A stretch of 64,000 nucleotides of DNA from Tranzscheliella williamsii (lineage: Eukaryota > Basidiomycota > Ustilaginomycetes > Ustilaginales > Ustilaginaceae): NCBI GenBank assembly GCA_023212725.1, contig JALBYF010000013.1, positions 186,001 to 250,000 on the forward strand. The letters run 5' to 3'. The translations under genes and the position numbers were made by a program. Of the stretch, positions 1-64,000 are shown piece after piece (the first letter of the stretch is position 1; every line of letters begins with the position of its first letter). Under the pieces are notes generated by a model. The model saw nothing but the letters and a program-made list of their open reading frames with translations. It was not told the origin of the DNA and ran no database searches.

Positions 1-1
1 A

Positions 2-1090
2 ATGGCGTCTTCGCGATTTGGTGAAGGTCTGCGTACCACTCCCATTGCCTCCTCCTCGGAGATGGGTGTGGATCCGATCGAAAACGAGTCGCCGGAGGAC
101 TGGGTACAGATGAGGATCATCGAAGGATGGAGTCACGGGTTCTTGCAGATGTCAACCTTGATGCCAGAGGCTAAGCAGGTGATCTCGTTCTTGGGCACTT
201 GGATGTCGCTGGTCTTCGAAGAGTGCAGCGACAAGATCGAAGCCGAACGGGCGACAGCGGAGGAGAGCAAGCGCCCATCTGTCCCACAGCAGCCTTCCTT
301 ACATCGAGCCAGGGTATCTCCTTCTGCGGCAGCCGCTGCTGACGTGTCGATGCGAGATCTGCCCGCCTCACGCAGCCAACGTTCTCCCTTGCCGGGCGAG
401 TCAGACACACAGGCGGATGCACAAGACGCTCCCGGTAACATTCCTGCCAGTGTTGCCACGTCTTCCGCTATCGATGCCGTTACCAACGCTGTGCAGGAGA
501 ATGATGCCGACGATGAAGAGGATGACGGCCCGCTCATGGTACTTCCCAAGGGTGGACGCCGGCTCTCCAATCGCAACTTCAGCCCGAGTTCTGCCTCGCG
601 CCTTGCCGTTTCCGGTGGCGGTGGATCCGAGGCCTCGCCTTCGCGGAAGCTCAAAGATCTGACGGCCTCTCCCGTCCCACCCCAGATCGAAGCCCTCCGG
701 GCCGAAACACACAATAGCCGTGCTCCCCGCAACGGTGGAGCCTCGCTGAGCGATAGCGAAACCGGCACGCCGGGCAACCCGCACCCGCACAGCCACGTGA
801 CGCCAGGAAGGGCTGATAGCGAGTCGAACCTGCCGCACAAGTCGTCGAGCCACTCGACGACGCGTCGCGGATCCAAGAACAGCGCAACACAGCTAGACGA
901 CAAGTACCGATCCATGCTGGTGGAAGAGACCAGCCTGCTGGCGCGTCGGCGCGACGACGTGATGTACGGGCTGGAAGACAACACGGCCGTCGTGCCATCC
1001 GACGAAGAGGACGAGCCCCGCCACAACCATGCATCCGCCGCCGGATTGCCACAGCATACCTCTCAAGACGCCTCGACAGGAAGCTCGTAG
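2..1090 (+). CDS. Unrecognised Ser/Pro-rich protein, probably 5'-partial
   Basis: An open frame of 362 codons runs from the window edge to a TAG at 1088-1090. The ATG at position 2 may be an internal Met, because the upstream sequence lies outside the window. The first 80 or so residues look folded, with hydrophobic and aromatic residues and the motif GWSHGFLQM near residue 42. The rest is low-complexity Ser/Pro/Ala with acidic runs (DDEEDDGP, SDEEDE), typical of a disordered tail. I do not recognise the family and assign no function. The frame is far longer and more protein-like than the antisense frames over the same bases. Confidence 0.55.
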   Translation: MASSRFGEGLRTTPIASSSEMGVDPIENESPEDWVQMRIIEGWSHGFLQMSTLMPEAKQVISFLGTWMSLVFEECSDKIEAERATAEESKRPSVPQQPSLHRARVSPSAAAAADVSMRDLPASRSQRSPLPGESDTQADAQDAPGNIPASVATSSAIDAVTNAVQENDADDEEDDGPLMVLPKGGRRLSNRNFSPSSASRLAVSGGGGSEASPSRKLKDLTASPVPPQIEALRAETHNSRAPRNGGASLSDSETGTPGNPHPHSHVTPGRADSESNLPHKSSSHSTTRRGSKNSATQLDDKYRSMLVEETSLLARRRDDVMYGLEDNTAVVPSDEEDEPRHNHASAAGLPQHTSQDASTGSS

Positions 1091-1371
1091 CATTATGCCG
1101 TCAACGCCGTAGCTACCCTAGCAGCCGAGTAGCTCTCATCGCAGGGAACGTGTAGACACTTCTCTATCCCTCATGTAGACCGTCTGAAATCATCGGTGTC
1201 GACACCTGCATTTGCCCATGTGTCTGTCCAACTGGAAGCCTGTCCCGATGTGTGCAAGCACGCAGACCGCAGATACCGCCGACGTGGTACAGCATGGCCA
1301 AGATGTACGGACGCCATGCGAACACGTAACATGTGTATATAATTTAAATAATAACGTGACGTAAAGAAGCT

Positions 1372-1470
1372 GCGGTTGTCGTATAGTGGTTATTATGTAA
1401 CCTTCCCACTCGTTCTTCGTGGAAGAGAGGGCCCAGGTTAAGGTCGCGGGTTCGAACCCCGCCGGCCGCA
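1372..1470 (+). tRNA. tRNA-Gly(CCC) with a 26-nt intron
   Basis: The molecule folds by hand into a full cloverleaf. The acceptor stem is GCGGTTG at 1372-1378 paired with CGGCCGC at 1463-1469, with discriminator A1470. U8 and a D arm with GG follow. The anticodon stem is TAACC at 1398-1402 paired with GGTTA at 1436-1440. The anticodon CCC is at 1405-1407 with A37 at 1408. An intron occupies 1409-1434, directly after position 37 where eukaryotic tRNA introns sit, and its GGG near the 3' end could pair with the anticodon. The T arm is GCGGG-TTCGAAC-CCCGC. Spliced length is 73 nt, normal for tRNA-Gly. The glycine identity follows from the CCC anticodon and the resemblance to eukaryotic tRNA-Gly. 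Confidence 0.88.
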
Positions 1471-1477
1471 CCAGACC

Positions 1478-1490
1478 TTTTTTTTTTTTT
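1478..1490 (+). terminator. Pol III oligo-T terminator of the tRNA gene
   Basis: An uninterrupted run of about 13 T residues starts eight bases after the end of the tRNA-Gly gene. This is the standard RNA polymerase III stop signal and supports an active tRNA gene on the + strand. Confidence 0.85.
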
Positions 1491-1951
1491 GTCGGATCCT
1501 TTTTGGCTGATTAACATCGTCGCCACCGCTACTGAGGGCCAGATCCTTGGATGATACTTGATCAGATGGCAAGATGGGAGCCTGTCCATCTCGCCTGGGA
1601 TCGAGATGGAGGATGGTTCTGGCCTCGCAATGAGCAACTCGAGCCGCTCTAGTGCGAATCAAAGCAGTTTCAAGGATTTCTCAGTGGGTCGCGACTTGCT
1701 AAGCCTTTTCCACGCCTTCCCTCGGATCCTGTTGGGATGCATTGCACCGTTTGCCGTATCCTCTTCGAGGCCGACCCGCGTAGAGTAACAACAAAATACA
1801 GCGTCCGTGTCAGGTAGCAGAAAGAGGGCGCGCTTCTCTCTTTCTCGTCTTGATCGCCTTACTGATGACCCGACTCTATGGACTCCAAGCTGTCTCACAC
1901 CGCAACGCAACTGAAGCATGACACCATCGACACGGGCCTGGAACAAGGAAT
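1491..1951. other. Intergenic, 3' flank of the sirtuin gene
   Basis: This 461-base stretch lies between the tRNA gene and the stop codon of the sirtuin gene. It holds only short frames without family resemblance. I see no further RNA gene or repeat. Confidence 0.5.
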
Positions 1952-3133
1952 TTAACTGCTGACGACGCCTCTGCGCTGGTTGGGTACAACAGTAACTCCC
2001 GAGGTGAGCAGGGAGTGAAGGACCTTGTCCGTGCGCTCGCGGCCGTTGCTAAGGAGCGCGGCGGCGCGGGCGAGGACGTCGGAGGAGGCGAGTTCGATCT
2101 TGTCGGGGACGAGCGGGTCGGCTCTGGTGGGGCCGATGTTGAGCAGGAGGAGGGGGGTGTGGTGGAGGGCGGCGTGCTTGACGAGACGAAAGGCGGAGTA
2201 GGTGGCGAGGCTGGTGCCGACGAAGAGAATTGCGTTGGCGTTGTCGACCATGCGGAACGAGTGGTCGCGCAGGCGCGCGGGCACTGACTCGCCAAAGAAG
2301 ACCACGGCGGGCTTCAGCACGCCGCCGCAGGCGGGGCAGGCCGGGTAGCGAAACGTCGAGTAGTCGACGTTGTGTAGCTCCACGTCGCCGTCGGGGTTGG
2401 TCCTGGGCTCGCGGCCGGTGGTGGCGAGCTCGGCCTGCAGCTCCGCCCAGGCCGGATTGAGCCGCGTCAGTTCGTCCTGGAATGCGCCGCGCGAGCCGCG
2501 GAAGCCGCAGCCGTGCGCGTAGCTGGCGCCCGTCGGCGTATAGTCGTCGCGCGCCGCGCGCAGCGGCTTCGCCTCGGCCGTCAGCGCATCGTACAGCGCC
2601 GCGTCCACCGGCCCCGCCCCGCCCGCGCGCCACCCCTCCGGACTGGCAACACACACTACGTGGCGCAGCGTTCCATGCAGTTCCAAAATCGTGCTCGCAG
2701 CCACGCTCGCCGACGGCGTCGCCGCATGGTGCAGGCTGTCCACATTCTGCGTGATCAGCTCCGGCACATACCCAAGCCGCTGCAGCGCCGCGATGCTAAA
2801 GTGGGTCCGGTTCGGCCGCGCAGTCCGCACCGGCGGAAAGCCCAGGTAGGAACGCGAAAAATAACGCTGCCGCGCAAGATGCCCCTTGGCCGACACATCG
2901 ATAAACTCGTGGTAGAAGATCGGCCGGTACGTGGTGTGCACCGTGTAGTGCCCGTTCTCCCCGCGGTACGGCGCGATGCCCGAGTCCACCGACGCCCCCG
3001 CCCCCGTCATGATCAGCCCCTTGCCCTTGGCAGACGAGAGGAACTCGGCAACCCGGCTCGCCGCCGCCTCGAGCGTGTACTCGACCACAGCGCGCGGCGC
3101 CTGCTTCGGGATCGACGGAATCGAGATCCTCAT
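1952..3133 (-). CDS. SIRT4-like sirtuin, NAD+-dependent protein deacylase/ADP-ribosyltransferase
   Basis: The 393-residue frame starts at an ATG at 3133. It shows the sirtuin signature set: the NAD-binding TGAGASVDSGIAPYRG at residues 43-58, TQNVDSLHH at 128-136, the catalytic His in LHGT (His153), FFGES near 279-283 and GTSLATYSAFR. The order and the LNPAW and CGGVLKPAVVFFGE motifs fit class II (SIRT4-like) sirtuins, which usually act in mitochondria. A targeting peptide is not obvious here. Zinc ligands appear to be C161, C209, C266 and C269; the first pair is split by an in-frame insertion of roughly 45 residues. A transposon sits 246 bp upstream of the start codon and may have displaced promoter sequence. 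Confidence 0.85.
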   Translation of the reverse strand: MRISIPSIPKQAPRAVVEYTLEAAASRVAEFLSSAKGKGLIMTGAGASVDSGIAPYRGENGHYTVHTTYRPIFYHEFIDVSAKGHLARQRYFSRSYLGFPPVRTARPNRTHFSIAALQRLGYVPELITQNVDSLHHAATPSASVAASTILELHGTLRHVVCVASPEGWRAGGAGPVDAALYDALTAEAKPLRAARDDYTPTGASYAHGCGFRGSRGAFQDELTRLNPAWAELQAELATTGREPRTNPDGDVELHNVDYSTFRYPACPACGGVLKPAVVFFGESVPARLRDHSFRMVDNANAILFVGTSLATYSAFRLVKHAALHHTPLLLLNIGPTRADPLVPDKIELASSDVLARAAALLSNGRERTDKVLHSLLTSGVTVVPNQRRGVVSS

Positions 3134-3371
3134 CCTGCGCTCCAGTCCGGGCGCCCGTGCTCGCAGCGTGTGCCGCTCGTGCGACTGCCACTCGCCGTTT
3201 CTGCCGTTCGCGACGAGGCTGTAACCAGCGCTGTACTGCTCCTCCGGTAGGTTGGTTGTAGAAGTGCAAGAACTGGCGTCCAGCCATACCGAGGCTTAGG
3301 CAACATGGCATGCATGTATCAAGTGGAGGCATAATGGTAGAATCAGATCGTAAACTGACAAAAATGGCCAT

Positions 3372-3379
3372 TAATTGGC
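3372..3379. repeat. Left target site duplication (TAATTGGC) of the MULE
   Basis: The 8-mer TAATTGGC directly abuts the outer end of the left terminal inverted repeat. It is repeated exactly at 11753-11760 outside the right repeat. Mutator-superfamily elements make 8-11 bp target duplications. Confidence 0.93.
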
Positions 3380-3459
3380 GGGAAATGATTCATCGACCCG
3401 CTAACTCGCTAACCCGACCCGGATTCCCGATTAGCGATCGCGCGTGATTCAATCTTACA
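3380..3459 (+). repeat. Left terminal inverted repeat of the MULE, 80 bp
   Basis: All 80 bases match the reverse complement of 11673-11752. One mismatch follows at 3460, then four more matching bases. The repeat is rich in short motifs such as GCTAACTCGCTAACCCG and contains CGATCGCGCG. Confidence 0.95.
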
Positions 3460-3763
3460 ACGAACAACCTGCTTTCGTTCAGCAGTCAATCAACTCCCAC
3501 CTTCCAGTATGTCATTGACGTAACATTGCCTTTGGTTGCGAGCTACGGAACAGCAATACAAGTGTGAGAATGACTAGAAGCGCCAGAGGAGCCAAGCAAG
3601 AAGCTTGATGAGGTGGACGAGCAGGACAAGCAGGATATGAACGATGTGCAGGACGAGCGCTATCACAAGCTGGACAAGGCGGAAAAGCGCTGCCAGCAGC
3701 ATGACGTACGAGGGTTAGAAGAGCGCGGCGAGGATAGCGGAGCGATGATAGCTGGGCGAGGAG

Positions 3764-3915
3764 AGCTCAGCTAGGAGAGCTCAGCTAGGAGAGCTCAGCG
3801 AGGAGAGGTCCGCGAGGTGAGGTCGGCGAGGATAGCTCAGCGACAAAGCTCAGCGAGGAGAGCTCAGCGACAAAGCTCAGCGAGGAGAGCTCAGCGACAA
3901 AGCTCAGCGAGGAGA
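3764..3915. repeat. GA-rich tandem repeats inside the MULE (14-bp and 27-bp units)
   Basis: Three 14-bp units of the form AGCTCAGCTAGGAG occur at 3764-3805. A 27-bp unit then repeats about 2.8 times at 3841-3915, each unit containing two AGCTCAGCGA cores. Looser GAGGAGG-type copies continue to about 4020. No open frame of note crosses the array. It lies between the left TIR and the stop of the first cargo gene. Confidence 0.85.
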
Positions 3916-4136
3916 GGTCGGTCAGCGAGGATAGGGAGGCGAGCGGGGTGAGGAGGTCGGCGTTGAAGAGCTGGAGGAGGTTGGCGTTGTAGAGCTCGGT
4001 GAGGAGGTTGGAGAGCGGAGGAGAGCGACACGCAGGTTGGCGGTGCGCTAGGAGCTTGCTAGCGATACTGCGGATCGGCGAGCGTGATGCAGATGGTTGA
4101 CGGCAATGCGCATTTGTTTGCGTTTAGAGACACGAG

Positions 4137-5758
4137 CTAGCGAAGGGGGGCAACACTGTCGTATGATCCTCCACGAAAGCCAACAGCGTTCCAGATGATG
4201 TCTATGAACTGTCGTTCATAGAAGCGAAGCTGGAGATCTCCGCTTGCTGTTGTATGATTGTAGTGTCGCGCAACACGATGAACAAGATCTTGAAGTGCCA
4301 CCACCGCTGTGTGAGCGAGAGACTTGTCGTCGGGGTCCGGCAGATTGGTGTAGAAGGATTCGGGCACTTGCAGGCTGACTGACAAGTCAGCATGCGGAGA
4401 CGGCTCTAGCAACGATTGCCCGGAGCCCAGTGGCACAGTCCCAAAGCTGGAAATCCTTCCAGGGACATGATGAGGATGGTTGAGCTGATCTCCTGACCGC
4501 GGAAAGCGGTTGCCTGACTGTTGGCCTAATCTTGCACTTGTTCTTGATTGCGTCCTTATCCGAGTAGGGGATGGTGTGCTTGAAGCGCTGCTGGCAGTGT
4601 TGTCCGCGGCAGTGGTGTCAACGTCTGGTGTTGGCGAGCTTTGGCGGTTAGGTTGGGCCAAGCCATGCTCTGCGCCAACTGCTGCCGTCACTGCAGGCAC
4701 CCTAGGCCCCATCTTGTCATACCTGCGGTGTCCATATACGTAGACGTTGCCATATATTTGTCGGTCGGCTTCATCCATTGAGAGACCATCAACATCTACC
4801 AGCCTCCACCACCGCGATACCCGCTCAGGCCTGAACCACTCCTTGAGATGGCATTGTATACCGTTGCGAGTCCTAGAGGAGCAGTTTTGGCAACGTTCCA
4901 TAAAGCGGCTTGGATCCACACCAGGGCACTCGTCACCATGCTGTATGCAGACAATACATGGTGTTCCATGCCGGTCCCATATCAGTTGCCGGGCCTCTAC
5001 GTAAGATTGTCGCCGAATGGACTCTCTGGAGTCGGTGTGTTGAGCTTCAGTTGCTGGTGTGGGCAGCACTGCGGACGCGGATGGTGTTGCTGGCGTTGGT
5101 GTTGCTGCTGGTAAGGGTGTTGTTGCTGATACGGACGGCGTTGCTGGTGTTGCTGCTGGTGTTGATGTTGCTGCTGGTATGTGTGTTGCTGCTGGTGCGG
5201 ACGGCGCTGCTAGTGTTGGGTGAGAGCTTGTCAACAGAGCCACAATCTCCTCATATTCGAACTGCCTTTAGACTCACAGTGTTCTGCTGCTGTTCGAAGA
5301 CGTCGTGTCTTGTGTACATGGTGTCGACCACTTCCAGGACTGGATGCATATGGACTTGATCTTGCTCTCCGGCGGCGGAGCATGCTTCGATCATGCTGAA
5401 GACTGATAGACGAAGCGTTGGTTCTTGTACTTGAACTGTAGCTCACCTCTGTTGCCGGACTGTTGACTACGCTTGTTGCAGGAACACTTGAGCCGGTAAC
5501 AAGCCTCGGCCCATCAACGGGTGTGACGACACCAGAGCTACACTCACGCTGGTCCTGTGTTGAAGTATTGTCGCTCTGGTCGGCAGCATCCTGACGAAGC
5601 AAGGTATCTTCGTGGTCGTCGTCCTCGTCGCCAGAGCTTTGACTGTCGACCTCTCCTGATCTGCTTGCAGCTTGCATCCCTCCAGTATCCGTTGAGCCAG
5701 ACTCCGAGGACTGTCGTAGGGGCAGCCGTATGACGATGTTGGAGCATGTGCTGCCCAT
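4137..5758 (-). CDS. MULE cargo protein 1, Zn2Cys6-like cluster, spliced
   Basis: The model joins exon 5758-5278 and exon 5209-4137, with a 68-nt intron (GTGAGT...CACTAG, phase 1), giving 517 residues. An alternative upstream ATG lies at 5911. The N-terminal exon is Ser/Asp-rich and ends in a basic tract (MLRRRRARS onward). The second exon begins with Ala/Thr/Pro repeats and then a conserved block of about 100 residues containing C-X2-C-X6-C-X11-C-X2-C-X9-C. This matches the fungal Zn2Cys6 binuclear cluster except that the last spacing is one longer than usual. The C-terminal block (RFYERQFIDIIWNAVGFRGG) is also shared with cargo gene 2. DNA binding is inferred, and no known family was recognised. 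Confidence 0.65.
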
Positions 5759-6193
5759 TTCTATGGACAAGACGGGATGTTGATGGAGCAGAGTGAGGAC
5801 ACGGAGATGTAAGACAAAGCGCGTAAATGCAGGGTCTGAATGCGGATCAAAATGCGGGACAAAAGACGTGTGAAATATCCGCCCATGCTTTGTGTCACTG
5901 CAACGAATCATTCACTTAGATAGCACAACCGCAGTTCGAGGGTAGAGGCACTTGGATGAGAACGAGTGCTAGCCGTACATTGATGTTGCCTGGCGCTTGC
6001 TCATGATCTTGTCTGCTGTGCTTGGTATGGTTACAGTACAGTATGACACGACACCACAGGAACAATGTTGTGGGATACGGAGACTTTCAATCACTCAATG
6101 ACTGCATGGTTTGACGCTGTCGGTTGATCTTGGGTTAACCTCGCTTGTATACAGGATTGCGGGGGGTGAACAAAAGGCTTGCTTGGCACTCAC

Positions 6194-6331
6194 GGGAAGG
6201 CTGCCCATGCACTCTGTCAGGATCCCGACTAGACCTAGGATGCCACCCAGCTCCTGAGCTACTGCGGTTTGAGCGTCGGTGCTCAAGATAATTGCTCTTG
6301 ATGCGATCTCCTGATTTCGATGACAGTATCG
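6194..6331 (-). CDS. Possible exon of a third MULE cargo gene
   Basis: On the - strand, an open segment of 46 codons lies between an acceptor-like GTCTAG (6332-6337) and a donor GTGAGT (starting at 6193). It encodes a helix-like stretch including QTAVAQELGGILGLVGIL. It could belong to the gene modelled at 6665-7299 or to a 5' extension of cargo gene 1. I could not connect it in frame with certainty. Confidence 0.3.
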
Positions 6332-6664
6332 CTAGACAGATGCAGGAGCAAGAGAGCGATAGTCTGCACAAGATCGTCGGCGATAGTCAGGCTGATCGAG
6401 TTTTCGCCTCACATCTGTAGAAGCGTCGTGTTTCCTTTAGCTTGAGGAGCAAAGCAGATGAGACCTGGTTGTAAGAAAGAGTCGTGGGTTTGGGTTGCCC
6501 AAAGAATCTCTCAGTTGGATCGTGATGGCAGCGCAGGTCTTGAACAGATGTTCCACCGGGTCACCATCAAGCGCTGTTAACTCGTGAGGCAACGGTTGAA
6601 GAGCTGAAAGCAAAGCATCAAAGCGGAGAAAGCGATCGAAGGCCCGGCGATGCGATTCTTTCCT

Positions 6665-7299
6665 TTATCTCTGCCGTCCCCAGACCTTCGATCGGCCAGC
6701 ATCGCCGTCGAGTGATCGCCGTGTTCGACCCGTTAGGGTTGTATTGAAGTCTGTGCACAAGTTCACGTTGAGCCAAAGCAGGATCACTTGAGTGATGGCT
6801 CGCATCGTTTTGAGCTCTTCTTCTTCGTTTAAACCTATGTCTATGCCGATGATCCTGGGAAATTGGGAAGAAGCCTGTAATGGAAGCTGAAGCTTCGGTG
6901 CAACAATTCGGAGAGCTTTATCAACCATACCGAAGACCTCCTGATCGGGTTTCGAAAGATGGCATCAGCGTCTACAATCTTCTGAATTCGACAAACCTCT
7001 TGTTACTCACTTGGATGTGCCCGAAGCAGAGCTCACGCCACGCAAGTAGGGTGATGCATTGCGTCGTTGAGTGAAGCTGTTGTGGCCCAAGAGAGTTGGT
7101 CTTCCAAGCGTAAGGTTTCCTTGTGGCTTCTCTGACCATCTGTTGTGATTGAAGTGCGGCCACCAGATCGGGCATGATGACAGTTTTAAGGGCCATACCC
7201 GCTGCCACCATAACTTGAAGAAGACAGAACTCGTGACTAGAGTTGGTGTAGGCCCGCATGAATAGCTGCTCCAATCCGCTCGTATATGTGCGCTCTGTG
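6665..7299 (-). CDS. Possible third MULE cargo gene, exons incomplete
   Basis: Two segments on the - strand look coding and splice in frame. One runs from an acceptor near 7299 to 7011; the other is 6940-6665, ending at a stop. They are separated by a 70-nt intron, 7010-6941 (GTGAGT...GATCAG, phase 0). The product has an alternating hydrophobic pattern (for example VMVAAGMALKTVIMPDLV and RIIGIDIGLNEEEELK) but no motif I recognise. A further donor-acceptor pair upstream (GTAAGT near 7344, CTCACAG near 7300) suggests a 5' exon, but its phase did not give a clean join. No start codon is assigned. A decayed gene is also possible. Confidence 0.38.
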
Positions 7300-7459
7300 A
7301 GTATCTCTCCCTACGTTCCAGGCAACCTTGGCTCTTACTTACAGTTCGTTATACGACCAAATTGAGGAGCGGAAGCGAATTGTAGGCTAACTCACCAGAT
7401 CATCGTTGTTACTTGTTATGTACACTGACCAGCGACGGAGCTGTTGAGTTAGGGTAGCG

Positions 7460-8982
7460 CTACTCAAGCGGGACGACGCTGTCGTACGAACCACCCCTGA
7501 AGCCTGCGGCCTTCCAGATGGTGTCGATGAATTGCCGTTCGTAGAATCGGATCTGATGTGCTTGACTTGCTCTGCTATGGTCATAGCGTTTTGCAAGCAA
7601 GTGAAGAAGAGCTTGAAGTGCCTCAATTGCTGTGTGAGCGAAGACCTTTTCATCAGGGATAGGGAGGTTTATGTAACAGGACTCGGGTGCTTGCAGGGTT
7701 ACGGCGAGGTCAGCATAAGGAGACACGTGCAGTACTCGATCATTGGCGTTGCTTGACGACGCCGCAACACTAGACTGTCTTGCGCTGGGACGAAGAGGCT
7801 GTGCCTGAGTGTTGCTTGATGTAGCCCTTGCTTGCGACCTAGCCTGCACTCTTGCTTGTGCTCGTGTCTGGACAGGTGAAAGGAGAGGTGAAGCAGTGCT
7901 AGCGCTGCTTGAACTGCCATTTGAGATTGCCGGAAGCATGCTTGTATTGCTGGAAAGAACAGGAGGGTTTGTCCTCAGCGCGTTCGAGTCCATCTTGTCA
8001 TATCGATGATGACCAAAGACGTAGACTCTTCCGTAGACGACCCTGTCGGCCTCATCCATAGAAAAGCCCTCCACGTCCACCAACCTCCACCAGTGCGACA
8101 CCCGTTTGGCCTTGAACCATTCCTTGAGATGGCATGCTGCGCCGTTGCGTGTCCTTGAAGAGCAGTTTTGGCAACGTTCCATGAACCGCTTTGGGTCGAT
8201 TCCGGGGCAGTGATCCCCATGGCGTTCGCAGACCGCGCAATGTGTCCCATGCCGATCCCAAATCAACTGACGAGCTCGTGCACATGACTGTTGTCGAGCG
8301 CTATTCCCACCCGGCGATGACAGTTGAGCATTGCTGGCTTGTGGCGGTGGCGAAGGAGTTGGCGGTGAAGGAATCCGGGACGTGTCTGCTGGTGCCGCTG
8401 CAGTCAAACTTGATGGCGTTGTTCGGGCGGTCAACTGCAGTGCTGTTGGGTCCGTCAACTGCTGCGGCACTGGAGTTGCCCTTGCGGTCGTCAACTGCAG
8501 CGATGTCGTGTCTGCCAACTGCAGCGGCTGTGAAAGCCCTAGTTCAGAGCTTGGCGTGACGCCTGCATCAAGAAGAGCAACAGATGCTGTGAGTATCATC
8601 GTTGGTTGTCATGCACAAAGGATGCGCAACTACTTACGACAGCTTTCTGATCTTGAACGGCCCGGCGGCCTGCCTCTGCCGCATCGACCAAATCCAGGAC
8701 GTAAGTGCTTACGCTTTGGACGGCCTCGGCAAACTGATACGCTTCCAACATCCGTGTCAGCATCGCTTGATGAGGAATCAACTCTTGAACGAACTGTGGA
8801 GGCGACGGTGCTTGCGCTTGCTGAATGCTCACTGTTAGGGAGCATGCCGTTATTGCTGCTGGAGGCTGCGTCAGGGTTTGCTCAGGGTTAGCTCAGCGAC
8901 CAGCAACCTACGACAGCAGCTCGACTTGCTTACCTGAAGTTGGGCCGCTATCTTCCGGTGTGTTGGTATGTTGGATTAGCAT
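7460..8982 (-). CDS. MULE cargo protein 2, Zn2Cys6-like cluster, paralogue of cargo protein 1
   Basis: The best model has three exons: 8982-8934, 8865-8638 and 8586-7460, with introns of 68 and 51 nt, both phase 1, giving 467 residues. The N-terminus is Ser-rich and then basic (RGRPKRKHLRPGFG), followed by a Thr/Gln/Leu-rich repeat and the conserved block with C-X2-C-X6-C-X11-C-X2-C-X9-C, the same spacing as cargo 1. About three quarters of that block is identical by eye (for example RFMERCQNCSSRTRNG in both). The C-terminal block RFYERQFIDTIWKAAGFRGG also matches. Both paralogues have a basic tract just before a phase-1 intron, which supports this model. A competing frame at 8640-8832 looks helical but has no start and needs a different acceptor. 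Confidence 0.62.
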
Positions 8983-9583
8983 ATTGTCCTGGAGGAGAAC
9001 ATGCGTGGTTGTATGGTGGAGTTAGGGGAGGTGATGGTGGTGCGAAAGGAAACGCTTAATGAATGTACAAGCAGCTAAGCACAATGGCGGAAGGAAAGAC
9101 AACGAAGCATTACGGATGGCAGAGGTGCGGAAACAAAGCAAAATGCAGGGTCCAAATGTGTGTCGTGAAGTTGCGACAAAAAGGGACCAAGCATGGGGTA
9201 TGCTTGCTATACTGTTCCTGCACATGTGAGCTCCATGATCGTGCTCTTTACGCCTGTCCTAGCATCTCACTTCCGCTTGTACATGTTGAGGTCTGTCACC
9301 AGACTGGGCTCGAGTATGGCAGGTCGCTTGAGCGACGGATCTAAAAGCAGGTTGCTCAAGCGCTGTATTAAAAGAGGTCGTCGCTCGTGCGTTGTTCACC
9401 AGGACATCAACATGTCGTCTGTCAACCACTCTTCTCCACGGCTGAGCTGCCATCACACCTGCCAGAAACAAACACTAGCTATTGCACAACACGCCCCAGT
9501 AGGTAAACATAATCTAATTTCTTGACTTGTACGCACTGGTGCTGAATGGCTAGCTCAACACCGTAGAAACCTCTACAAACGAT
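8983..9583. other. MULE internal spacer between cargo gene 2 and the transposase
   Basis: About 600 bases separate the 5' end of cargo gene 2 from the stop codon of the transposase gene. Only short frames without family resemblance occur. It should hold the cargo gene 2 promoter and the transposase 3' end. Confidence 0.5.
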
Positions 9584-11560
9584 TCAGGCTGGCGGTTGCG
9601 GGCATGTTCGAACATTGTGTCCCGGTCGCCTGCACCGTCCACAAATGCGGGGTGCCCTAGCACAAGCGATTTCTACTACCTCATGCAATGATAAGGACCG
9701 TTGTGTAGATGACTCAAATCTTTGTTGTGACTGTTGCGATGAAAATGAACCAAGCGAACCCAACGGTCTTCCTCTTGGTCTTGCAGTGGCTGGAGTGTGT
9801 ATTGATACGCTGGTGTGGGACAATTCAACCAAACGGTTTCTCATTCTTTCCTGTTGATGTGGTGGGAGTGTCTCATATGTTGACTGTACTTGTTGGAGAA
9901 GCGGCTGCAGTGCATTGGAAGATTCCTCTTGAGCGTTGTTGCACGTTGAGAGCAGGTGCCGTACCTCAACCAGATGCCACTGCTCATGGAAGTGTTGCAA
10001 ATCAAGAGGCTCACCGGCCTCCAGGAGCTCCCGGATGGCATGGCGACAAGGAAGACCCATTGTTGTCGTGAAGGCTTGAGTACAGCGGTCGTCCAACGGT
10101 AGCATCCCTTGAGCCTGAAGGTACTGCTTGTGCACCAGATGTAGTGCATACTGTGAAACTCTACCATTGACCTTGCTGTACAAAGCTGCTCGGCTGAATC
10201 GAATCCCAATCTTCTGTCTTTCATCTCTGACCGAGTGTTCATATTCATGTGCTCGATTCCTTATTGACAGAGCAAAGGCCTTTAAGACATCCCGTAGGTC
10301 TTTCTTAGAGGAGTGCAGATATGACTTCATTGCTGCATGCTGCCCTTCAGCCCGTGATGAAGTAGCATTGCCAAAATGCCGGGCTGTGTTCGTCCAGGCC
10401 TTTGCAAACTTCTGATGGTACGGAAGCCAGGTCCCAGTCAGATATGTAAGCACTTTGTGCTTGCTCAGATAACTCTCTTGCATCGCTACCCATTGGCTCC
10501 AGAACATCTGTTGATTGCTTGCAAATACCAAGTTGTTCCACGTTGCAAGAAAACTCTCCCAATCCTTGGATGAGAAATGCTGCCGACAATTTGCCATGAT
10601 GTTCTTGTTGACATGCCACAAGCACAACAAATGCTTGCAGTCTGGGAACGTGGTTGCAATTGCATTGATCAACGCTAACTCACGGTCTGTGGTGATGCAA
10701 ACTGGCTGTGTTCGGCCTGAAAAGATCTTTGCTACTTCTTGTAAGGCCCACACATAGCTTGCATTTTCTTCGTTCATCATGAACACCACTGCTACGGTGA
10801 AAGATTTGTTGAAACTTGTCATTCCGACAACGTGAAGCATGGGCAGGCGATAGCGATTTGTCTTGTATGTCGAGTCCATGATGAGACTGTATGGAAACCG
10901 TTGAGCTAGTTCAATTGATTTAGGATGGGCTGCATAGAGATGGGTCACCTGATCGTCAGTGTTGGCCTTGTAAGCGGTGATATATCCAGCCTGCTTATGC
11001 TCCTCCAGAAGCACAAGCATGATAGGGCGTTGATCTATCTCTGCGGCCTTGATCCTTGCCTTTGCATTGTAGATGTCCCGATTGATGAATGGGGAGTTTG
11101 GGTTGTCTTCCTTGAGCGCGGCAACAATATGTTTGGGGGCCGTACCAGCGTTTGTAAGCCTTGCTACCAGCTCTTGTTGCTCTACAGTAAGCCTTCGCGC
11201 GACTGGATGGCAAGACAGATGGCTGGAGAGCTCATGATTGTGCTCGGCATGAGCCACAGTAGCCCTCCATATACCTCCATTCAGCACACCCATAGACTTG
11301 CGGAGATGGACTGTGTACAAACAGCCAGTAAGCCGGCTCATCCGATTCCTTCGATGCTCTTGCTGATGGTCCTGCAGTAGCCCCCCTCTGTCGCACTTGA
11401 GGTCAACTTTGTACTTCTCTTGACCTGATGGGTCATGCGTACACCTCCTATTGGCCGATCTTCTGGTTACAAGAGCAAAGCCATGCGATAATGCGTGGTC
11501 TTGTGCAGCATTCTTGGCATCTTCCAGTGTTGAGAACGTGCTCTGCTCTAGTTCTGACAT
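9584..11560 (-). CDS. MULE-type transposase with FAR1-like N-terminus and zinc knuckle
   Basis: The 658-residue frame starts at the ATG at 11560; the open frame extends 13 codons further up to a TTG. The N-terminal 100 residues resemble a FAR1/WRKY-GCM1 DNA-binding region. The MULE catalytic domain follows. Likely DDE residues are the Asp in LIMDSTYKT (about 229), the Asp in CITTDRELAL (about 292) and the Glu in SSRAEGQHAAMK (about 405). CLWHVNKNI is the usual C/H-containing motif after the second Asp. A SWIM-like zinc motif (CTQAFTTTMGLPCRH) comes next. The C-terminus has a CCHC zinc knuckle, C-X2-C-X4-H-X4-C. It should cut and paste the element by binding its TIRs. No stop or frameshift interrupts it, so it is plausibly active. 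Confidence 0.93.
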   Translation of the reverse strand: MSELEQSTFSTLEDAKNAAQDHALSHGFALVTRRSANRRCTHDPSGQEKYKVDLKCDRGGLLQDHQQEHRRNRMSRLTGCLYTVHLRKSMGVLNGGIWRATVAHAEHNHELSSHLSCHPVARRLTVEQQELVARLTNAGTAPKHIVAALKEDNPNSPFINRDIYNAKARIKAAEIDQRPIMLVLLEEHKQAGYITAYKANTDDQVTHLYAAHPKSIELAQRFPYSLIMDSTYKTNRYRLPMLHVVGMTSFNKSFTVAVVFMMNEENASYVWALQEVAKIFSGRTQPVCITTDRELALINAIATTFPDCKHLLCLWHVNKNIMANCRQHFSSKDWESFLATWNNLVFASNQQMFWSQWVAMQESYLSKHKVLTYLTGTWLPYHQKFAKAWTNTARHFGNATSSRAEGQHAAMKSYLHSSKKDLRDVLKAFALSIRNRAHEYEHSVRDERQKIGIRFSRAALYSKVNGRVSQYALHLVHKQYLQAQGMLPLDDRCTQAFTTTMGLPCRHAIRELLEAGEPLDLQHFHEQWHLVEVRHLLSTCNNAQEESSNALQPLLQQVQSTYETLPPHQQERMRNRLVELSHTSVSIHTPATARPRGRPLGSLGSFSSQQSQQRFESSTQRSLSLHEVVEIACARAPRICGRCRRPGHNVRTCPQPPA

Positions 11561-11672
11561 TGCCGACAGGTAGTGATGGGTACAACAATAGGTGCTCAAT
11601 CATTGCTCAACAACATCACAGGCACTGCGTGTTGCGAGTCGTTCACACAATGCTACATGTTAGGGTATTCGC

Positions 11673-11752
11673 TGTAAGATTGAATCACGCGCGATCGCTA
11701 ATCGGGAATCCGGGTCGGGTTAGCGAGTTAGCGGGTCGATGAATCATTTCCC
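11673..11752 (-). repeat. Right terminal inverted repeat of the MULE, 80 bp
   Basis: This is an exact reverse-complement match of 3380-3459. Its inner end lies 112 bp upstream of the transposase ATG, so it probably contributes to the transposase promoter. Confidence 0.95.
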
Positions 11753-11760
11753 TAATTGGC
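11753..11760. repeat. Right target site duplication (TAATTGGC)
   Basis: This is an exact copy of 3372-3379 directly outside the right TIR, which marks the empty-site sequence before insertion. Confidence 0.93.
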
Positions 11761-11950
11761 ACCACTAAATCTAGGGAAAAAAGAAGAGACGCAACGAATA
11801 GGAACTACACAGACATCTAAGCAGCAACGCTGCACACATGCTAGCAGGCTACGGCACTATGACCATCGGCTTGATTGAGAAAGGTCGACCGAAGAAAAGA
11901 GATACCAAATACAAAGTACATGAACCGCCAGATGGGTCGGTTGCGTGGGT

Positions 11951-14900
11951 TTACAAGAAAGTGTACAGCTCGTGTCGGCGGTAGTCGTTCCGCTCGTCCG
12001 AAAACTCGGAAAGGTCGGGGTAGTAAGCCACCATGGCGTCTTGCGAGCGCAGGTAGGTCGAGTTGTAGATCCGCACGTACACCTCGCGCACCTTTCGGGC
12101 GGGATGGAAGAGGCCCTGCAGGGTGTGGTTGAGGATCACGCCGGGACCGAGCGCCACCTCGAGGCTTTCGATCGCGGCCATCACGGAACCCAGCACATGC
12201 GGGCTGGTTTCGAAGATGTTCGGCCATATCAGATTGAGAAGATGCTGCATGCTCTCTTCGTGTCCCAGGCCGAACGTGCCGAGCGCGAGGTGGTACACGA
12301 TACTGGCCGCTGTCTGTCGGTGTACGTGGTCCCGGTCCGTCAGCGCATCATCCAGACATCCGATCACAGAGTAGACGTAGTCCTTGCTCATCTCGCCAAT
12401 GTATTCAAAGACCCAGCTGAGCGCCTTCAGACAGCCGTTTCGCACGTTCAGCTCCGGAGTACGGTACTCGTTCAGGATCGCCGGAACCGTCGTAAAAGGC
12501 CCACAAGTCTCGGCAACAATGGCAATGGCCACTGTCGAGCAGACTCGCGACTGTCGCTCTTGGACGCGCAGGTTGGTGAGCAATACCTGCAAGACATCCG
12601 AAGGACCGATCGCTCGCGCTATGTAGCCGAAACTGTTGACCGCGGCTCGGCGGATCGCCTTCTTGTGTGCCTTGAGCAGGTCCAGCAGCTCGAAACAGAT
12701 CCGCATCCACTCCCTCGGCGCGACAAACTCGGCACCATTATCTGCGATTCGTCCGATCAGGTTGATGCTGGCTTCCTGCACCTTCTCGTGGCGATTCCGC
12801 AGAATCGGCGTCATCCTCGGCAGGAGATCCTTGATCGGTGGATTCATCTGCGTCATGCCGACCACGTTTGCGATCGCGGTCTCGGCGCTGATAATCGAGG
12901 CGAGCGCTTCAGGGAACTCCTCGCCGAGCTGCTCAAAGAGCACCACGCCTAGCTTGGACAGCAGCGCATCTTCGCCACATTGCTTGATGACCAGCGCAAG
13001 CTTGGTGGTCAGATCCGCAGCTTGCTGCCGCGTCTTGGCATTCTTGTTGTTGAGACGCCACAAGATCGTCGACACAATCTGCGTCAAATACGGCTTCACC
13101 CGCATGCCTAATGCATTGACAACGGTACCCACTCCGTCTAGCATCACGTTGTCCTCGATGGTCTGCTCCTGGAACGCGTAGATGAGCCCATCAATCAGTT
13201 GTACTTCAAGGCGCTCGTCGATGTCCGCAGCCCCAAGGTTGGCAACCACCTTCTGAATGGTCTCCATGACCATCTTTCGGAAGGGCTCGCTTTCGTCTTT
13301 GAGCTCGTTGACGATGCGTGATACCACTTCGGAGACGCCCACCTTGTTGGCGAGCTCCACCGTCGTCTCCACCACTTGCTTGTAGTTCCTCCGGTCCAAA
13401 GCCATTCTCCGAACCCAAAAGTTTTTAAAGTACTCGGGAAGCATTTCGTCCCTGAGGAACGCGCCGGTGACGCCTTCAGTAGCCGCACATTGCTTGACCA
13501 CCTTGAGTACGATCTTTTTCATCTCCTCATCGGCACTTTGGAACTCCCGAATTAGCGTCGGCGTCACCTCCTTAACAAAGTAAAGTGTGCTGTCCGAATC
13601 CATAAGCGGGATGATGAAACCAATCGCCTTGAGGAATGCAGCAAGACCCTTACCGCGATGTTGTCGTATTCCGATCCAGAGCGGTTTGAGCACGTTCTCG
13701 AAACTTTCGATACCGTAGGGAGCAGCCGCCTCGGCTAGTGCCGCCAGCGCAAGTGCAGTCATCGTCTTGACCTTTTGCTGATCGTCTTCAAGGCCCTTTT
13801 CAACGCAATCGACAAGATTCCTAAGATGGGGCAGAACAGCGCAACCCATCATGATAGCGATCTGCTGGACGATTCGGATGCCGGTGTGTCTAGCTTGCCA
13901 GCTCTTTTTCGATCGGCAAACCGCCTTGAGGAAAGGGAGCAGAGCCGGGATACCAAGAGCCGAAGCAACCACCGAGAAGGCCCTAGCGGTCGTGTTGCGC
14001 ACATGTTCGTCTACGTGATCGATGTCTGGTCGCATGGTGCTGATCATGTGAGCCAAACCGGCGGCTTTGGACAAGTTGCTGATGATCTCGCGACCTTCGA
14101 CACGTGCATAGTAGTCCTCATCAATGAGCAGAGGCTCGATGACGACGAGAATCCTGTGCACATAGGGCCGCACTAAGTCGTCCAGTTTGTAGAGAATACG
14201 GTCGATCACCTTGACAAGTAAATGGCGTTCCTGATCTTCCAGCGTACGCTCCATCAAAAGGGGAAGGATCTTGTCGAACAGTGGTTTTGCCCCAAAGTCG
14301 CGGGCACGGTCTGTGATCTGACGGAGCGCGGTTTTCCGCATAGGGGGCGTACCATTCTTGATCTTGAGAAGGAGGCGCATGATCCTCCGTTCCTTCTGCT
14401 CTTCAGCAGACATTTCCGCCTCGTTCTCCTCGTTCAAAATCTTCTTGAAGAAGCTCTGATCTTCGGACTTGAAGAAGGCAAGTTGTCCCACACCCGGGAT
14501 GTCTGTAGGCAGATCGGGGATCATCTCCTCGAGCGCCGCCCGAGCTGCGCCTTCATCCTGCATCATGAATCCTCCACCGTGATCAGGGATTGGAGCTGAC
14601 ATGAGCTTCTGAGCGGGAGTCCGAATGGGAGCATAGTCTGGTGGTGGTTCTACGATCATGAATCCGTCGGTGGGAAGAATGGAATCGAGCTCCTCATCCG
14701 TCATGTAACGATTTCGCGGGTCCACAGCGAAGGAGATAGATCCTGTCGCTCCTACGGCTGCAAAAGATGCGCCATTGGCATGACTCGTTGCAGGTGTTGC
14801 TGCCGTTGGCGCTTGATCCCATCTGGACTTTTTCGAAGCACCTTGTATGGAGGCTGACGTTGCTTGATCCACCTGATCCACCTGATCCACCTGAGCCTCT

Positions 14901-15634
14901 GTCGGAGCTTCGTCCCACCTTGACCTCCTCTTCCTCGGTGCTAGCTCTGCAGATATGGGAGGCGATCCGGGGGCCTCCACAGCAGTTGGAGGTTCAGCTA
15001 CGTCCCATCTCCGCTTCCTCGTAGCTTTGGGTGTAGTATCGCCGTTTGGTGTTGCCGTGGAGCTGCTTTCCTTAATATCCCATTCGTCATAGCGGCCGTT
15101 GGCGTCGCGCTTCTCCTTCTCCTCCTTCTCCTTGGCCTCTATCAATCTGCGTATTCGCTCTTCCTCGCGTTCGAGCTCGGCCCTACGCATCCTATCTTTA
15201 TAGGTGTCCTCTTCCTCACCGGCTTCTCCGTTTTGCGCAAAGGGGTCAGCAGCCCTTTCGGCTCCAAGATCGCGGTTGAACCTTCGCAGGTGATAGTCGC
15301 TCTCTCGGGCCGCGATCTGCCTCGCCTCTGCTCTACCTCGGAGGGGATCTTCATCGTCGTCTGCAAACTCATGAAGCAGATGCTGGGGCGCAGAGTAGGC
15401 ATCAAGAGGATTCGAGGGCCGCCCATCCGAGGGCTGACTGCTGCGTTCGTCATCTGAGTCAGTGTCGTCCTGCGTGTTGTCCATTGGCAGCTCGCTAAGA
15501 TAATCGCTCTTTTTAGTGCCACCGTAGATCTCCTGGTCATATCCACCCGCCTTTCCCACAGCGATCTTGTCCTTCAGGGCGCTTACATTGCGAGCTTCCT
15601 GCAGCATCCGAATCTGCTCCGCTTCGTCTGCCAT
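11951..15634 (-). CDS. SF3B1: Splicing factor 3B subunit 1 (U2 snRNP, SAP155/Hsh155)
   Basis: This intronless frame of 1,227 residues begins at an ATG at 15634 and ends in the conserved [13 protein letters not shown] C-terminus. The N-terminal part has three Trp-containing U2AF-ligand motifs (RRWDVAEPP near 208, [10 protein letters not shown] near 238, KSRWDQAPT near 270). The C-terminal two thirds is the HEAT-repeat superhelix, with strongly conserved stretches such as [32 protein letters not shown] and FETSPHV. The Lys of VLKVVKQC, aligning with the human hotspot Lys700, is present. The protein binds the branch-site region within the U2 snRNP in the nucleus. A (Asp-Gln-Val) triplet repeat is coded by a small microsatellite near 14863-14895. 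The gene diverges from ESA1. Confidence 0.97.
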
Positions 15635-16280
15635 GGCGATCAGCTCCTTCTATGACGGAGGCACTGAGTCGTGGAAGGCAGTTGGACCGTAGTCCGTCAC
15701 AAAGCCTCGGCGGCTACTTCAAGACGTACCGTTTCAGTACGTCGTGCTTCACTGATACTGGTAGAAAAGCGTTAGCACCGTTATCAAGGTCGGTGGAAGC
15801 CGAAAAGGAAACACGTAGACCAGCGGTGTAGTGGTGGGCAAGGATATGTGGTGATGTCGACGAACGACGGATTGATTGTTCCATTGTTGCTGAGCCTGGC
15901 CACGAAAATCGATCTCGGCCTCCGGGTGACAGATCTACGCCCGATCCCGATCTACCTATATACGCCGAAACTTTTACCTTGCGCGCCATTTGGAGAGGGG
16001 AAATCAAATCAAACCTGCATGTAGCGGAGAGAATTGAGGCTGAGTTCTTGCGCACATATCGATCGCATGCTGGGCTGCAGCTTTCAGACGGCCGACAACC
16101 TATCCGCTACGGCATCAAGAGCCATACTTTGCCATTGGCAACGGCGACACGGTGTTTGGACGGCTTAGACGCGCAGCAAGGCATTTTGGCACCAGCGTGT
16201 GCGGTCTCACGGCAAGGCAGACCTTTCGTTTTGCCACCTAGTGGCTCTTTGCCATACGTCAAGCTGTGTCGGCATGCAAG
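15635..16280. promoter_or_regulatory. Shared divergent promoter region of SF3B1 and ESA1
   Basis: These 646 bases separate the start codons of two divergent essential genes. No coding frame of note occupies it. It should contain both core promoters. I see no clear TATA box or named operator. Confidence 0.55.
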
Positions 16281-17984
16281 ATGGCACCGCGACCGCAGAA
16301 ATCTGCTAGCGGCACGCCGGGAGGTTCTGGCACTCCCGGTCCAGATGAGGGCACCCAAATCAGCCCTGGCGGAACCTATGGTCTTGAAGAAGTGATCGTG
16401 GGCTGCAAGGTGTTCGTCCAGAAGGCGGATGCCGTCAGTGGGGAAGTGGAAGAGCGCAAAGCCGAGATCCTGTCGATCCGGGAGAAGCCCAAGCCGAGGC
16501 TGACAAAGAAGCAGCAGGCAGAGCTAGCCAACAAGCCAGCGCCAAGTCTGGAAGAAAAGCTGGAGTACTATGTCCACTATTGCGAGTTCAACAAGCGTCT
16601 CGACGAGTGGGTGAGCGGCACCCGGCTGATTACGTCGCGAGAACTGGAATGGCCCAAGAAGGAGACCGGTGGAGACAAGACCAAGAGGAAAGTTATACGC
16701 GCCGGAAGCGGGGCCACGACGCCGTCCACTCCGCTCACACCGACCGGCAAAGGCAACCGCGGCGTCGGGGCAACGAATCTTCTGAAGAAGGCAGCAGCTC
16801 AAGCCGCCAAGAATGTCAAGGAGGAGGTCGGAGGCGATACCCCGCGAAAGCGCCCTGCCGACTCGGAAGATGTCTCCACGGTGCAGAGTATGCGAGGCGA
16901 GTCCACTGACCCCGATGCGGATGGTGAAGACGACGAAGACGGTGCGGTGGTGGCGATGGAGATGATCGGCGGTAACGATCAGCGCGAGGGCGACGATGTC
17001 GCGACGGACAAGAACGGTGGCCTTACAGCTTCGCTAAACGCCAATCAGGGTCACCCGACGTTCAGCAAGGAGCAGGAGATCGAGAAGCTGCGCACATCCG
17101 GCTCCATGACCCAGTCCGTTTCCGAAGTGGCGCGTGTAAAGAATCTCAACAAGATCCAGATGGGCAGGTCCGAGATCGAGACATGGTACTTCAGTCCTTA
17201 TCCGCTCGAGTTTGCGCACATCGACACGCTGTACATCTGCGAGATGTGTCTCTCTTACTTCCCCTCGCCTTTTACGCTCAAGCGACATCGAGTCAAGTGC
17301 ACCCTGAAGCATCCGCCAGGCAACGAGATCTACCGGCACGAGGATATCTCGTTCTTCGAGATCGATGGCCGCCGGCAAAAGACGTGGTGCCGAAATCTTT
17401 GCTTGCTGAGCAAGTGCTTCCTAGACCACAAGACGCTCTACTACGATGTGGATCCTTTTCTGTACTACTGCATGGTAAAGCGCGACGATCTCGGGTGCCA
17501 TCTGCTAGGCTACTTTTCCAAGGAGAAGGAGAGCGCGGAAAGCTACAATGTCGCCTGTATCTTGACGCTGCCGCAGCACCAGCGGGCGGGATACGGCAAG
17601 CTGCTGATGGATTTTTCGTACGAGCTGACAAAGCGGGAGAACAAACTGGGGAGTCCCGAGAAGCCGCTCTCGGATCTGGGGCTGCTGAGTTACCGCGCCT
17701 ACTGGGCCGAGGTGATTGTGGAGCTGCTGCTCAAGACCGAGGAGGACATCAGCATCGAGGAGATCGCGCAGAAGACGGCGTTCACCCACGCCGACGTCCT
17801 GCACACCTGCATGGCGCTCAACATGCTCAAGCAGTATCAGGGCCGCCACTATCTCGTCCTCTCCGACGCCGTCATCGCCAAGCACGACAAGGCGGCCAAG
17901 AAGAAGCGCAGACGCATCAACCCCGACAAGCTCAACTGGACCCCGCCCGTCTTTTCTCGGCAGCAGCTCCAGTTCGGCTGGTAG
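16281..17984 (+). CDS. ESA1: MYST histone acetyltransferase, catalytic subunit of NuA4 (Esa1/Tip60)
   Basis: The start is the ATG at 16281 (AAGATGGC context); the open frame extends upstream only to a GTG. The product has 567 residues. A chromo-barrel (tudor-knot) domain lies near residues 35-125 (YYVHYCEFNKRLDEWV). An acidic, disordered linker follows. The MYST domain occupies the last 280 residues, with the C2HC finger (YICEMCLSYF...HRVKC), the catalytic Cys in VACILTLP, the acetyl-CoA loop QHQRAGYGKLL and the catalytic Glu in SPEKPLSDLG. The protein acetylates H4 and H2A N-terminal tails in the nucleus. It is nearest to Esa1/Tip60 rather than Sas2/Sas3 because of the chromo-barrel and the linker-to-finger arrangement. 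Confidence 0.96.
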   Translation: MAPRPQKSASGTPGGSGTPGPDEGTQISPGGTYGLEEVIVGCKVFVQKADAVSGEVEERKAEILSIREKPKPRLTKKQQAELANKPAPSLEEKLEYYVHYCEFNKRLDEWVSGTRLITSRELEWPKKETGGDKTKRKVIRAGSGATTPSTPLTPTGKGNRGVGATNLLKKAAAQAAKNVKEEVGGDTPRKRPADSEDVSTVQSMRGESTDPDADGEDDEDGAVVAMEMIGGNDQREGDDVATDKNGGLTASLNANQGHPTFSKEQEIEKLRTSGSMTQSVSEVARVKNLNKIQMGRSEIETWYFSPYPLEFAHIDTLYICEMCLSYFPSPFTLKRHRVKCTLKHPPGNEIYRHEDISFFEIDGRRQKTWCRNLCLLSKCFLDHKTLYYDVDPFLYYCMVKRDDLGCHLLGYFSKEKESAESYNVACILTLPQHQRAGYGKLLMDFSYELTKRENKLGSPEKPLSDLGLLSYRAYWAEVIVELLLKTEEDISIEEIAQKTAFTHADVLHTCMALNMLKQYQGRHYLVLSDAVIAKHDKAAKKKRRRINPDKLNWTPPVFSRQQLQFGW

Positions 17985-18581
17985 CCCGCTGCTCCTTGTA
18001 TTTGTACCATACCCCCTCGCGCCTTTCGTCTGCGTTGGTAATCCAGTTCGCTGTACTTGTAGCTGGGTACTGGATTTGGCGTGTTGTGTGGGTGGGATGT
18101 CAGGGCTTGACGTCGACGCTCGCGTGGACACGCGGCGGCGCGGGATCTGGCGCGCGGACACGCTTGACGGCAGTGTTGGCCCAGGCTGTGATGACGGGCG
18201 GGCGTGCTTGGAGATGGCCTTCTTCGACAGCATGCCTACGCCGCACCTCGCACACCCGCCAGCGCGCAGGCCCTACTCACACTCCCAACCCACCTTCAAG
18301 CCACAAGTGGTGGCACGCGCGTCTGAGTCAGATCCCTTTCAACTTGCTCATGCGTGTGCGCACGCAGGGACGCAACGAGACCCGCGTGGTCCCGCATGCC
18401 CGCCCACGTCTTGCGCGTCTCGTAAAAGCGTATGCCAGCTACGTCTCACTGGCTGATTATTGCGGTGCGGAGTAGTACAAACAGAAGAGAGGTTGGTGAC
18501 TGCTACGGGCATGCTTCGGCGGAGATTTACGCTAATAGCAACGAGGAACGGCGCGGCGCGCCTGCACAAGAGGTGGGTCGA
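17985..18581. other. Convergent 3' intergenic region
   Basis: About 600 bases lie between the ESA1 stop and the stop of the CNNM-like gene. They should hold both 3' UTRs. Open frames here are continuations of antisense shadows; no separate gene is supported. Confidence 0.5.
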
Positions 18582-20474
18582 TCAGCCCACGTGCCCGCTG
18601 AACACCTTCTTGATCCCGTTGAGGAGCGGCCTGCGCTCGGCGTCAGCACGATTCTCCGCTTCCGTGCCCTCAGGTGCCCCTTGCCCGTCCGTTTCCTTCC
18701 CATCTGTCTTGGTCCTCGGCGCGGCGCCAGGGTATTCTTCGATATCCGCCACGCGGACCACACGTGGGTCCTGATCGTGGCCGTTGACCTCCACGATAAA
18801 GGGCTCGCTGTACATGTTCTGATAACTGCCGCTGACGCTGCCGCTGTTTTCAAGCGCAGCGCGGTGGAGATCATTGGAGGGGACGCCGTCGACAGAGGTG
18901 CTGGCTGAAGAACTGCTGTCGCCACGCATCGGCTCGAACGGCCCAGAATCCTTCCGCATGCTGGCATACGATTGCGGCGAGCCAGTCCGCTTGATGGCGA
19001 CCTTGTCAACCGCACGTACATTGCTAGCTTGCGGGAGGCCATACTTGTGATCTCTCCTGTTGTCGGAATTCATGACACCCATGGTGCCGTAGCTGCTGCG
19101 TAATGGCGCCTTCATGGGCCCACCCAGCTTTCGACGTCGCTCGATGATGCCGCGGATCAGAGGTTGCCAATTCTGACCTGTGCTTGTGGCAGGCTGACGA
19201 TGACGAACGACTTTGATCTTGTTACGTACGTCGACGTAGATATCCGTCTCATCGACGATCTCCTCACCGATCATCTCTTCGATCACATCTTCGAGCGTGA
19301 CGACACCAAGAGCACCGCGAGACTCGCCGGGATGATTCGAGACCAGAATCATGTGACTACGGCCCTGCTGGAAATAGTTGAGGCAATCCAGAAGCGTCAG
19401 GTCGGGGCTGGCCTCGGGCAGAGGCGTAAGATGGAAACTCGAGACGGTCAGAGCGTCCTCTGGATCATACTGGATCAGATTCTTGACGAGGAGCATGCCC
19501 ACAATGGCGTCCTTTTTGCCGGCTTCATGGATGGGAACACGGGAGTAGCCCGACTGGACCAACTTGGCCACGCCGTTGTCATCCAGAATGCTGTCGCTCG
19601 ACATAATGTAGACGTCTTCGATCGGGGTCATGACGTCCTTGACCGTCTTGTCATTCAGTTCCAAGACCGCTCGGATGATGGTGACTTCATCCTCGTGCAG
19701 ATGCTCCGTGCCGATCTGTTGATGCAGAGAGACAAAGGTCTTGAGCTCCGCTTTGCGGTAGGTAGTTCCGTGCTCTTCGCCAAGACACCAATCGAGGAAT
19801 TTGGCGGTAGGCCAAGCGATGGGAGCCAGGATCAACATGATCAGGTGAACCATGGGAGCGCAGAAAGCACCGATGGCTAGACCATAGCGTGCGCAGATGC
19901 TCTGCGGAACGATCTCGCCAAAGATGACAATGAGCAGCGTGGAGGAAAGGACAGCAGCCAGACCACCGCCAAAGTCGGAGAGGAAGACGGGCAGCGTTTC
20001 ATTGACAATGACATTGCCGAGGAGGAGGACGACGAGAACCCAATGCCTGCCCTTTTCCAAAAGCCTCAGCACCTTGGTGGCATGTTTGCGCTCCGTTTCG
20101 GAGCCCGACGAGGCGAGCACCTGCAGATTCACCATGTCAAGGCCCATCAGACCGAGCGTGAGCCCGGCAAAGATACCGCCGAGAATGACCAGCGCTGCGA
20201 TGGTGAGGATATCGATGACCAGCTTGACCGGATTGTCCGTCACCGGATCGTCCTGGTCGTGTTGATGGCGCGCCGCGTCTGCGCTGCGCTGCGTGAGGTA
20301 CTGTTGTGAAGACGAGAAAGGAACCGACAGCACAGGCGCCACGAAGTGAACGATGGCAGTGAGGCTGACGATGGCGAGCTTGACGAAGGGCTGTGCGCGA
20401 TATTGCCCAGCTCCGGCGGCGCTATGACCGAGGCCTGGCCCAGAAGCCGGTGGGAGCGATCGCAGACCAACCAT
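18582..20474 (-). CDS. CNNM/Mam3-like membrane protein (DUF21 plus CBS pair)
   Basis: The open frame reaches 20528 at a TTG. The first ATG (MVGLRSLPP) is at 20474, giving 630 residues. A hydrophobic N-terminal segment that may be a signal anchor precedes a DUF21 transmembrane domain at about residues 95-240 (GGIFAGLTLGLMGLDMVNLQ, FGEIVPQSICARYG). A CBS-domain pair follows at about 278-415 (VKDVMTPIEDVYIM, YSRVPIHE, GVVTLEDVIEEMIGEEIVDE). The tail is Ser-rich and probably regulatory. Yeast Mam3 and animal CNNM proteins act in Mg2+/metal handling at vacuolar or plasma membranes. The substrate here is inferred from family membership only. Confidence 0.9.
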   Translation of the reverse strand: MVGLRSLPPASGPGLGHSAAGAGQYRAQPFVKLAIVSLTAIVHFVAPVLSVPFSSSQQYLTQRSADAARHQHDQDDPVTDNPVKLVIDILTIAALVILGGIFAGLTLGLMGLDMVNLQVLASSGSETERKHATKVLRLLEKGRHWVLVVLLLGNVIVNETLPVFLSDFGGGLAAVLSSTLLIVIFGEIVPQSICARYGLAIGAFCAPMVHLIMLILAPIAWPTAKFLDWCLGEEHGTTYRKAELKTFVSLHQQIGTEHLHEDEVTIIRAVLELNDKTVKDVMTPIEDVYIMSSDSILDDNGVAKLVQSGYSRVPIHEAGKKDAIVGMLLVKNLIQYDPEDALTVSSFHLTPLPEASPDLTLLDCLNYFQQGRSHMILVSNHPGESRGALGVVTLEDVIEEMIGEEIVDETDIYVDVRNKIKVVRHRQPATSTGQNWQPLIRGIIERRRKLGGPMKAPLRSSYGTMGVMNSDNRRDHKYGLPQASNVRAVDKVAIKRTGSPQSYASMRKDSGPFEPMRGDSSSSASTSVDGVPSNDLHRAALENSGSVSGSYQNMYSEPFIVEVNGHDQDPRVVRVADIEEYPGAAPRTKTDGKETDGQGAPEGTEAENRADAERRPLLNGIKKVFSGHVG

Positions 20475-21284
20475 ACCGGGGGGTGACGTGCGGCGCGGGG
20501 GTCTGGTGTGATGCGCCGATGGCAACAAGACTCGGCGTGAGCGATAGTGGGTGGCAGGTGTTGTGGTTGATGGTATAAACGCCGCGATGAAGGAATGTGG
20601 TCACATGAAGCTTGTCTTAGCCACTTGCTGACGATGGATTCCATGAATGCCGCATTAGCATAGCTATGACGCTGGACGGCGGCAGTCTGAGAAAATGCGA
20701 ATCCGAATTCTAAGCTATACGCACGGCTTGTGCTCATGGCTGCATGTACGCAACGTTAGCTTGCAGCAGAGCGCGCTTTCTTCCATTCTAAGGGAACGTG
20801 CCAGTCACCAAAAGGGAAAAAGGAATTGCTGCGCTGCGAGTGTTGCGAAGCCAAGATCGCGGTTGGGCCGTGCCTAATCGAAACAGCGTAAAGCTTGGCC
20901 ACTATATTTGGCACTGGCGGAGTCGGGTGGATGAGTGTGGGCGTGTCCGGTACACCAATCCAGCATGAATCTTCGTCGCAGTCCAAGGTACCTGGTGCGC
21001 TCTGGTTCTATCCTACGTGCAATAGCAATTACACGCAGCAATGCGGGAGGAGTGGCGCGAGAATGGGATCAAGACTGCACCAATGAAAGTGATTCAGCAC
21101 ACGACGAGATAGTGTCGAGAACGTCCCGGAAAGAAAATCAATAAACGAGCGAGATGAGCAATGCAAAAGACAGTGGGGGATGCAGTTATGGATGGATGCA
21201 CGAGTGGATTGCTGACGGGCCGCGGCGGCAATCTATGGTAATTTTGCGTGTCGAGAAGGGCGAGCGTAATGAAACGGTGTCCGC
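20475..21284. other. Intergenic between two - strand genes
   Basis: These 810 bases contain the promoter of the CNNM-like gene. The Flc-like gene ends at 21285, so its transcript end should be here too. No coding or RNA gene is evident. Confidence 0.5.
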
Positions 21285-23753
21285 TTAAGCCATCGGAGTG
21301 TGGGGTCCGCTTCGCGAGTCGTGGAAAACGGTCTGGCCCGACTGTGCTGAGACCGTCGAGTCGGCATGGGCGGCGGCGGGCCTGAAAGCAGCACTTGCTC
21401 CGGCCACGCTTCCCAGGCCGCCACCGGCACCGGCATCACCAGCTGCTGCCTGACTCGGACCGACATGCTCGACGGGCTGTCCGTTTGGCTCGCTCGATAG
21501 GCCTTGTCTGGCAGGTTGTGCGTCGTCAAAAGTGTTGGTTGCGCCGGGCGGGCTGCTTCCGGACGACCCGGATGAAAGGGGTTCCGGACCAGAGCTACGT
21601 TCTTCATGCTCGGCCGCGTCATGCGTGGCCTCAGTGCCCAAGGCGCCAAAAGTGTAGGTGGGCTTCTCGCTCATCTCCGCGTCACCGATCCTCGTAGAGT
21701 TCCACTGGCGCTTGCGAAGGAAGGGCGAGACAAGATCCCAGAGGGTTAAGAAGAAGAGGAAGACGATGGGCAGTCCTGTAAACACGATCATGGCAAAGCC
21801 TAGAACGACACGAGGAATCGTCTCAATGTCGGCTAACGGCGTTAATGCAATGCAGATGCCCCACGAAATGACGCGGAAGACCAGGAGGAAGATCATCACA
21901 AAGTTGCTCGTCTTGTCGCGCCCAGGCCGGCAGATACAGAGCACCAAAAAGAAGAGCAGATCTGTAGCCGCCAAACCAATCGACTGACGGAAACCGTTGC
22001 CACGTCTCTGGGCGAAACCGATGAAACAAGCTCGGATAAAGTAGACCAGTAAGAAGACAAGACCGAACCAGAAGTACTTCGGCTTGAAAGGATGGGCAAT
22101 GGCGCCCCACTTTCGCGAGACCGGGCTGGCATTGGCGGGAGGAGTGTCACCATAGAAAAGCTCTTCTCTCGAGCCATGGCGACTGGCCCGGAACACCGGC
22201 AGATAGATGAAGATGATGCCTAACAGATAGACGATCAGGAGAATGGCAGCCAAAAAGTCGGGAAGCCACGAATCGCCGCGGAGCCACTGCCAAAAGGCGA
22301 AAACCAGGAAGACTTGAAAGGTAGCAATCAGGAATCTGCCAAAGAGCGGGCGACAAAACATGCCAAGGAAAGACCTCCCGGTCAACCGTGAAGACCATGC
22401 CGACGCTCGTCCTTGGCGTCTGCAAGTGATGAGCCTCACCAAGGCTGCAATAAGGAAAACGACGATGCAGATGCCGACCAGGACGGCAAATAACATGGCC
22501 AAGCTGACAAGAACGGTCAGGAAAGCACTAGCTGGGGAGATATTGTTGAGCTCGGTGAAGTATCCCAAGCCGATGGGAGAAGGAGTGTTCCGAGAGATGA
22601 CAGGCAGATAGCCATTGTTTGTATTCTGTGCAATCTGTCCGCCAGGCCCTGTATACGGAGCGTAAACTTGTCTCTTGGCAAGCGACTTGAAGTTGAAGCT
22701 GAGAAGTTCGCTTAGATGACTGTGGACTGCCGTCTTGACGGCACCTGCTGGGGAGGCTGCTAATGAGGTTACATTGGCGCTAGTTTTGGGGAGTGCTAGC
22801 AGTGAGAAGCCACCAAGGCCGCCAAGCGAAGATGAAGGGGCTTTATAGGCAGCGCTTGTGAAAGGATTGAATTGCTTGCCAGACTCGGCCTGCAGGAGAG
22901 CGCCGAATGTGCCATCACGAGCACCACCGGTCTTTTCTCGTGTAGAAGTAATGGAATCCTGTACAGCTGAGATGTTGAGCAGACCGATGGCCCATGCAAA
23001 GTTGCGTGCAAACTGGGTGAAAACAGAGGGATAGTTGAGACTCAGCAGCGCTGACATAGGGATGTGCTGGATGGTAGTAAAGACGTCGACTACCCTCCAC
23101 TGCGCTGCGCCCAAGCTGGATGCGATTGTGGTGTGGATGATCGAGCTGACCACAGCAAGCAGGAAGACGCCGAGAACAGCGTATTTGGCCGCGGGCTGAT
23201 ATGTGGTCTTTCCGTTGGACAGTGTCGCTTGCACGCATCCCACCACCGTGTTGTTGGAATCGGTCAGTTCCACCGTGGCAACCGCTTCGAGGTCAGGGAC
23301 GGTATAGGCGATGGTGGGGATCTTCTCAATGAACTGAGCCGGAACAGAGAAAATGCCAGATCCTTGAAACTGGTAGTTAGGCAAGGGGCAGAGGGCGGCA
23401 ATTGTGTCGCATAGGTCGATGGAAAGAGAGAAAAGACCGAGTCCATAAGCATTGACACTAACCTCAACCGACACCCTTAGATCGTCTTGGACCGAAGCGG
23501 CCGATATATCAAACTCGAGCGTGCGGTTCTCGCGGAAGAACTTAAAGTCGAGTGCCGAGATCAGGATGGCTTCTGGTGGACTACAATACGCTGCCGAAGA
23601 GGTATAGAGCATCTGTGTGCCCCCAATACCACTAGCTGCTACAACCGGCGCTGACAGGGTGCCCATGGACACCGTTAGCAACGTGACCAGGTATATGACC
23701 CCTCCGAGTGCACCATGTCGTCGATTGTCGAGCGGGCTACGAAGTAACCTCAT
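21285..23753 (-). CDS. Flc/TRP-like multi-pass membrane protein (Pkd2/flavin carrier family)
   Basis: The 822-residue frame starts at the ATG at 23753. A signal peptide (hydrophobic IYLVTLLTVSMG) leads into a luminal ML-like domain of about 150 residues with paired cysteines. A TRP-like domain with about nine membrane segments follows (for example AVLGVFLLAVVSSIIHT, LLFFLVLCICRPGRDKTSNF). A disordered Ser/Gly-rich cytosolic tail of about 120 residues ends the protein. Fungal relatives include Flc1-3 of budding yeast and Pkd2 of fission yeast, linked to FAD transport into the ER, cell-wall integrity and Ca2+ handling. The exact substrate cannot be read from the sequence. Confidence 0.9.
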   Translation of the reverse strand: MRLLRSPLDNRRHGALGGVIYLVTLLTVSMGTLSAPVVAASGIGGTQMLYTSSAAYCSPPEAILISALDFKFFRENRTLEFDISAASVQDDLRVSVEVSVNAYGLGLFSLSIDLCDTIAALCPLPNYQFQGSGIFSVPAQFIEKIPTIAYTVPDLEAVATVELTDSNNTVVGCVQATLSNGKTTYQPAAKYAVLGVFLLAVVSSIIHTTIASSLGAAQWRVVDVFTTIQHIPMSALLSLNYPSVFTQFARNFAWAIGLLNISAVQDSITSTREKTGGARDGTFGALLQAESGKQFNPFTSAAYKAPSSSLGGLGGFSLLALPKTSANVTSLAASPAGAVKTAVHSHLSELLSFNFKSLAKRQVYAPYTGPGGQIAQNTNNGYLPVISRNTPSPIGLGYFTELNNISPASAFLTVLVSLAMLFAVLVGICIVVFLIAALVRLITCRRQGRASAWSSRLTGRSFLGMFCRPLFGRFLIATFQVFLVFAFWQWLRGDSWLPDFLAAILLIVYLLGIIFIYLPVFRASRHGSREELFYGDTPPANASPVSRKWGAIAHPFKPKYFWFGLVFLLVYFIRACFIGFAQRRGNGFRQSIGLAATDLLFFLVLCICRPGRDKTSNFVMIFLLVFRVISWGICIALTPLADIETIPRVVLGFAMIVFTGLPIVFLFFLTLWDLVSPFLRKRQWNSTRIGDAEMSEKPTYTFGALGTEATHDAAEHEERSSGPEPLSSGSSGSSPPGATNTFDDAQPARQGLSSEPNGQPVEHVGPSQAAAGDAGAGGGLGSVAGASAAFRPAAAHADSTVSAQSGQTVFHDSRSGPHTPMA

Positions 23754-24910
23754 GGCTGCCCGTGACTATGAGGCAGGTACCCAGGACGGGCGACGCTGAA
23801 GCGGAAAATCGAGCGAATAGGGTGTTAGAGGGCAGACAAAGGAAGCCGAACACGCGTTTGCAGACGGTGCTCAGCACCTTGGCCGGCAGCGTAAAGGATT
23901 GGATGTAGGAAACTTGAAGAGCAGCGAAAGGAGCAGCCGGCAAGAAAATGTCTAGGAGAGCAGGTGGGGAAGCAAGGTGAAGCGGCCAAACTCCTGCGCC
24001 GCGGGAAGTGGTTATGGTGAAGAGCAAGGGATCTGAATTCTAGAGACAATGGATTGAACTGCCCAGAAGAACCTCGCTGATCAACGACGCAACTGGCCGA
24101 CACATGGAGATCTGAGAAGCAGAGAGGATGACAAGTCGGTAAGAAAACATAAGAAACTTGCGCAACGGAGAGTGAAAATGGAGAACTCCACTCGGCGTCC
24201 GATACACAGATAAGTATGGGACAAGCGACTAGCATCAGTCGATCGCAAGGTGGATGCAGTCCACCAAAAGAAGGACCTGCATATTTGCATTCGCATTTGC
24301 TTATCCAGCTGCCGTCGCCGTCATCAAAAACGGGGATTTTGGGAGATTTTGACGAGCGCGAGTTTATGCTGAGCAGGAGAAAGCCAAGGGAAGAAGGCGA
24401 GGATAGACTAGCTGACCGACACCCGCGCGACAAAGGGGCCATCATAATGCCCGATGACGGCAGAGAACGGCAAATCACTATCGAGCAGTCCTAGATGTGG
24501 ATCTGTGAATAGAACTTAACTGCAGCCGACTGCAGCCTGACTAGGTAGTTGCAGTGCGTATCATTCAAACCCATCCTCTTCGTGTCAAGGATTGCGCTGC
24601 GCTACCATTCGGATGACCGCCTAGCAGCAGTCGTCTTGCTCTTGCGGCCCATCCGTAATCATCATATGGAAACTTGCAGCATTGGCGCCGCATGTAAATG
24701 CACACCCCAAACGAGCCAGTAAGTTGGGCATTTGCGGCTGATTTCCTGCGCGAACGGAAGAGGCGAATAAAGAGCATGTGCTTACGTATCCGTACGAGAA
24801 AGTCCGGCGACCTCTGATGCGGCCTCCACTGTCAAAAGTGTGGATCAGTGGTTCTTGCTCGCCAGTTGAGGTCTGGTTACCATCTTTCAAAGCTCATAGC
24901 TACCACAAGC
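23754..24910. promoter_or_regulatory. Divergent intergenic region between the Flc-like and ankyrin genes
   Basis: This 1.16-kb region separates two divergent start codons and should carry both promoters. Short frames on both strands lack family resemblance. I identified no tRNA or repeat. Confidence 0.5.
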
Positions 24911-25646
24911 ATGACACCTGTACCGACGTCTACCGACAGGGCCGTGGCGAACTCGACGACCGCGTCTGTGGGTTTGCCAACGGACGAGCAGCCCGGCGGA
25001 GACGTGACGGCACCGCGATCGGTCGCGGAGCTTCCTGATGCAGCCATCGACCTGGCGAACCGGGTGAGTACGCTATGCTGAGGTTGCGGCGCGAGGGATG
25101 GATTGGTGGCTGACCGCTCCGGGGTTGCGCGCGCAGATGTTCGATTTGGCGCGGCAGGGCGACGTCTCGCTGCTAAACTACCTGGCTGCCGGTCTGCCGC
25201 CCAACTTGACGAACAACCGCGGCGACACGCTGCTGATGTTGGCCGCCTACCACGGACACGTCGAGCTCGTCCGGCGCATGCTAGAGCCCCCCGAACATCG
25301 CCAACCGTCTCCCTCCGGCAAGGTCTGGAACGGCCGCCCCGACCCGAACCAGCTCAACGGCCGCGGACAGAGCATCGTCGCCGGCGCCGTCTTCAAGGGC
25401 TTCGACCAGGTCATCCAACTGCTCATCCAGCACGGCGCAGACCCACTCGGCGGGCAGCCCAGCGCAGAGGAATGCGCCAAGATGTTCAACAAATGGGATG
25501 GAGACACTGGCTACAAAAAACTCTTCCTAGAGGCCCCCGGCCGAGGCTCCGGCGTCAGAGAGGCGGCTGACGCCGTCGAAGACCGTGAAGAGGTGCGCCG
25601 AGTACCCGGCCACGGCCTCCAGCACGTCCGCACACAAGATACCTGA
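24911..25646 (+). CDS. Small ankyrin-repeat protein, one intron
   Basis: Exon 1 runs from the ATG at 24911 to 25063 and exon 2 from 25137 to 25646, with a 73-nt intron (GTGAGT...GCGCAG, phase 0). The product has 220 residues. Two to three ankyrin repeats follow the junction (GDVSLLNYLAAGLPPNLTNN, GDTLLMLAAYHGHVELVRRM, GQSIVAGAVFKGFDQVIQLL). This resembles short fungal ankyrin proteins with an unstructured N-terminus. Such proteins mediate protein-protein contacts. The last 30 residues are charged and could hide a further unrecognised exon end. The gene converges on RMI1 with only 132 bp between stops. Confidence 0.82.
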
Positions 25647-25778
25647 ACCAGACCACACACCAGCCTGTTGCTGTTGTACATTACTATTGCTGGACCTAAG
25701 AAAACTGTATGAGACGGAGGCGTCTGACCTGCAAGGATCGGGAAGCGAACTACACTTAACGCAAGGAACAGCGCGAGA

Positions 25779-26954
25779 TTATGGCTCTGGCGACGAATCG
25801 ATCACGATCGGGTCCTGACGTGTGTTGGCAGTGGCTGGTTTCCGAGCGCGCATCGGTGCAGTGCTAGCGAGGCTGCCGTGCACAGACGAAAGAAACGGTT
25901 CTTCGATGGAAGCAAACAGCTCGTCGTCATCGTCACTGTCGATCAAACTGATCGGCTTGGTGACTTTTTCCGGCGCTGAGGGAATAGATTGTGGTACGGG
26001 CTCGACTGGCGCGGCACGCGCTCTCTTCGCTGGAGCCGAAAGAGCTGCCGGATTGGTGTGCTTCAGCAGACTGGTTCGACTGACACTTTGGGCTTGCTCA
26101 GCTTCAAGCATGGCCAGCAAGAAGCCTTCGTCTTCGTCTTCCACGGCACCATCCAGCTCGTCCGCGTGGTGTTCAGGGCCACCCACCCCCCGCGCCGTAT
26201 CCGACAGTATCTGTCTGGGCTCAGTGATGGTGTTGGAAGGTCGCGCTGTATTGCTCGGCGCACTCAAAGCTGGGCTTTCGTCTAGAGCTGGCTTGTCAAG
26301 CTCAAGGCGTAGAGAATTTATAAATGCTAGGTCTGCCGCCGCCATTTTCTCTTGCACTGCGCCTCCTTCGACAGAGACGGTGCGAGGCGAGAGAAGGATG
26401 TATCCATCCTTGACAGGAGCACCTTTGAGAAGCAGCTTTGCCCCGATCTGCGTGGTATTCATATCTAGGCCAGATATCCTCTGCGCTTCGATCGCAATGA
26501 GCCTTTCTGAACTGGATTTGCCGCCGACCGACAACTCCAGCTTGAGCATTCTGCGGGGAAACACGGTGGTCGATTGGTACTTTTCTTCCTCCTGCGCCTG
26601 AAATTCGGTCATATGTCCCTCACTAGTTTCGCCGCCGGCTAACTTCGCGATGTCGTGATCGCCATCGTGCGTCGAGTTGTCAGCGCTGTCCGCATGTTTC
26701 ATTGGGAGCTTTCCAGCCTCCCTTCGCGCTTCGGCAATATCCAGTTGAGTAGAGCGTGAGACGCCGATGTCGATCATGCTTTCGATCTGAACAAGCACGG
26801 CGCCACGCGCGATATCACCGATCTTGCCGTTGGGCGTCTTGAGCAGGTCATTGGCGAATGGGAGGTACGAGGGCGATACGACACGAACCAGGTCGGTGTT
26901 GAGCAACTCTTGTCGCACGCTCTTCGCCAACTGGTCGTCAGCGATCGGCGCCAT
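25779..26954 (-). CDS. RMI1: RecQ-mediated genome instability protein 1 (RMI1)
   Basis: The start is taken at the ATG at 26954 (MAPIADDQLAKSV), giving 391 residues; the open frame extends to 27065. The N-terminal helical DUF1767-like region leads to an OB fold at about residues 135-215 with the typical pattern LKLELS...RLIAIEAQ...GAKLLLKGAPVKDGYILLSP. The C-terminal half is acidic and disordered, ending in DPIVIDSSPEP with a possible SUMO-interacting IVID-type motif. Rmi1 stabilises topoisomerase III with the RecQ helicase (Sgs1/BLM) to dissolve double Holliday junctions. Identification rests on the OB-fold pattern. Confidence 0.8.
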   Translation of the reverse strand: MAPIADDQLAKSVRQELLNTDLVRVVSPSYLPFANDLLKTPNGKIGDIARGAVLVQIESMIDIGVSRSTQLDIAEARREAGKLPMKHADSADNSTHDGDHDIAKLAGGETSEGHMTEFQAQEEEKYQSTTVFPRRMLKLELSVGGKSSSERLIAIEAQRISGLDMNTTQIGAKLLLKGAPVKDGYILLSPRTVSVEGGAVQEKMAAADLAFINSLRLELDKPALDESPALSAPSNTARPSNTITEPRQILSDTARGVGGPEHHADELDGAVEDEDEGFLLAMLEAEQAQSVSRTSLLKHTNPAALSAPAKRARAAPVEPVPQSIPSAPEKVTKPISLIDSDDDDELFASIEEPFLSSVHGSLASTAPMRARKPATANTRQDPIVIDSSPEP

Positions 26955-27742
26955 ACCGAGGTGGCGGGAGCGTATGCGCTGCACGCAGTCGCCTCTGTTA
27001 GGCAGGCATTGCATGGGCCTGGGAGGGTTAGAGACGTGGACCCAACGGCAGAGCACGCAGTGCACTCACAGCCATTCTTGATGGATGCTCAGCGTCGGAT
27101 ACCGCGCCGACAGAAGGCGGCTGACGGCTAACGGAATCTCTCTGTTCTGAAGCGGCATCTTCGAAGACAGCTACATGGTTGTCTAGCAATGTGGTGGCGT
27201 GGAGCAAGGAGAAACGAAACCGCTACCTTCCGATATTGCGGCAGAAAGAAAAGTAACACTCCCTTTCCACTTTCGAAATCGGCACCACCGCGTCGCCCTA
27301 CAGCTCCAGCGTATCAAGCTGATATCATTAGATGAGCTTGACTCTGTAAGGTGTCCGTTGCTGACCGTGGGAAGCGCTTTTTCTTCGTGCAAATGGTATT
27401 GCCACAAGTGGGCAAGGAGACTGACTCTATCGGATCAACCGACTGCTACACCAGTGGATGCTCAGAGTCTTCTCGCACCGATTCCCATCGTAAGCTACTA
27501 CTCCGCCTACCGATTCCGCAATTTTGTATGTAATGACTGCTCCTCATTTTCTCTCGCGCCACTACCGCAATGTATAGCTCTGATTAGCCTGCGGCACAGT
27601 ATTGAAGGTCGCTTCTTCCGCACAAGCATCCTAAAGCGAGCGAAGCAGTAGGCGACGACGGCGGGTGTGACTAGTATGTCCGCATGGCTATTAGATACGG
27701 TGTTGCGTACGGTGCTATTGTTTTGCACGGAGGGAGACTGGG
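26955..27742. other. Intergenic between RMI1 and GPI3
   Basis: This 788-base gap upstream of RMI1 includes the end of the GPI3 gene. A 150-codon frame on the + strand (27199-27651) has unusual composition and no family signature, so I do not call it a gene. Confidence 0.45.
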
Positions 27743-29265
27743 TCAAGATAGCAGTTTCGCAAGCTGCTCAGCCTCGTCCTGCGGTATGAGCTGCTGTTCA
27801 GGAAGGGTGTCTGTTGCTCCATGTGTAGGCACGGGGTGGGCCGGGCTGAACGCAGGCGGGCGGTCGATCTTGCTGTCCGGCAGCCACCACTGCAACAGTT
27901 TCAAGAAGAGCAGGTCGACGGCGACAATGATGACAAAGATCTTGCCGGCGATGGGGCCGCCGGCGTAGTAACGTGCGAATCTCTCGGTCGGCCTGGGGAA
28001 GTCGTTGGCGATTGCGGTACGGTAGACCCTGACCAGGCGGTCCGCAACGTCTGTCCACGAGTACATTTCTCGAACAGCGGCGTGGTAGGCGAGAGGGTCG
28101 TGTTTGCCGGCGCGGACGTAGGCGATGGCGTCCTCCATGGCCCGGACCACGTCGTCCTCCTCGGGCCGCGCCAGCCGGATCATCTCAGGCGGCAGCACTT
28201 CGGGGACGCCACCGACGCGGGTCGAAACGACAAAGAGGCCCGCGCAGGCAGCCTCGATGATCCCCGTCCCAAACGCTTCGGTCAGCGAGGTATTGAGGAA
28301 GATCGTCCCCCGCGTCAAGTGCTTCTGCACCTCGCCTTGCCGTACCGCTCCACACAGCTCGACCCGGTCCTGGAGCATATATTGTTCGCGCATCTGCTCT
28401 AGCTCGACGCGCTTGGGCCCATCTCCACCTAGCAGGGCAAGCAGACCGTCCTGTCAGCCACTAGACGGATGTGTAGCCAATCCTCTGAGCTACTCACCTA
28501 TCAGAAAGTGGATGTCCTCATGTGCGGCGCAAAGGCGTGGTATGGCCGCGATCAGGAGGTCGATTCCTTTCCTGTACATTAATCTGCTGAGGACGACGAC
28601 AGTCAGCCTGCCGGCTTGCGCGCGGGTGGGGTCCGGGAGGAACTGATCGGCCACCACGGCATTGGGGATGACGGAGACGATGGCTGGGTCGAGGTGGGCG
28701 CGCAGTGTTGTGTTTTCCTTGCCCGTGTGCGAGACGCAGACGACGGCGTCGACGTCGCTCAGGCAGAAGCGGATCAGCTTGTTGGTGAGGATCGACGCAG
28801 TGTCCGCGAAGCCGAACAGGCTGTGGTCGGTGAAGACCGCCTTGAGGCCGAGCGTGCGCGCGTGCAGGATGCCCTCGTGCGCCATCGACGACAGCGCCTG
28901 GTGCCCGTGCACCAGCTGGATCTCCTCGCGGATCAGGATCGACCGCAGCGTCGGAAACAGCGCGAAAAAGTTCGGAAGCGTGTCCTGCCGCGCAATCACC
29001 TGGTACGGCAGATAGTACACCTTGAGCCCGTTCGAGAGATAGCGCACCCCGACGCGGTCGGGGCTGTAGGAATGCGTGATGATAATGACCTGCCCGCCCA
29101 CATGTATAGCAGCCGTCAGCTTGCCGATCTCCCTCCCGCGCTTCGCAGGCCTCATTCGCCGCAGCAGTCACTTACCTTGTGCCCAAGCGCCAGAAGCCGC
29201 TCCCCCACAAAGTAGATGTGTCCCTCAACGCCACCCACATTCGGGAAGAAGAAGTCCGAGACCAT
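27743..29265 (-). CDS. GPI3: PIG-A/Gpi3, catalytic subunit of GPI-GlcNAc transferase
   Basis: Three exons fit in phase: 29265-29176, 29089-28498 and 28428-27743, with introns of 86 and 69 nt. The product has 455 residues. The start motif [16 protein letters not shown] is almost universal in this family. It is followed by [24 protein letters not shown], here written in two parts ([24 protein letters not shown]). GT4-family glycosyltransferase motifs come next: [27 protein letters not shown] across the second intron, and [16 protein letters not shown] with the catalytic EX7E. A C-terminal membrane segment ([19 protein letters not shown]) anchors it in the ER, where it adds GlcNAc to phosphatidylinositol. 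An in-frame ATG at 29370 is an alternative start. Confidence 0.95.
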
Positions 29266-29391
29266 GCTGCGAGTCGGCCACCGCGGCACACACAAAAACA
29301 GCCATAGCGCGCCAATCAAGAATGCAAGGTCAGCTGCGTGCTCCCTAGAATACAATGAAAACAAGAGCATCAGGAAAGGAGGTGGATGTGC

Positions 29392-32300
29392 TCACGCAAT
29401 ATGCAGCCGTGCCGGTGTGTCCGCAATCTGCTCCGAGGAGGGAGGGGGAGAAGAGGGCGTGGAGGAACGTTCGAGGACGGCGGCATCCGGCGGGGTGTCG
29501 GCAGTAAACGGTGGGACGTCGAGGACGAGACGCTGCGAGATGGCGACCGCAGCCGGTATGGCTTCGGCGGCCGCGTCTTTGCCGCCGCAGTTGATGACGA
29601 CGTCGAGGGCGAGGAGGAGGCGGATGGCGAGCATGTGCGTAGCAACCGGGTCGTGGGTGATGTCTGCCATCAGAGCGGTCTGAAGGCGCTTCAGGTTGTG
29701 CACGATGCGGGCTGCAGCTGCTGTCCGGTCTGTCTCTGCGGGCGGGCAGAGCCGCGCGAAGGTGGCAAATCTCCGAATGTCGGCCTCGGGGTCGCGGAAC
29801 TGGTTGGGCCTCTCTTCGACGAAGAGGAGCGTGCTGGCTGCGAATGCCTCGTCGAACGCCTTGTCCAGCGCAGCCTGGGGCGGCAGGAGCTGGGTCCATA
29901 GAAACTCGGCCCAGAAATCTGCGGGCACCGGCGTTGACCCAGCCGCACGCTGCGTGTAGAAGTCGGTCATCCACGCCCATGCCCAGTCGGTAGAGACATC
30001 GGGGCTGGCGCCGGCACGCTTCGCGACGCTGCGCAACGCTTCGCGCTTGGAAGCGTGAGCGTGCGGGTCAGCGAAGCCTGCAGCGATCGTCTCGCCGACC
30101 AGGGCAGCTGCTTCGAGTCGCACGTCTTCGTCATCGTCCGTGAGCAGCGCGACCGCGGCGAAGCGGGTGTTGAACAGGGCGCGTGAGCTGCGCCCCACGC
30201 CCATGGCCGCGGCGGTGTGCGCAGGGAAGAGGACGCCGCCTAAAGCGCGCATGGCCTGGACTGCAGCCTCGCGCGACTGGACCGATTGGTACTCGTCTGC
30301 GCAGGCGGTGACCATTGCCGCCCACCGTTCGGTGAGCTCCCACACCGCCTCTGACGGTCTGTCCGCAACAAGCACGCTGCATAAATTGGCCAGGTACGGC
30401 AGCAGCGCCTCCCGCAGCGGAACGCACGTCGTGCAGTGGGCGATTTCGGCGATCTGACATGCTTCGTCCAAGAGGGCCGGTCCGCTGTCAGCGACGCAGG
30501 CCAGAACCGACTGGGCCCGCACGTCCCGCTGCGCTGCCAGAGAGTGTAATACCTCGGCTGCGTGCACGCGATGCCAGATGCCTTGGTCTTCGCGCTTGGT
30601 TGTGCCGTGCAGGGCCTTAACCACTTCAGCCATGCCTTCGGGGGCTTGCGCGGCAGCCCTGCCTAGGCTAGCAATACCGTCGTCGCCCACCAGGGCCTCC
30701 AGGACGCTGAACCGCACGTCAGCAGATGGCGAGGCCAAGAGTTGAGCGCAGGTCGTCATGAATGAGCTCCCAGCGGAAGTGCGGCTCTCTGCAGCGCGAG
30801 AGGCGACCTGCAGCAGCAACCTTGCGCTAACGGCAAGCAGGGCCGGCCCGCCGGGCGCCCGGACGCGGTGGATAAGCGTTTCGGGGTCGGCTGTCGCGCT
30901 GAGAAAGGCATTGATCCACGGAACAACATTGTCGAGGATCGAGCTGCTGCAAGCCGAAAAGGCCGCCTGCCTTGCGCCGGCGTAGTCTTGGACCACCTCG
31001 AGATACGCAGCCTGTGTGACGGGGCACCGATTGTGTTCCAGGAAGGTGGTCGTGTTGGCTGCAAGGGTGTCCGCGAGCGACTGCATGTCGGCCTCGAAAG
31101 CAGTCGTGGGAGCCTCGGACTCACCCAGGCTCTTGAGCAGGCGCTGGACAGCAAGCAACCGTCCATGCAGCGCGTTCTGTGAGCGAGCCTGAGTTGCCTG
31201 CTCGACCATGTGCGTCGCGAGACGGCCGCACTCTGTCAGGGGCACAAACGCCGCATAAGCCTTGGCCGCCACCTCGCGGACCTTCCAGACGCTGTGTCCG
31301 AGACAGGCCGAGAGCATGTCTCGATAGTCTTGCATCTTGAGCACATCGTCCGCTTTACTCGGGCAGGTCTCTGGCGCCTGCATGCGGCTGAATAGCATCA
31401 GGATGGAGAAGATACTGGACTCTGCACCGCTATCGGCGAGGTCCTGGACAGACGCATCATGACTTAGGATGCCTCGGAAGAAGGAGTCCGTATTGGGATA
31501 TGCGACGAAAAACTCCTCGATGGGCATACGCGCGTCCTTGCTGTTTTTGTTGATGTTCCTGCTTCCAAAGATCCTAATGCACAGAGAGGAGAACAGCATC
31601 ATGCTGACGTTGCGCAGACCCCAGTAGCGAGACTTGAACCTGCTGATCGTGAGTTCGAGCAGGCTGCCTAGATAGGGCGTCATGTGGTCGGATAGCGCGC
31701 CGTCCATCACGAGCACGCGCAGGATGTTGAGAGCGTGGATGGAGGCAACGGGCATGGTGTCGACTTCCAGTGGACTGTCGTTGGCGATCTCGATAAGCCG
31801 GCGGACCGTGGACTGAAGCACGGTCGAATCGTGCTGGTTCGGCTGTGCGCTGACAAGGGCGAGGACTGCATAGCCAATGCCAGCACTACGTCGGGTGATG
31901 CTGAGCCGTGAGCCCGGCTGCGCCACGGCGTTGAGGAACGAGACAATCCACTGCTCGGGCAGGAATGAGATCTCGGCGTCCTGGCTGCGAACGATGGCAG
32001 AAGCCGCATTGCAGTAGGCGGGATAGATCGTACTGAAGGCGCCCCGGTGGCGGACCTGGGTCAGCCACAAATTGAAGCGCGCGCCCACTTGCTCGATAAG
32101 CGCGGCAGAATAGACATCTTTCCACGCTGTGGCCGCCTCGGGAGCCGCATCTGCTTTTTTGCCCCCGGGTCTACTGGGTCGTTGTAGCGTCGTCGAGACC
32201 AGAATGCCTAAAAATGCGCTTGCCTCCTTCATGCCCCTCCATGAATAAGAAAGGATGACCTGATGTTTTGGCCCAGCATTGGAGTCCTCCTGCGACTGCA

Positions 32301-34716
32301 TGAGCTCGGCCTTGCTTCCGTCCTCGACGACACGCATGGCGCGCGCGGTCTCATGGCTCGGCTGGTCGAGGCCCGTGCTGCCATCTGTCGCGCTCTCCTC
32401 CGCTTCTCCGCTTACATGTCCTTCGGGTGCCGAGTTGCAAAGCACCGATTTAGTAATGTCCCACGTGCGATCGATGAGCCGTTCCGCGTCCTCCACTGCT
32501 GCTTTGTACAGGGTTCTATCCAGTGGCGACAGACTGTCCAATCTGAGGGACGAGAAGAGTTCCTGCAGGGTGATCAGCGTGCCATGAATCGGATGCGAGG
32601 TCGCAGCGGCCAGGAGGTCGCCAGCTTCGGCCACGCTAAGCTGATAGGAAAGGAAGCCGAAGAGGTCGAAGACCAGGGACAGCGTGGGATGTTCGCACGC
32701 CCGCGCATTGCTTTCCTGAGTGACGCCAGCGAGACTGAGCAGCGAGGCTGGCTTGTGTTTGAGTTGCTGCATGTAGATCTGTCTGTATAGCTGCACCAGC
32801 CTGGACGCGGCAGCGGACTCAAAGTCCCGCGTGCTGGTCATAAGCTTGGCAGCACGCCCCAGGATGCGCTTTGCTGCCTCGGTACTATCTTCCAGACCGG
32901 CGAGAGGAGCGGGGAAACGAGCGAGCATGGTCAGTGCCCGGATCTGAATGTCGTCGTACGTGCTTTCGGAGCACGCCAGTAGTAAGCGCACCAAAACGGG
33001 CGTGATGAGGTGCAAGGCAAACGGAAACTCTTGAACAAACACCTGCTTGGACTTGGAGAGCGACATGCCAGCGTTCTTGGTCAGTCCCTTGGCGCCAACT
33101 GCGTGTTGCTGCGAAAACGTCGGGTCGATGCCGCTTTCAAGCATCAGGTCGAGGAAGGTGAGCGCCGTGATACAAGCCTGATACGAGGCCCCCGGATGTA
33201 GAGTCTTGCGTACCAGCGCAAAGATCCACTCTAGAAATGCCTGACTCGCTGAAAGGCCACCCTGCATTTTCGCCAAATTCTCTTGCTCTTCTGGATATCG
33301 CTCCTCCTCTTTTATCCTCGTGATCTTGCCAATGTCTCGAGCGAGGGCATACGTACTCGCTCTCAACCTGGTCAACAGCTTGACAAAGAACCCGCGCAGC
33401 TCGCCTCGAGCGGCGGGATTGGATATCGTAAGGCTGTATGGGAAGAACTTGCGCAGAATGCCTAGGTCGGCGGTGCTGAGTGGCGCTGCCGGGGTTTTTG
33501 ACTCGATAACGAGCGACAAGGTCGACATTTGCAGTTCAGAGTCCGATGAGAGTATACAGTCTTTCAGGAGATCGGCCGGAACCAGCACGCGCGGCACGCC
33601 GTCTGCCTCCTGCACAGAGGTAAAGTCGGGGACAAGGTCGTCAATCCGGCAGTATCCTTGGACTTTGCCGATACGGAGGATCAGGAGGACGCTCTGGATG
33701 TTGTCGTGAATGCCCAATGCCGAAGGGGACATGATACTGTCGAGCAAGACTGCAAACACACGGGCGTCCAGATCGAAGAGTGCGGATAGGTGGTAAGAGG
33801 CAAGGCCGGAGCGCAGGCGCTCACCGCCCTTCTCCAGTGTTGTGGTCAAGGGTTGCGTCCAGATCTGCGTCCACTGATGCCATTGCGCGTCCGACTGCGC
33901 TTGGGTCTTCCCGCTCGGCGCGAGCTGGCAGCCTAGATCCCTTGCCCGAGCAGAGAGAAAACTGAGTGCCAACCTTGACCTCCTGTTGGCTCCTCCATCA
34001 ACAGTCCCAAGCCCTTTGATCATGCGCTCGTAGATGGCAGAATCAGAGACATGTTTGCCGGCTGGAGTGGCCTGTAGGAAGGGTGCCGATCCATACTTGG
34101 CCATCATCACTTCCAATACGATGGGAGACTGTTTCCGATCGATCTGCAAGAGCGATCGATCCACCAAAGACGCATTGAACGGAGCCTGATGTGGGTATGG
34201 CAGCCAAGAGTCGGCTCTGGATGCGGGACTCTTGGATGAAATTGGTCCGTCCTGTGCGGCTCTGGAGGGGAAATAGATGGCATCGAGCAGTGAGACCATG
34301 CCCTCGAGGACCGACTTTGTGCGCGTGGAGACCTGCGTCCTTTCAGAGTGACAGGCTGACCAGATCACATTGGCGACACGAAGCTGCGAATCTGGAGGGA
34401 ACGCAGAGCACCGCGCCGATGTGTCCAGATCCGCTGCTGATGCTTGCGACAGAAGTGCGGTGGCATGTGTTGCCCATAGCCTTAGAGCGTCCAAGCCGTG
34501 CTTGAAGGTCATTGACAGCTCGTCAGACGTCTCCAGCGCCAAGTCGAGCGACCTGGTAAGAAGAGAAGCCAGCTGCGCCAGAGCGGCATCGCCTCTGGAT
34601 TGGCTGCTGCTGCCCGACGCCGAAGTAGCACTGTCTTGAGAGCGCACCGCCTCAATGTCGGCCAGTAGCCGAAGCACAGACTCGGGAGCCTCCGGGTCTG
34701 TCTTGGCCTTCACCAT
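29392..34716 (-). CDS. THADA/Trm732-like protein (DUF2428), tRNA 2'-O-methylation cofactor
   Basis: This is a single 1,774-residue frame from the ATG at 34716, without introns. It is almost wholly alpha-helical in pattern, consistent with HEAT/ARM repeats. The DUF2428 region lies near residues 815-1110, with SWRGMKEASAFLGIL, SRFKSRYWGLRNVSMMLFSS and the SAGIGYAVLALVSAQP stretch typical of THADA. Yeast Trm732 partners with the methyltransferase Trm7 to 2'-O-methylate position 32 of certain tRNAs. Human THADA is the homologue. Function here is inferred from family membership. The downstream GPI3 start codon is only 126 bp from this stop on the same strand. Confidence 0.9.
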   Translation of the reverse strand: MVKAKTDPEAPESVLRLLADIEAVRSQDSATSASGSSSQSRGDAALAQLASLLTRSLDLALETSDELSMTFKHGLDALRLWATHATALLSQASAADLDTSARCSAFPPDSQLRVANVIWSACHSERTQVSTRTKSVLEGMVSLLDAIYFPSRAAQDGPISSKSPASRADSWLPYPHQAPFNASLVDRSLLQIDRKQSPIVLEVMMAKYGSAPFLQATPAGKHVSDSAIYERMIKGLGTVDGGANRRSRLALSFLSARARDLGCQLAPSGKTQAQSDAQWHQWTQIWTQPLTTTLEKGGERLRSGLASYHLSALFDLDARVFAVLLDSIMSPSALGIHDNIQSVLLILRIGKVQGYCRIDDLVPDFTSVQEADGVPRVLVPADLLKDCILSSDSELQMSTLSLVIESKTPAAPLSTADLGILRKFFPYSLTISNPAARGELRGFFVKLLTRLRASTYALARDIGKITRIKEEERYPEEQENLAKMQGGLSASQAFLEWIFALVRKTLHPGASYQACITALTFLDLMLESGIDPTFSQQHAVGAKGLTKNAGMSLSKSKQVFVQEFPFALHLITPVLVRLLLACSESTYDDIQIRALTMLARFPAPLAGLEDSTEAAKRILGRAAKLMTSTRDFESAAASRLVQLYRQIYMQQLKHKPASLLSLAGVTQESNARACEHPTLSLVFDLFGFLSYQLSVAEAGDLLAAATSHPIHGTLITLQELFSSLRLDSLSPLDRTLYKAAVEDAERLIDRTWDITKSVLCNSAPEGHVSGEAEESATDGSTGLDQPSHETARAMRVVEDGSKAELMQSQEDSNAGPKHQVILSYSWRGMKEASAFLGILVSTTLQRPSRPGGKKADAAPEAATAWKDVYSAALIEQVGARFNLWLTQVRHRGAFSTIYPAYCNAASAIVRSQDAEISFLPEQWIVSFLNAVAQPGSRLSITRRSAGIGYAVLALVSAQPNQHDSTVLQSTVRRLIEIANDSPLEVDTMPVASIHALNILRVLVMDGALSDHMTPYLGSLLELTISRFKSRYWGLRNVSMMLFSSLCIRIFGSRNINKNSKDARMPIEEFFVAYPNTDSFFRGILSHDASVQDLADSGAESSIFSILMLFSRMQAPETCPSKADDVLKMQDYRDMLSACLGHSVWKVREVAAKAYAAFVPLTECGRLATHMVEQATQARSQNALHGRLLAVQRLLKSLGESEAPTTAFEADMQSLADTLAANTTTFLEHNRCPVTQAAYLEVVQDYAGARQAAFSACSSSILDNVVPWINAFLSATADPETLIHRVRAPGGPALLAVSARLLLQVASRAAESRTSAGSSFMTTCAQLLASPSADVRFSVLEALVGDDGIASLGRAAAQAPEGMAEVVKALHGTTKREDQGIWHRVHAAEVLHSLAAQRDVRAQSVLACVADSGPALLDEACQIAEIAHCTTCVPLREALLPYLANLCSVLVADRPSEAVWELTERWAAMVTACADEYQSVQSREAAVQAMRALGGVLFPAHTAAAMGVGRSSRALFNTRFAAVALLTDDDEDVRLEAAALVGETIAAGFADPHAHASKREALRSVAKRAGASPDVSTDWAWAWMTDFYTQRAAGSTPVPADFWAEFLWTQLLPPQAALDKAFDEAFAASTLLFVEERPNQFRDPEADIRRFATFARLCPPAETDRTAAAARIVHNLKRLQTALMADITHDPVATHMLAIRLLLALDVVINCGGKDAAAEAIPAAVAISQRLVLDVPPFTADTPPDAAVLERSSTPSSPPPSSEQIADTPARLHIA

Positions 34717-35104
34717 GGCGGGCAGAGTGCTGATCGGTACTGTAGAGATGAGGGTGCAACATCGAAAAGCTCAGACCGAACCTCTTATTTTCGGTGGATT
34801 CGCAGTTGTTCTTTCTTTTCTGATGGTCAGCCGCGATTTATTTTTTGAGCCTCCACGCCAGGCAATCATCGAGCTTCTTATCGGCCGACTGTCAGTTGGA
34901 CTCCATGACGACAGTAACGCTTGCCAACTCAGCCTATTGGCGGTGAAGACGAGTCTACTTGCAATGCTATACATGGGATGACATGTCTGAGTGGCTACGT
35001 AGAGGCTAAATCCATCACAGAGTAGGGGCAGACTCCTAACCGTTGAGCCGGGGCAGAGGAGTGGCATGAGTTTCATTGGATGCAAAGTGTAGGAAATGGC
35101 TGGA
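34717..35104. other. Intergenic between THADA-like and YIP1 genes
   Basis: This 388-base gap holds the THADA-like promoter and the YIP1 3' end. A segment near 34981-35060 looks superficially like tRNA arms but lacks a T arm, so I call nothing. Confidence 0.5.
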
Positions 35105-36037
35105 TCACGGACCAACATCAAACACACTGAGCAGCGCAAAGCAGGCGTAGAACAGGCCGACAGGGTAGGCTACCAGCAACCGCTGTTCTGAGAGACGCAG
35201 GATCGATACGAAGATGCCTGACGCGGATGTGGAGCACCACAGGATAAAAAGCGGCGAGACAATGTAGCCAATGAAGGAGCTGCGAGTAATAGAACCATGG
35301 CGCGGTCAGTATCGATGCAATCGACGATCGAAAGTCGGAGACAGAGTCACTTACTCTAGACGGACGACAATGCTAGCCGTACTCAATATGCAAAGGGGAA
35401 GAAGGCAGTATCCCAAGACGGATGCTACTCGATAGGCGTCGATTCCGCCTTCGCTCATCAGGTTCAGAAGCGTATAGATGCTGACAGCGCCCAGCAGGGC
35501 TACACCGTAGACATAGCCGAACTGGCTCTTTCCAGCGAGGAGGAGTGTCATGCCGAAGATAAAGCAGAAGAGCAGCGGCCCAGCGAGGTCGGCGTCGTCC
35601 ATCATATGGGCATCCTTGGCATGGCCGGCCGAATAGCGGTGCAAGGGATTGAGCACCGTCAGAGTTTTGTCGATGATGTGGCCAATGTTGATGCCCAGCT
35701 CTTCCATGAGCGGAGGCTCGTCAGGAAAGCCTCCGGTGCCAAACGCCGACCAGAAGCCCATCTGGGAGCTCATCATGGCGTGTGCTGCTGACCCAGATGC
35801 GTAGCCGGCGGCCGACGACATGTTGCCTTCAAGCGAAGGCCTCGCATTACTGCCCGTGGCGTACCCGTCGTGGCCTGTGCCGGTAGAGTAATACGATGAA
35901 GGATGGTTCTCCGCTGGATTACTGTAGAAATCCAACGGATTCGAAGCTTGGCCTGGCGACGTGACTTGCGGTCCCTTTGACGGCCCTGTAGGTTGGCCGT
36001 ATCCGTACGGCGATGAAGAATCAAAGATTGCCGACAT
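35105..36037 (-). CDS. YIP1: YIP1 family Rab-interacting membrane protein
   Basis: Exon 1 runs from the ATG at 36037 (MSAIFDSSSPYG) to 35355 and exon 2 from 35279 to 35105. The intron is 75 nt (GTAAGT...CTCGCAG, phase 2). The product has 285 residues. The N-terminus is Gly/Ser/Tyr-rich and the conserved EELGINIGHIIDKTLTVLNP core precedes about five membrane segments. Exon 2 supplies the last segments and a C-terminus resembling other Yip1 proteins (LLVAYPVGLFYACFALLSVF). Yip1 binds Ypt1/Ypt31-type Rab GTPases and supports COPII vesicle formation between ER and Golgi. The open frame reaches 36061 only through a GTG. Confidence 0.93.
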
Positions 36038-36486
36038 CCCGAGCCGAGCACTAGAGTGCACAGTAAGGTGGCGATCGTGTCGTGGACGCGAGTCGTATGT
36101 GTAGCTGCGAGGTCGACAATGAACAGACGTTGAAGGGCGGGTTGATCCAAGCGTGTCCGTGCTGGCCGGCGCCTGAACCTCCCTTCAAGCTGGCTGTCTA
36201 ACACCCGAGTTCCCTACTTCTCTAGACGTTGTTTGGGCCGTCTCTTTCGCACGAGAAACATCGCAACCGTCGTACTCGTTCTGTGAGGTCTCTCGCCTGG
36301 ATTTTGGAAATTTCACCTCAAAAATTCAGATGCCTGCTATGAGTTGCGCTACACTGTGAAATTGCCGCCAGGGCTGGACGACTGGACGACTGCGCTTCAG
36401 CCTCGCCATCCTCCGTTTCGACTACGACGACATCGTACCCCTCAGATCGCACAGCATCGTCGCCCGAGGAAGAGCGGACCGCCACC
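36038..36486. promoter_or_regulatory. Divergent promoter region of YIP1 and NSA2
   Basis: The 449 bases between two divergent start codons should carry both promoters. Only short unsupported frames are present. Confidence 0.55.
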
Positions 36487-37371
36487 ATGCCGCAGGTAAG
36501 AAAAACTGCGCGCTCCGCCACACTGCTAGTGCAGTTGAAAGAGCGCTTGAGTACTGACTAGCCCTTTTGCTCTGTGCTCACTGCCTTGTAGAACGATTAC
36601 ATTGAAGAGCATATCCGCCGCCATGGCCGGAGGCTCGATCATGAGGAGAGGCAGCGGAAGAAGGCGGCGCGAGAGGTGCACAAGGCGTCGGCTGTTGCGC
36701 AGAAGGTGACCGGCTTGAAGGCCAAGATGCTGAACAAGAAGCGCAGAAACGAAAAGATCCAGATGAAGAAGACGCTCAAGGCGCACGAGGAGCGCGACGT
36801 CAAGCAGGCATCCACCTCATCCGACCCGAACACTGCACTGCCTACCTACTTGCTCGACCGAGAGGGACAGAAGGACGCCAAAGCGCTCTCGTCTGCCGTC
36901 AAGGAGAGGAGAAAGGACAAGGCGGCGCGCTACTCGGTGCCGTTGCCGTCGGTCAGGGGTATTGCCGAGGACGAGGCGTTCAAGGTGATCAAGACGGGCA
37001 AGCGCAAGCAGAAGGGGTGGAAGCGGATGGTGACCAAGCCCACGTTTGTCGGCGAGAGCTTCACCAGAAAGCCGCCGAAGCTCGAGCGCTTCATCCGGCC
37101 CATGGGCCTGCGCTTCAACAAGGCGCACGTCACGCATCCCGAGCTCAAGGCCTCGTTCAACCTCCCCATCGTCGGCGTCAAGAAGAACCCGCAGAGTCCG
37201 TTGTATACCCAGCTCGGCGTGCTCACCAAGGGCACCATCCTCGAAGTCAACGTCTCCGAGCTCGGCATGACCACCACCACCGGCAAAGTTGTCTGGGGCA
37301 AGTACGCCCAAGTCACCAACAATCCCGAGAACGACGGCTGCGTCAACGCCGTCCTTCTCCTCTCGCAGTAG
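36487..37371 (+). CDS. NSA2: Ribosome biogenesis protein NSA2
   Basis: The first exon is only nine coding bases, ATG CCG CAG (36487-36495). A 96-nt intron (GTAAGA...TTGTAG, with a CTGAC-type branch site) follows, then exon 2 at 36592-37371. The spliced product has 262 residues and begins [15 protein letters not shown], as NSA2 does across eukaryotes. The lysine/arginine-rich N-terminal helix and the eS8-like beta domain are well conserved ([60 protein letters not shown]). Nsa2 is needed for pre-60S maturation in the nucleolus. Without the mini-exon the frame would start at an internal Met about 28 codons into exon 2. Confidence 0.96.
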
Positions 37372-37579
37372 AGCCCTTTCATCAGAGGTCCAGCCATGTC
37401 CTGCCCCGTCTCCCCTGTACACTAGCATTGCACCGTCGCGACACACTGTCTCCTGCCATCCGTCCCAGAGCTATCATTTGCGTGCGCACCAGATGCAGGC
37501 GGGAACAATGGGTCGAGTTGCGAGTAACGTGGATGCGGGTACAAATACAGATGGGCCGGCTGAGCGTGGGTGCGGGGGC

Positions 37580-39205
37580 TCAGGAGTCGAGGTCCATTTG
37601 GTCGGTGGGGGCCAAGTGGGCGGAGAGGTCGACGGGCTGGGCGCCGCGGTGGGGGGGGTGTGGGGAGATGTCGAGTGGATGATGCGGTGGGGGTGCAGGC
37701 GAAAGCGGAGGGAAGCGGGTGTCGAAGGTGGAGGGGGCGGGGAAGTACGAGCTGGAGAGGGAGGATTGCTGTGCGTAGAGGGGACTGCCGCGGGGATGCG
37801 GGGTGGGGGCGGACTGGGTGGGCGTGGTGTCGTGCGGGGCCGCGCCACCCCAGGCGAACGCGGGAGGCGGCAGGCTCGCTTGCGACACCGCCCCCGCCGT
37901 CCCCGCGCCGCCATCCACAGCCGTCGCCTGCAGCACCTCGTGCGGATCCTTCCACAGGATCAGCGCACCGCGCGTCTCGTCTGCATGGATCGGCGACGCA
38001 TAGCCAGACGACGCCGGGCTCGACTGCCCCGACCGCCGCCGCCCACTCAACAACGAGCCCAGCGTAGGCAGCCCTCCCATCCCGCCCGACCTCCGGCCCG
38101 TCCGCTTCGACCGGCTCGTCCCACCACCACTCAGCCCGGGCCGAGCCGTCGACGCAGCATTGTCCCGCTCCGAAGTGCCAGTGATCACCGCGCGACTGTG
38201 CGCCTCGAGCTTCTCGATAAGCTCGTGGTTGATGAACAAGCCGGATGAGTCAGCTTGGCTCTCGGTCGGGGCGTCTGCTTCAGACGCCTTGTCCGAGTCC
38301 GCCTCGCTCCTCCCGTCGCTTTCCGACGAGGTATCATCAAGGCTTGTTACGACGATCCTATCTGGCTCCACTTCGTAGCTGGTGGGTGCCTTCCGCAGCC
38401 TCATATCCGTGTCTTCGACATCGAGCGAATTGGCGCGCTTCATCGGAATCGCATTCTCCGATACTGCCATCGGCTGCCTCGGCGACGATGGCGGTGGGAA
38501 AGCGGCACGATTTGCTGGGCTGGGAGAGGTTGGCGGCGCCGGAGCGACGGCGTGCTGATATGTGGGATAAGCGGGGGAGCCTAGGTCATAGCTCCTTGCG
38601 GCGCCTTTGGTTGGACTCGAGGGCGGCACAGGCGGGGCAGACGCGTTGGGCATGCCGGAAAGCAGGGCGGACGAAAGCGAAGAGCTAAGGCCAAACGTAC
38701 CCGTCACGCCACTGTTGGTCCTGGCGCCCCACGTTGGATCTGTACGGGCGTCCGGGGCCGACGAGCCAAAAGATGCCGGATCGATCTGCATTCCAGCAAA
38801 TTTGCCGTACGTCTGCCTGTCTTCCTGTGTTTCCACATGTGCTCGCTTCGCTGGCCGGGCGAATGCGGCTAGATCATCTGCATGGTTACCAACGCCTGGA
38901 ACGCCGTATAGCGCCGGCGGACTCGTACTGGCACTGGCGGCGGCGAAGGCAGGCCAGTCGTGGTCGCCATCCGAATCCGACAGATCCTCAACACCCCAGC
39001 CACAGGCACTGGACGAGTTGCGCGGGACGAGCTGTGGCGAGACAGGGTTGACTATCGAAGGCACATCTCCGGCCTCCACCGCCGATTTGGTGTCAGACAC
39101 TCGGCTGCGTTTCTTCCTGGCGCTGAGGGGCGAACCAGCAATGGCAAAGCTGGATGGCCCCGGAGTCGATGGCCCGGCTGATAGCCAAGACGACATCCCG
39201 GACAT
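37580..39205 (-). CDS. Unrecognised Ser/Pro-rich protein
   Basis: A 541-residue frame starts at an ATG at 39205 and has no recognised domain. Most of it is low-complexity Ser/Pro/Ala/Gly with charged patches. Three stretches look more constrained: KAPTSYEVEPDRIVVTSLDD, LFINHELIEKLEAHSRAVIT (a likely helix), and GALILWKDPHEVLQ. The C-terminus is rich in Pro and His. It is probably a disordered regulatory or scaffold protein. The frame is real in the sense that it is the longest and has codon bias like its neighbours, but antisense frames here are also long because of GC-rich sequence. Confidence 0.6.
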   Translation of the reverse strand: MSGMSSWLSAGPSTPGPSSFAIAGSPLSARKKRSRVSDTKSAVEAGDVPSIVNPVSPQLVPRNSSSACGWGVEDLSDSDGDHDWPAFAAASASTSPPALYGVPGVGNHADDLAAFARPAKRAHVETQEDRQTYGKFAGMQIDPASFGSSAPDARTDPTWGARTNSGVTGTFGLSSSLSSALLSGMPNASAPPVPPSSPTKGAARSYDLGSPAYPTYQHAVAPAPPTSPSPANRAAFPPPSSPRQPMAVSENAIPMKRANSLDVEDTDMRLRKAPTSYEVEPDRIVVTSLDDTSSESDGRSEADSDKASEADAPTESQADSSGLFINHELIEKLEAHSRAVITGTSERDNAASTARPGLSGGGTSRSKRTGRRSGGMGGLPTLGSLLSGRRRSGQSSPASSGYASPIHADETRGALILWKDPHEVLQATAVDGGAGTAGAVSQASLPPPAFAWGGAAPHDTTPTQSAPTPHPRGSPLYAQQSSLSSSYFPAPSTFDTRFPPLSPAPPPHHPLDISPHPPHRGAQPVDLSAHLAPTDQMDLDS

Positions 39206-39852
39206 GCTAGCCGGACGTGTGCTGAGGAGTTGAAAGTAGACTGGTGGCGAAAACGAGTGGTAATGGTCAAGCCGGGCCTCGGCGGCCGTCGTCGCGTCGT
39301 TGTGTCAGGAAAGAAGAGGCATCAGACAAACAGCATGCGAAGCCAGTGGACCTGTGCCCCCTTCCCTATCTGGTACTTTATGCTCTGGGGCGGCGCCAAG
39401 GATGTTCGGTGATGGTGTTGGGGTTAGCCTGGAACACACGAACGATGGGGCCCTTGGAAATAAGCAAACGGAGGACCCTTAACGGGGTGATCTTTGATAT
39501 ACAGATGCGTAACTTGGCGGCCGTCTGGAATCCAACAAAATTTCGAAACCTGCCCGCTTGAAACTTCTGGAAGCATTCATCGAGTAAGTTACTTCGAAAT
39601 CAATCCGCATCTGATTTGCATGCCCGATTGCTCGCCCATCGATAAAGCACAGGCACAAAGAAAATGTAACAGTCTGATTCTCTTGGTCCTTTTGGCGAGC
39701 AGCCCGATGCAAGTGCTAAGAAGATGCAAACACAGTTTCATGAGACTTAGGAACGTCGTCAGGGTCTGGCTTTGCTGTCGTTCTGATTGTACAATGGACG
39801 TGCGATGAAGTGGCATTGCACAAGACGTGAAGTACTAGTGCGAGGGAAGGTC
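39206..39852. other. Intergenic between the unknown gene and the ArfGAP gene
   Basis: About 650 bases hold the promoter of the upstream - strand gene and the 3' end of the ArfGAP gene. A 104-codon + frame (39494-39808) lacks family features and is not called. Confidence 0.5.
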
Positions 39853-41063
39853 TTACTTGAAATCTCCCCAGATGTCGGCGAAAGCATCGCTTTTTGGTGG
39901 TGCAGCTTTCGCTTGCGGTTGGGTGTTGCCCGTACCCCAGACATCCTGGGTATCGAACAGGCTGCTACCTGCAGGTCCGGTCGTTGATGGCTGCGACGAC
40001 GTTGACCAGGGATTGGAGGCCATCGTGGGAGCAGGCTTGGCCGAGGCGCCACTGGAGGACAGATCCAAGCCACCGAAGCTGGAGTTGAGACCTCCGAGCC
40101 CTCCACCTGACGCTGCTGAAAACCCGGTGTCGGAGAAAGAGCCAAAGTCGCCGAAGCTGGAGTTCTGCGCAGCTACGGACGGTGCGGCAGCGGGTGGCGA
40201 CTTGGCCGCAAAGAGGCTCATAATGTCGTTCTTGCCCTTAGCGCCTCCCGACGTCGCTCCCTCCCGGGTTGGACTAATCGCTGCACCGGCCGAGGACGAT
40301 GGCTCGTGCCAGTCCAAGTCAAAAATGCCGCCTCCCCCGCCGGCTGCTTTCGGAGCTTCTGGGACGGATTTAGCGGCAGGCCGAGAGGCGGTGTTGGAAG
40401 CCATAGCTGGGGAAGGGTCGTCGAGCAGGTCGATCGCTTTGGCAGGCGCCTTGAGCGGCGCGGCGACGGGCCGAGACGAAGGCTGCGGAGAAGTGACGTT
40501 GGAAGCAGACCCGGAAGCGGGGCCGGCACCGCCGGCAGCGGTAGCACCACCGTCAAGCACAGCCGGGTCAGGAGGCGGTGGACCTTCCTTGGCCCATCTG
40601 CGAGAATCATACTTGCTCCGAATAAATGACTCGATCTTGTGATCCGGCGGAACATGGCCGCTCTTGAGATGCGCTTCCCAGTACAAGTTGCATCTTCGGT
40701 TTCCCCACTTCTGCATAGATTCCATCTGCTCCGGTGTCCAGATGTCAAGGTCAATGGATTTGACTAGCATGGTCAAACGAGGCACAACCCGGCGAAAAGC
40801 GAGCACAGGGGGGTCAGTAACTGGCGATGGTCATCTCTTGGCCACAACTATGCGCTGCACCTACCTTTACTGATGTGGGTGCCCATAGACCTGTGGATGC
40901 CCGAGCACCTGATACAAAGGAAGCAACCGATGTTCCAGCTGGCCCAGCGCGGGTCATTCTTCTTGCAGTCTACACAGTACTTGTTGTCGGCATGCTTGAC
41001 CAACGCTCGCAGAATCTTGGCGTTGGCCTCGGTCTGGGCCTTGGACTGTGTCGGGCGCGACAT
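39853..41063 (-). CDS. ArfGAP-domain protein (Age2/SMAP-like)
   Basis: Exon 1 runs from the ATG at 41063 ([10 protein letters not shown]) to 40865 and exon 2 from 40763 to 39853. The intron is 101 nt (GTAGGT...ATGCTAG, phase 1). The product has 369 residues. The ArfGAP zinc finger is [17 protein letters not shown] followed by [18 protein letters not shown], with the arginine finger in CSGIHR. After the junction come [20 protein letters not shown] and [12 protein letters not shown]. The C-terminal half is a Gly/Ser/Phe-rich tail with FGDF/FGSF motifs, ending in DIWGDFK, probably for coat-protein contacts. It stimulates GTP hydrolysis on Arf in Golgi and endosome traffic. Its short N-terminus and order fit Age2 or SMAP. 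Confidence 0.94.
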
Positions 41064-41594
41064 GGCTGGCCGCTCTCTTTTTTCAAGCTGGTGCAGTAAC
41101 ACCTGCCTGGCGAGATGAAAGTGTCAATGACAGTGATCAACCGTACGAGGTGCCTCGATGGACTACTGTGTTGATCAAGGTGGGAGGCGAGGCTTGGAAG
41201 AAGCGGAGACGAGGTTTGGCTTTTGGTCGCTGTGATGTGTCAAGCTGGAACTGCGCCGCTCGCCTGCATGCACACGCTGCCAGTGCGATGTTAGATTGCT
41301 AAAATGCTCACATGCACGTGGGGAACTGATGATCATGGTTTGAGCGCTAGATTGGCCCAGTTTAGACGGTGGAGCCTACAAATACAGGAGGAGAACGACA
41401 GAATCGCGGGCGGCCTGACGAGAGCAGGCGTTTGCAATGCACTAAGCCGCCAGCATTGGCTTGGGAATACGGTGACCAGAACACTTTGCGGGAAGATGGA
41501 AAACAGACGAGGAGGAGCGGAACAGCCAACGAATTGCCAAAAGAGGGCACAAGCGGAGCAAGCCAGACTGTGTGCATCTAGACGCGGCGGGTCT
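41064..41594. other. Intergenic between the ArfGAP and Med11-like genes
   Basis: These 531 bases should carry the ArfGAP promoter and the end of the Med11-like transcript. No supported gene is present; overlapping 90-105-codon frames on both strands look like chance. Confidence 0.5.
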
Positions 41595-42413
41595 TTAGTT
41601 GTCCAGTCCAGCTGCATTTAGCAAAGCGTCGAGGAGGAGCCCGTCGCTGCCTCTGCCCGCCCGTATCTTTTGCGGCAACGCAGTCTGGTCTGGGTCGACG
41701 GGCGTGTACAGTGCGTTCTTGCAAATCTCTTCCAGCGATGCTGAAAGCTGTTTCCAATTGCGTTCTCTCTCGCGAAGCGCCTGGATGCTTAGACTTGAGT
41801 TCGGGATGGAAGTCAGCGGAGTTCTAGCGGCCGTAGCGGACGAGGGGATCTTGAAGCTGGCAGCGTCCTGGCCGGATATGTCGACGAAAGCGTCGAGCAG
41901 CGAAAGGCTGTGGCCTCTGTTTGCTGAACCTGCTCTACCGGACTGTCTTGCTTCTGGGCCAACCGGCGGCGTAAGGGGGGCGAGCTGAGCGTCGCGCAGA
42001 TGCCTTACTGCCGTGCGCAGCGAGTACTGCACTTCGTTGAGGATGCCAAACCACTGTTGCGCTCTCGCTTCGAAAGCTCTTGCTCCATGGCTCGGGCCCG
42101 CCGCTGACGTAGATGCGTCTGCATCCTGCGAATCGACGGGTAGCAAAGCAGACATCGATTCTGCTGCTTGGGAAAGCAACGAAGCAAGACGCTCGTCTGT
42201 CTGCATGAGCAGCAGGATCTGCTGATCTGCCAGTTGGTTATGTCGCCTCTGCTCCGCCTCGCGTCTCACCGCAGAGGCCTCTTGTCTTTCTGCTTGGATT
42301 TGAGCGAACTTGTCTTCCACGCGCTGCTTCTGTGCCTCCATGTCAGCGTGATCCGTATAAGGCAACGACTTTTCGGCTGTGCCGATAGCAGCTGCCATCG
42401 GAATGGCCGACAT
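41595..42413 (-). CDS. Possible Mediator subunit 11
   Basis: The 272-residue frame starts at an ATG at 42413. A charged coiled-coil region (EAQKQRVEDKFAQIQAERQE) is followed by LLMQTDERLASLLSQAAESM and later QQWFGILNEVQYSLRTAVRH. The pattern of a helix with ERLASLL, a linker, and a second helix with a VQxxLRxxVRHLR motif resembles fungal Med11, a head-module subunit that links Mediator to TFIIH. The C-terminal 130 residues are variable. This assignment rests on pattern only. Another helical, coiled-coil protein remains possible. Confidence 0.5.
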   Translation of the reverse strand: MSAIPMAAAIGTAEKSLPYTDHADMEAQKQRVEDKFAQIQAERQEASAVRREAEQRRHNQLADQQILLLMQTDERLASLLSQAAESMSALLPVDSQDADASTSAAGPSHGARAFEARAQQWFGILNEVQYSLRTAVRHLRDAQLAPLTPPVGPEARQSGRAGSANRGHSLSLLDAFVDISGQDAASFKIPSSATAARTPLTSIPNSSLSIQALRERERNWKQLSASLEEICKNALYTPVDPDQTALPQKIRAGRGSDGLLLDALLNAAGLDN

Positions 42414-43240
42414 TTCGGCAGTGCTGGCAAAGTGTCAAATCGGATCTGGCCGATGATGGACAATAACGATGAAGCCGACAAAAATGCGACAAAGGACGAT
42501 TAGCCTGACCCTTTGTTATAATCTTGGAGGCAAAAAGAGGCGAAAGTCCAGCGGCGTTGGCGAAGAGAAGGACGGAGAACGAGGAAGAGAGGAAGGAAGG
42601 CAGAGAGGGAACGCTAGGAATGCGCTCGAATTCCTGTCCCGCTGTTGTGCACTGGCAGCTTTGAGCCGTGACTCGATATTGTCTCCGCTCGTCTTTGATG
42701 AATGAGAAAGGATGGAACACACCTGACTGAATCACTCACGCACTCAGCTCGAGACCTTCGAGCCATGGGGGACATCATGGTAGGTAAGCTGCATGCATGG
42801 ACGAAATCTGGCCGAGAAGTTACTAAGAATGATCGACTGTTAGAGCTGTATTCGACGGATTCCGGCACCGAACTTCGATCGGTCCACGTAGGCCAGATGA
42901 AGTAGGTACATGCAACGCTTCTTGCGCTGCTAGGCCTGCGATCGCTGGTATCAACTCGGAAGCGGCGCAGAAAGCGGTCAGGGTGCCAGCGCGGAAGAGG
43001 CAGCCGATAGAAGACGACGAGGCAGGAGACTTTCCAGGACGTAGCGCTCAGCAGCCAGGCGCCAGGGTCTAAGGCGAGATTTGAGGCGCCGTAGGCTCAG
43101 TGCCTATTCAGATTGGGACGGACGGGCCTTGGCGCCGAGCGCGTGTCAGATCCGTCTTCTTGCTCGACCTGATCTGGTCGACCTTCCTTCGTTCATTGCT
43201 GCTACCTGCGACCAGAGCAGGACGGTGCGAGACAGTCAGG
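42414..43240. promoter_or_regulatory. Divergent region between the Med11-like gene and SPC3
   Basis: This 827-base interval lies between divergent start codons. A 67-codon frame at 42702-42905 (+) begins with ATG but has no recognisable features. The rest should be promoter and 5' leader for both genes. Confidence 0.5.
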
Positions 43241-43930
43241 ATGCACAGCACACTTTCGCGACTGAATGCGGTGACGGCGCTGGCGACAACCATTGTTCTG
43301 GTGCTGGTGGCGCTGGTCGACTGGACGTCGCACACGGCGCACACGCCGGCGGGCGGCGTTGCGATCAAGCGGCTCGAGGTGGTGCGCGGCAGGGCGGCGT
43401 GGCATATGGACCGCCACGTGCAGGACTTTGTCGAGGTTTCGTTCGACATCGATGCCGATTTCACGCCGCTGTTCACGTGGAATACCAAGCAGGTCTTCGT
43501 CAGCATCACCGCCCAGTACGACTCGGTCAAGCATGTAAGTAGCCAGCCGTGCCCGAGCCCGACGCAGCCCACTGACCGTCCACCCGCAGCCGCACAACGA
43601 GGTGGTCATCTGGGACCGCATCGTCCGCAGCAAGCAGGACGCACACGTCGCGCTCACCCTGGCCCGCAACAAGTACGGCTTCCGCGAAGTCGCCCGCAGC
43701 TTCCAGTACGTATTCCCCACTCTTTACACCTCCTCCCCGCCCCTCCGCTAACACCACCCAAAAACCGCAGAAACGTAAACAATACTACGTTCTACCTCAA
43801 GTACAACATCATGCCCAAGGTCGGCCTCCTCCGCTACGGCACCGAGTTCACCTCCGCCGCCATCCCAATTCCGCGCAGGAAGCTCCTCCCCTCCGGCGAA
43901 CAGCCCAAGCCTCAGCGGCTGTATTACTAG
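43241..43930 (+). CDS. SPC3: Signal peptidase complex subunit SPC3
   Basis: Three exons fit in phase: 43241-43534, 43590-43705 and 43771-43930, with introns of 55 and 65 nt (GTAAGT...CCGCAG and GTACGT...CCGCAG). The product has 189 residues, the usual length. One N-terminal membrane anchor (AVTALATTIVLVLVALVDW) is followed by a luminal beta domain with FDIDADFTPLFTWNTKQVFV, NEVVIWDRIV and NNTTFYLKYNIMPKVGLL, hallmark stretches of Spc3/SPC22-23. It supports signal peptide cleavage at the ER membrane. The ATG was chosen because it precedes the anchor directly. Confidence 0.95.
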   Translation: MHSTLSRLNAVTALATTIVLVLVALVDWTSHTAHTPAGGVAIKRLEVVRGRAAWHMDRHVQDFVEVSFDIDADFTPLFTWNTKQVFVSITAQYDSVKHVSSQPCPSPTQPTDRPPAAAQRGGHLGPHRPQQAGRTRRAHPGPQQVRLPRSRPQLPVRIPHSLHLLPAPPLTPPKNRRNVNNTTFYLKYNIMPKVGLLRYGTEFTSAAIPIPRRKLLPSGEQPKPQRLYY

Positions 43931-44142
43931 CCTCGCTCGAGCCACGTGCCCCCGAGAACACCGCTGCGCGCGCCGCCATTTGTCATTCTGCACCTTGTTT
44001 CGTGGCGCTCAGCACGGGGAAGCACAACGGTGACGCGCGTTGGTAAGGCTATGTGAACGGCTCTGCGGGAAGGTCTGTGGATCGGGACAGCACAGCACAG
44101 GTGGTGAGGCGGGATCGGGTCGCAGGGCTGCCATTGTGAGCA

Positions 44143-47100
44143 CTAGGAAAACAGGGAGAAGACGTTTCTGCGCTTCTTTGGGGCGGTGGAGACGCCGGCG
44201 CGGCGGGAGGCGGGGAGGGCGCGCTGTTTGTGCGGGGGGGCGCTGGCGGGGGCGTCGTCGTCGGAGGAGGGGTCGGACTCGTCCGAGTCGGTGTCGCTCT
44301 CGGGGTGGCTGGCGTTGGTGGGCTGGCTGCTGGGGGTGGCGCCGGCGGAGCTCATTGGCGAGCTGGGCTGCGAGAGCTGACGCAGTGTCGAGGGGCGCAG
44401 GTCGGAGAGCCGGGTGAACGGCGTCGGCTTCTGGCTGGGCCCGTTGGTGCCGTTCGGCTGCGGCGTGAGGCCGCGCATGAACGGATTTGACGGCGCCGTC
44501 TGCGTCTCCCGTTTGCCCATCGTCGAGCCGCACGCCCCAGCAGCACCAGCAGCGCTCGGCGCACCCTCGTCCGTCTCCGCCTCGGAACCGGACGAGGCGC
44601 TCTCGTCTGAGCCCGCCGAACTTTCCGAAGACGACGACGAGGACCAGTCGTCCGCTTCCTGGGCCGCCGCCGGCACGCTGTCGCCGTTCTCCTGTGAGAC
44701 GCTACGCCTCGGTCCCGATGGCGCCGCTAGACTTGCATCGACCGTCTTGTCCGCGTCGCCGTCATCGTCACTATCGCTTTCCGTCTCCGAACCGTCGCTG
44801 TGCGAGTCCTCCGACGTGTCCGAGCTGGTGACCGATGCGGAACGGGAGCGGTTACTGGACGTATCGGGCACGGTCGAGGCCGCCTCGTTCTTCTTCGGCT
44901 CCTCGTTCTTCTTGGCCTTCTCGATCTTCGGCTCCTCGTTCTTCTTGGGCCTCTCGTTCTTCGGCTCCTCGTTCTTCCCGTTGCTTCTATGCTCGTCAAG
45001 CTGCTCGGTTGCTGCCTTGACCGACGAGATTGAAGTGGGCAGAGGGTCGACGTCCATATCATCCGAGGCGCGGGGGGCCGCGGACAGCATTGGACTCGTT
45101 GCCAGCTCGGCCTCGGAAGACTCCGAGGGGGCCCGAAGACCATTCCGCTGCTCCTTCTCGGCGGGGTCGGCACGGGCGGGAGAGGAAGGTACGACAACCA
45201 CTTGTGGCTCCTGGCTCGGAGCGGTCGCTTGCTCGGCGTGGGCAGCAGTCTTGGAACGAGTCCTACGCTGAGGCGCAGCGGTAGTCTTCGGCTGGGCCTT
45301 GCTGCCAACCACGACTCCGGATGGCGGAGGCAGGTCATTGCCTTGCTCTGCCTGCCCAGCTTTGTCCTCTCTGCCCGGCGCAGGTGGTGCTTCCTTCGCA
45401 GTGTTGGTTGCGTTCTTAGGAGGCCGGCCGCGCCTTTTCGGTGGCGCTGCACTGGTGGCATCTTGGCCTGACGGGGCCGGTGTAGCTGAGGCAGCTGGAG
45501 CCGTCTGGTAAGTCTGCGTTGCTGGAGCAGACACTTCGGTGTCCTGCGAGTCGGTTTGGCTGGCGCCAAACTGAATAGCTAGCCAGCTGTAGAGGACTCG
45601 CGAGGCATCTTTCTCCGCCTTCTTCTTGGTTCCTTTGTTTCTGTACATGGCCAAAAGGTCCAACATGGCTTGCGACCCCGCCTTCCAAACCTCACACCCC
45701 TCTTTGGGATGGTTCGGAGATTTGCCGCACACAATGCAACTTTCCGAACTCTGCGAAGCACTTTGCGAAGCCTCAGCTGTGGTTACCCGGCCTGTTTGCG
45801 CATCAGAGTTCTTTTCAGCCTGCGATGACTCATTGACTCCTTCCGTTCGAGACACGCCACCTTGCTGATTCGGAGCCTGGCGAGGTAGCTCAGCTGCCTC
45901 TGGCACTGCCTTTGTAGATGCTTGTTGAGAGCTGCTTGGCTCATCCCGTTCTTTGGTCGGCATGGTCATGGTAGCATCACTTTGCTGCCCGGTCGCAGTG
46001 TTTATATTGTTTTTTGCTGATTCTGGCCCAGACGATACGGAAGTAGCACCATCGGCTGCCGAGCCAGTCATTGAAGCATCTATCTTTGCCTTTTTGGCAG
46101 ACCTCTTCGAGGACTGCTGAGACGAGATTGGTGCAACAGGGGTATCTGCGGCCTCGGCCTGACCATCTCCCTGTGACTCTGCGGTATTCGGTGCTACCGT
46201 TGGCGTCTTTCGTGGACGTCCTCTCAGGCGTTTCAGAGGAACTTCTTCGATCTGCCCAGGCTTGGGACTTGTGGAATTCAGTTGGGCGGGCTCAGGTGCT
46301 GTTGCGGTGCTTCGGGTATTTATAGTCGTAGGGGGATTGAGCTCGGGAGTGCCCGTGTTTCTCTTCCTCTTGTTGGTTGCCCGTACGGTAGAAGCAGAGT
46401 TTGTTGCCGGTGTCATTTTGGGAGACGTGTTGACCTGAGGGTCCGTTGAAGGGATGACAGCCACCGCAGCTAATGAAGCCTCTGAGGCAGGTGGTGGCGC
46501 ACTGACGGGAGCTTGACTGTGATTTGTTTGCGGTGTCAAGGCTGTTGAAGTGGAGCTGGAAAAGAGTCTGTCAACGAGCGACGAGGCGCTCTCGCGCTGT
46601 TCCCAAGCGGTCAGCCCTTCTGCCTCCGGAGCTACTGTATCTGGGGCCTTTGAAAGCGCAGCGACTTTTGTTTGATCTGAAGTAGGATCTGAAGGTTGAC
46701 TAGGACCCGCAGCGCTTAGGTCATCGCCTCGACTTTCGCGACGAGGTTGATCCGAGGAGCTGACCGGTCGGACTGCTTGTTTCGCAGCGGTTGTGTTCGC
46801 CTTGGCCTTCACATTCTTCTTGGTGGGAGCGATAGAGGCAGGTTCGGGTTCTGGTAGGGTGCTTTGCGCCGGGTGTACGGTGGGAGCACCTTCCGTTCGT
46901 GATGCACCATCCTTCAATGATGTGCCTTTTGCAGATAGACTTGGGACCGGGACATCAACCACCGCTTCACGAGACATGCCCTGAGGAGCACTGGTCTGTG
47001 CAGCAGACGGACCGACTGATCGTCGCGCTTCGTGAAGAGGCTGGGCTGAGATCGGCTCATTTGGCCATTCTGCATTTGAGTCGGATTGCGGTGTGGTGAC

Positions 47101-47781
47101 CACATTGACCGTGAGCTTCTTGCTTAGAGCTGCATGCGCGGCGAGGGCTCTTAGGTCACCCTCGTCGTCGAGTTCCAGCGTAAGGCCGTCGGGATTCACG
47201 TAGCTCAACTGGGTATGTGACGCTGGTGGAAGTTTCAACTTGGAGCGGACTAAGGACTGCAGTGTCTGTACAGATGAGGGAAAGTACTCATCGTATACAC
47301 GCTCAAACTGACGGTTGGAAGGGCCAGAGAACAGAACAACCGCAGGTGATGCTGGCCAGGCGGGCAGAGGCGAGGCTTGCGAAGACAAGAAGCTGTAAGG
47401 GGAAGCCGCGAATTCGCCTTGATAAGAGGAGAAGCGGTTGATGGGCGTCTTGAAGGGTGTGCTGCTTGCTTCGGGCTCATGTAGGCCGCGCTGCTGTGGG
47501 GTGGCTGCCTCCCTAGCCTTGATCTGTGCCGCCTGAATGACAGAGGAATGCGCACTTGGCTTAGGACTGCCGAAAGCGCGGGCAGATTGGGATGCGGAGC
47601 TGAACGGTGATCCGGCCGAATGCCGCGATCTCGACTTGCGCGACTTGCCGTTTTTATGTTGGCTGGCTGTGATGAAAGTACGGCCGTGCGAGGGATGAGT
47701 TGGAGGGCCTTGAGAGGATGCGGGCGGAAGAGGATGGCCCTTCCCCTTACCTCCTGCGGGGGATGCGGCGAAGCTGCTCAT
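44143..47781 (-). CDS. Large disordered nuclear protein: UBL/PB1-like domain, two AT-hooks, zinc knuckle-like motif
   Basis: The open frame reaches 47874 at a GTG. The first ATG (MSSFAASPAGGKGKG) is at 47781, giving 1,212 residues. A ubiquitin/PB1-like domain lies near residues 145-225 (FERVYDEYFPSSVQTLQSLV, LTLELDDEGDLRALA). AT-hooks are LRGRPRKTP (about 520) and RRGRPPKN (about 785). A C-X2-C-X5-H-X4-C motif sits near 682. A charged repeat of EEPKN/KKNEEPK units lies near 932-965, followed by long Asp/Ser/Glu runs. The N-terminal domain position recalls Net1/Dnt1-type Cdc14-binding nucleolar proteins. That is a weak suggestion only. AT-hooks and acidic runs favour a chromatin or nucleolar role. 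Confidence 0.7.
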   Translation of the reverse strand: MSSFAASPAGGKGKGHPLPPASSQGPPTHPSHGRTFITASQHKNGKSRKSRSRHSAGSPFSSASQSARAFGSPKPSAHSSVIQAAQIKAREAATPQQRGLHEPEASSTPFKTPINRFSSYQGEFAASPYSFLSSQASPLPAWPASPAVVLFSGPSNRQFERVYDEYFPSSVQTLQSLVRSKLKLPPASHTQLSYVNPDGLTLELDDEGDLRALAAHAALSKKLTVNVVTTPQSDSNAEWPNEPISAQPLHEARRSVGPSAAQTSAPQGMSREAVVDVPVPSLSAKGTSLKDGASRTEGAPTVHPAQSTLPEPEPASIAPTKKNVKAKANTTAAKQAVRPVSSSDQPRRESRGDDLSAAGPSQPSDPTSDQTKVAALSKAPDTVAPEAEGLTAWEQRESASSLVDRLFSSSTSTALTPQTNHSQAPVSAPPPASEASLAAVAVIPSTDPQVNTSPKMTPATNSASTVRATNKRKRNTGTPELNPPTTINTRSTATAPEPAQLNSTSPKPGQIEEVPLKRLRGRPRKTPTVAPNTAESQGDGQAEAADTPVAPISSQQSSKRSAKKAKIDASMTGSAADGATSVSSGPESAKNNINTATGQQSDATMTMPTKERDEPSSSQQASTKAVPEAAELPRQAPNQQGGVSRTEGVNESSQAEKNSDAQTGRVTTAEASQSASQSSESCIVCGKSPNHPKEGCEVWKAGSQAMLDLLAMYRNKGTKKKAEKDASRVLYSWLAIQFGASQTDSQDTEVSAPATQTYQTAPAASATPAPSGQDATSAAPPKRRGRPPKNATNTAKEAPPAPGREDKAGQAEQGNDLPPPSGVVVGSKAQPKTTAAPQRRTRSKTAAHAEQATAPSQEPQVVVVPSSPARADPAEKEQRNGLRAPSESSEAELATSPMLSAAPRASDDMDVDPLPTSISSVKAATEQLDEHRSNGKNEEPKNERPKKNEEPKIEKAKKNEEPKKNEAASTVPDTSSNRSRSASVTSSDTSEDSHSDGSETESDSDDDGDADKTVDASLAAPSGPRRSVSQENGDSVPAAAQEADDWSSSSSSESSAGSDESASSGSEAETDEGAPSAAGAAGACGSTMGKRETQTAPSNPFMRGLTPQPNGTNGPSQKPTPFTRLSDLRPSTLRQLSQPSSPMSSAGATPSSQPTNASHPESDTDSDESDPSSDDDAPASAPPHKQRALPASRRAGVSTAPKKRRNVFSLFS

Positions 47782-48342
47782 GAGTAAGCCGGCCGTGGGA
47801 AGAGCAGGCAGACTGGGATGTCTTCTCCTCACAACCGGAGGAAAGGGGGTTGCCAGATCAGGAAACGCCTCCACGACGGAGTGAGGACGGCAGTGGCTCT
47901 GGCTGATCCAGATGAACGCTGAGACGAAGATGAGGCGACGATGGCTGCTATGCGCTCATCCCAGGCGCAGGCGCGATTGAACTTGCGACACGAGCTTCGT
48001 GATTTTCGATTTCTTCGCGCAGCATATCTAAAAAAAAGGAAAGACGATAGATTCACCACCTTCATCACCGCCTTCTGCTCAACCAACTTAACAACTAATT
48101 GCCTTGTGTGCTCAACCCCGCCCGCTGTCGAACGCTGCTTTGCGTTTGTGGTGGGAACGGCGAAGTAGGTCAGATAGCAATGAGGTTAATTGCAGGGAGT
48201 GGCCCTACCTGCTACTTGATACCATTGCAAGCTTACAAAATACATAACGACATCAATGGCCGGATGACAGGGGCGGACAGGTGATCATCACGGAGATTAC
48301 GTGCTGAGAGTCATATCATGAAGATGCCCGCGCATTGCGAGA
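47782..48342. other. Intergenic upstream of the AT-hook protein gene
   Basis: About 560 bases lie between the stop of the Zn2Cys6-PAS gene and the start of the AT-hook gene, both on the - strand. Frames here (for example 47829-48086) are short. Part of this region could be a 5' exon or leader. Confidence 0.45.
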
Positions 48343-50496
48343 TCAGCAGAGGATGCCGTCGCGATCGGAGGCGCAAGAACGCTGTGATAGCAGTGCACGT
48401 GCTACCGGCGGTGGTGAGTAGACCGACGATTTGAGATGGCTGTACGAGTCTGTGCTGGTGTCGGCAGCACGGCCTGCGGGTCGGTCCATGACGCGCCGCG
48501 ATGGGGAGGGATGCTCCTCTTCGTCGTCCATGTCTGCACTGCTCCGTTTGGTAGCTCTGTTGTATCGCGTAGGAGACAGATTCGAATCATGCGGCTGCGG
48601 TTGTGAGGGCCTGCGGTTAGCATCCGTCATGTGTTCAGCGCTTCGGACGTCCTGGGATGCGGCCGAAAAGTGTCGGTGGTGTTCCTCGGAGCGAAGCGCG
48701 AGTGAGTTCGATGTGCGTTCGTCGGTGGCCCAGGTATGGTCGTCGTCTTTCTCGTCCTGCCTCAACGCAGGACGAGCGGAGGGCGTGCGGAAGCCACCGC
48801 CGCGTCCCGGATCGTGCGAGTAGGGAGATCGCAGCAGAGACGGATCTGGATGGACGGCATCGTTGCCCAGCTTCAGTAGACTCGCCACAATGTAGGCACG
48901 ATCGAGCGTCTCGCGCCTATATAGGTCCACACCGAACCCTCCGCCGAGATGCAACCGGACGCTGTAGAAGTCGTACATGCCGTTGCGCTGTCGGAGCCGC
49001 ACATTCTCCTGGACAAAGATGGTCCCAGCAGCGGGCGTCATCAGCCTCGCGGCGGGCGTACTCATCACCACATCGGCAGCCGCCGGCACCGCCTGCGGAA
49101 CGACGCCAACCGGATCGATGAGAGAAGACCAGATCCCTTGCAGTCGGCTCGTCTCAGTCGGATGGACGAGCTCGAACAGTGACCGTTCGGTGAGCTCATT
49201 CGGATGGTATCCTAGCAGCGCAGTACACTCTTCCGAGATGCGAGCGCACTGCAAATTGGTCGAACAGATCAGAGTAACGACAGGCGAAACAGACGTTTCG
49301 GGCGGAGACTTGATCGATGCTGGCTGTTGTGACCTCGAGTAAGCGGCTGCGGCCGAAGACTCTTCTATCTGCAAGGGATAGCGTGGATGGTCTGGCCGGG
49401 AGAACGGATAGCTTGACGCCGAGACTGACGCCGAGGCGCTACGAAAGTGGGTGCCGGGGCCGTGGGTACGGCCCGCCACCTGGACCACCAAGCCGGTCGA
49501 GGACAAAGGCGGTGACAGCACCTCGGATGTTCTGCCTGCCGAGGACCGGAAGTAATCAGACTCTGATCCGGGCGAGTGGCGTGGATAGGATAGCGAGGCC
49601 GGTGATCCTGAGAAGTCGCTCCTGGACTCGATCGACTGTATGGCGCTGACGCCAGACTGAGAGGCAGGTCGGTCCTTGAGACGAGGCCGACCGCGTTTTT
49701 TGTGCTGGACATCGATGCAGCTCTCGCTTTTGCCAAGGTTGATACAGCGCCGGCAAGGTCGGCCGACATCGCACGCTAGATGTGCTCTCTTGCAGTTCAT
49801 GCAGGCGGATGGCACATGTGGTTTGACTGGTTTGCGTCCTGGAGTAGCAGGTTCCTCGTCGGCCATGGAGCCCATTCCCACGACAGCCGACTCGGCAAGA
49901 CGCTGGACATTGAGATCGCCAAATCGAGAAGACAGCGACGGCAATCGAGCTTCTTGCGAAGCATTACGGCCAATGCCGCTGCTGTTGGCACTGTTGCCGC
50001 TGTTGCCATCCTTTGCGAATCGGTAAGCATCGGCAGCGTAGTCACGCGAATCGCCACCGATAGGGAGAGCCTCCCGGCTAGCCCATGACGTCGATGCTGG
50101 CAAACCGGTCGCTAGAGGTGGCAGATGGAAAGAGTTGTGCGCGGAACCTGAGAGCGGAGGGAGCTGACGCGAGAACATAGCCGACGACTCGGATGACCGT
50201 TGCTCAAGAGGAGGCGAGCGGGCTGCCTTCCACGAAGGGCCCGGTTGGCGGTTCCGGTCAAAGTAACCATGAGCCGAGCTGTAGGATGCGGAGACGGGGT
50301 GGTGATACGAATGAAGGCGCGTCGGTATCGGCGGAGGCAGTACGGGTGATGCGGTCGTATTGGGTTGCTGCTGCAACAATGGCTCTGGCTGTAGAAGGTG
50401 ATGGTGATGACTACTGTTGCCGGACCTTGACAACGTTGGGCTCAACGGAGGCAGGCGGAGGTCTGTGGACTGTCCTTCTTGTGAGAATTTCGTCAT
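48343..50496 (-). CDS. Zn2Cys6 transcription factor with AT-hook and PAS-like domain
   Basis: The 717-residue frame starts at an ATG at 50496. The first 220 residues are Ser/Pro/His/Gln-rich. The binuclear cluster is at about 230-260 with spacing C-X2-C-X6-C-X5-C-X2-C-X8-C (CMNCKRAHLAC...CRRC). It is followed directly by a basic KKRGRPRLKDRP AT-hook. A PAS-like domain covers about 400-545 (CARISEECTALLGYHPNEL, LVHPTETSRLQGIW, RQRNGMYDFYSVRLHLGG). The tail is disordered. It should bind DNA in the nucleus and may sense a ligand or protein partner through PAS. The RAHLxC cluster with PAS resembles the Ert1/AcuK and Rds2 group, but the target genes cannot be inferred. Confidence 0.92.
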   Translation of the reverse strand: MTKFSQEGQSTDLRLPPLSPTLSRSGNSSHHHHLLQPEPLLQQQPNTTASPVLPPPIPTRLHSYHHPVSASYSSAHGYFDRNRQPGPSWKAARSPPLEQRSSESSAMFSRQLPPLSGSAHNSFHLPPLATGLPASTSWASREALPIGGDSRDYAADAYRFAKDGNSGNSANSSGIGRNASQEARLPSLSSRFGDLNVQRLAESAVVGMGSMADEEPATPGRKPVKPHVPSACMNCKRAHLACDVGRPCRRCINLGKSESCIDVQHKKRGRPRLKDRPASQSGVSAIQSIESRSDFSGSPASLSYPRHSPGSESDYFRSSAGRTSEVLSPPLSSTGLVVQVAGRTHGPGTHFRSASASVSASSYPFSRPDHPRYPLQIEESSAAAAYSRSQQPASIKSPPETSVSPVVTLICSTNLQCARISEECTALLGYHPNELTERSLFELVHPTETSRLQGIWSSLIDPVGVVPQAVPAAADVVMSTPAARLMTPAAGTIFVQENVRLRQRNGMYDFYSVRLHLGGGFGVDLYRRETLDRAYIVASLLKLGNDAVHPDPSLLRSPYSHDPGRGGGFRTPSARPALRQDEKDDDHTWATDERTSNSLALRSEEHHRHFSAASQDVRSAEHMTDANRRPSQPQPHDSNLSPTRYNRATKRSSADMDDEEEHPSPSRRVMDRPAGRAADTSTDSYSHLKSSVYSPPPVARALLSQRSCASDRDGILC

Positions 50497-50689
50497 CGTG
50501 TCGAGCCACAGCTAGGAAGAAGGGACCAGGCTAGCGAGCGGGGTATAATAGGCTGGATCTTGAGAGTCCAAGGCAGTGAACTGAAGAGGCTCACTAGGTC
50601 AGCGTAGTTAATGCTAGCTGGCGAAGGAAGTGGATACTAGAAACAAGGGTCGCTCAACATATGGACGAGACGCTAATCTGGTAGACTGG

Positions 50690-50697
50690 AGTGGGAA
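50690..50697 (+). promoter_or_regulatory. Candidate CSL-binding site AGTGGGAA
   Basis: The octamer contains GTGGGAA, the core recognised by CSL proteins. It lies 194 bp upstream of the Zn2Cys6-PAS start codon. Functional binding is inference. Confidence 0.25.
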
Positions 50698-51548
50698 AGA
50701 CTAGTGGCGCAGCGAGACCTAGCGCCCAACTTCAGAAAAGGAGTGAATGGTGAAGGTGAACGACCTTGATGAGGGTAAGAGGAGGTGGGTGTCGAACAGA
50801 GTGAGGATGGTATCAGGGAAAGCAGCGAAAGTGAAGGTGAACGGGGACCCTTCGCAAGGTGGGCCGCTGAACGACTATGGAGGGCGAGGGGAGAATACAG
50901 AGGGCGGTGAACTTGCGGGACAGGGACTGAGTGCGGAGAGGCCAAAGTGGGGTAGCACAGCGAGCGGCTGTCTAGAGAGCCCAGCATTGCAGCAGTTTCC
51001 CGACCAGCGTCTCTGCCTTGGGAAGATCGGAAGGGGCGGACTGAGCGCAAGGACAATGGGGCCGCTCGATGTCATTGGGCGCTTGCTTCAACGGTCCACC
51101 GGAGACTCAGACGAAGAGAAAGGATGCAGTGCGCATGGCAACCGGCAAAGCTACGGCTCTCTAGCCACTACAGCTGGATTGTATGAATGGGTGCCACCGT
51201 CTTAGCCAGTCAAAATGGCTTCAAGCAGTGGTCAGTGGTAAGGAGACAAGACAGGGCCAAGCACCAGGCATGTGGCAGAACTGTGCAGGAGGGAAGCGCA
51301 CGAGCGGAGGGCGCACAAAAGGAGAGGAAAGCCGAAACAGGATTGCTGGGCGTGGACAGCATTTGCGGAGAGATGCTTGAGATGCTTACTCTGGACCGCT
51401 TGCTCCGCACTTTTCTCCCCTTTGCTCCCGAACAAAGCCACTCATGCATGACAGGTCGGTCTCGTGGCCGGAGAAATTTGGTCTTGTTGGACTGTCTCTC
51501 TCTTCCCTTTGCCTCGTTGCGTCTCGCCTCGCCTCGCCTCGATTCGCC

Positions 51549-51556
51549 TTCCCACT
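51549..51556 (-). promoter_or_regulatory. Candidate CSL-binding site AGTGGGAA
   Basis: The site reads TTCCCACT on the + strand, the reverse complement of AGTGGGAA. It lies in the same intergenic interval as three other copies. Confidence 0.22.
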
Positions 51557-53602
51557 TTATCGCTTGCTTTGTTACTACAGTAGCGGCCCCACAGCGATGT
51601 AGTCCATTCCCTGTGCAGATCGGGATCGGACATGGATGTCTATACAAGACGTGCTTTGCTTCCCCTTCCTCTGAATCTGAGCGAGCGGAAGGGAAAAGTG
51701 GATGGCGGTCTTGCCAACTGCTGCGCTGTGTCTCCTGACTCTGTCATGTGCCTATCCGTCGGGGCGTTTATGGGCAACACCACAGAGTAAGCGAGACCGT
51801 TGTATGGCACAAAAGCGGCTCAGGACGAAGCGAAGCGCTGCGGAGTGGGCAAGAGGCGAAGACGAGGGGCGGGACGAGATGAGGCCGAGGCATGAAATTT
51901 GATTGGGGCGGAAAAGCAGGAGCAGGACCGCGGAATGGGCCAAACTAACGTAGAAATCCGGCTCAAGGGCAGGTTGAGAAGCCAGCCAGGCAAAGCGGCA
52001 GCGAAGGCCGGCCAACTTAGGACGGGCAAACGGCGCCGAGCAGCCCGACCGCGGTCGTGTTTCGCTTCTGACCAAAATGGCTCTCAAGTGAATGTGAATG
52101 TATATGAAACTTGATGCTCCCCTGAGCGGATGATACTGCCGAGACAAGGGATAATAAGCAAAGATGCGCGGGGAAGACGCTTTCAGCGGAGCTCGCCTTC
52201 AATAAGTGAATGCCAAATTATGATGTGATGTGATGCATGGTTGTGATCCTCAAACGCTAGCAATTTGATTCGTGATTGTGATTGGGATGGACAAATGCCA
52301 CATGAAAGTCAAAGCTCCGACAAGCCCGTGACAATCACCCACCGCGTTGAAACATGCCTCCGCAGTTTGCAGTTCCTGGATTCGAATCGAGTGGGGGAAT
52401 TGCCTTGTTTGCAACAGTCACAGCTGTGAGGGAGTGGAAATGTCCCGAACCTTCTCTATCGCCACGAGAGCGAGCCTAGCCTTTGCCAGGTCCCAAAGGA
52501 GAAAGACATGAATGTGAATTTCCGCACTTCTCCCATCTCCACTTTCCTCACCCTACGTCCGCGCCGTGATTCTCGTTTGTCGCTTTTCAGCTGCTTTTCT
52601 CGCTCACATGGTTCCGATATTCCCTCACTGCGTCTGAAATGCGCGCAAACCACCAGCCATCTCCTTTAGGAGTTAGGCCTACCCACCGACAAGGTGGAAA
52701 ATAAACACGGAAGCAGCCGGCTGGTTTGCGCTCATCTCAGCGTGGGGGTGGATGAGGATATCCGTGACACTGCCGGTATTCTTACCGTCCCTATCGTCCG
52801 AACGGTCTATCTTAAGCTAAACACTAGGGCGATGGCCCGACGGCCGAGCGCTTATACACTCCTACACAAAGCCGTTCTATGTGCCCATCCTCTACTTACA
52901 TACGTCCCACGAAGCAGCCAACCCTTCTGACGACGGTAAAACTGCGTCATCGTGGTAGAGTGGGGGGATGAGCGCTGTGCAGATTTCCGCGCCGATCTGG
53001 AGGCCGGTCGGGTTTAGGTGGGACACTCGACCTAACACTCCGTTTGGCTCGGCTTTCGCCGGAGAATTTCACTAGCGTCTATCACATGGGCAACTCCTGT
53101 CGGAGGAAGGTTCTCCGCGGAGAGATGCCATTGGCTCAGCTTTTTATCCGCCAATAGGACCGGGCTCCGCATGCTACATACAGCCTTATGCGCCCCCATT
53201 AACGGAGCTCACGGACGTGTTACGCAGGGATGGCCGTCGACATCTCATATGAAAGATGGATACCGGTCATGTACTTGCGCGCAATCGTTAACGCATGTGC
53301 AAACGAAGCCTCATACACAGTGATCACGATCCAGCGACATCGTGAGACGTCGGGACTCTCGACAAGACGTAGCTGCATGCAGACCGACGCACGGCCGTGC
53401 TCGCACGTCTGGGCCTTCTCGATGCGAGTGAATCCAGCAACGGCTTGCTAATGTAGCGATGAGGGCTATTTGGCACGGACGTGAGTTTCGGTAACAAGCC
53501 AGGCAGCCCAACTTGATCGTTGCCTCTGCCATCTCCATCCTTCTAGCAAATGAGTTTGCAGCTTGGCGGCAATGCCCGAACCCATGTATTTGACATGCCA
53601 CG

Positions 53603-53610
53603 AGTGGGAA
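53603..53610 (+). promoter_or_regulatory. Candidate CSL-binding site AGTGGGAA
   Basis: This is the third copy of the octamer in the gene-poor interval, in an otherwise featureless stretch. Binding is inferred from the CSL consensus only. Confidence 0.22.
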
Positions 53611-54328
53611 TACTTGACACGTTATAGCCAAAGCTTCCCCCAAGCTCGATGCTATGTTGCTCTCTCTGTAAACTTACTGAGGACAGTAACGTGAATGGCA
53701 CCTGATGCGCATCTAGATGAGCGGCGTGAGGCATGCGAAAGACGGTATAATAATGAATATATGGGAGGATGTCCTGAAGATGTGCCTGCTTCGAGGCATA
53801 AGCGGCGAATGCTCCGCTTTGGCTTCGGCCCTTTCCGCGATGAGAAACGGCATAGGCGACGGCTTTTCCGATCGGCAAGGACGTCCCATCCGTAAAAGGC
53901 ATGGCCTCAGGCGGCCAAGCCGCACCTTGGGTTGGCCGGTGCGGTCGGCCCGAAACTCTATCAGCGCCATGGCAGCCAAACTTCGGCATCATCCGTTAAG
54001 AAAGGGCATCAGAGTGCAGAGCATCACACTCTGTGTAAGAAAGCTCTATCAGGTCAGTTACGGCATCGGGCACAATTTGACACGGCCCGAACTATCATAC
54101 CATCAGTTCACAACTGGGTCCAAATCAAGATCAAACTTTGTCGCTTACCACGACTAGGACGGCGGCCGGCCGATAGCGACAGGCGCATGGAAGCAAAGCA
54201 CCCATCTGTCAGATATGATCACAAGGATCTAAACTCGCTTCAGATCAAGAATACAGAACTTCGGCAGCTGCCTGTTTTGTTCTGACGGGAGCCTGCCTCG
54301 CCCACCAACCAAGCGCAACAACTACCAA

Positions 54329-54336
54329 AGTGGGAA
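54329..54336 (+). promoter_or_regulatory. Candidate CSL-binding site AGTGGGAA
   Basis: This is the fourth copy, about 2.3 kb upstream of the CSL protein start codon. It is compatible with autoregulation but unproven. Confidence 0.22.
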
Positions 54337-54880
54337 GGTACCGACGTCAAGGTTTGGCTTAGACTAGCGGAAGAATTTCGGGGTTCCTGCTTTGGAACTG
54401 TGCGTCCTTACAGCCGATCTGCTGACTCCGTGCGTCAGGCTAGCCTCTTTCAGCGACACACCACGCAGCTCAGGCTAGCCGTCGATCAAGTTGAATGTCT
54501 TAGCGGGCAACATGGAACCTTCTCCCTGCTGCTGGTAGCTACTATTTCTAGGTCGCCGCTATGGAAGCAGACATTGCCAACTTGCCGGGCGAAAATACGG
54601 GCGGCCCCTGCAGATGTGTTAGGCCTTGTCTCAATTTCGGCGAATCGATCTAGCTTCAGCAGATGAGGAACCAGACGGATCGCTTAAGCGGAGGTCATGT
54701 AGCGAATCTAGCTTCGTCTGTCAGGTTCCGGTTGGGGTCTCTAGCAAGGTACATGCGCTAGCCCGCGGCTAAGAAGCCCCGCTGTACATCCTAATCATTC
54801 ATACCGCGATCAAGACCCTTGGTGGATGGAAATCCAACTCGAGTCGAACCCATCGCATCGATGCATGCGCAGGCGAAACC

Positions 54881-54896
54881 ATACAGTATACTGTAT
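54881..54896. repeat. 16-bp perfect palindrome
   Basis: ATACAGTATACTGTAT is identical to its own reverse complement. It could be a dimer-binding site or chance; nothing else marks it. Confidence 0.4.
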
Positions 54897-56614
54897 AGCT
54901 AATTTCGTAGGAAACGGCATAATTCAGCCAGCCGAAGCGTCGAAATTTGGGATTTGTTCTTGGTTTGAGTCGCACTAGTCGGGGGGTACGATATTAAATA
55001 TATAGTAATACCTCATCTGTACCGCTGCCTATCGGGAATATGCTGTAGATGTGCCTAGGAAATTTATAACTGTTCGTTTATATCAGTACGAGCTGGGGGT
55101 TATACAGCTGCTCCCTCAGTAAGGTGCGCTAGTGTGTTGGCGAGGCGATCCTGCATCCTTGTCTCGTCCTGTAGCCAAGCGCAGCTGTTACGCCGTCTGA
55201 CGGCCGTTGTGTTGCGGCGCCTAACTGGCATCCTGACGGGGACATGTGGTTGGGTTTGGATATTGCCGTGGGTGTCATCGCAGTGGGTCCGAGCAGAAGA
55301 GCAGAGTTATCGGTGAAGCGCGTTCCATCTGACAACCGTGATGGTTTCGGTGAGAGTCTGAGTGTTGAGCGCTCCGACATCTTCATCTTGCGCCAAGGCT
55401 ATCCATCACCTTTGCCGCCGCCTGCCCGCTCTGCCTGCCTGCCCTTGTCCCTTCCCCACATCCTTCGCATTCTCCCTACCACCTTTCATCTGCGGCATCC
55501 TTCTTCTTCACTCGCTGGCCCCCAACACATCTGCCTCTCGATTCAAACAGCTTGGTTCTGCCGTTTTCTTTTCCGCTAGCATATCTTTTACGCTTCGATC
55601 AGGCCTTGCTTTCCCGACCTTACTCTCACCTGCCCTGCCAAAAGACTCCCACCTGCCTACGACTACGACCCGCAAGCAGTCGCCTGGCTTGACAGCCCGT
55701 CCGCTTCATTTCCGAGCATAAGGCTAGCTCTCGCTTGCGGCTTCATTATCACGGCGTCGTCTCACACATCACCCCAGATCCTAATCAGGTGCCGTCGGTA
55801 TTCTGGGCCCTTGCTTCTCTCCGTGTCATCTCGTCTCCAAGCATCCTAACCCCTCGGCATTCTCTCATCACGGTTATCCTCGCATTCAGCTTTTCGCAAT
55901 CGATCTTCGACCTGGAGCGACACATCCGTACTTCAACAGAGCCGGCTGGCCATAGTTGTTCGCTCTTGCATCTGCTCCGACGCATCTTCTGGCACTTGCA
56001 TACTATCTCAATCACGACATCAGCGATTGCTTTTGCCTCGCTGGATATACGTCTCTGGAGGGCTATACATATCCACGACCTATTTTTCTTTCGGTCTGCT
56101 TCCACCTCGGTCACATCTGGATGCTAGCATCTTTGGCGTTGTAAGTAGACCTATAGTTTTGCCTGGATGGCTCAATACGCTTGTCTTATGAAGTGATCTC
56201 GGCGGCTCCGGCGGCTCCCATCTTTTAACCTTCTCCCCCTTCGCCATTGCCGCCGACTAAGGGCCCCTCGATGCTAACATACTATCCTCCTGCATTTTCC
56301 GATCGCCCCGCAGCATCGCCTTTGAGCCATTCCCCCCTCCGCCAGCGTGCCATCGCAGCGTCGATACCACACCCACTGTCCTGCCCATTCTTGTTGCCAA
56401 CGTTCTCTTCCGATACTCAGCGCTGATATCTATAGACGGCTCCGAGTGTTGCCTTACCGCATCGCGCACAAGGCGGTCACAACATTTTGGTCACAGCTGC
56501 CGACCCCATAAGAGGGAGCTAGCCTTGTCTCCTCAAAATCTCACGGCTGGACAGCTTTAAGAGTCGGACCGAGCAGGCTCGGCTCCATCGGTTTTGCCTG
56601 ATAACCAGGCCCAC

Positions 56615-59600
56615 ATGTTCCAACCCTCGTGGTCGCAAGAGGCTCAGGTGCCTTCGTCTCGTCCGCGTTCCGACGGAGAACGTCCCATGTCGCTTGATCC
56701 CGGCATGACCAGCTTTGATGCCCAACCACAGACACCAGCCTCTAATGATCAGCTACAGCGCCATCCTGACAACAGCTCCCACGTCAGCGCTACATCGCAG
56801 CATTTCGGTTACACGAACTCTGTCAGCTACAATCATGATCAGCCCAGCAACGCGTCGTACGCGCAGGCGTATTCGCTGCACCCTGCGGTCCAGACACAGG
56901 CTGGCACGTCTCACGCGGTCTATTCCTCGTGGCAACAGACATCCGACGCTCCATCGATGTTTGCTGCTGCTGGACTACAAATGGACGAAGGCACCCAACA
57001 CCCCTCGTACGGGGCAGCGGGATTGCCCTCAAAGGCACCTAGTGGTGAGATGATGGAGGTGATGGGCCCACCCTCCACGGATCTGGCGGACGGCCCTTCC
57101 AGTAGATCCCACGATCTCTATTTGGGAATGGGGCAAGCTGCACCTGTGATGCGTCCCGAATCATCCAGCGGCTCTCGGGATAGTGAAAGCTACATAACCG
57201 CTCACCCATATCATCAATCCACAAGTAAACAACCCGATCACGAATGGACTGGACAAATAGGGCAACCTAGCCAAACCTTGGATGACGGTTCTGCTTCTGC
57301 TTACATCACAGGGCTGCAACGATCACATAGGCCTACGGCTTTGAAGCTGGGTATGGCGCCCACCCCGGTCGAGGACCATAACACATTAGTGTATCAGCAT
57401 ACACAGTCGGCACCCATTCACTCGATCGCGGATGCCGGACAGCCCAGCGCTTCGACTCCACTCCCTTCTCAGGCAAGATTTGCACCTCTGCCACAACTCC
57501 AGCCATCTCCCTACAACGACCTAACTTCCAGTATCAAGCAGCAGCCCAACGACCTACGCCGACTAAAAACATCCTCAGCGCATACCTCTACGGGCCTGAT
57601 GCCTGCCTTCGGCTCCGATACCAACCCTGTCACTTGCGCGTCCACCTCACCAGGTCCGCCTGCATCGCATCCGCCCAGCAAGTATCCTCCACAGACACAT
57701 ACGCAAGGCTACAACTCGGCTGATTCCGCAAGTATCAGCGTACTGGCAGGGGGTCACGACAACTTTACTTTTAGTACGGGCCATTTGGGCGTTCCAGCTT
57801 CCCCAGGCTCGCCACTAAACTCGCAACTGGGTGTGCCCCAGAGCCCCAGCTCCACATTATCAGGAGCGTTCTCATCCCGTCCAGGCAGTCGTCCTGCTAG
57901 TCGAGGGCTCAAATCAGTGGCTAGTTTCAGCTCGTCCAGTGGTACAGGTCCAGGCTTAGCGAGCGACCTAGCTAGCGGTCGGCCGCGTTCGAGCTCGGGA
58001 GGTGGAATGAACGTACGCCCAGTATCCGCCCTGACAAGGACGACGAGCATGCAGAACGAGCTCGCGTCCCAAGCTTCGCAGTCTCAATCCGGTCTCACCC
58101 AGAGCCGCAGCGTGCAAAATTTCGGCCAATTGCAGAGTTCATCGACATCAAGGCCGTTGTCCAGCCCCCACCAGTCCGGTTTAGGAATGGAGCCTTGGAG
58201 TCCGCTCCATCAGCAATTGAGCAATTTTCACAGCTACCGTGGCCCCATGTCAGGGCCAGGTTTTCAAACACCTCAAATACAGCAATTTAGCCCCGCTTTA
58301 GCCTCTCCAGCGCACTCACAGTATTCCCCGCAAACGCACTTCAGTGGACATGCCCAGGGAGGGCTACCATTCTTTTCCCCGGTCACAGAAGGGGTCAATC
58401 ATTTTGGGTCGTCTGGTAGCCTTCACTCCGAAGGCTTCGACGTCGCTGGTTACAGTGAACAAAGGCTGTCGGCTGCTTTGGCGGCCAGTGCGTCTATAAG
58501 CGGTGACGCGCACACGCATAACCAGCACGAAGGACATAGCACTCCCACTATTATGGAGGAGGAGGAAGATGGGGGTGCCGGCTATGGTCAGGGAAGTCAG
58601 CCGGTCAGGACCACTCAGTCCAATCGTTCTACGGAAGCGTCTTCTCAGCATCATCAACAGGAACAGCAACAGGCATTCATACAGCATTCGCAACTAGATC
58701 ACATCCAGGGAATGCAGTCAAGTGCAGAACTTCCGCCTTTCCGCGGGCAAATGCCATATCCGCCCAATATGCGCCCAAGCATGTATCAGCATATCTCCAT
58801 GAGCGAGATGAACCAGCTCCGTCAAGTCCATGGGATCAGTGCATCCGATCGCAGCTTGGGCGACTGCTCCTCTTTCATTGAGGATTACATCCGCCAGTAC
58901 ATTTCCATTCCCAGTCGGTTAGGACTCGGCGAGAGAAACGTGCTGATCATGACAACAAAAGTAGCTCAGAAAAGCTATGGAGCCGAGAAACGCTTCCTCT
59001 GTCCACCGCCGTTGGTGATCCTGATCGGTAGTAGCTGGTGGAATGTATGCCCAGTATCGACGCGACCTTCGCCTTTATCTCCCCATGGCTCTGCCGAAAT
59101 TGGCGAGGTCCCGACGGTTCTCTCACCTCCTCGGGTGACAATCAACATCAGCGGCGAACAGGGCGTCCAAGATGGCGCCCTGGAGTGGGCATCTAGTAGC
59201 GGCAGGCTCATCGATGTTGGCAACCCGTCGTCGGAAATGGCCATATCTGGCAGATGTATTGGCAAGCAGTTATATATTTCGGATATCGACGAAAAGCGAC
59301 GTCACGTCGAAGCTCTCGTCTCCATCAGTGTTCCTGGATCCTCGCCGGCGGATCGCAGGTTGCTGGGAACTTTCCCGAGTCGGCCGATCAAGGTGATCAG
59401 TAAACCAAGCAAGAAAAGACAGTCGTCGCGAAATACAGAGCTGTGCGTCAATCACGGCTCTGTCATTTCCCTCTTCCACCGCTTACGTTCGCAGACGGTA
59501 TCAACTCGCTACTTGTGCGTGTCAGGAGCGCCATCCTGGTTCAAAGGCTCTGACAATCAGCCTTTTCTCAATATGAATCCACGCGATTCCAAGGGACACG

Positions 59601-61072
59601 AGCCTCCATCTTGTTTTGTAGCTAAGATGTCGAGCTGGGATCCATTCATCATCTACCTTGTGGACCCCAAGAAACGAGCGGATGCGACGCCTGCTGAACC
59701 ATTACAACCTCCAGTGAAAGGATATCCTCCGCCTCCGCCAAACGCTCTTCCCACGACGGGTCTAACGAGCTCGCAGATGACGATCCACTACAATCAGCCT
59801 ATTGTGCTGCAGTGCCTCAACACCGCCGTGGTCAGTCCCGTCATGGTTGTCCGAAAAGTGGACAAGGGCACCACAGTACTGGGCGGGGCATCTGCTGGGT
59901 CTGCTGCCTCGATCTCTCGAGAAGCCTTTGGCGATCCGGTCTCGCAGTTGCATAAGATCGCTCTGGAGGTGCTCGAGGACTCTAACGTTCACATGCACCG
60001 ACCAGCTGGTGAAGCGGTTGAAACAATCTCGCCGGGCCTCAGCGGCCCGTTCTTGGCATGCCTGAACGAATCGGTTGGCATGCATCGGCCGAGCGAGCCG
60101 AGGAAATGGGTCACCAACAGCGTCTTTAGCGTCCCTTCGACTCCCACGACGCCAGTCACGCCGATGAACCTTGCGGCAGCCGAGGCAGCAGACATCGCGC
60201 AAAGTGGTTATCACACCATGAGCCCCACTTCGATGGCAGCTGCCTATGCCGCTGCACAGACGCGGTACTCGATGGCTGGTGCTAAGGGCGCCATGATGTC
60301 TCCTGCATCATCATTGACTTCGCATGACATGTCCGGCATGGAGCCACCACCCTCTTCGGATGGAGGCAAGGTGAAGCGTCCACGTCGCGTCTCCTCCTCT
60401 GTGGTTGTGCAACAGAAGGAGCGTGCCGCCGCCGCCGCTGCCAGTAAGAACCGGAAGCGTGGTCAATCGCTTTCTGTCGTGGGCATGCAGAACCAGGGAC
60501 TCTCAGAGATGGAGATTTTGCGGCGGACGGGATCGTACGCTGGATCGGTGACGTCGGACTCGTCAGCCGCTGGCAGTGTGGCTCCCGGTGCCATGTGGTC
60601 TGTCGAGGTGGCAGACTCGGACATATGGACCGTGGTAGGCACCGATATCGCCCGTCACTCATTTTACGTACCGCCGCAAGTGGTGGGTGGTCTTCAACCG
60701 CAAACGCCGGTGACAGACAGCAATATTGGGCATCTCATCACAGTACCTGCCCCGTCGCAGCCCATTACGCCAATCCCTATCCTGACCAACGTCGTGGCCC
60801 CGGGGCGGGACGGAAGGTCACCGATGCCTCCGAACCAGCCCAGCGACCAGGCTCCAAGCCTCGTCACACTACTGGGTGAGAACTTCCATCCCAACCTCTT
60901 CGTTTTCTTCGGAGATTGGAAAAGCACGCATGTCGAGATCCGATCGCGCCAGACCATTATATGCGCGCCGCCGCCGGCTCTCGATGCCGGCGTGCCGCGT
61001 GGTAGGGTTCCGCTCCTGATCGTCCGGCACGACGGCATCATCTTTCCCACCGACTTTCACTACCAGTGCTGA
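56615..61072 (+). CDS. CSL family transcription factor (Su(H)/CBF1/Cbf11-12-like)
   Basis: The start is the ATG at 56615; the open frame begins at a TTG at 56594. The product has 1,485 residues. The N-terminal 770 are Ser/Gln/Pro-rich and disordered. The Rel-homology-like N-terminal DNA-binding domain contains the diagnostic KVAQKSYGAEKRFLCPPP at about 783-800. The beta-trefoil domain includes LCVNHGSVISLFHRLRSQT (about 942), YLCVSGAPSWFKGS and SSWDPFIIYLVD (about 1010). A long insert (about 1160-1320) with AAAYAAAQ and a basic patch separates it from the C-terminal IPT/TIG domain (GENFHPNLFVFFGDWKS). Fungal CSL proteins bind GTGGGAA-type DNA without Notch. The long N-terminus resembles the Cbf12-type class F2. 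Confidence 0.95.
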   Translation: MFQPSWSQEAQVPSSRPRSDGERPMSLDPGMTSFDAQPQTPASNDQLQRHPDNSSHVSATSQHFGYTNSVSYNHDQPSNASYAQAYSLHPAVQTQAGTSHAVYSSWQQTSDAPSMFAAAGLQMDEGTQHPSYGAAGLPSKAPSGEMMEVMGPPSTDLADGPSSRSHDLYLGMGQAAPVMRPESSSGSRDSESYITAHPYHQSTSKQPDHEWTGQIGQPSQTLDDGSASAYITGLQRSHRPTALKLGMAPTPVEDHNTLVYQHTQSAPIHSIADAGQPSASTPLPSQARFAPLPQLQPSPYNDLTSSIKQQPNDLRRLKTSSAHTSTGLMPAFGSDTNPVTCASTSPGPPASHPPSKYPPQTHTQGYNSADSASISVLAGGHDNFTFSTGHLGVPASPGSPLNSQLGVPQSPSSTLSGAFSSRPGSRPASRGLKSVASFSSSSGTGPGLASDLASGRPRSSSGGGMNVRPVSALTRTTSMQNELASQASQSQSGLTQSRSVQNFGQLQSSSTSRPLSSPHQSGLGMEPWSPLHQQLSNFHSYRGPMSGPGFQTPQIQQFSPALASPAHSQYSPQTHFSGHAQGGLPFFSPVTEGVNHFGSSGSLHSEGFDVAGYSEQRLSAALAASASISGDAHTHNQHEGHSTPTIMEEEEDGGAGYGQGSQPVRTTQSNRSTEASSQHHQQEQQQAFIQHSQLDHIQGMQSSAELPPFRGQMPYPPNMRPSMYQHISMSEMNQLRQVHGISASDRSLGDCSSFIEDYIRQYISIPSRLGLGERNVLIMTTKVAQKSYGAEKRFLCPPPLVILIGSSWWNVCPVSTRPSPLSPHGSAEIGEVPTVLSPPRVTINISGEQGVQDGALEWASSSGRLIDVGNPSSEMAISGRCIGKQLYISDIDEKRRHVEALVSISVPGSSPADRRLLGTFPSRPIKVISKPSKKRQSSRNTELCVNHGSVISLFHRLRSQTVSTRYLCVSGAPSWFKGSDNQPFLNMNPRDSKGHEPPSCFVAKMSSWDPFIIYLVDPKKRADATPAEPLQPPVKGYPPPPPNALPTTGLTSSQMTIHYNQPIVLQCLNTAVVSPVMVVRKVDKGTTVLGGASAGSAASISREAFGDPVSQLHKIALEVLEDSNVHMHRPAGEAVETISPGLSGPFLACLNESVGMHRPSEPRKWVTNSVFSVPSTPTTPVTPMNLAAAEAADIAQSGYHTMSPTSMAAAYAAAQTRYSMAGAKGAMMSPASSLTSHDMSGMEPPPSSDGGKVKRPRRVSSSVVVQQKERAAAAAASKNRKRGQSLSVVGMQNQGLSEMEILRRTGSYAGSVTSDSSAAGSVAPGAMWSVEVADSDIWTVVGTDIARHSFYVPPQVVGGLQPQTPVTDSNIGHLITVPAPSQPITPIPILTNVVAPGRDGRSPMPPNQPSDQAPSLVTLLGENFHPNLFVFFGDWKSTHVEIRSRQTIICAPPPALDAGVPRGRVPLLIVRHDGIIFPTDFHYQC

Positions 61073-61638
61073 AGCCGCCGGCATCCACTCGCGCCTTCCT
61101 TCGCAGCAGACAGCTGTGCTACTTTCATTTTGTCTGGCAATCGACCAGTCCATCAGCCATTACCGGCTGCTCCATCTCGATACCAGTTTTCGCCATCGGG
61201 CTCCCATCCCTGGCGCCAAGGGAGCGTCCGCCGCTGCCTCTGCTGCTGGAGCGCAATTGGATGCCTTTTTCTCGCTCGCACCAGGGTTAGGAGTGTTCAT
61301 TGTGTCAGGACATTTGTATTTCGAGCTCTCTCATTCCTTGTACTCTTTTGCAATCCAGGTCAACCGTCACGATGTCATTTGACAGCTAGGTATCTAGCGG
61401 GCGAGCGAGCGAGCGATTCTGGTGGCCCAAGAATTCATGTACTGTATAGTGGTGTGACACCGACTCGGCCGACTGAGAGATGCGAATAAGAAGATTCAGC
61501 AGTGTGAGTGACGAGCTGCACGGACGCGGATGATAATAATAATAATGTCAGATCATGCTGGGACGACAGCGGCTTGGGTTGTGACCATCATTGTGACCAT
61601 CACTGCCGTTCAACAAACTATCGCAGGAGGCAGTCAAG
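61073..61638. other. Intergenic between the CSL gene and the hydrolase-b5 gene
   Basis: These 566 bases should contain the CSL 3' UTR and the promoter of the next gene. A short TAATAA tract occurs near 61532-61544. No further gene is supported. Confidence 0.5.
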
Positions 61639-63622
61639 ATGGCAGCAGCCGGGGCAACGAGGAAGCTCAAGGTTCTCATGGCACATGGCTACACAAGCAA
61701 CAGCTTCATTTTCTCGAAGCGTGCCGGGGCGATCCGCAAGGCGTGCCGAGGTAAGTTGTCCGATCGCCGCAGCGCTGCACTTTGCCGTACTGACGCCTGA
61801 TACGCCGCTGTTGAACGTGACAGATGTTGCCGACTTTACCTTTGTCAACGGCCCGCTGCTCGTCCAGCCGATTACTTCTGCCGGCGATCTCGATGGGCCC
61901 GACGCCGAAGATGGTAAGGTGGTTGACGAGTCGACGCCCCTCGAGGAGCAGCCGCGTGCATGGTGGAGAGCCGACAACGACGGCAATTACCTCGACTGGG
62001 ACACGACAATAGCCTACCTCAACGGCGTGCTCGAGCGCGATGGCCCCTTCGATGCCGTCTGGGGCTTCTCTCAGGGCGGCTGTCTCGCCGGCCTCCTTGC
62101 CGCCGGGTTCGAGCATCCGCAGCACATGCCCGGCCTGAAGCTGCCCGCCGGCCAGGGTCCCCTCCGCTTCGCCATCGCCGTGTCGGGCTTCAAGAGCCGC
62201 GATCCATCCCACCAAAAGCTCTTCTCTGCGCCGATCACAACCCCCGTCCTGCACGTCCTCGGTCGCGCCGACCAGATCGTCGACCTCGAGCTCTCCCAAA
62301 CACTCGTCGACGCCTGCAAGAACGCGCGCGTAGAGCAGCACGACGGCGGACACTCCTTGCCTTCCCAGTGAGTTCCCACACCGCCAGATGCCCCCGCTGC
62401 CGCCTCGGCGATTTATTGACGCACCGCTCTCTGCCCGCGCGCTCCAGAGCGGCTTGGAGGCATTTCTTCCGCGACTTCCTCGCCACTTTTGTCTCGGAGC
62501 CGTACGTGCCCAACGACATGTGGAAGACGATCCCCGGGCCCTCGGACCGGCCGCGAGGCGACACACCTGCCGGCTCGGGCACGGCCACGCCCAACCCGGA
62601 AACTGCGGGCACAGGCAGCACAGGCACCGACGCGGCCGCGACCGCGCCCCCCGCCACGGCGGCGCCCACGTCAGGTGAGAAAGACATCGACCCGTCCAAC
62701 CCGTCGCGCCTAGTACCTAAAAAGAAAGCGAACCAACCCTTTTTGGCGCATCAGAGATGGAAGGACGAGCAGGAGCTTCGGAGGCGCAAGGCAAAACTCG
62801 ACTCTAGCGCGGGCACTCTGGACGCCGGAGCAGAGCGAGACGAGCAGCCCACCGACCTTTCCGGGTTCTTGGGGTGGTTGATCAGACTGTTCCGGTACGC
62901 CATGATGGCCATCGCGCTCGTCATGGCGTCGGGACATTTTGTCGCTGGCGACGCGCTCTGGGGCTACAGGGGAAAGTACCTCAAGCTGAGGACTTACATG
63001 CCCGTGGGTACGGAAGATAAGCGCACCGATCCAAACCAACGCATGCTGACGCCGTGTTCGCCTTCCACTCCTGCCCGCAGTACCGTGAGAGGCTCTTTTC
63101 GCTGCCCGAACTCGCCCTCTACAACGGCAGAGACCCCAACAAGCCTCTCTACGTAAGTCGACTTTGTCTGCGATGGAAGCGGCCAAGCATCCGACTGACG
63201 GCCGTGTTTGCGCTTGGCTGTTTCGATGTGCTTCGGTGCGGTTGCGAGAGCAGCTTGCGATTCTGGGCGACGTATACGATGTCTCGGCCGGGCGGAGGAT
63301 CTACGGGCCCGGCGGAGGATATTCCTTCTTCAGCGGGCGGGACGCAAGCCGGGCGTACGTGACCGGCTGCTTCAAGACACACCTCACCTACGACATCCGC
63401 GACTTTGACGACAAGCAGATGAACGTAAGTGCCTCGTACTCACACTGTCGCCTGGCCGCAAGCTCGTCTCGGCTGACCGCGTCCCTGAACCGTCTGTTCT
63501 GCGCGCAACAGGATCTCGTTACCTGGAAGTCGTTCTACGACCGCCACAACGACTACTTCAAGGTCGGCCGCGTCGTCCTCCCCCCCATCGACCCCAGCAT
63601 CCCTGTACCCGAACCGTGTTAA
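61639..63622 (+). CDS. FSH1-type serine hydrolase fused in frame to a neuferricin-like cytochrome b5 protein
   Basis: Six exons give one continuous 521-residue frame: 61639-61750, 61824-62367, 62448-63003, 63081-63152, 63254-63424 and 63512-63622, with introns of 73, 80, 77, 101 and 87 nt. Residues 1-240 are an FSH1-family alpha/beta hydrolase: VLMAHGYTSNS, nucleophile Ser in WGFSQGG, Asp in LGRADQIVD and His in HDGGHSLPS, with the last helix in exon 3 (AAWRHFFRDFLATF). A Thr/Ala/Pro linker leads to FLAHQRWKDEQELRRRKAKL, a membrane segment and a b5-like heme/steroid-binding domain (LPELALYNG, LAILGDVYDVSAG, YGPGGGYSFFSGRDASRAYV), as in CYB5D2. The two parts may instead be two genes, with an unseen stop or a start at the ATG at 62518. 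Confidence 0.72.
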
Positions 63623-64000
63623 CCTTCCCGCTCGAACCGCACCGCTTCTAGACACGCGTGTGGCCTCGCAGTTGCGGGACAACGCTGTTCTGTTGGTCTG
63701 CATGGGTCCGGTTCAGCCAGACACGCAACGCGGGCTTGCAAAAACGCCCAACGACTGTTTCCAGACCGCTTAGCGTGGGGAAAGCGTCGCTCCCGCGAGT
63801 GTGGATCCAGGCGGTGTCTCTGCCATCGCTGTTCCTGCGGTTTACAGCTGTGTTAGTGTACGAGTGCAACAAAGGCGACAGAGTACAAATACACTGATTC
63901 GACAGGGGTGTGGCTGCGGCGGTCAGCGGTGGGGGATGGGCTGGTCGGGGGCATCGCGCAAGGCAGAACCGACGGTCTGTGCGGCGGAGGTGGTGGAGAC
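63623..64000. other. 3' flank and window end
   Basis: The last 378 bases follow the b5 stop codon. They contain short frames only and no recognisable gene. A neighbouring gene may begin beyond the window. Confidence 0.5.

Follow-up and report, generated by a model that had tools for sequence, protein, structure and literature searches.

The 64-kb stretch of DNA analysed here (the window) contains an 8,373-bp Mutator-like transposon (MULE) at positions 3380-11752. We consider it probable that this is an autonomous-looking cut-and-paste element which carries, beside its transposase, two accessory proteins of its own, most likely DNA-binding cofactors, and a captured host-gene fragment that is decaying. 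According to this proposal, the DDE transposase would recognise the terminal inverted repeat (TIR), whose 60-bp core the copies have in common, excise the element and reinsert it, mainly into AT-rich DNA, with duplication of 8 bp, and it could also serve internally deleted relatives. The six-cysteine accessory proteins would act as the element's cofactors on its own DNA, in the manner of the second MULE gene (mudrB of maize, mutB of Yarrowia), and the third block is a host-gene fragment that would have been taken up earlier and is now decaying.

The preliminary description had reported an 8.4-kb Mutator-like transposon with 80 of 80 matching terminal bases and identical flanking 8-mers, and this architecture was confirmed (Table 1). 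In a comparison of the first bases of both ends the match is perfect over 80 positions and breaks at base 81; in a longer alignment the TIR extends over 91 nt at 97% identity. The octamer TAATTGGC lies on both flanks, and among the lengths of 1-13 bp a direct repeat was found at 8 only. Long TIRs, as here, are a feature of many members of the Mutator superfamily. The 8-bp duplication is within the range of 8-11 bp given for target duplications of that superfamily (PMC6446971). The genome, assembled as 18.18 Mb in 135 contigs, encodes an SF3B1 homologue. In a genome search for host origin, the stretches 8990-9590 and 5230-5960 matched themselves only, and 3470-4140 gave two other short matches, on contigs C1 (78%) and C107 (71%); both are located at about 3580-3703, close to the tandem array of the left non-coding end but not within it.

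Table 1. Features of the MULE and of its immediate surroundings in the window
Feature	Position	Strand	Basis
Host SIR2-family gene	1955..3133	-	Open frame; element about 0.25 kb upstream of its first ATG
Left target-site duplication, TAATTGGC	3372..3379		Direct-repeat comparison of flanks
Left TIR, 80 bp, perfect	3380..3459	+	End-to-end comparison
Tandem array, unit about 14 bp, 14.3 copies, left non-coding end	3720..3916		Tandem-repeat scan
Putative accessory gene A: 376-codon open frame 4137-5267 with the six-cysteine core and a conserved C-terminal part; one or more further exons probable upstream, in 5300-5911	4137..5911	-	ORF, comparison with paralogue; start codon and splice sites provisional
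Captured fragment of a host gene with its intron-like sequence; identity to C66:33569-35009 91%/89%; carries a 224-bp deletion, small indels and an in-frame TAA	6179..7389	-	Genome search and alignment
Putative accessory gene B: 382-codon open frame 7460-8608 with the six-cysteine core; one or more further exons probable upstream, in 8640-8990	7460..8990	-	ORF, comparison with paralogue; start codon and splice sites provisional
MULE transposase, 658 codons: FAR1-type N-terminus, MULE DDE domain, reduced SWIM-like motif, C-terminal CCHC-like knuckle	9584..11560	-	ORF, Pfam profiles and alignment
Right TIR, 80 bp, perfect	11673..11752	-	End-to-end comparison
Right target-site duplication, TAATTGGC	11753..11760		Direct-repeat comparison of flanks
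Host SF3B1 homologue (open frame)	11951..15649	-	Element end about 0.2 kb beyond its stop

The transposase, previously described as an unbroken protein of 658 residues with plausible D, D and E residues, was likewise upheld. Its frame comprises 658 codons from the first ATG, or 671 from stop to stop, with no internal stop, and it matches the MULE transposase profile PF10551 with 98.6 bits (cut-off 27.6). MULE transposases possess D, D and E catalytic residues with a C-x2-H motif between the second D and the E. In our alignment D229 and D292, as well as C313 and H316, are kept in all 23 rows, and E405 is present in 18 of them, the other five having a gap at this position. A SWIM-like C505/H507 is retained, the first half of the motif being down to one cysteine, and the zf-CCHC_2 profile gave 17.2 bits, below its cut-off of 27. 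The FAR1 profile PF03101 was matched above its cut-off (29.1 versus 28.1 bits), and a FAR1-type N-terminus is reported for half of the members of MULE group 35, in the sub-group of plants, Phytophthora, Puccinia and fungi (PMC6446971). Among 21 protein-collection hits, the best of those with a named organism come from Carex (36%) and Rhynchospora (33-34%). A tree of these hits and two rows from the same genome, in which 7 of the 20 inner branches have good support, does not resolve the link between the sedge sequences and the own-genome rows, and horizontal transfer with sedges is not claimed.

The search of the genome with the TIR, as had been suggested, yielded at least 22 matches to the 60-bp core (the first 60 bp of the left TIR), two of them the window's own ends. 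Thirteen of the 22 are no more than 200 bp away from the end of a contig. Their 13 flanking 8-mers yield five pairs (C125/C76, C135/C46, C118/C42, C62/C64 and C131/C20) whose members fit as opposite sides of a single insertion, a left-type end being joined by a right-type end in every pair, compared with a mean of 0.09 pairs and a maximum of 2 in 20,000 letter shuffles. Ten contig-end matches represent five two-ended insertions whose interiors are absent from the assembly. TIR copies without this transposase, which the preliminary description had counted against its own reading, do exist; they include, however, these five insertions and an assembled, internally deleted copy of 382 bp on contig C48, which has both ends and flanks matching at 7 of 8 positions. 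The window element is the only assembled copy with its interior.

The same genome contains a second, diverged MULE on contig C49, with 83 of 83 identical TIR bases, a perfect 8-bp duplication and a transposase 53% identical to that of the window element. An accessory homologue adjoins this transposase, in the same order and on the same strand as in the window; the transposase-accessory linkage is thus based on two MULEs in one genome. Accessory genes A and B are paralogues, and their proteins, like the C49 copy, have six invariant cysteines with zinc-cluster-like spacing (gaps of 2, 6, 11, 2 and 9 in all three). The Zn2Cys6 spacing is C-x2-C-x6-C-x5-12-C-x2-C-x6-8-C, so the last gap is one residue too long. 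The corresponding profile, PF00172, gave no row for A and B at E values up to 1, nor for the C49 copy up to 5, in searches where HMMER filters drop most weak matches. We call the spacing zinc-cluster-like and do not claim membership in that family. No match to Pfam, NCBIfam or PDB reached the cut-off or E 0.01, the best zinc-finger match being zf-CCCH_11 (E 0.75); as all these matches are sub-threshold, the suggestion of DNA binding derives from the cysteine spacing. Structure models (mean pLDDT 37 for the accessory ORF and 53 for the core alone) were of too low a quality to be used.

Over the 95 codons of the accessory core, pN is 0.14-0.21 and pS 0.70-0.77 in three comparisons; because synonymous sites are saturated in two of them, dN/dS is given for one only (0.12). 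These values show that the core is under purifying selection. Between A and B, pN rises from 0.14 in the core to 0.57 in a fast-evolving linker, and in comparisons with the C49 copy the C-terminal part shows weaker conservation (pN 0.41-0.43). Given this selection and the homologue placed and oriented alike next to the C49 transposase, A and B look like accessory genes intrinsic to the element rather than random passengers. The family looks new: none of 7,999 scored candidates in the protein collection passed, nor did any of nine for the core region alone. This absence is weak evidence, as smut proteomes may be thinly covered there.

The preliminary description had spoken of several cargo genes, which holds for one block, a captured host fragment in a decayed state, but A and B look like parts of the element proper. 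The block at 6179-7389 resembled a spliced gene and was considered as a third cargo gene, a reading ruled out by the host copy on contig C66, the deletion, the indels and the stop. The C66 counterpart is an open frame about 90% identical to the fragment, and differences amount to 0.074, 0.071 and 0.103 per host codon position (19/256, 18/254 and 26/253); their occurrence at all three positions is the pattern of a decaying copy. The fragment is clearly a captured one and is now in decay. A further 49-bp match to this stretch lies on contig C79 (88%). In a codon-usage scan of the three minus frames, the open one scored highest at the transposase, at A and at B, in each case by small margins; the scan was discarded as evidence, since the transposase was scored with its own table, which is circular, and the captured stretch is also coding-like.

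It had also been suggested that the element is recent and perhaps still an active autonomous one. It is structurally intact, has probably moved recently and is most likely an autonomous MULE with recent activity, but perfect TIRs and a duplication are no proof of a working copy, because the C49 MULE has both and yet its transposase frame is interrupted by an in-frame TGA. That stop codon, together with the missing interiors of the five two-ended insertions, would fit a tidy but silent relic in the window, the copies hidden in assembly gaps being, or having been, the active ones. We regard such inactivity as a minor possibility, against which speak the open transposase frame, the open main frames of the accessory genes and the unmutated target duplication.

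As to the accessory proteins, they might be anti-silencing factors like VANC of the Arabidopsis VANDAL MULEs, binding tandem motifs in the non-coding DNA of the element and maintaining its expression. The motifs bound by VANC itself evolve in the form of tandem repeats (PMC5735166). The conserved core beside a fast-evolving linker is compatible with such a role, as is the 14-bp array, and at the start of contig C16, on the inner side of the TIR there, lies a 7/14-bp array of different sequence, presumably inside that element, whose other end is unseen. On the other hand, transposon ends often have tandem arrays, and the C49 MULE has the accessory homologue but one minor tandem repeat only. On balance we think this role rather unlikely. 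The more elaborate version, a fungal counterpart of VANC in which duplicated, partly fast-evolving zinc-binding proteins of an undescribed family recognise element arrays or TIRs and license integration or undo host silencing, is offered as a speculation of low probability. It is very improbable that the three blocks besides the transposase are, without exception, captured host genes with no role in transposition, as in Pack-MULE cargo. MULEs are known to take up host gene fragments (PMC6446971) and one block is clearly captured; B, however, has no free-standing host gene among its six genome matches (three in the two MULEs and three short C-terminal fragments), and both the corresponding position of a homologue in the diverged C49 MULE and the selection on the core argue against this reading.

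MULEs with extra genes are already known, namely MuDR, Mutyl and VANDAL. The earlier statement that fungal MULEs mostly have no gene besides the transposase is fair, although Mutyl of Yarrowia lipolytica has a second gene, mutB, beside mutA (PMC6446971, PMC5014426). A DNA-binding role is discussed for mutB in PMC6446971, where its orientation is inconsistent (the introduction gives the same orientation, the table antisense), and its function is called unknown in PMC5014426. The TIRs of Mutyl are imperfect and 22 bp long, and its duplications measure 9-10 bp (PMC2725143), whereas the window MULE has perfect TIRs of 80 bp, an 8-bp duplication, a pair of accessory paralogues and the captured fragment; the likeness to mutB is one of gene content. 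Long perfect TIRs (99 bp) are also found in Hop of Fusarium oxysporum, which differs in its size of 3,299 bp, the one transposase gene described and a 9-bp duplication (PMC2725143, PMC5014426). MuDR of maize (mudrA and mudrB) likewise combines a transposase with an accessory gene and has non-autonomous derivatives (PMC2725143); its duplication is 9 bp, and the likeness to mudrB is again one of gene content. VANDAL21/Hiun of Arabidopsis (VANA, VANB, VANC) shares two extra genes and non-coding tandem repeats (PMC6446971, PMC5735166), whereas the extra genes here are mutual paralogues with a six-cysteine core and any anti-silencing is putative. As regards homology to mudrB, mutB or VANC proteins, the general protein-collection searches with the accessory proteins gave no hit. 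In Pack-MULEs and in a fungal hAT transduplication (histone H3, Pseudocercospora), host fragments with intron-like sequence also lie between terminal repeats (PMC6710886). Here the fragment, seen in one copy, sits between the TIRs of an autonomous-looking MULE whose open transposase frame sets it apart from the transposase-free, non-autonomous state of Pack-MULEs. No smut MULE with accessory genes and no fungal Pack-MULE was among the literature matches listed, as judged by title or abstract start.

For the question of what MULE accessory genes such as mudrB and mutB do, two diverged MULEs with a common selected accessory gene in one small genome constitute a compact system in which possible functions in integration, excision or escape from silencing could be told apart. 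Moreover, the element is a case of a fungal MULE that looks autonomous in other respects and has captured a host gene fragment, with the donor gene, the element copy and the deletion derivatives in one 18-Mb genome.

The element in the window is a Mutator-like element (MULE) by all testable features. The preliminary description had reported matching inverted termini, identical flanking 8-mers and an unbroken transposase with D, D, E residues, and each of these observations was confirmed. The terminal inverted repeats (TIRs) are identical at 80/80 bases, the match ending at base 81, and extend to 91 nt at 97% once mismatches are allowed. TAATTGGC stands on either side of the element, 8 being the sole matching length among direct repeats of 1-13. 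The transposase frame is open over 658 codons and contains MULE and FAR1 domains above the Pfam cut-offs; D229 and D292 occur in 23/23 aligned proteins and E405 in 18/23, the remaining 5 having a gap at this position. The element is flanked by a SF3B1 homologue and by a SIR2-family gene, upstream of whose first ATG it lies at a distance of ~0.25 kb. Elsewhere in the window we observed a tRNA match (Rfam, 48.1 bits), where ARAGORN under its settings made no call, and a tandem repeat (unit 33 bp, 2.6 copies, 94%).

Coordinates of the features (C-numbers are contigs of the assembly; others are window positions)
Feature	Location	Length	Details
Window MULE	3380-11752	8,373 bp	
Transposase frame	9584-11560 (minus)		
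Accessory frame A	4137-5267 (minus)		
Accessory frame B	7460-8608 (minus)		
Captured fragment	6179-7389 (minus)		
Donor copy	C66:33569-35009		within L064 (C66:32600-36200)
Short two-ended copy	C48:377345-377726	382 bp	flanks TTAATAAT and TTAATTAT, 7/8 identical
C49 MULE	C49:242211-248169 (L032:2712-8670)	5,959 bp	TIRs 83/83 bases matching; CTCCGCAG, 8-bp duplication on both sides
Short C49-type element	C51:80860-81263		
Short C49-type element	C48:599395-599807		
Short C49-type element	C63:38774-39221		
Short C49-type element	C81:174888-175256		
Short C49-type element	C30:960-1692		
tRNA match	1372-1470		
Tandem repeat	44892-44977		

A search of the assembly (18.18 Mb, 135 contigs, with the window at C35:186001-250000) with the TIR gave at least 22 matches, two of them being the ends of the window element. 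Thirteen lie less than 200 bp from a contig end, a clustering that is expected when repeats break an assembly; the contigs broken within TIRs of this family at their starts or ends are C8, C20, C35, C42, C46, C62, C64, C76, C77, C118, C125, C131 and C135. The 8-mers beside these 13 TIRs form five pairs corresponding to the two sides of a single insertion (C131/C20, C46/C135, C76/C125, C118/C42 and C62/C64), while shuffling the letters of each 8-mer (20,000 trials) gave a mean of 0.09 pairs and a maximum of 2. Each pair joins one CCGGCC-type end and one TCATG-type end. In our interpretation the pairs are complete insertions with two ends, the interiors of which are absent from the assembly. The matching 8-mers also allow the paired contigs to be ordered; three contig-end TIRs (C77, C8 and the start of C35) have no partner. 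Four TIR matches, and also C131, are identical to the window TIR over its outermost 60 bp (60/60) and diverge farther inward, which defines a 60-bp TIR core. A+T amounts to 82% across 20 flanking 8-mers (one window end and C109 omitted from the 22 matches, both sides of paired insertions counted).

The same genome carries a second, diverged MULE on C49, whose TIRs have 7 mismatches over 91 and whose transposase, with one in-frame TGA, is 53% identical to that of the window element (pN 0.30, pS 0.78; nonsynonymous and synonymous differences per site). These two MULEs were the only candidates (2/2) in a PF10551 search of the assembly; a search with the transposase sequence added remnants on C92 and C4. 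A third gene near the other end of the C49 MULE, the first part of which appears to shift frame, gave nothing above any cut-off in a family search, and pieces of it occur in five short two-ended elements with C49-type TIRs, which are a second family of deletion derivatives. P0002, a JGI protein, is a transposase fragment with 79% identity to the C49 transposase across 336 residues, indicating that the transposase family is present elsewhere. Among organism-named matches, the nearest transposase relatives are MULE proteins from sedges (P0004, P0005 and P0006, from Carex and Rhynchospora), whose placement the tree does not settle; sedges are hosts of smut fungi.

Both MULEs link the transposase to the same accessory gene family. 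In the window element the family is duplicated, as frames A and B are 50% identical and in register 3,281 bp apart, and the C49 MULE has a homologue downstream of the transposase, in the same strand and order, with 41% identity to B over the whole frame and 69% in the core. All three known proteins (3/3) share six cysteines with gaps of 2, 6, 11, 2 and 9, and a conserved C-terminal stretch. Because pN is low relative to pS in the 95-codon core (0.14-0.21 versus 0.70-0.77), selection keeps this core in both MULEs; synonymous sites are saturated in two of the three comparisons, and dN/dS, computed in the third only, is 0.12. In the C-terminal part pN is 0.20 for A versus B and 0.41-0.43 versus C49, and in the linker it reaches 0.57 for A versus B (dN/dS 0.52). 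Outside the two MULEs, the only genomic matches of the B frame were three short C-terminal fragments.

Searches of Pfam, NCBIfam and PDB with the accessory proteins gave no match at cut-off or E 0.01, no relatives were found in a protein collection (0/7,999 candidates scored; 0/9 in a second search), and structure prediction gave no usable model. Compared with the Zn2Cys6 pattern, the proteins have one extra residue between the last two cysteines, and PF00172 did not match, therefore membership in that family was set aside and the core is called, from its cysteine spacing, zinc-cluster-like.

We suggest that the transposase would act on the 60-bp TIR core, and that the accessory proteins may bind element DNA as cofactors. 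This cofactor role is our first choice. A second choice is that they might be anti-silencing proteins like VANC of the Arabidopsis VANDAL elements; the left end of the window element contains a tandem array of 14-bp units, and an array of different sequence lies inward of the C16 TIR end, both of which would agree with this, but the C49 MULE has just one minor repeat.

Between the accessory genes, the window element carries a captured host-gene fragment, whose identity to C66 is 91% in 716 aligned columns and 89% in 508. The donor is an open frame of 575 codons (no match in Pfam at E up to 0.5 or in PDB up to 1). The element copy is truncated at both ends, lacks 224 bp, and has small indels and a stop within the upstream-exon frame. 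Differences at codon positions 1, 2 and 3 are 0.074, 0.071 and 0.103, and 40/441 sites differ outside the frame, a slight third-position excess that broadly matches decay. The fragment has diverged by ~8.5% but the TIRs and the target duplication are unmutated, which suggests that the fragment was captured before the present insertion took place; in an element that moves by cut-and-paste, however, TIR identity by itself does not measure age.

Extra genes of MULEs are already known, i.e. mudrB, mutB, vanB and vanC (as described in PMC6446971). Hop of Fusarium oxysporum is described with one gene (in PMC2725143 and PMC5014426). Among fungal DNA transposons, hAT is known to capture genes (PMC6710886). 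In the literature searched, the accessory family, its duplication within one element and its linkage across two diverged MULEs appear to be new. With this family, the role of MULE accessory genes becomes a testable question.
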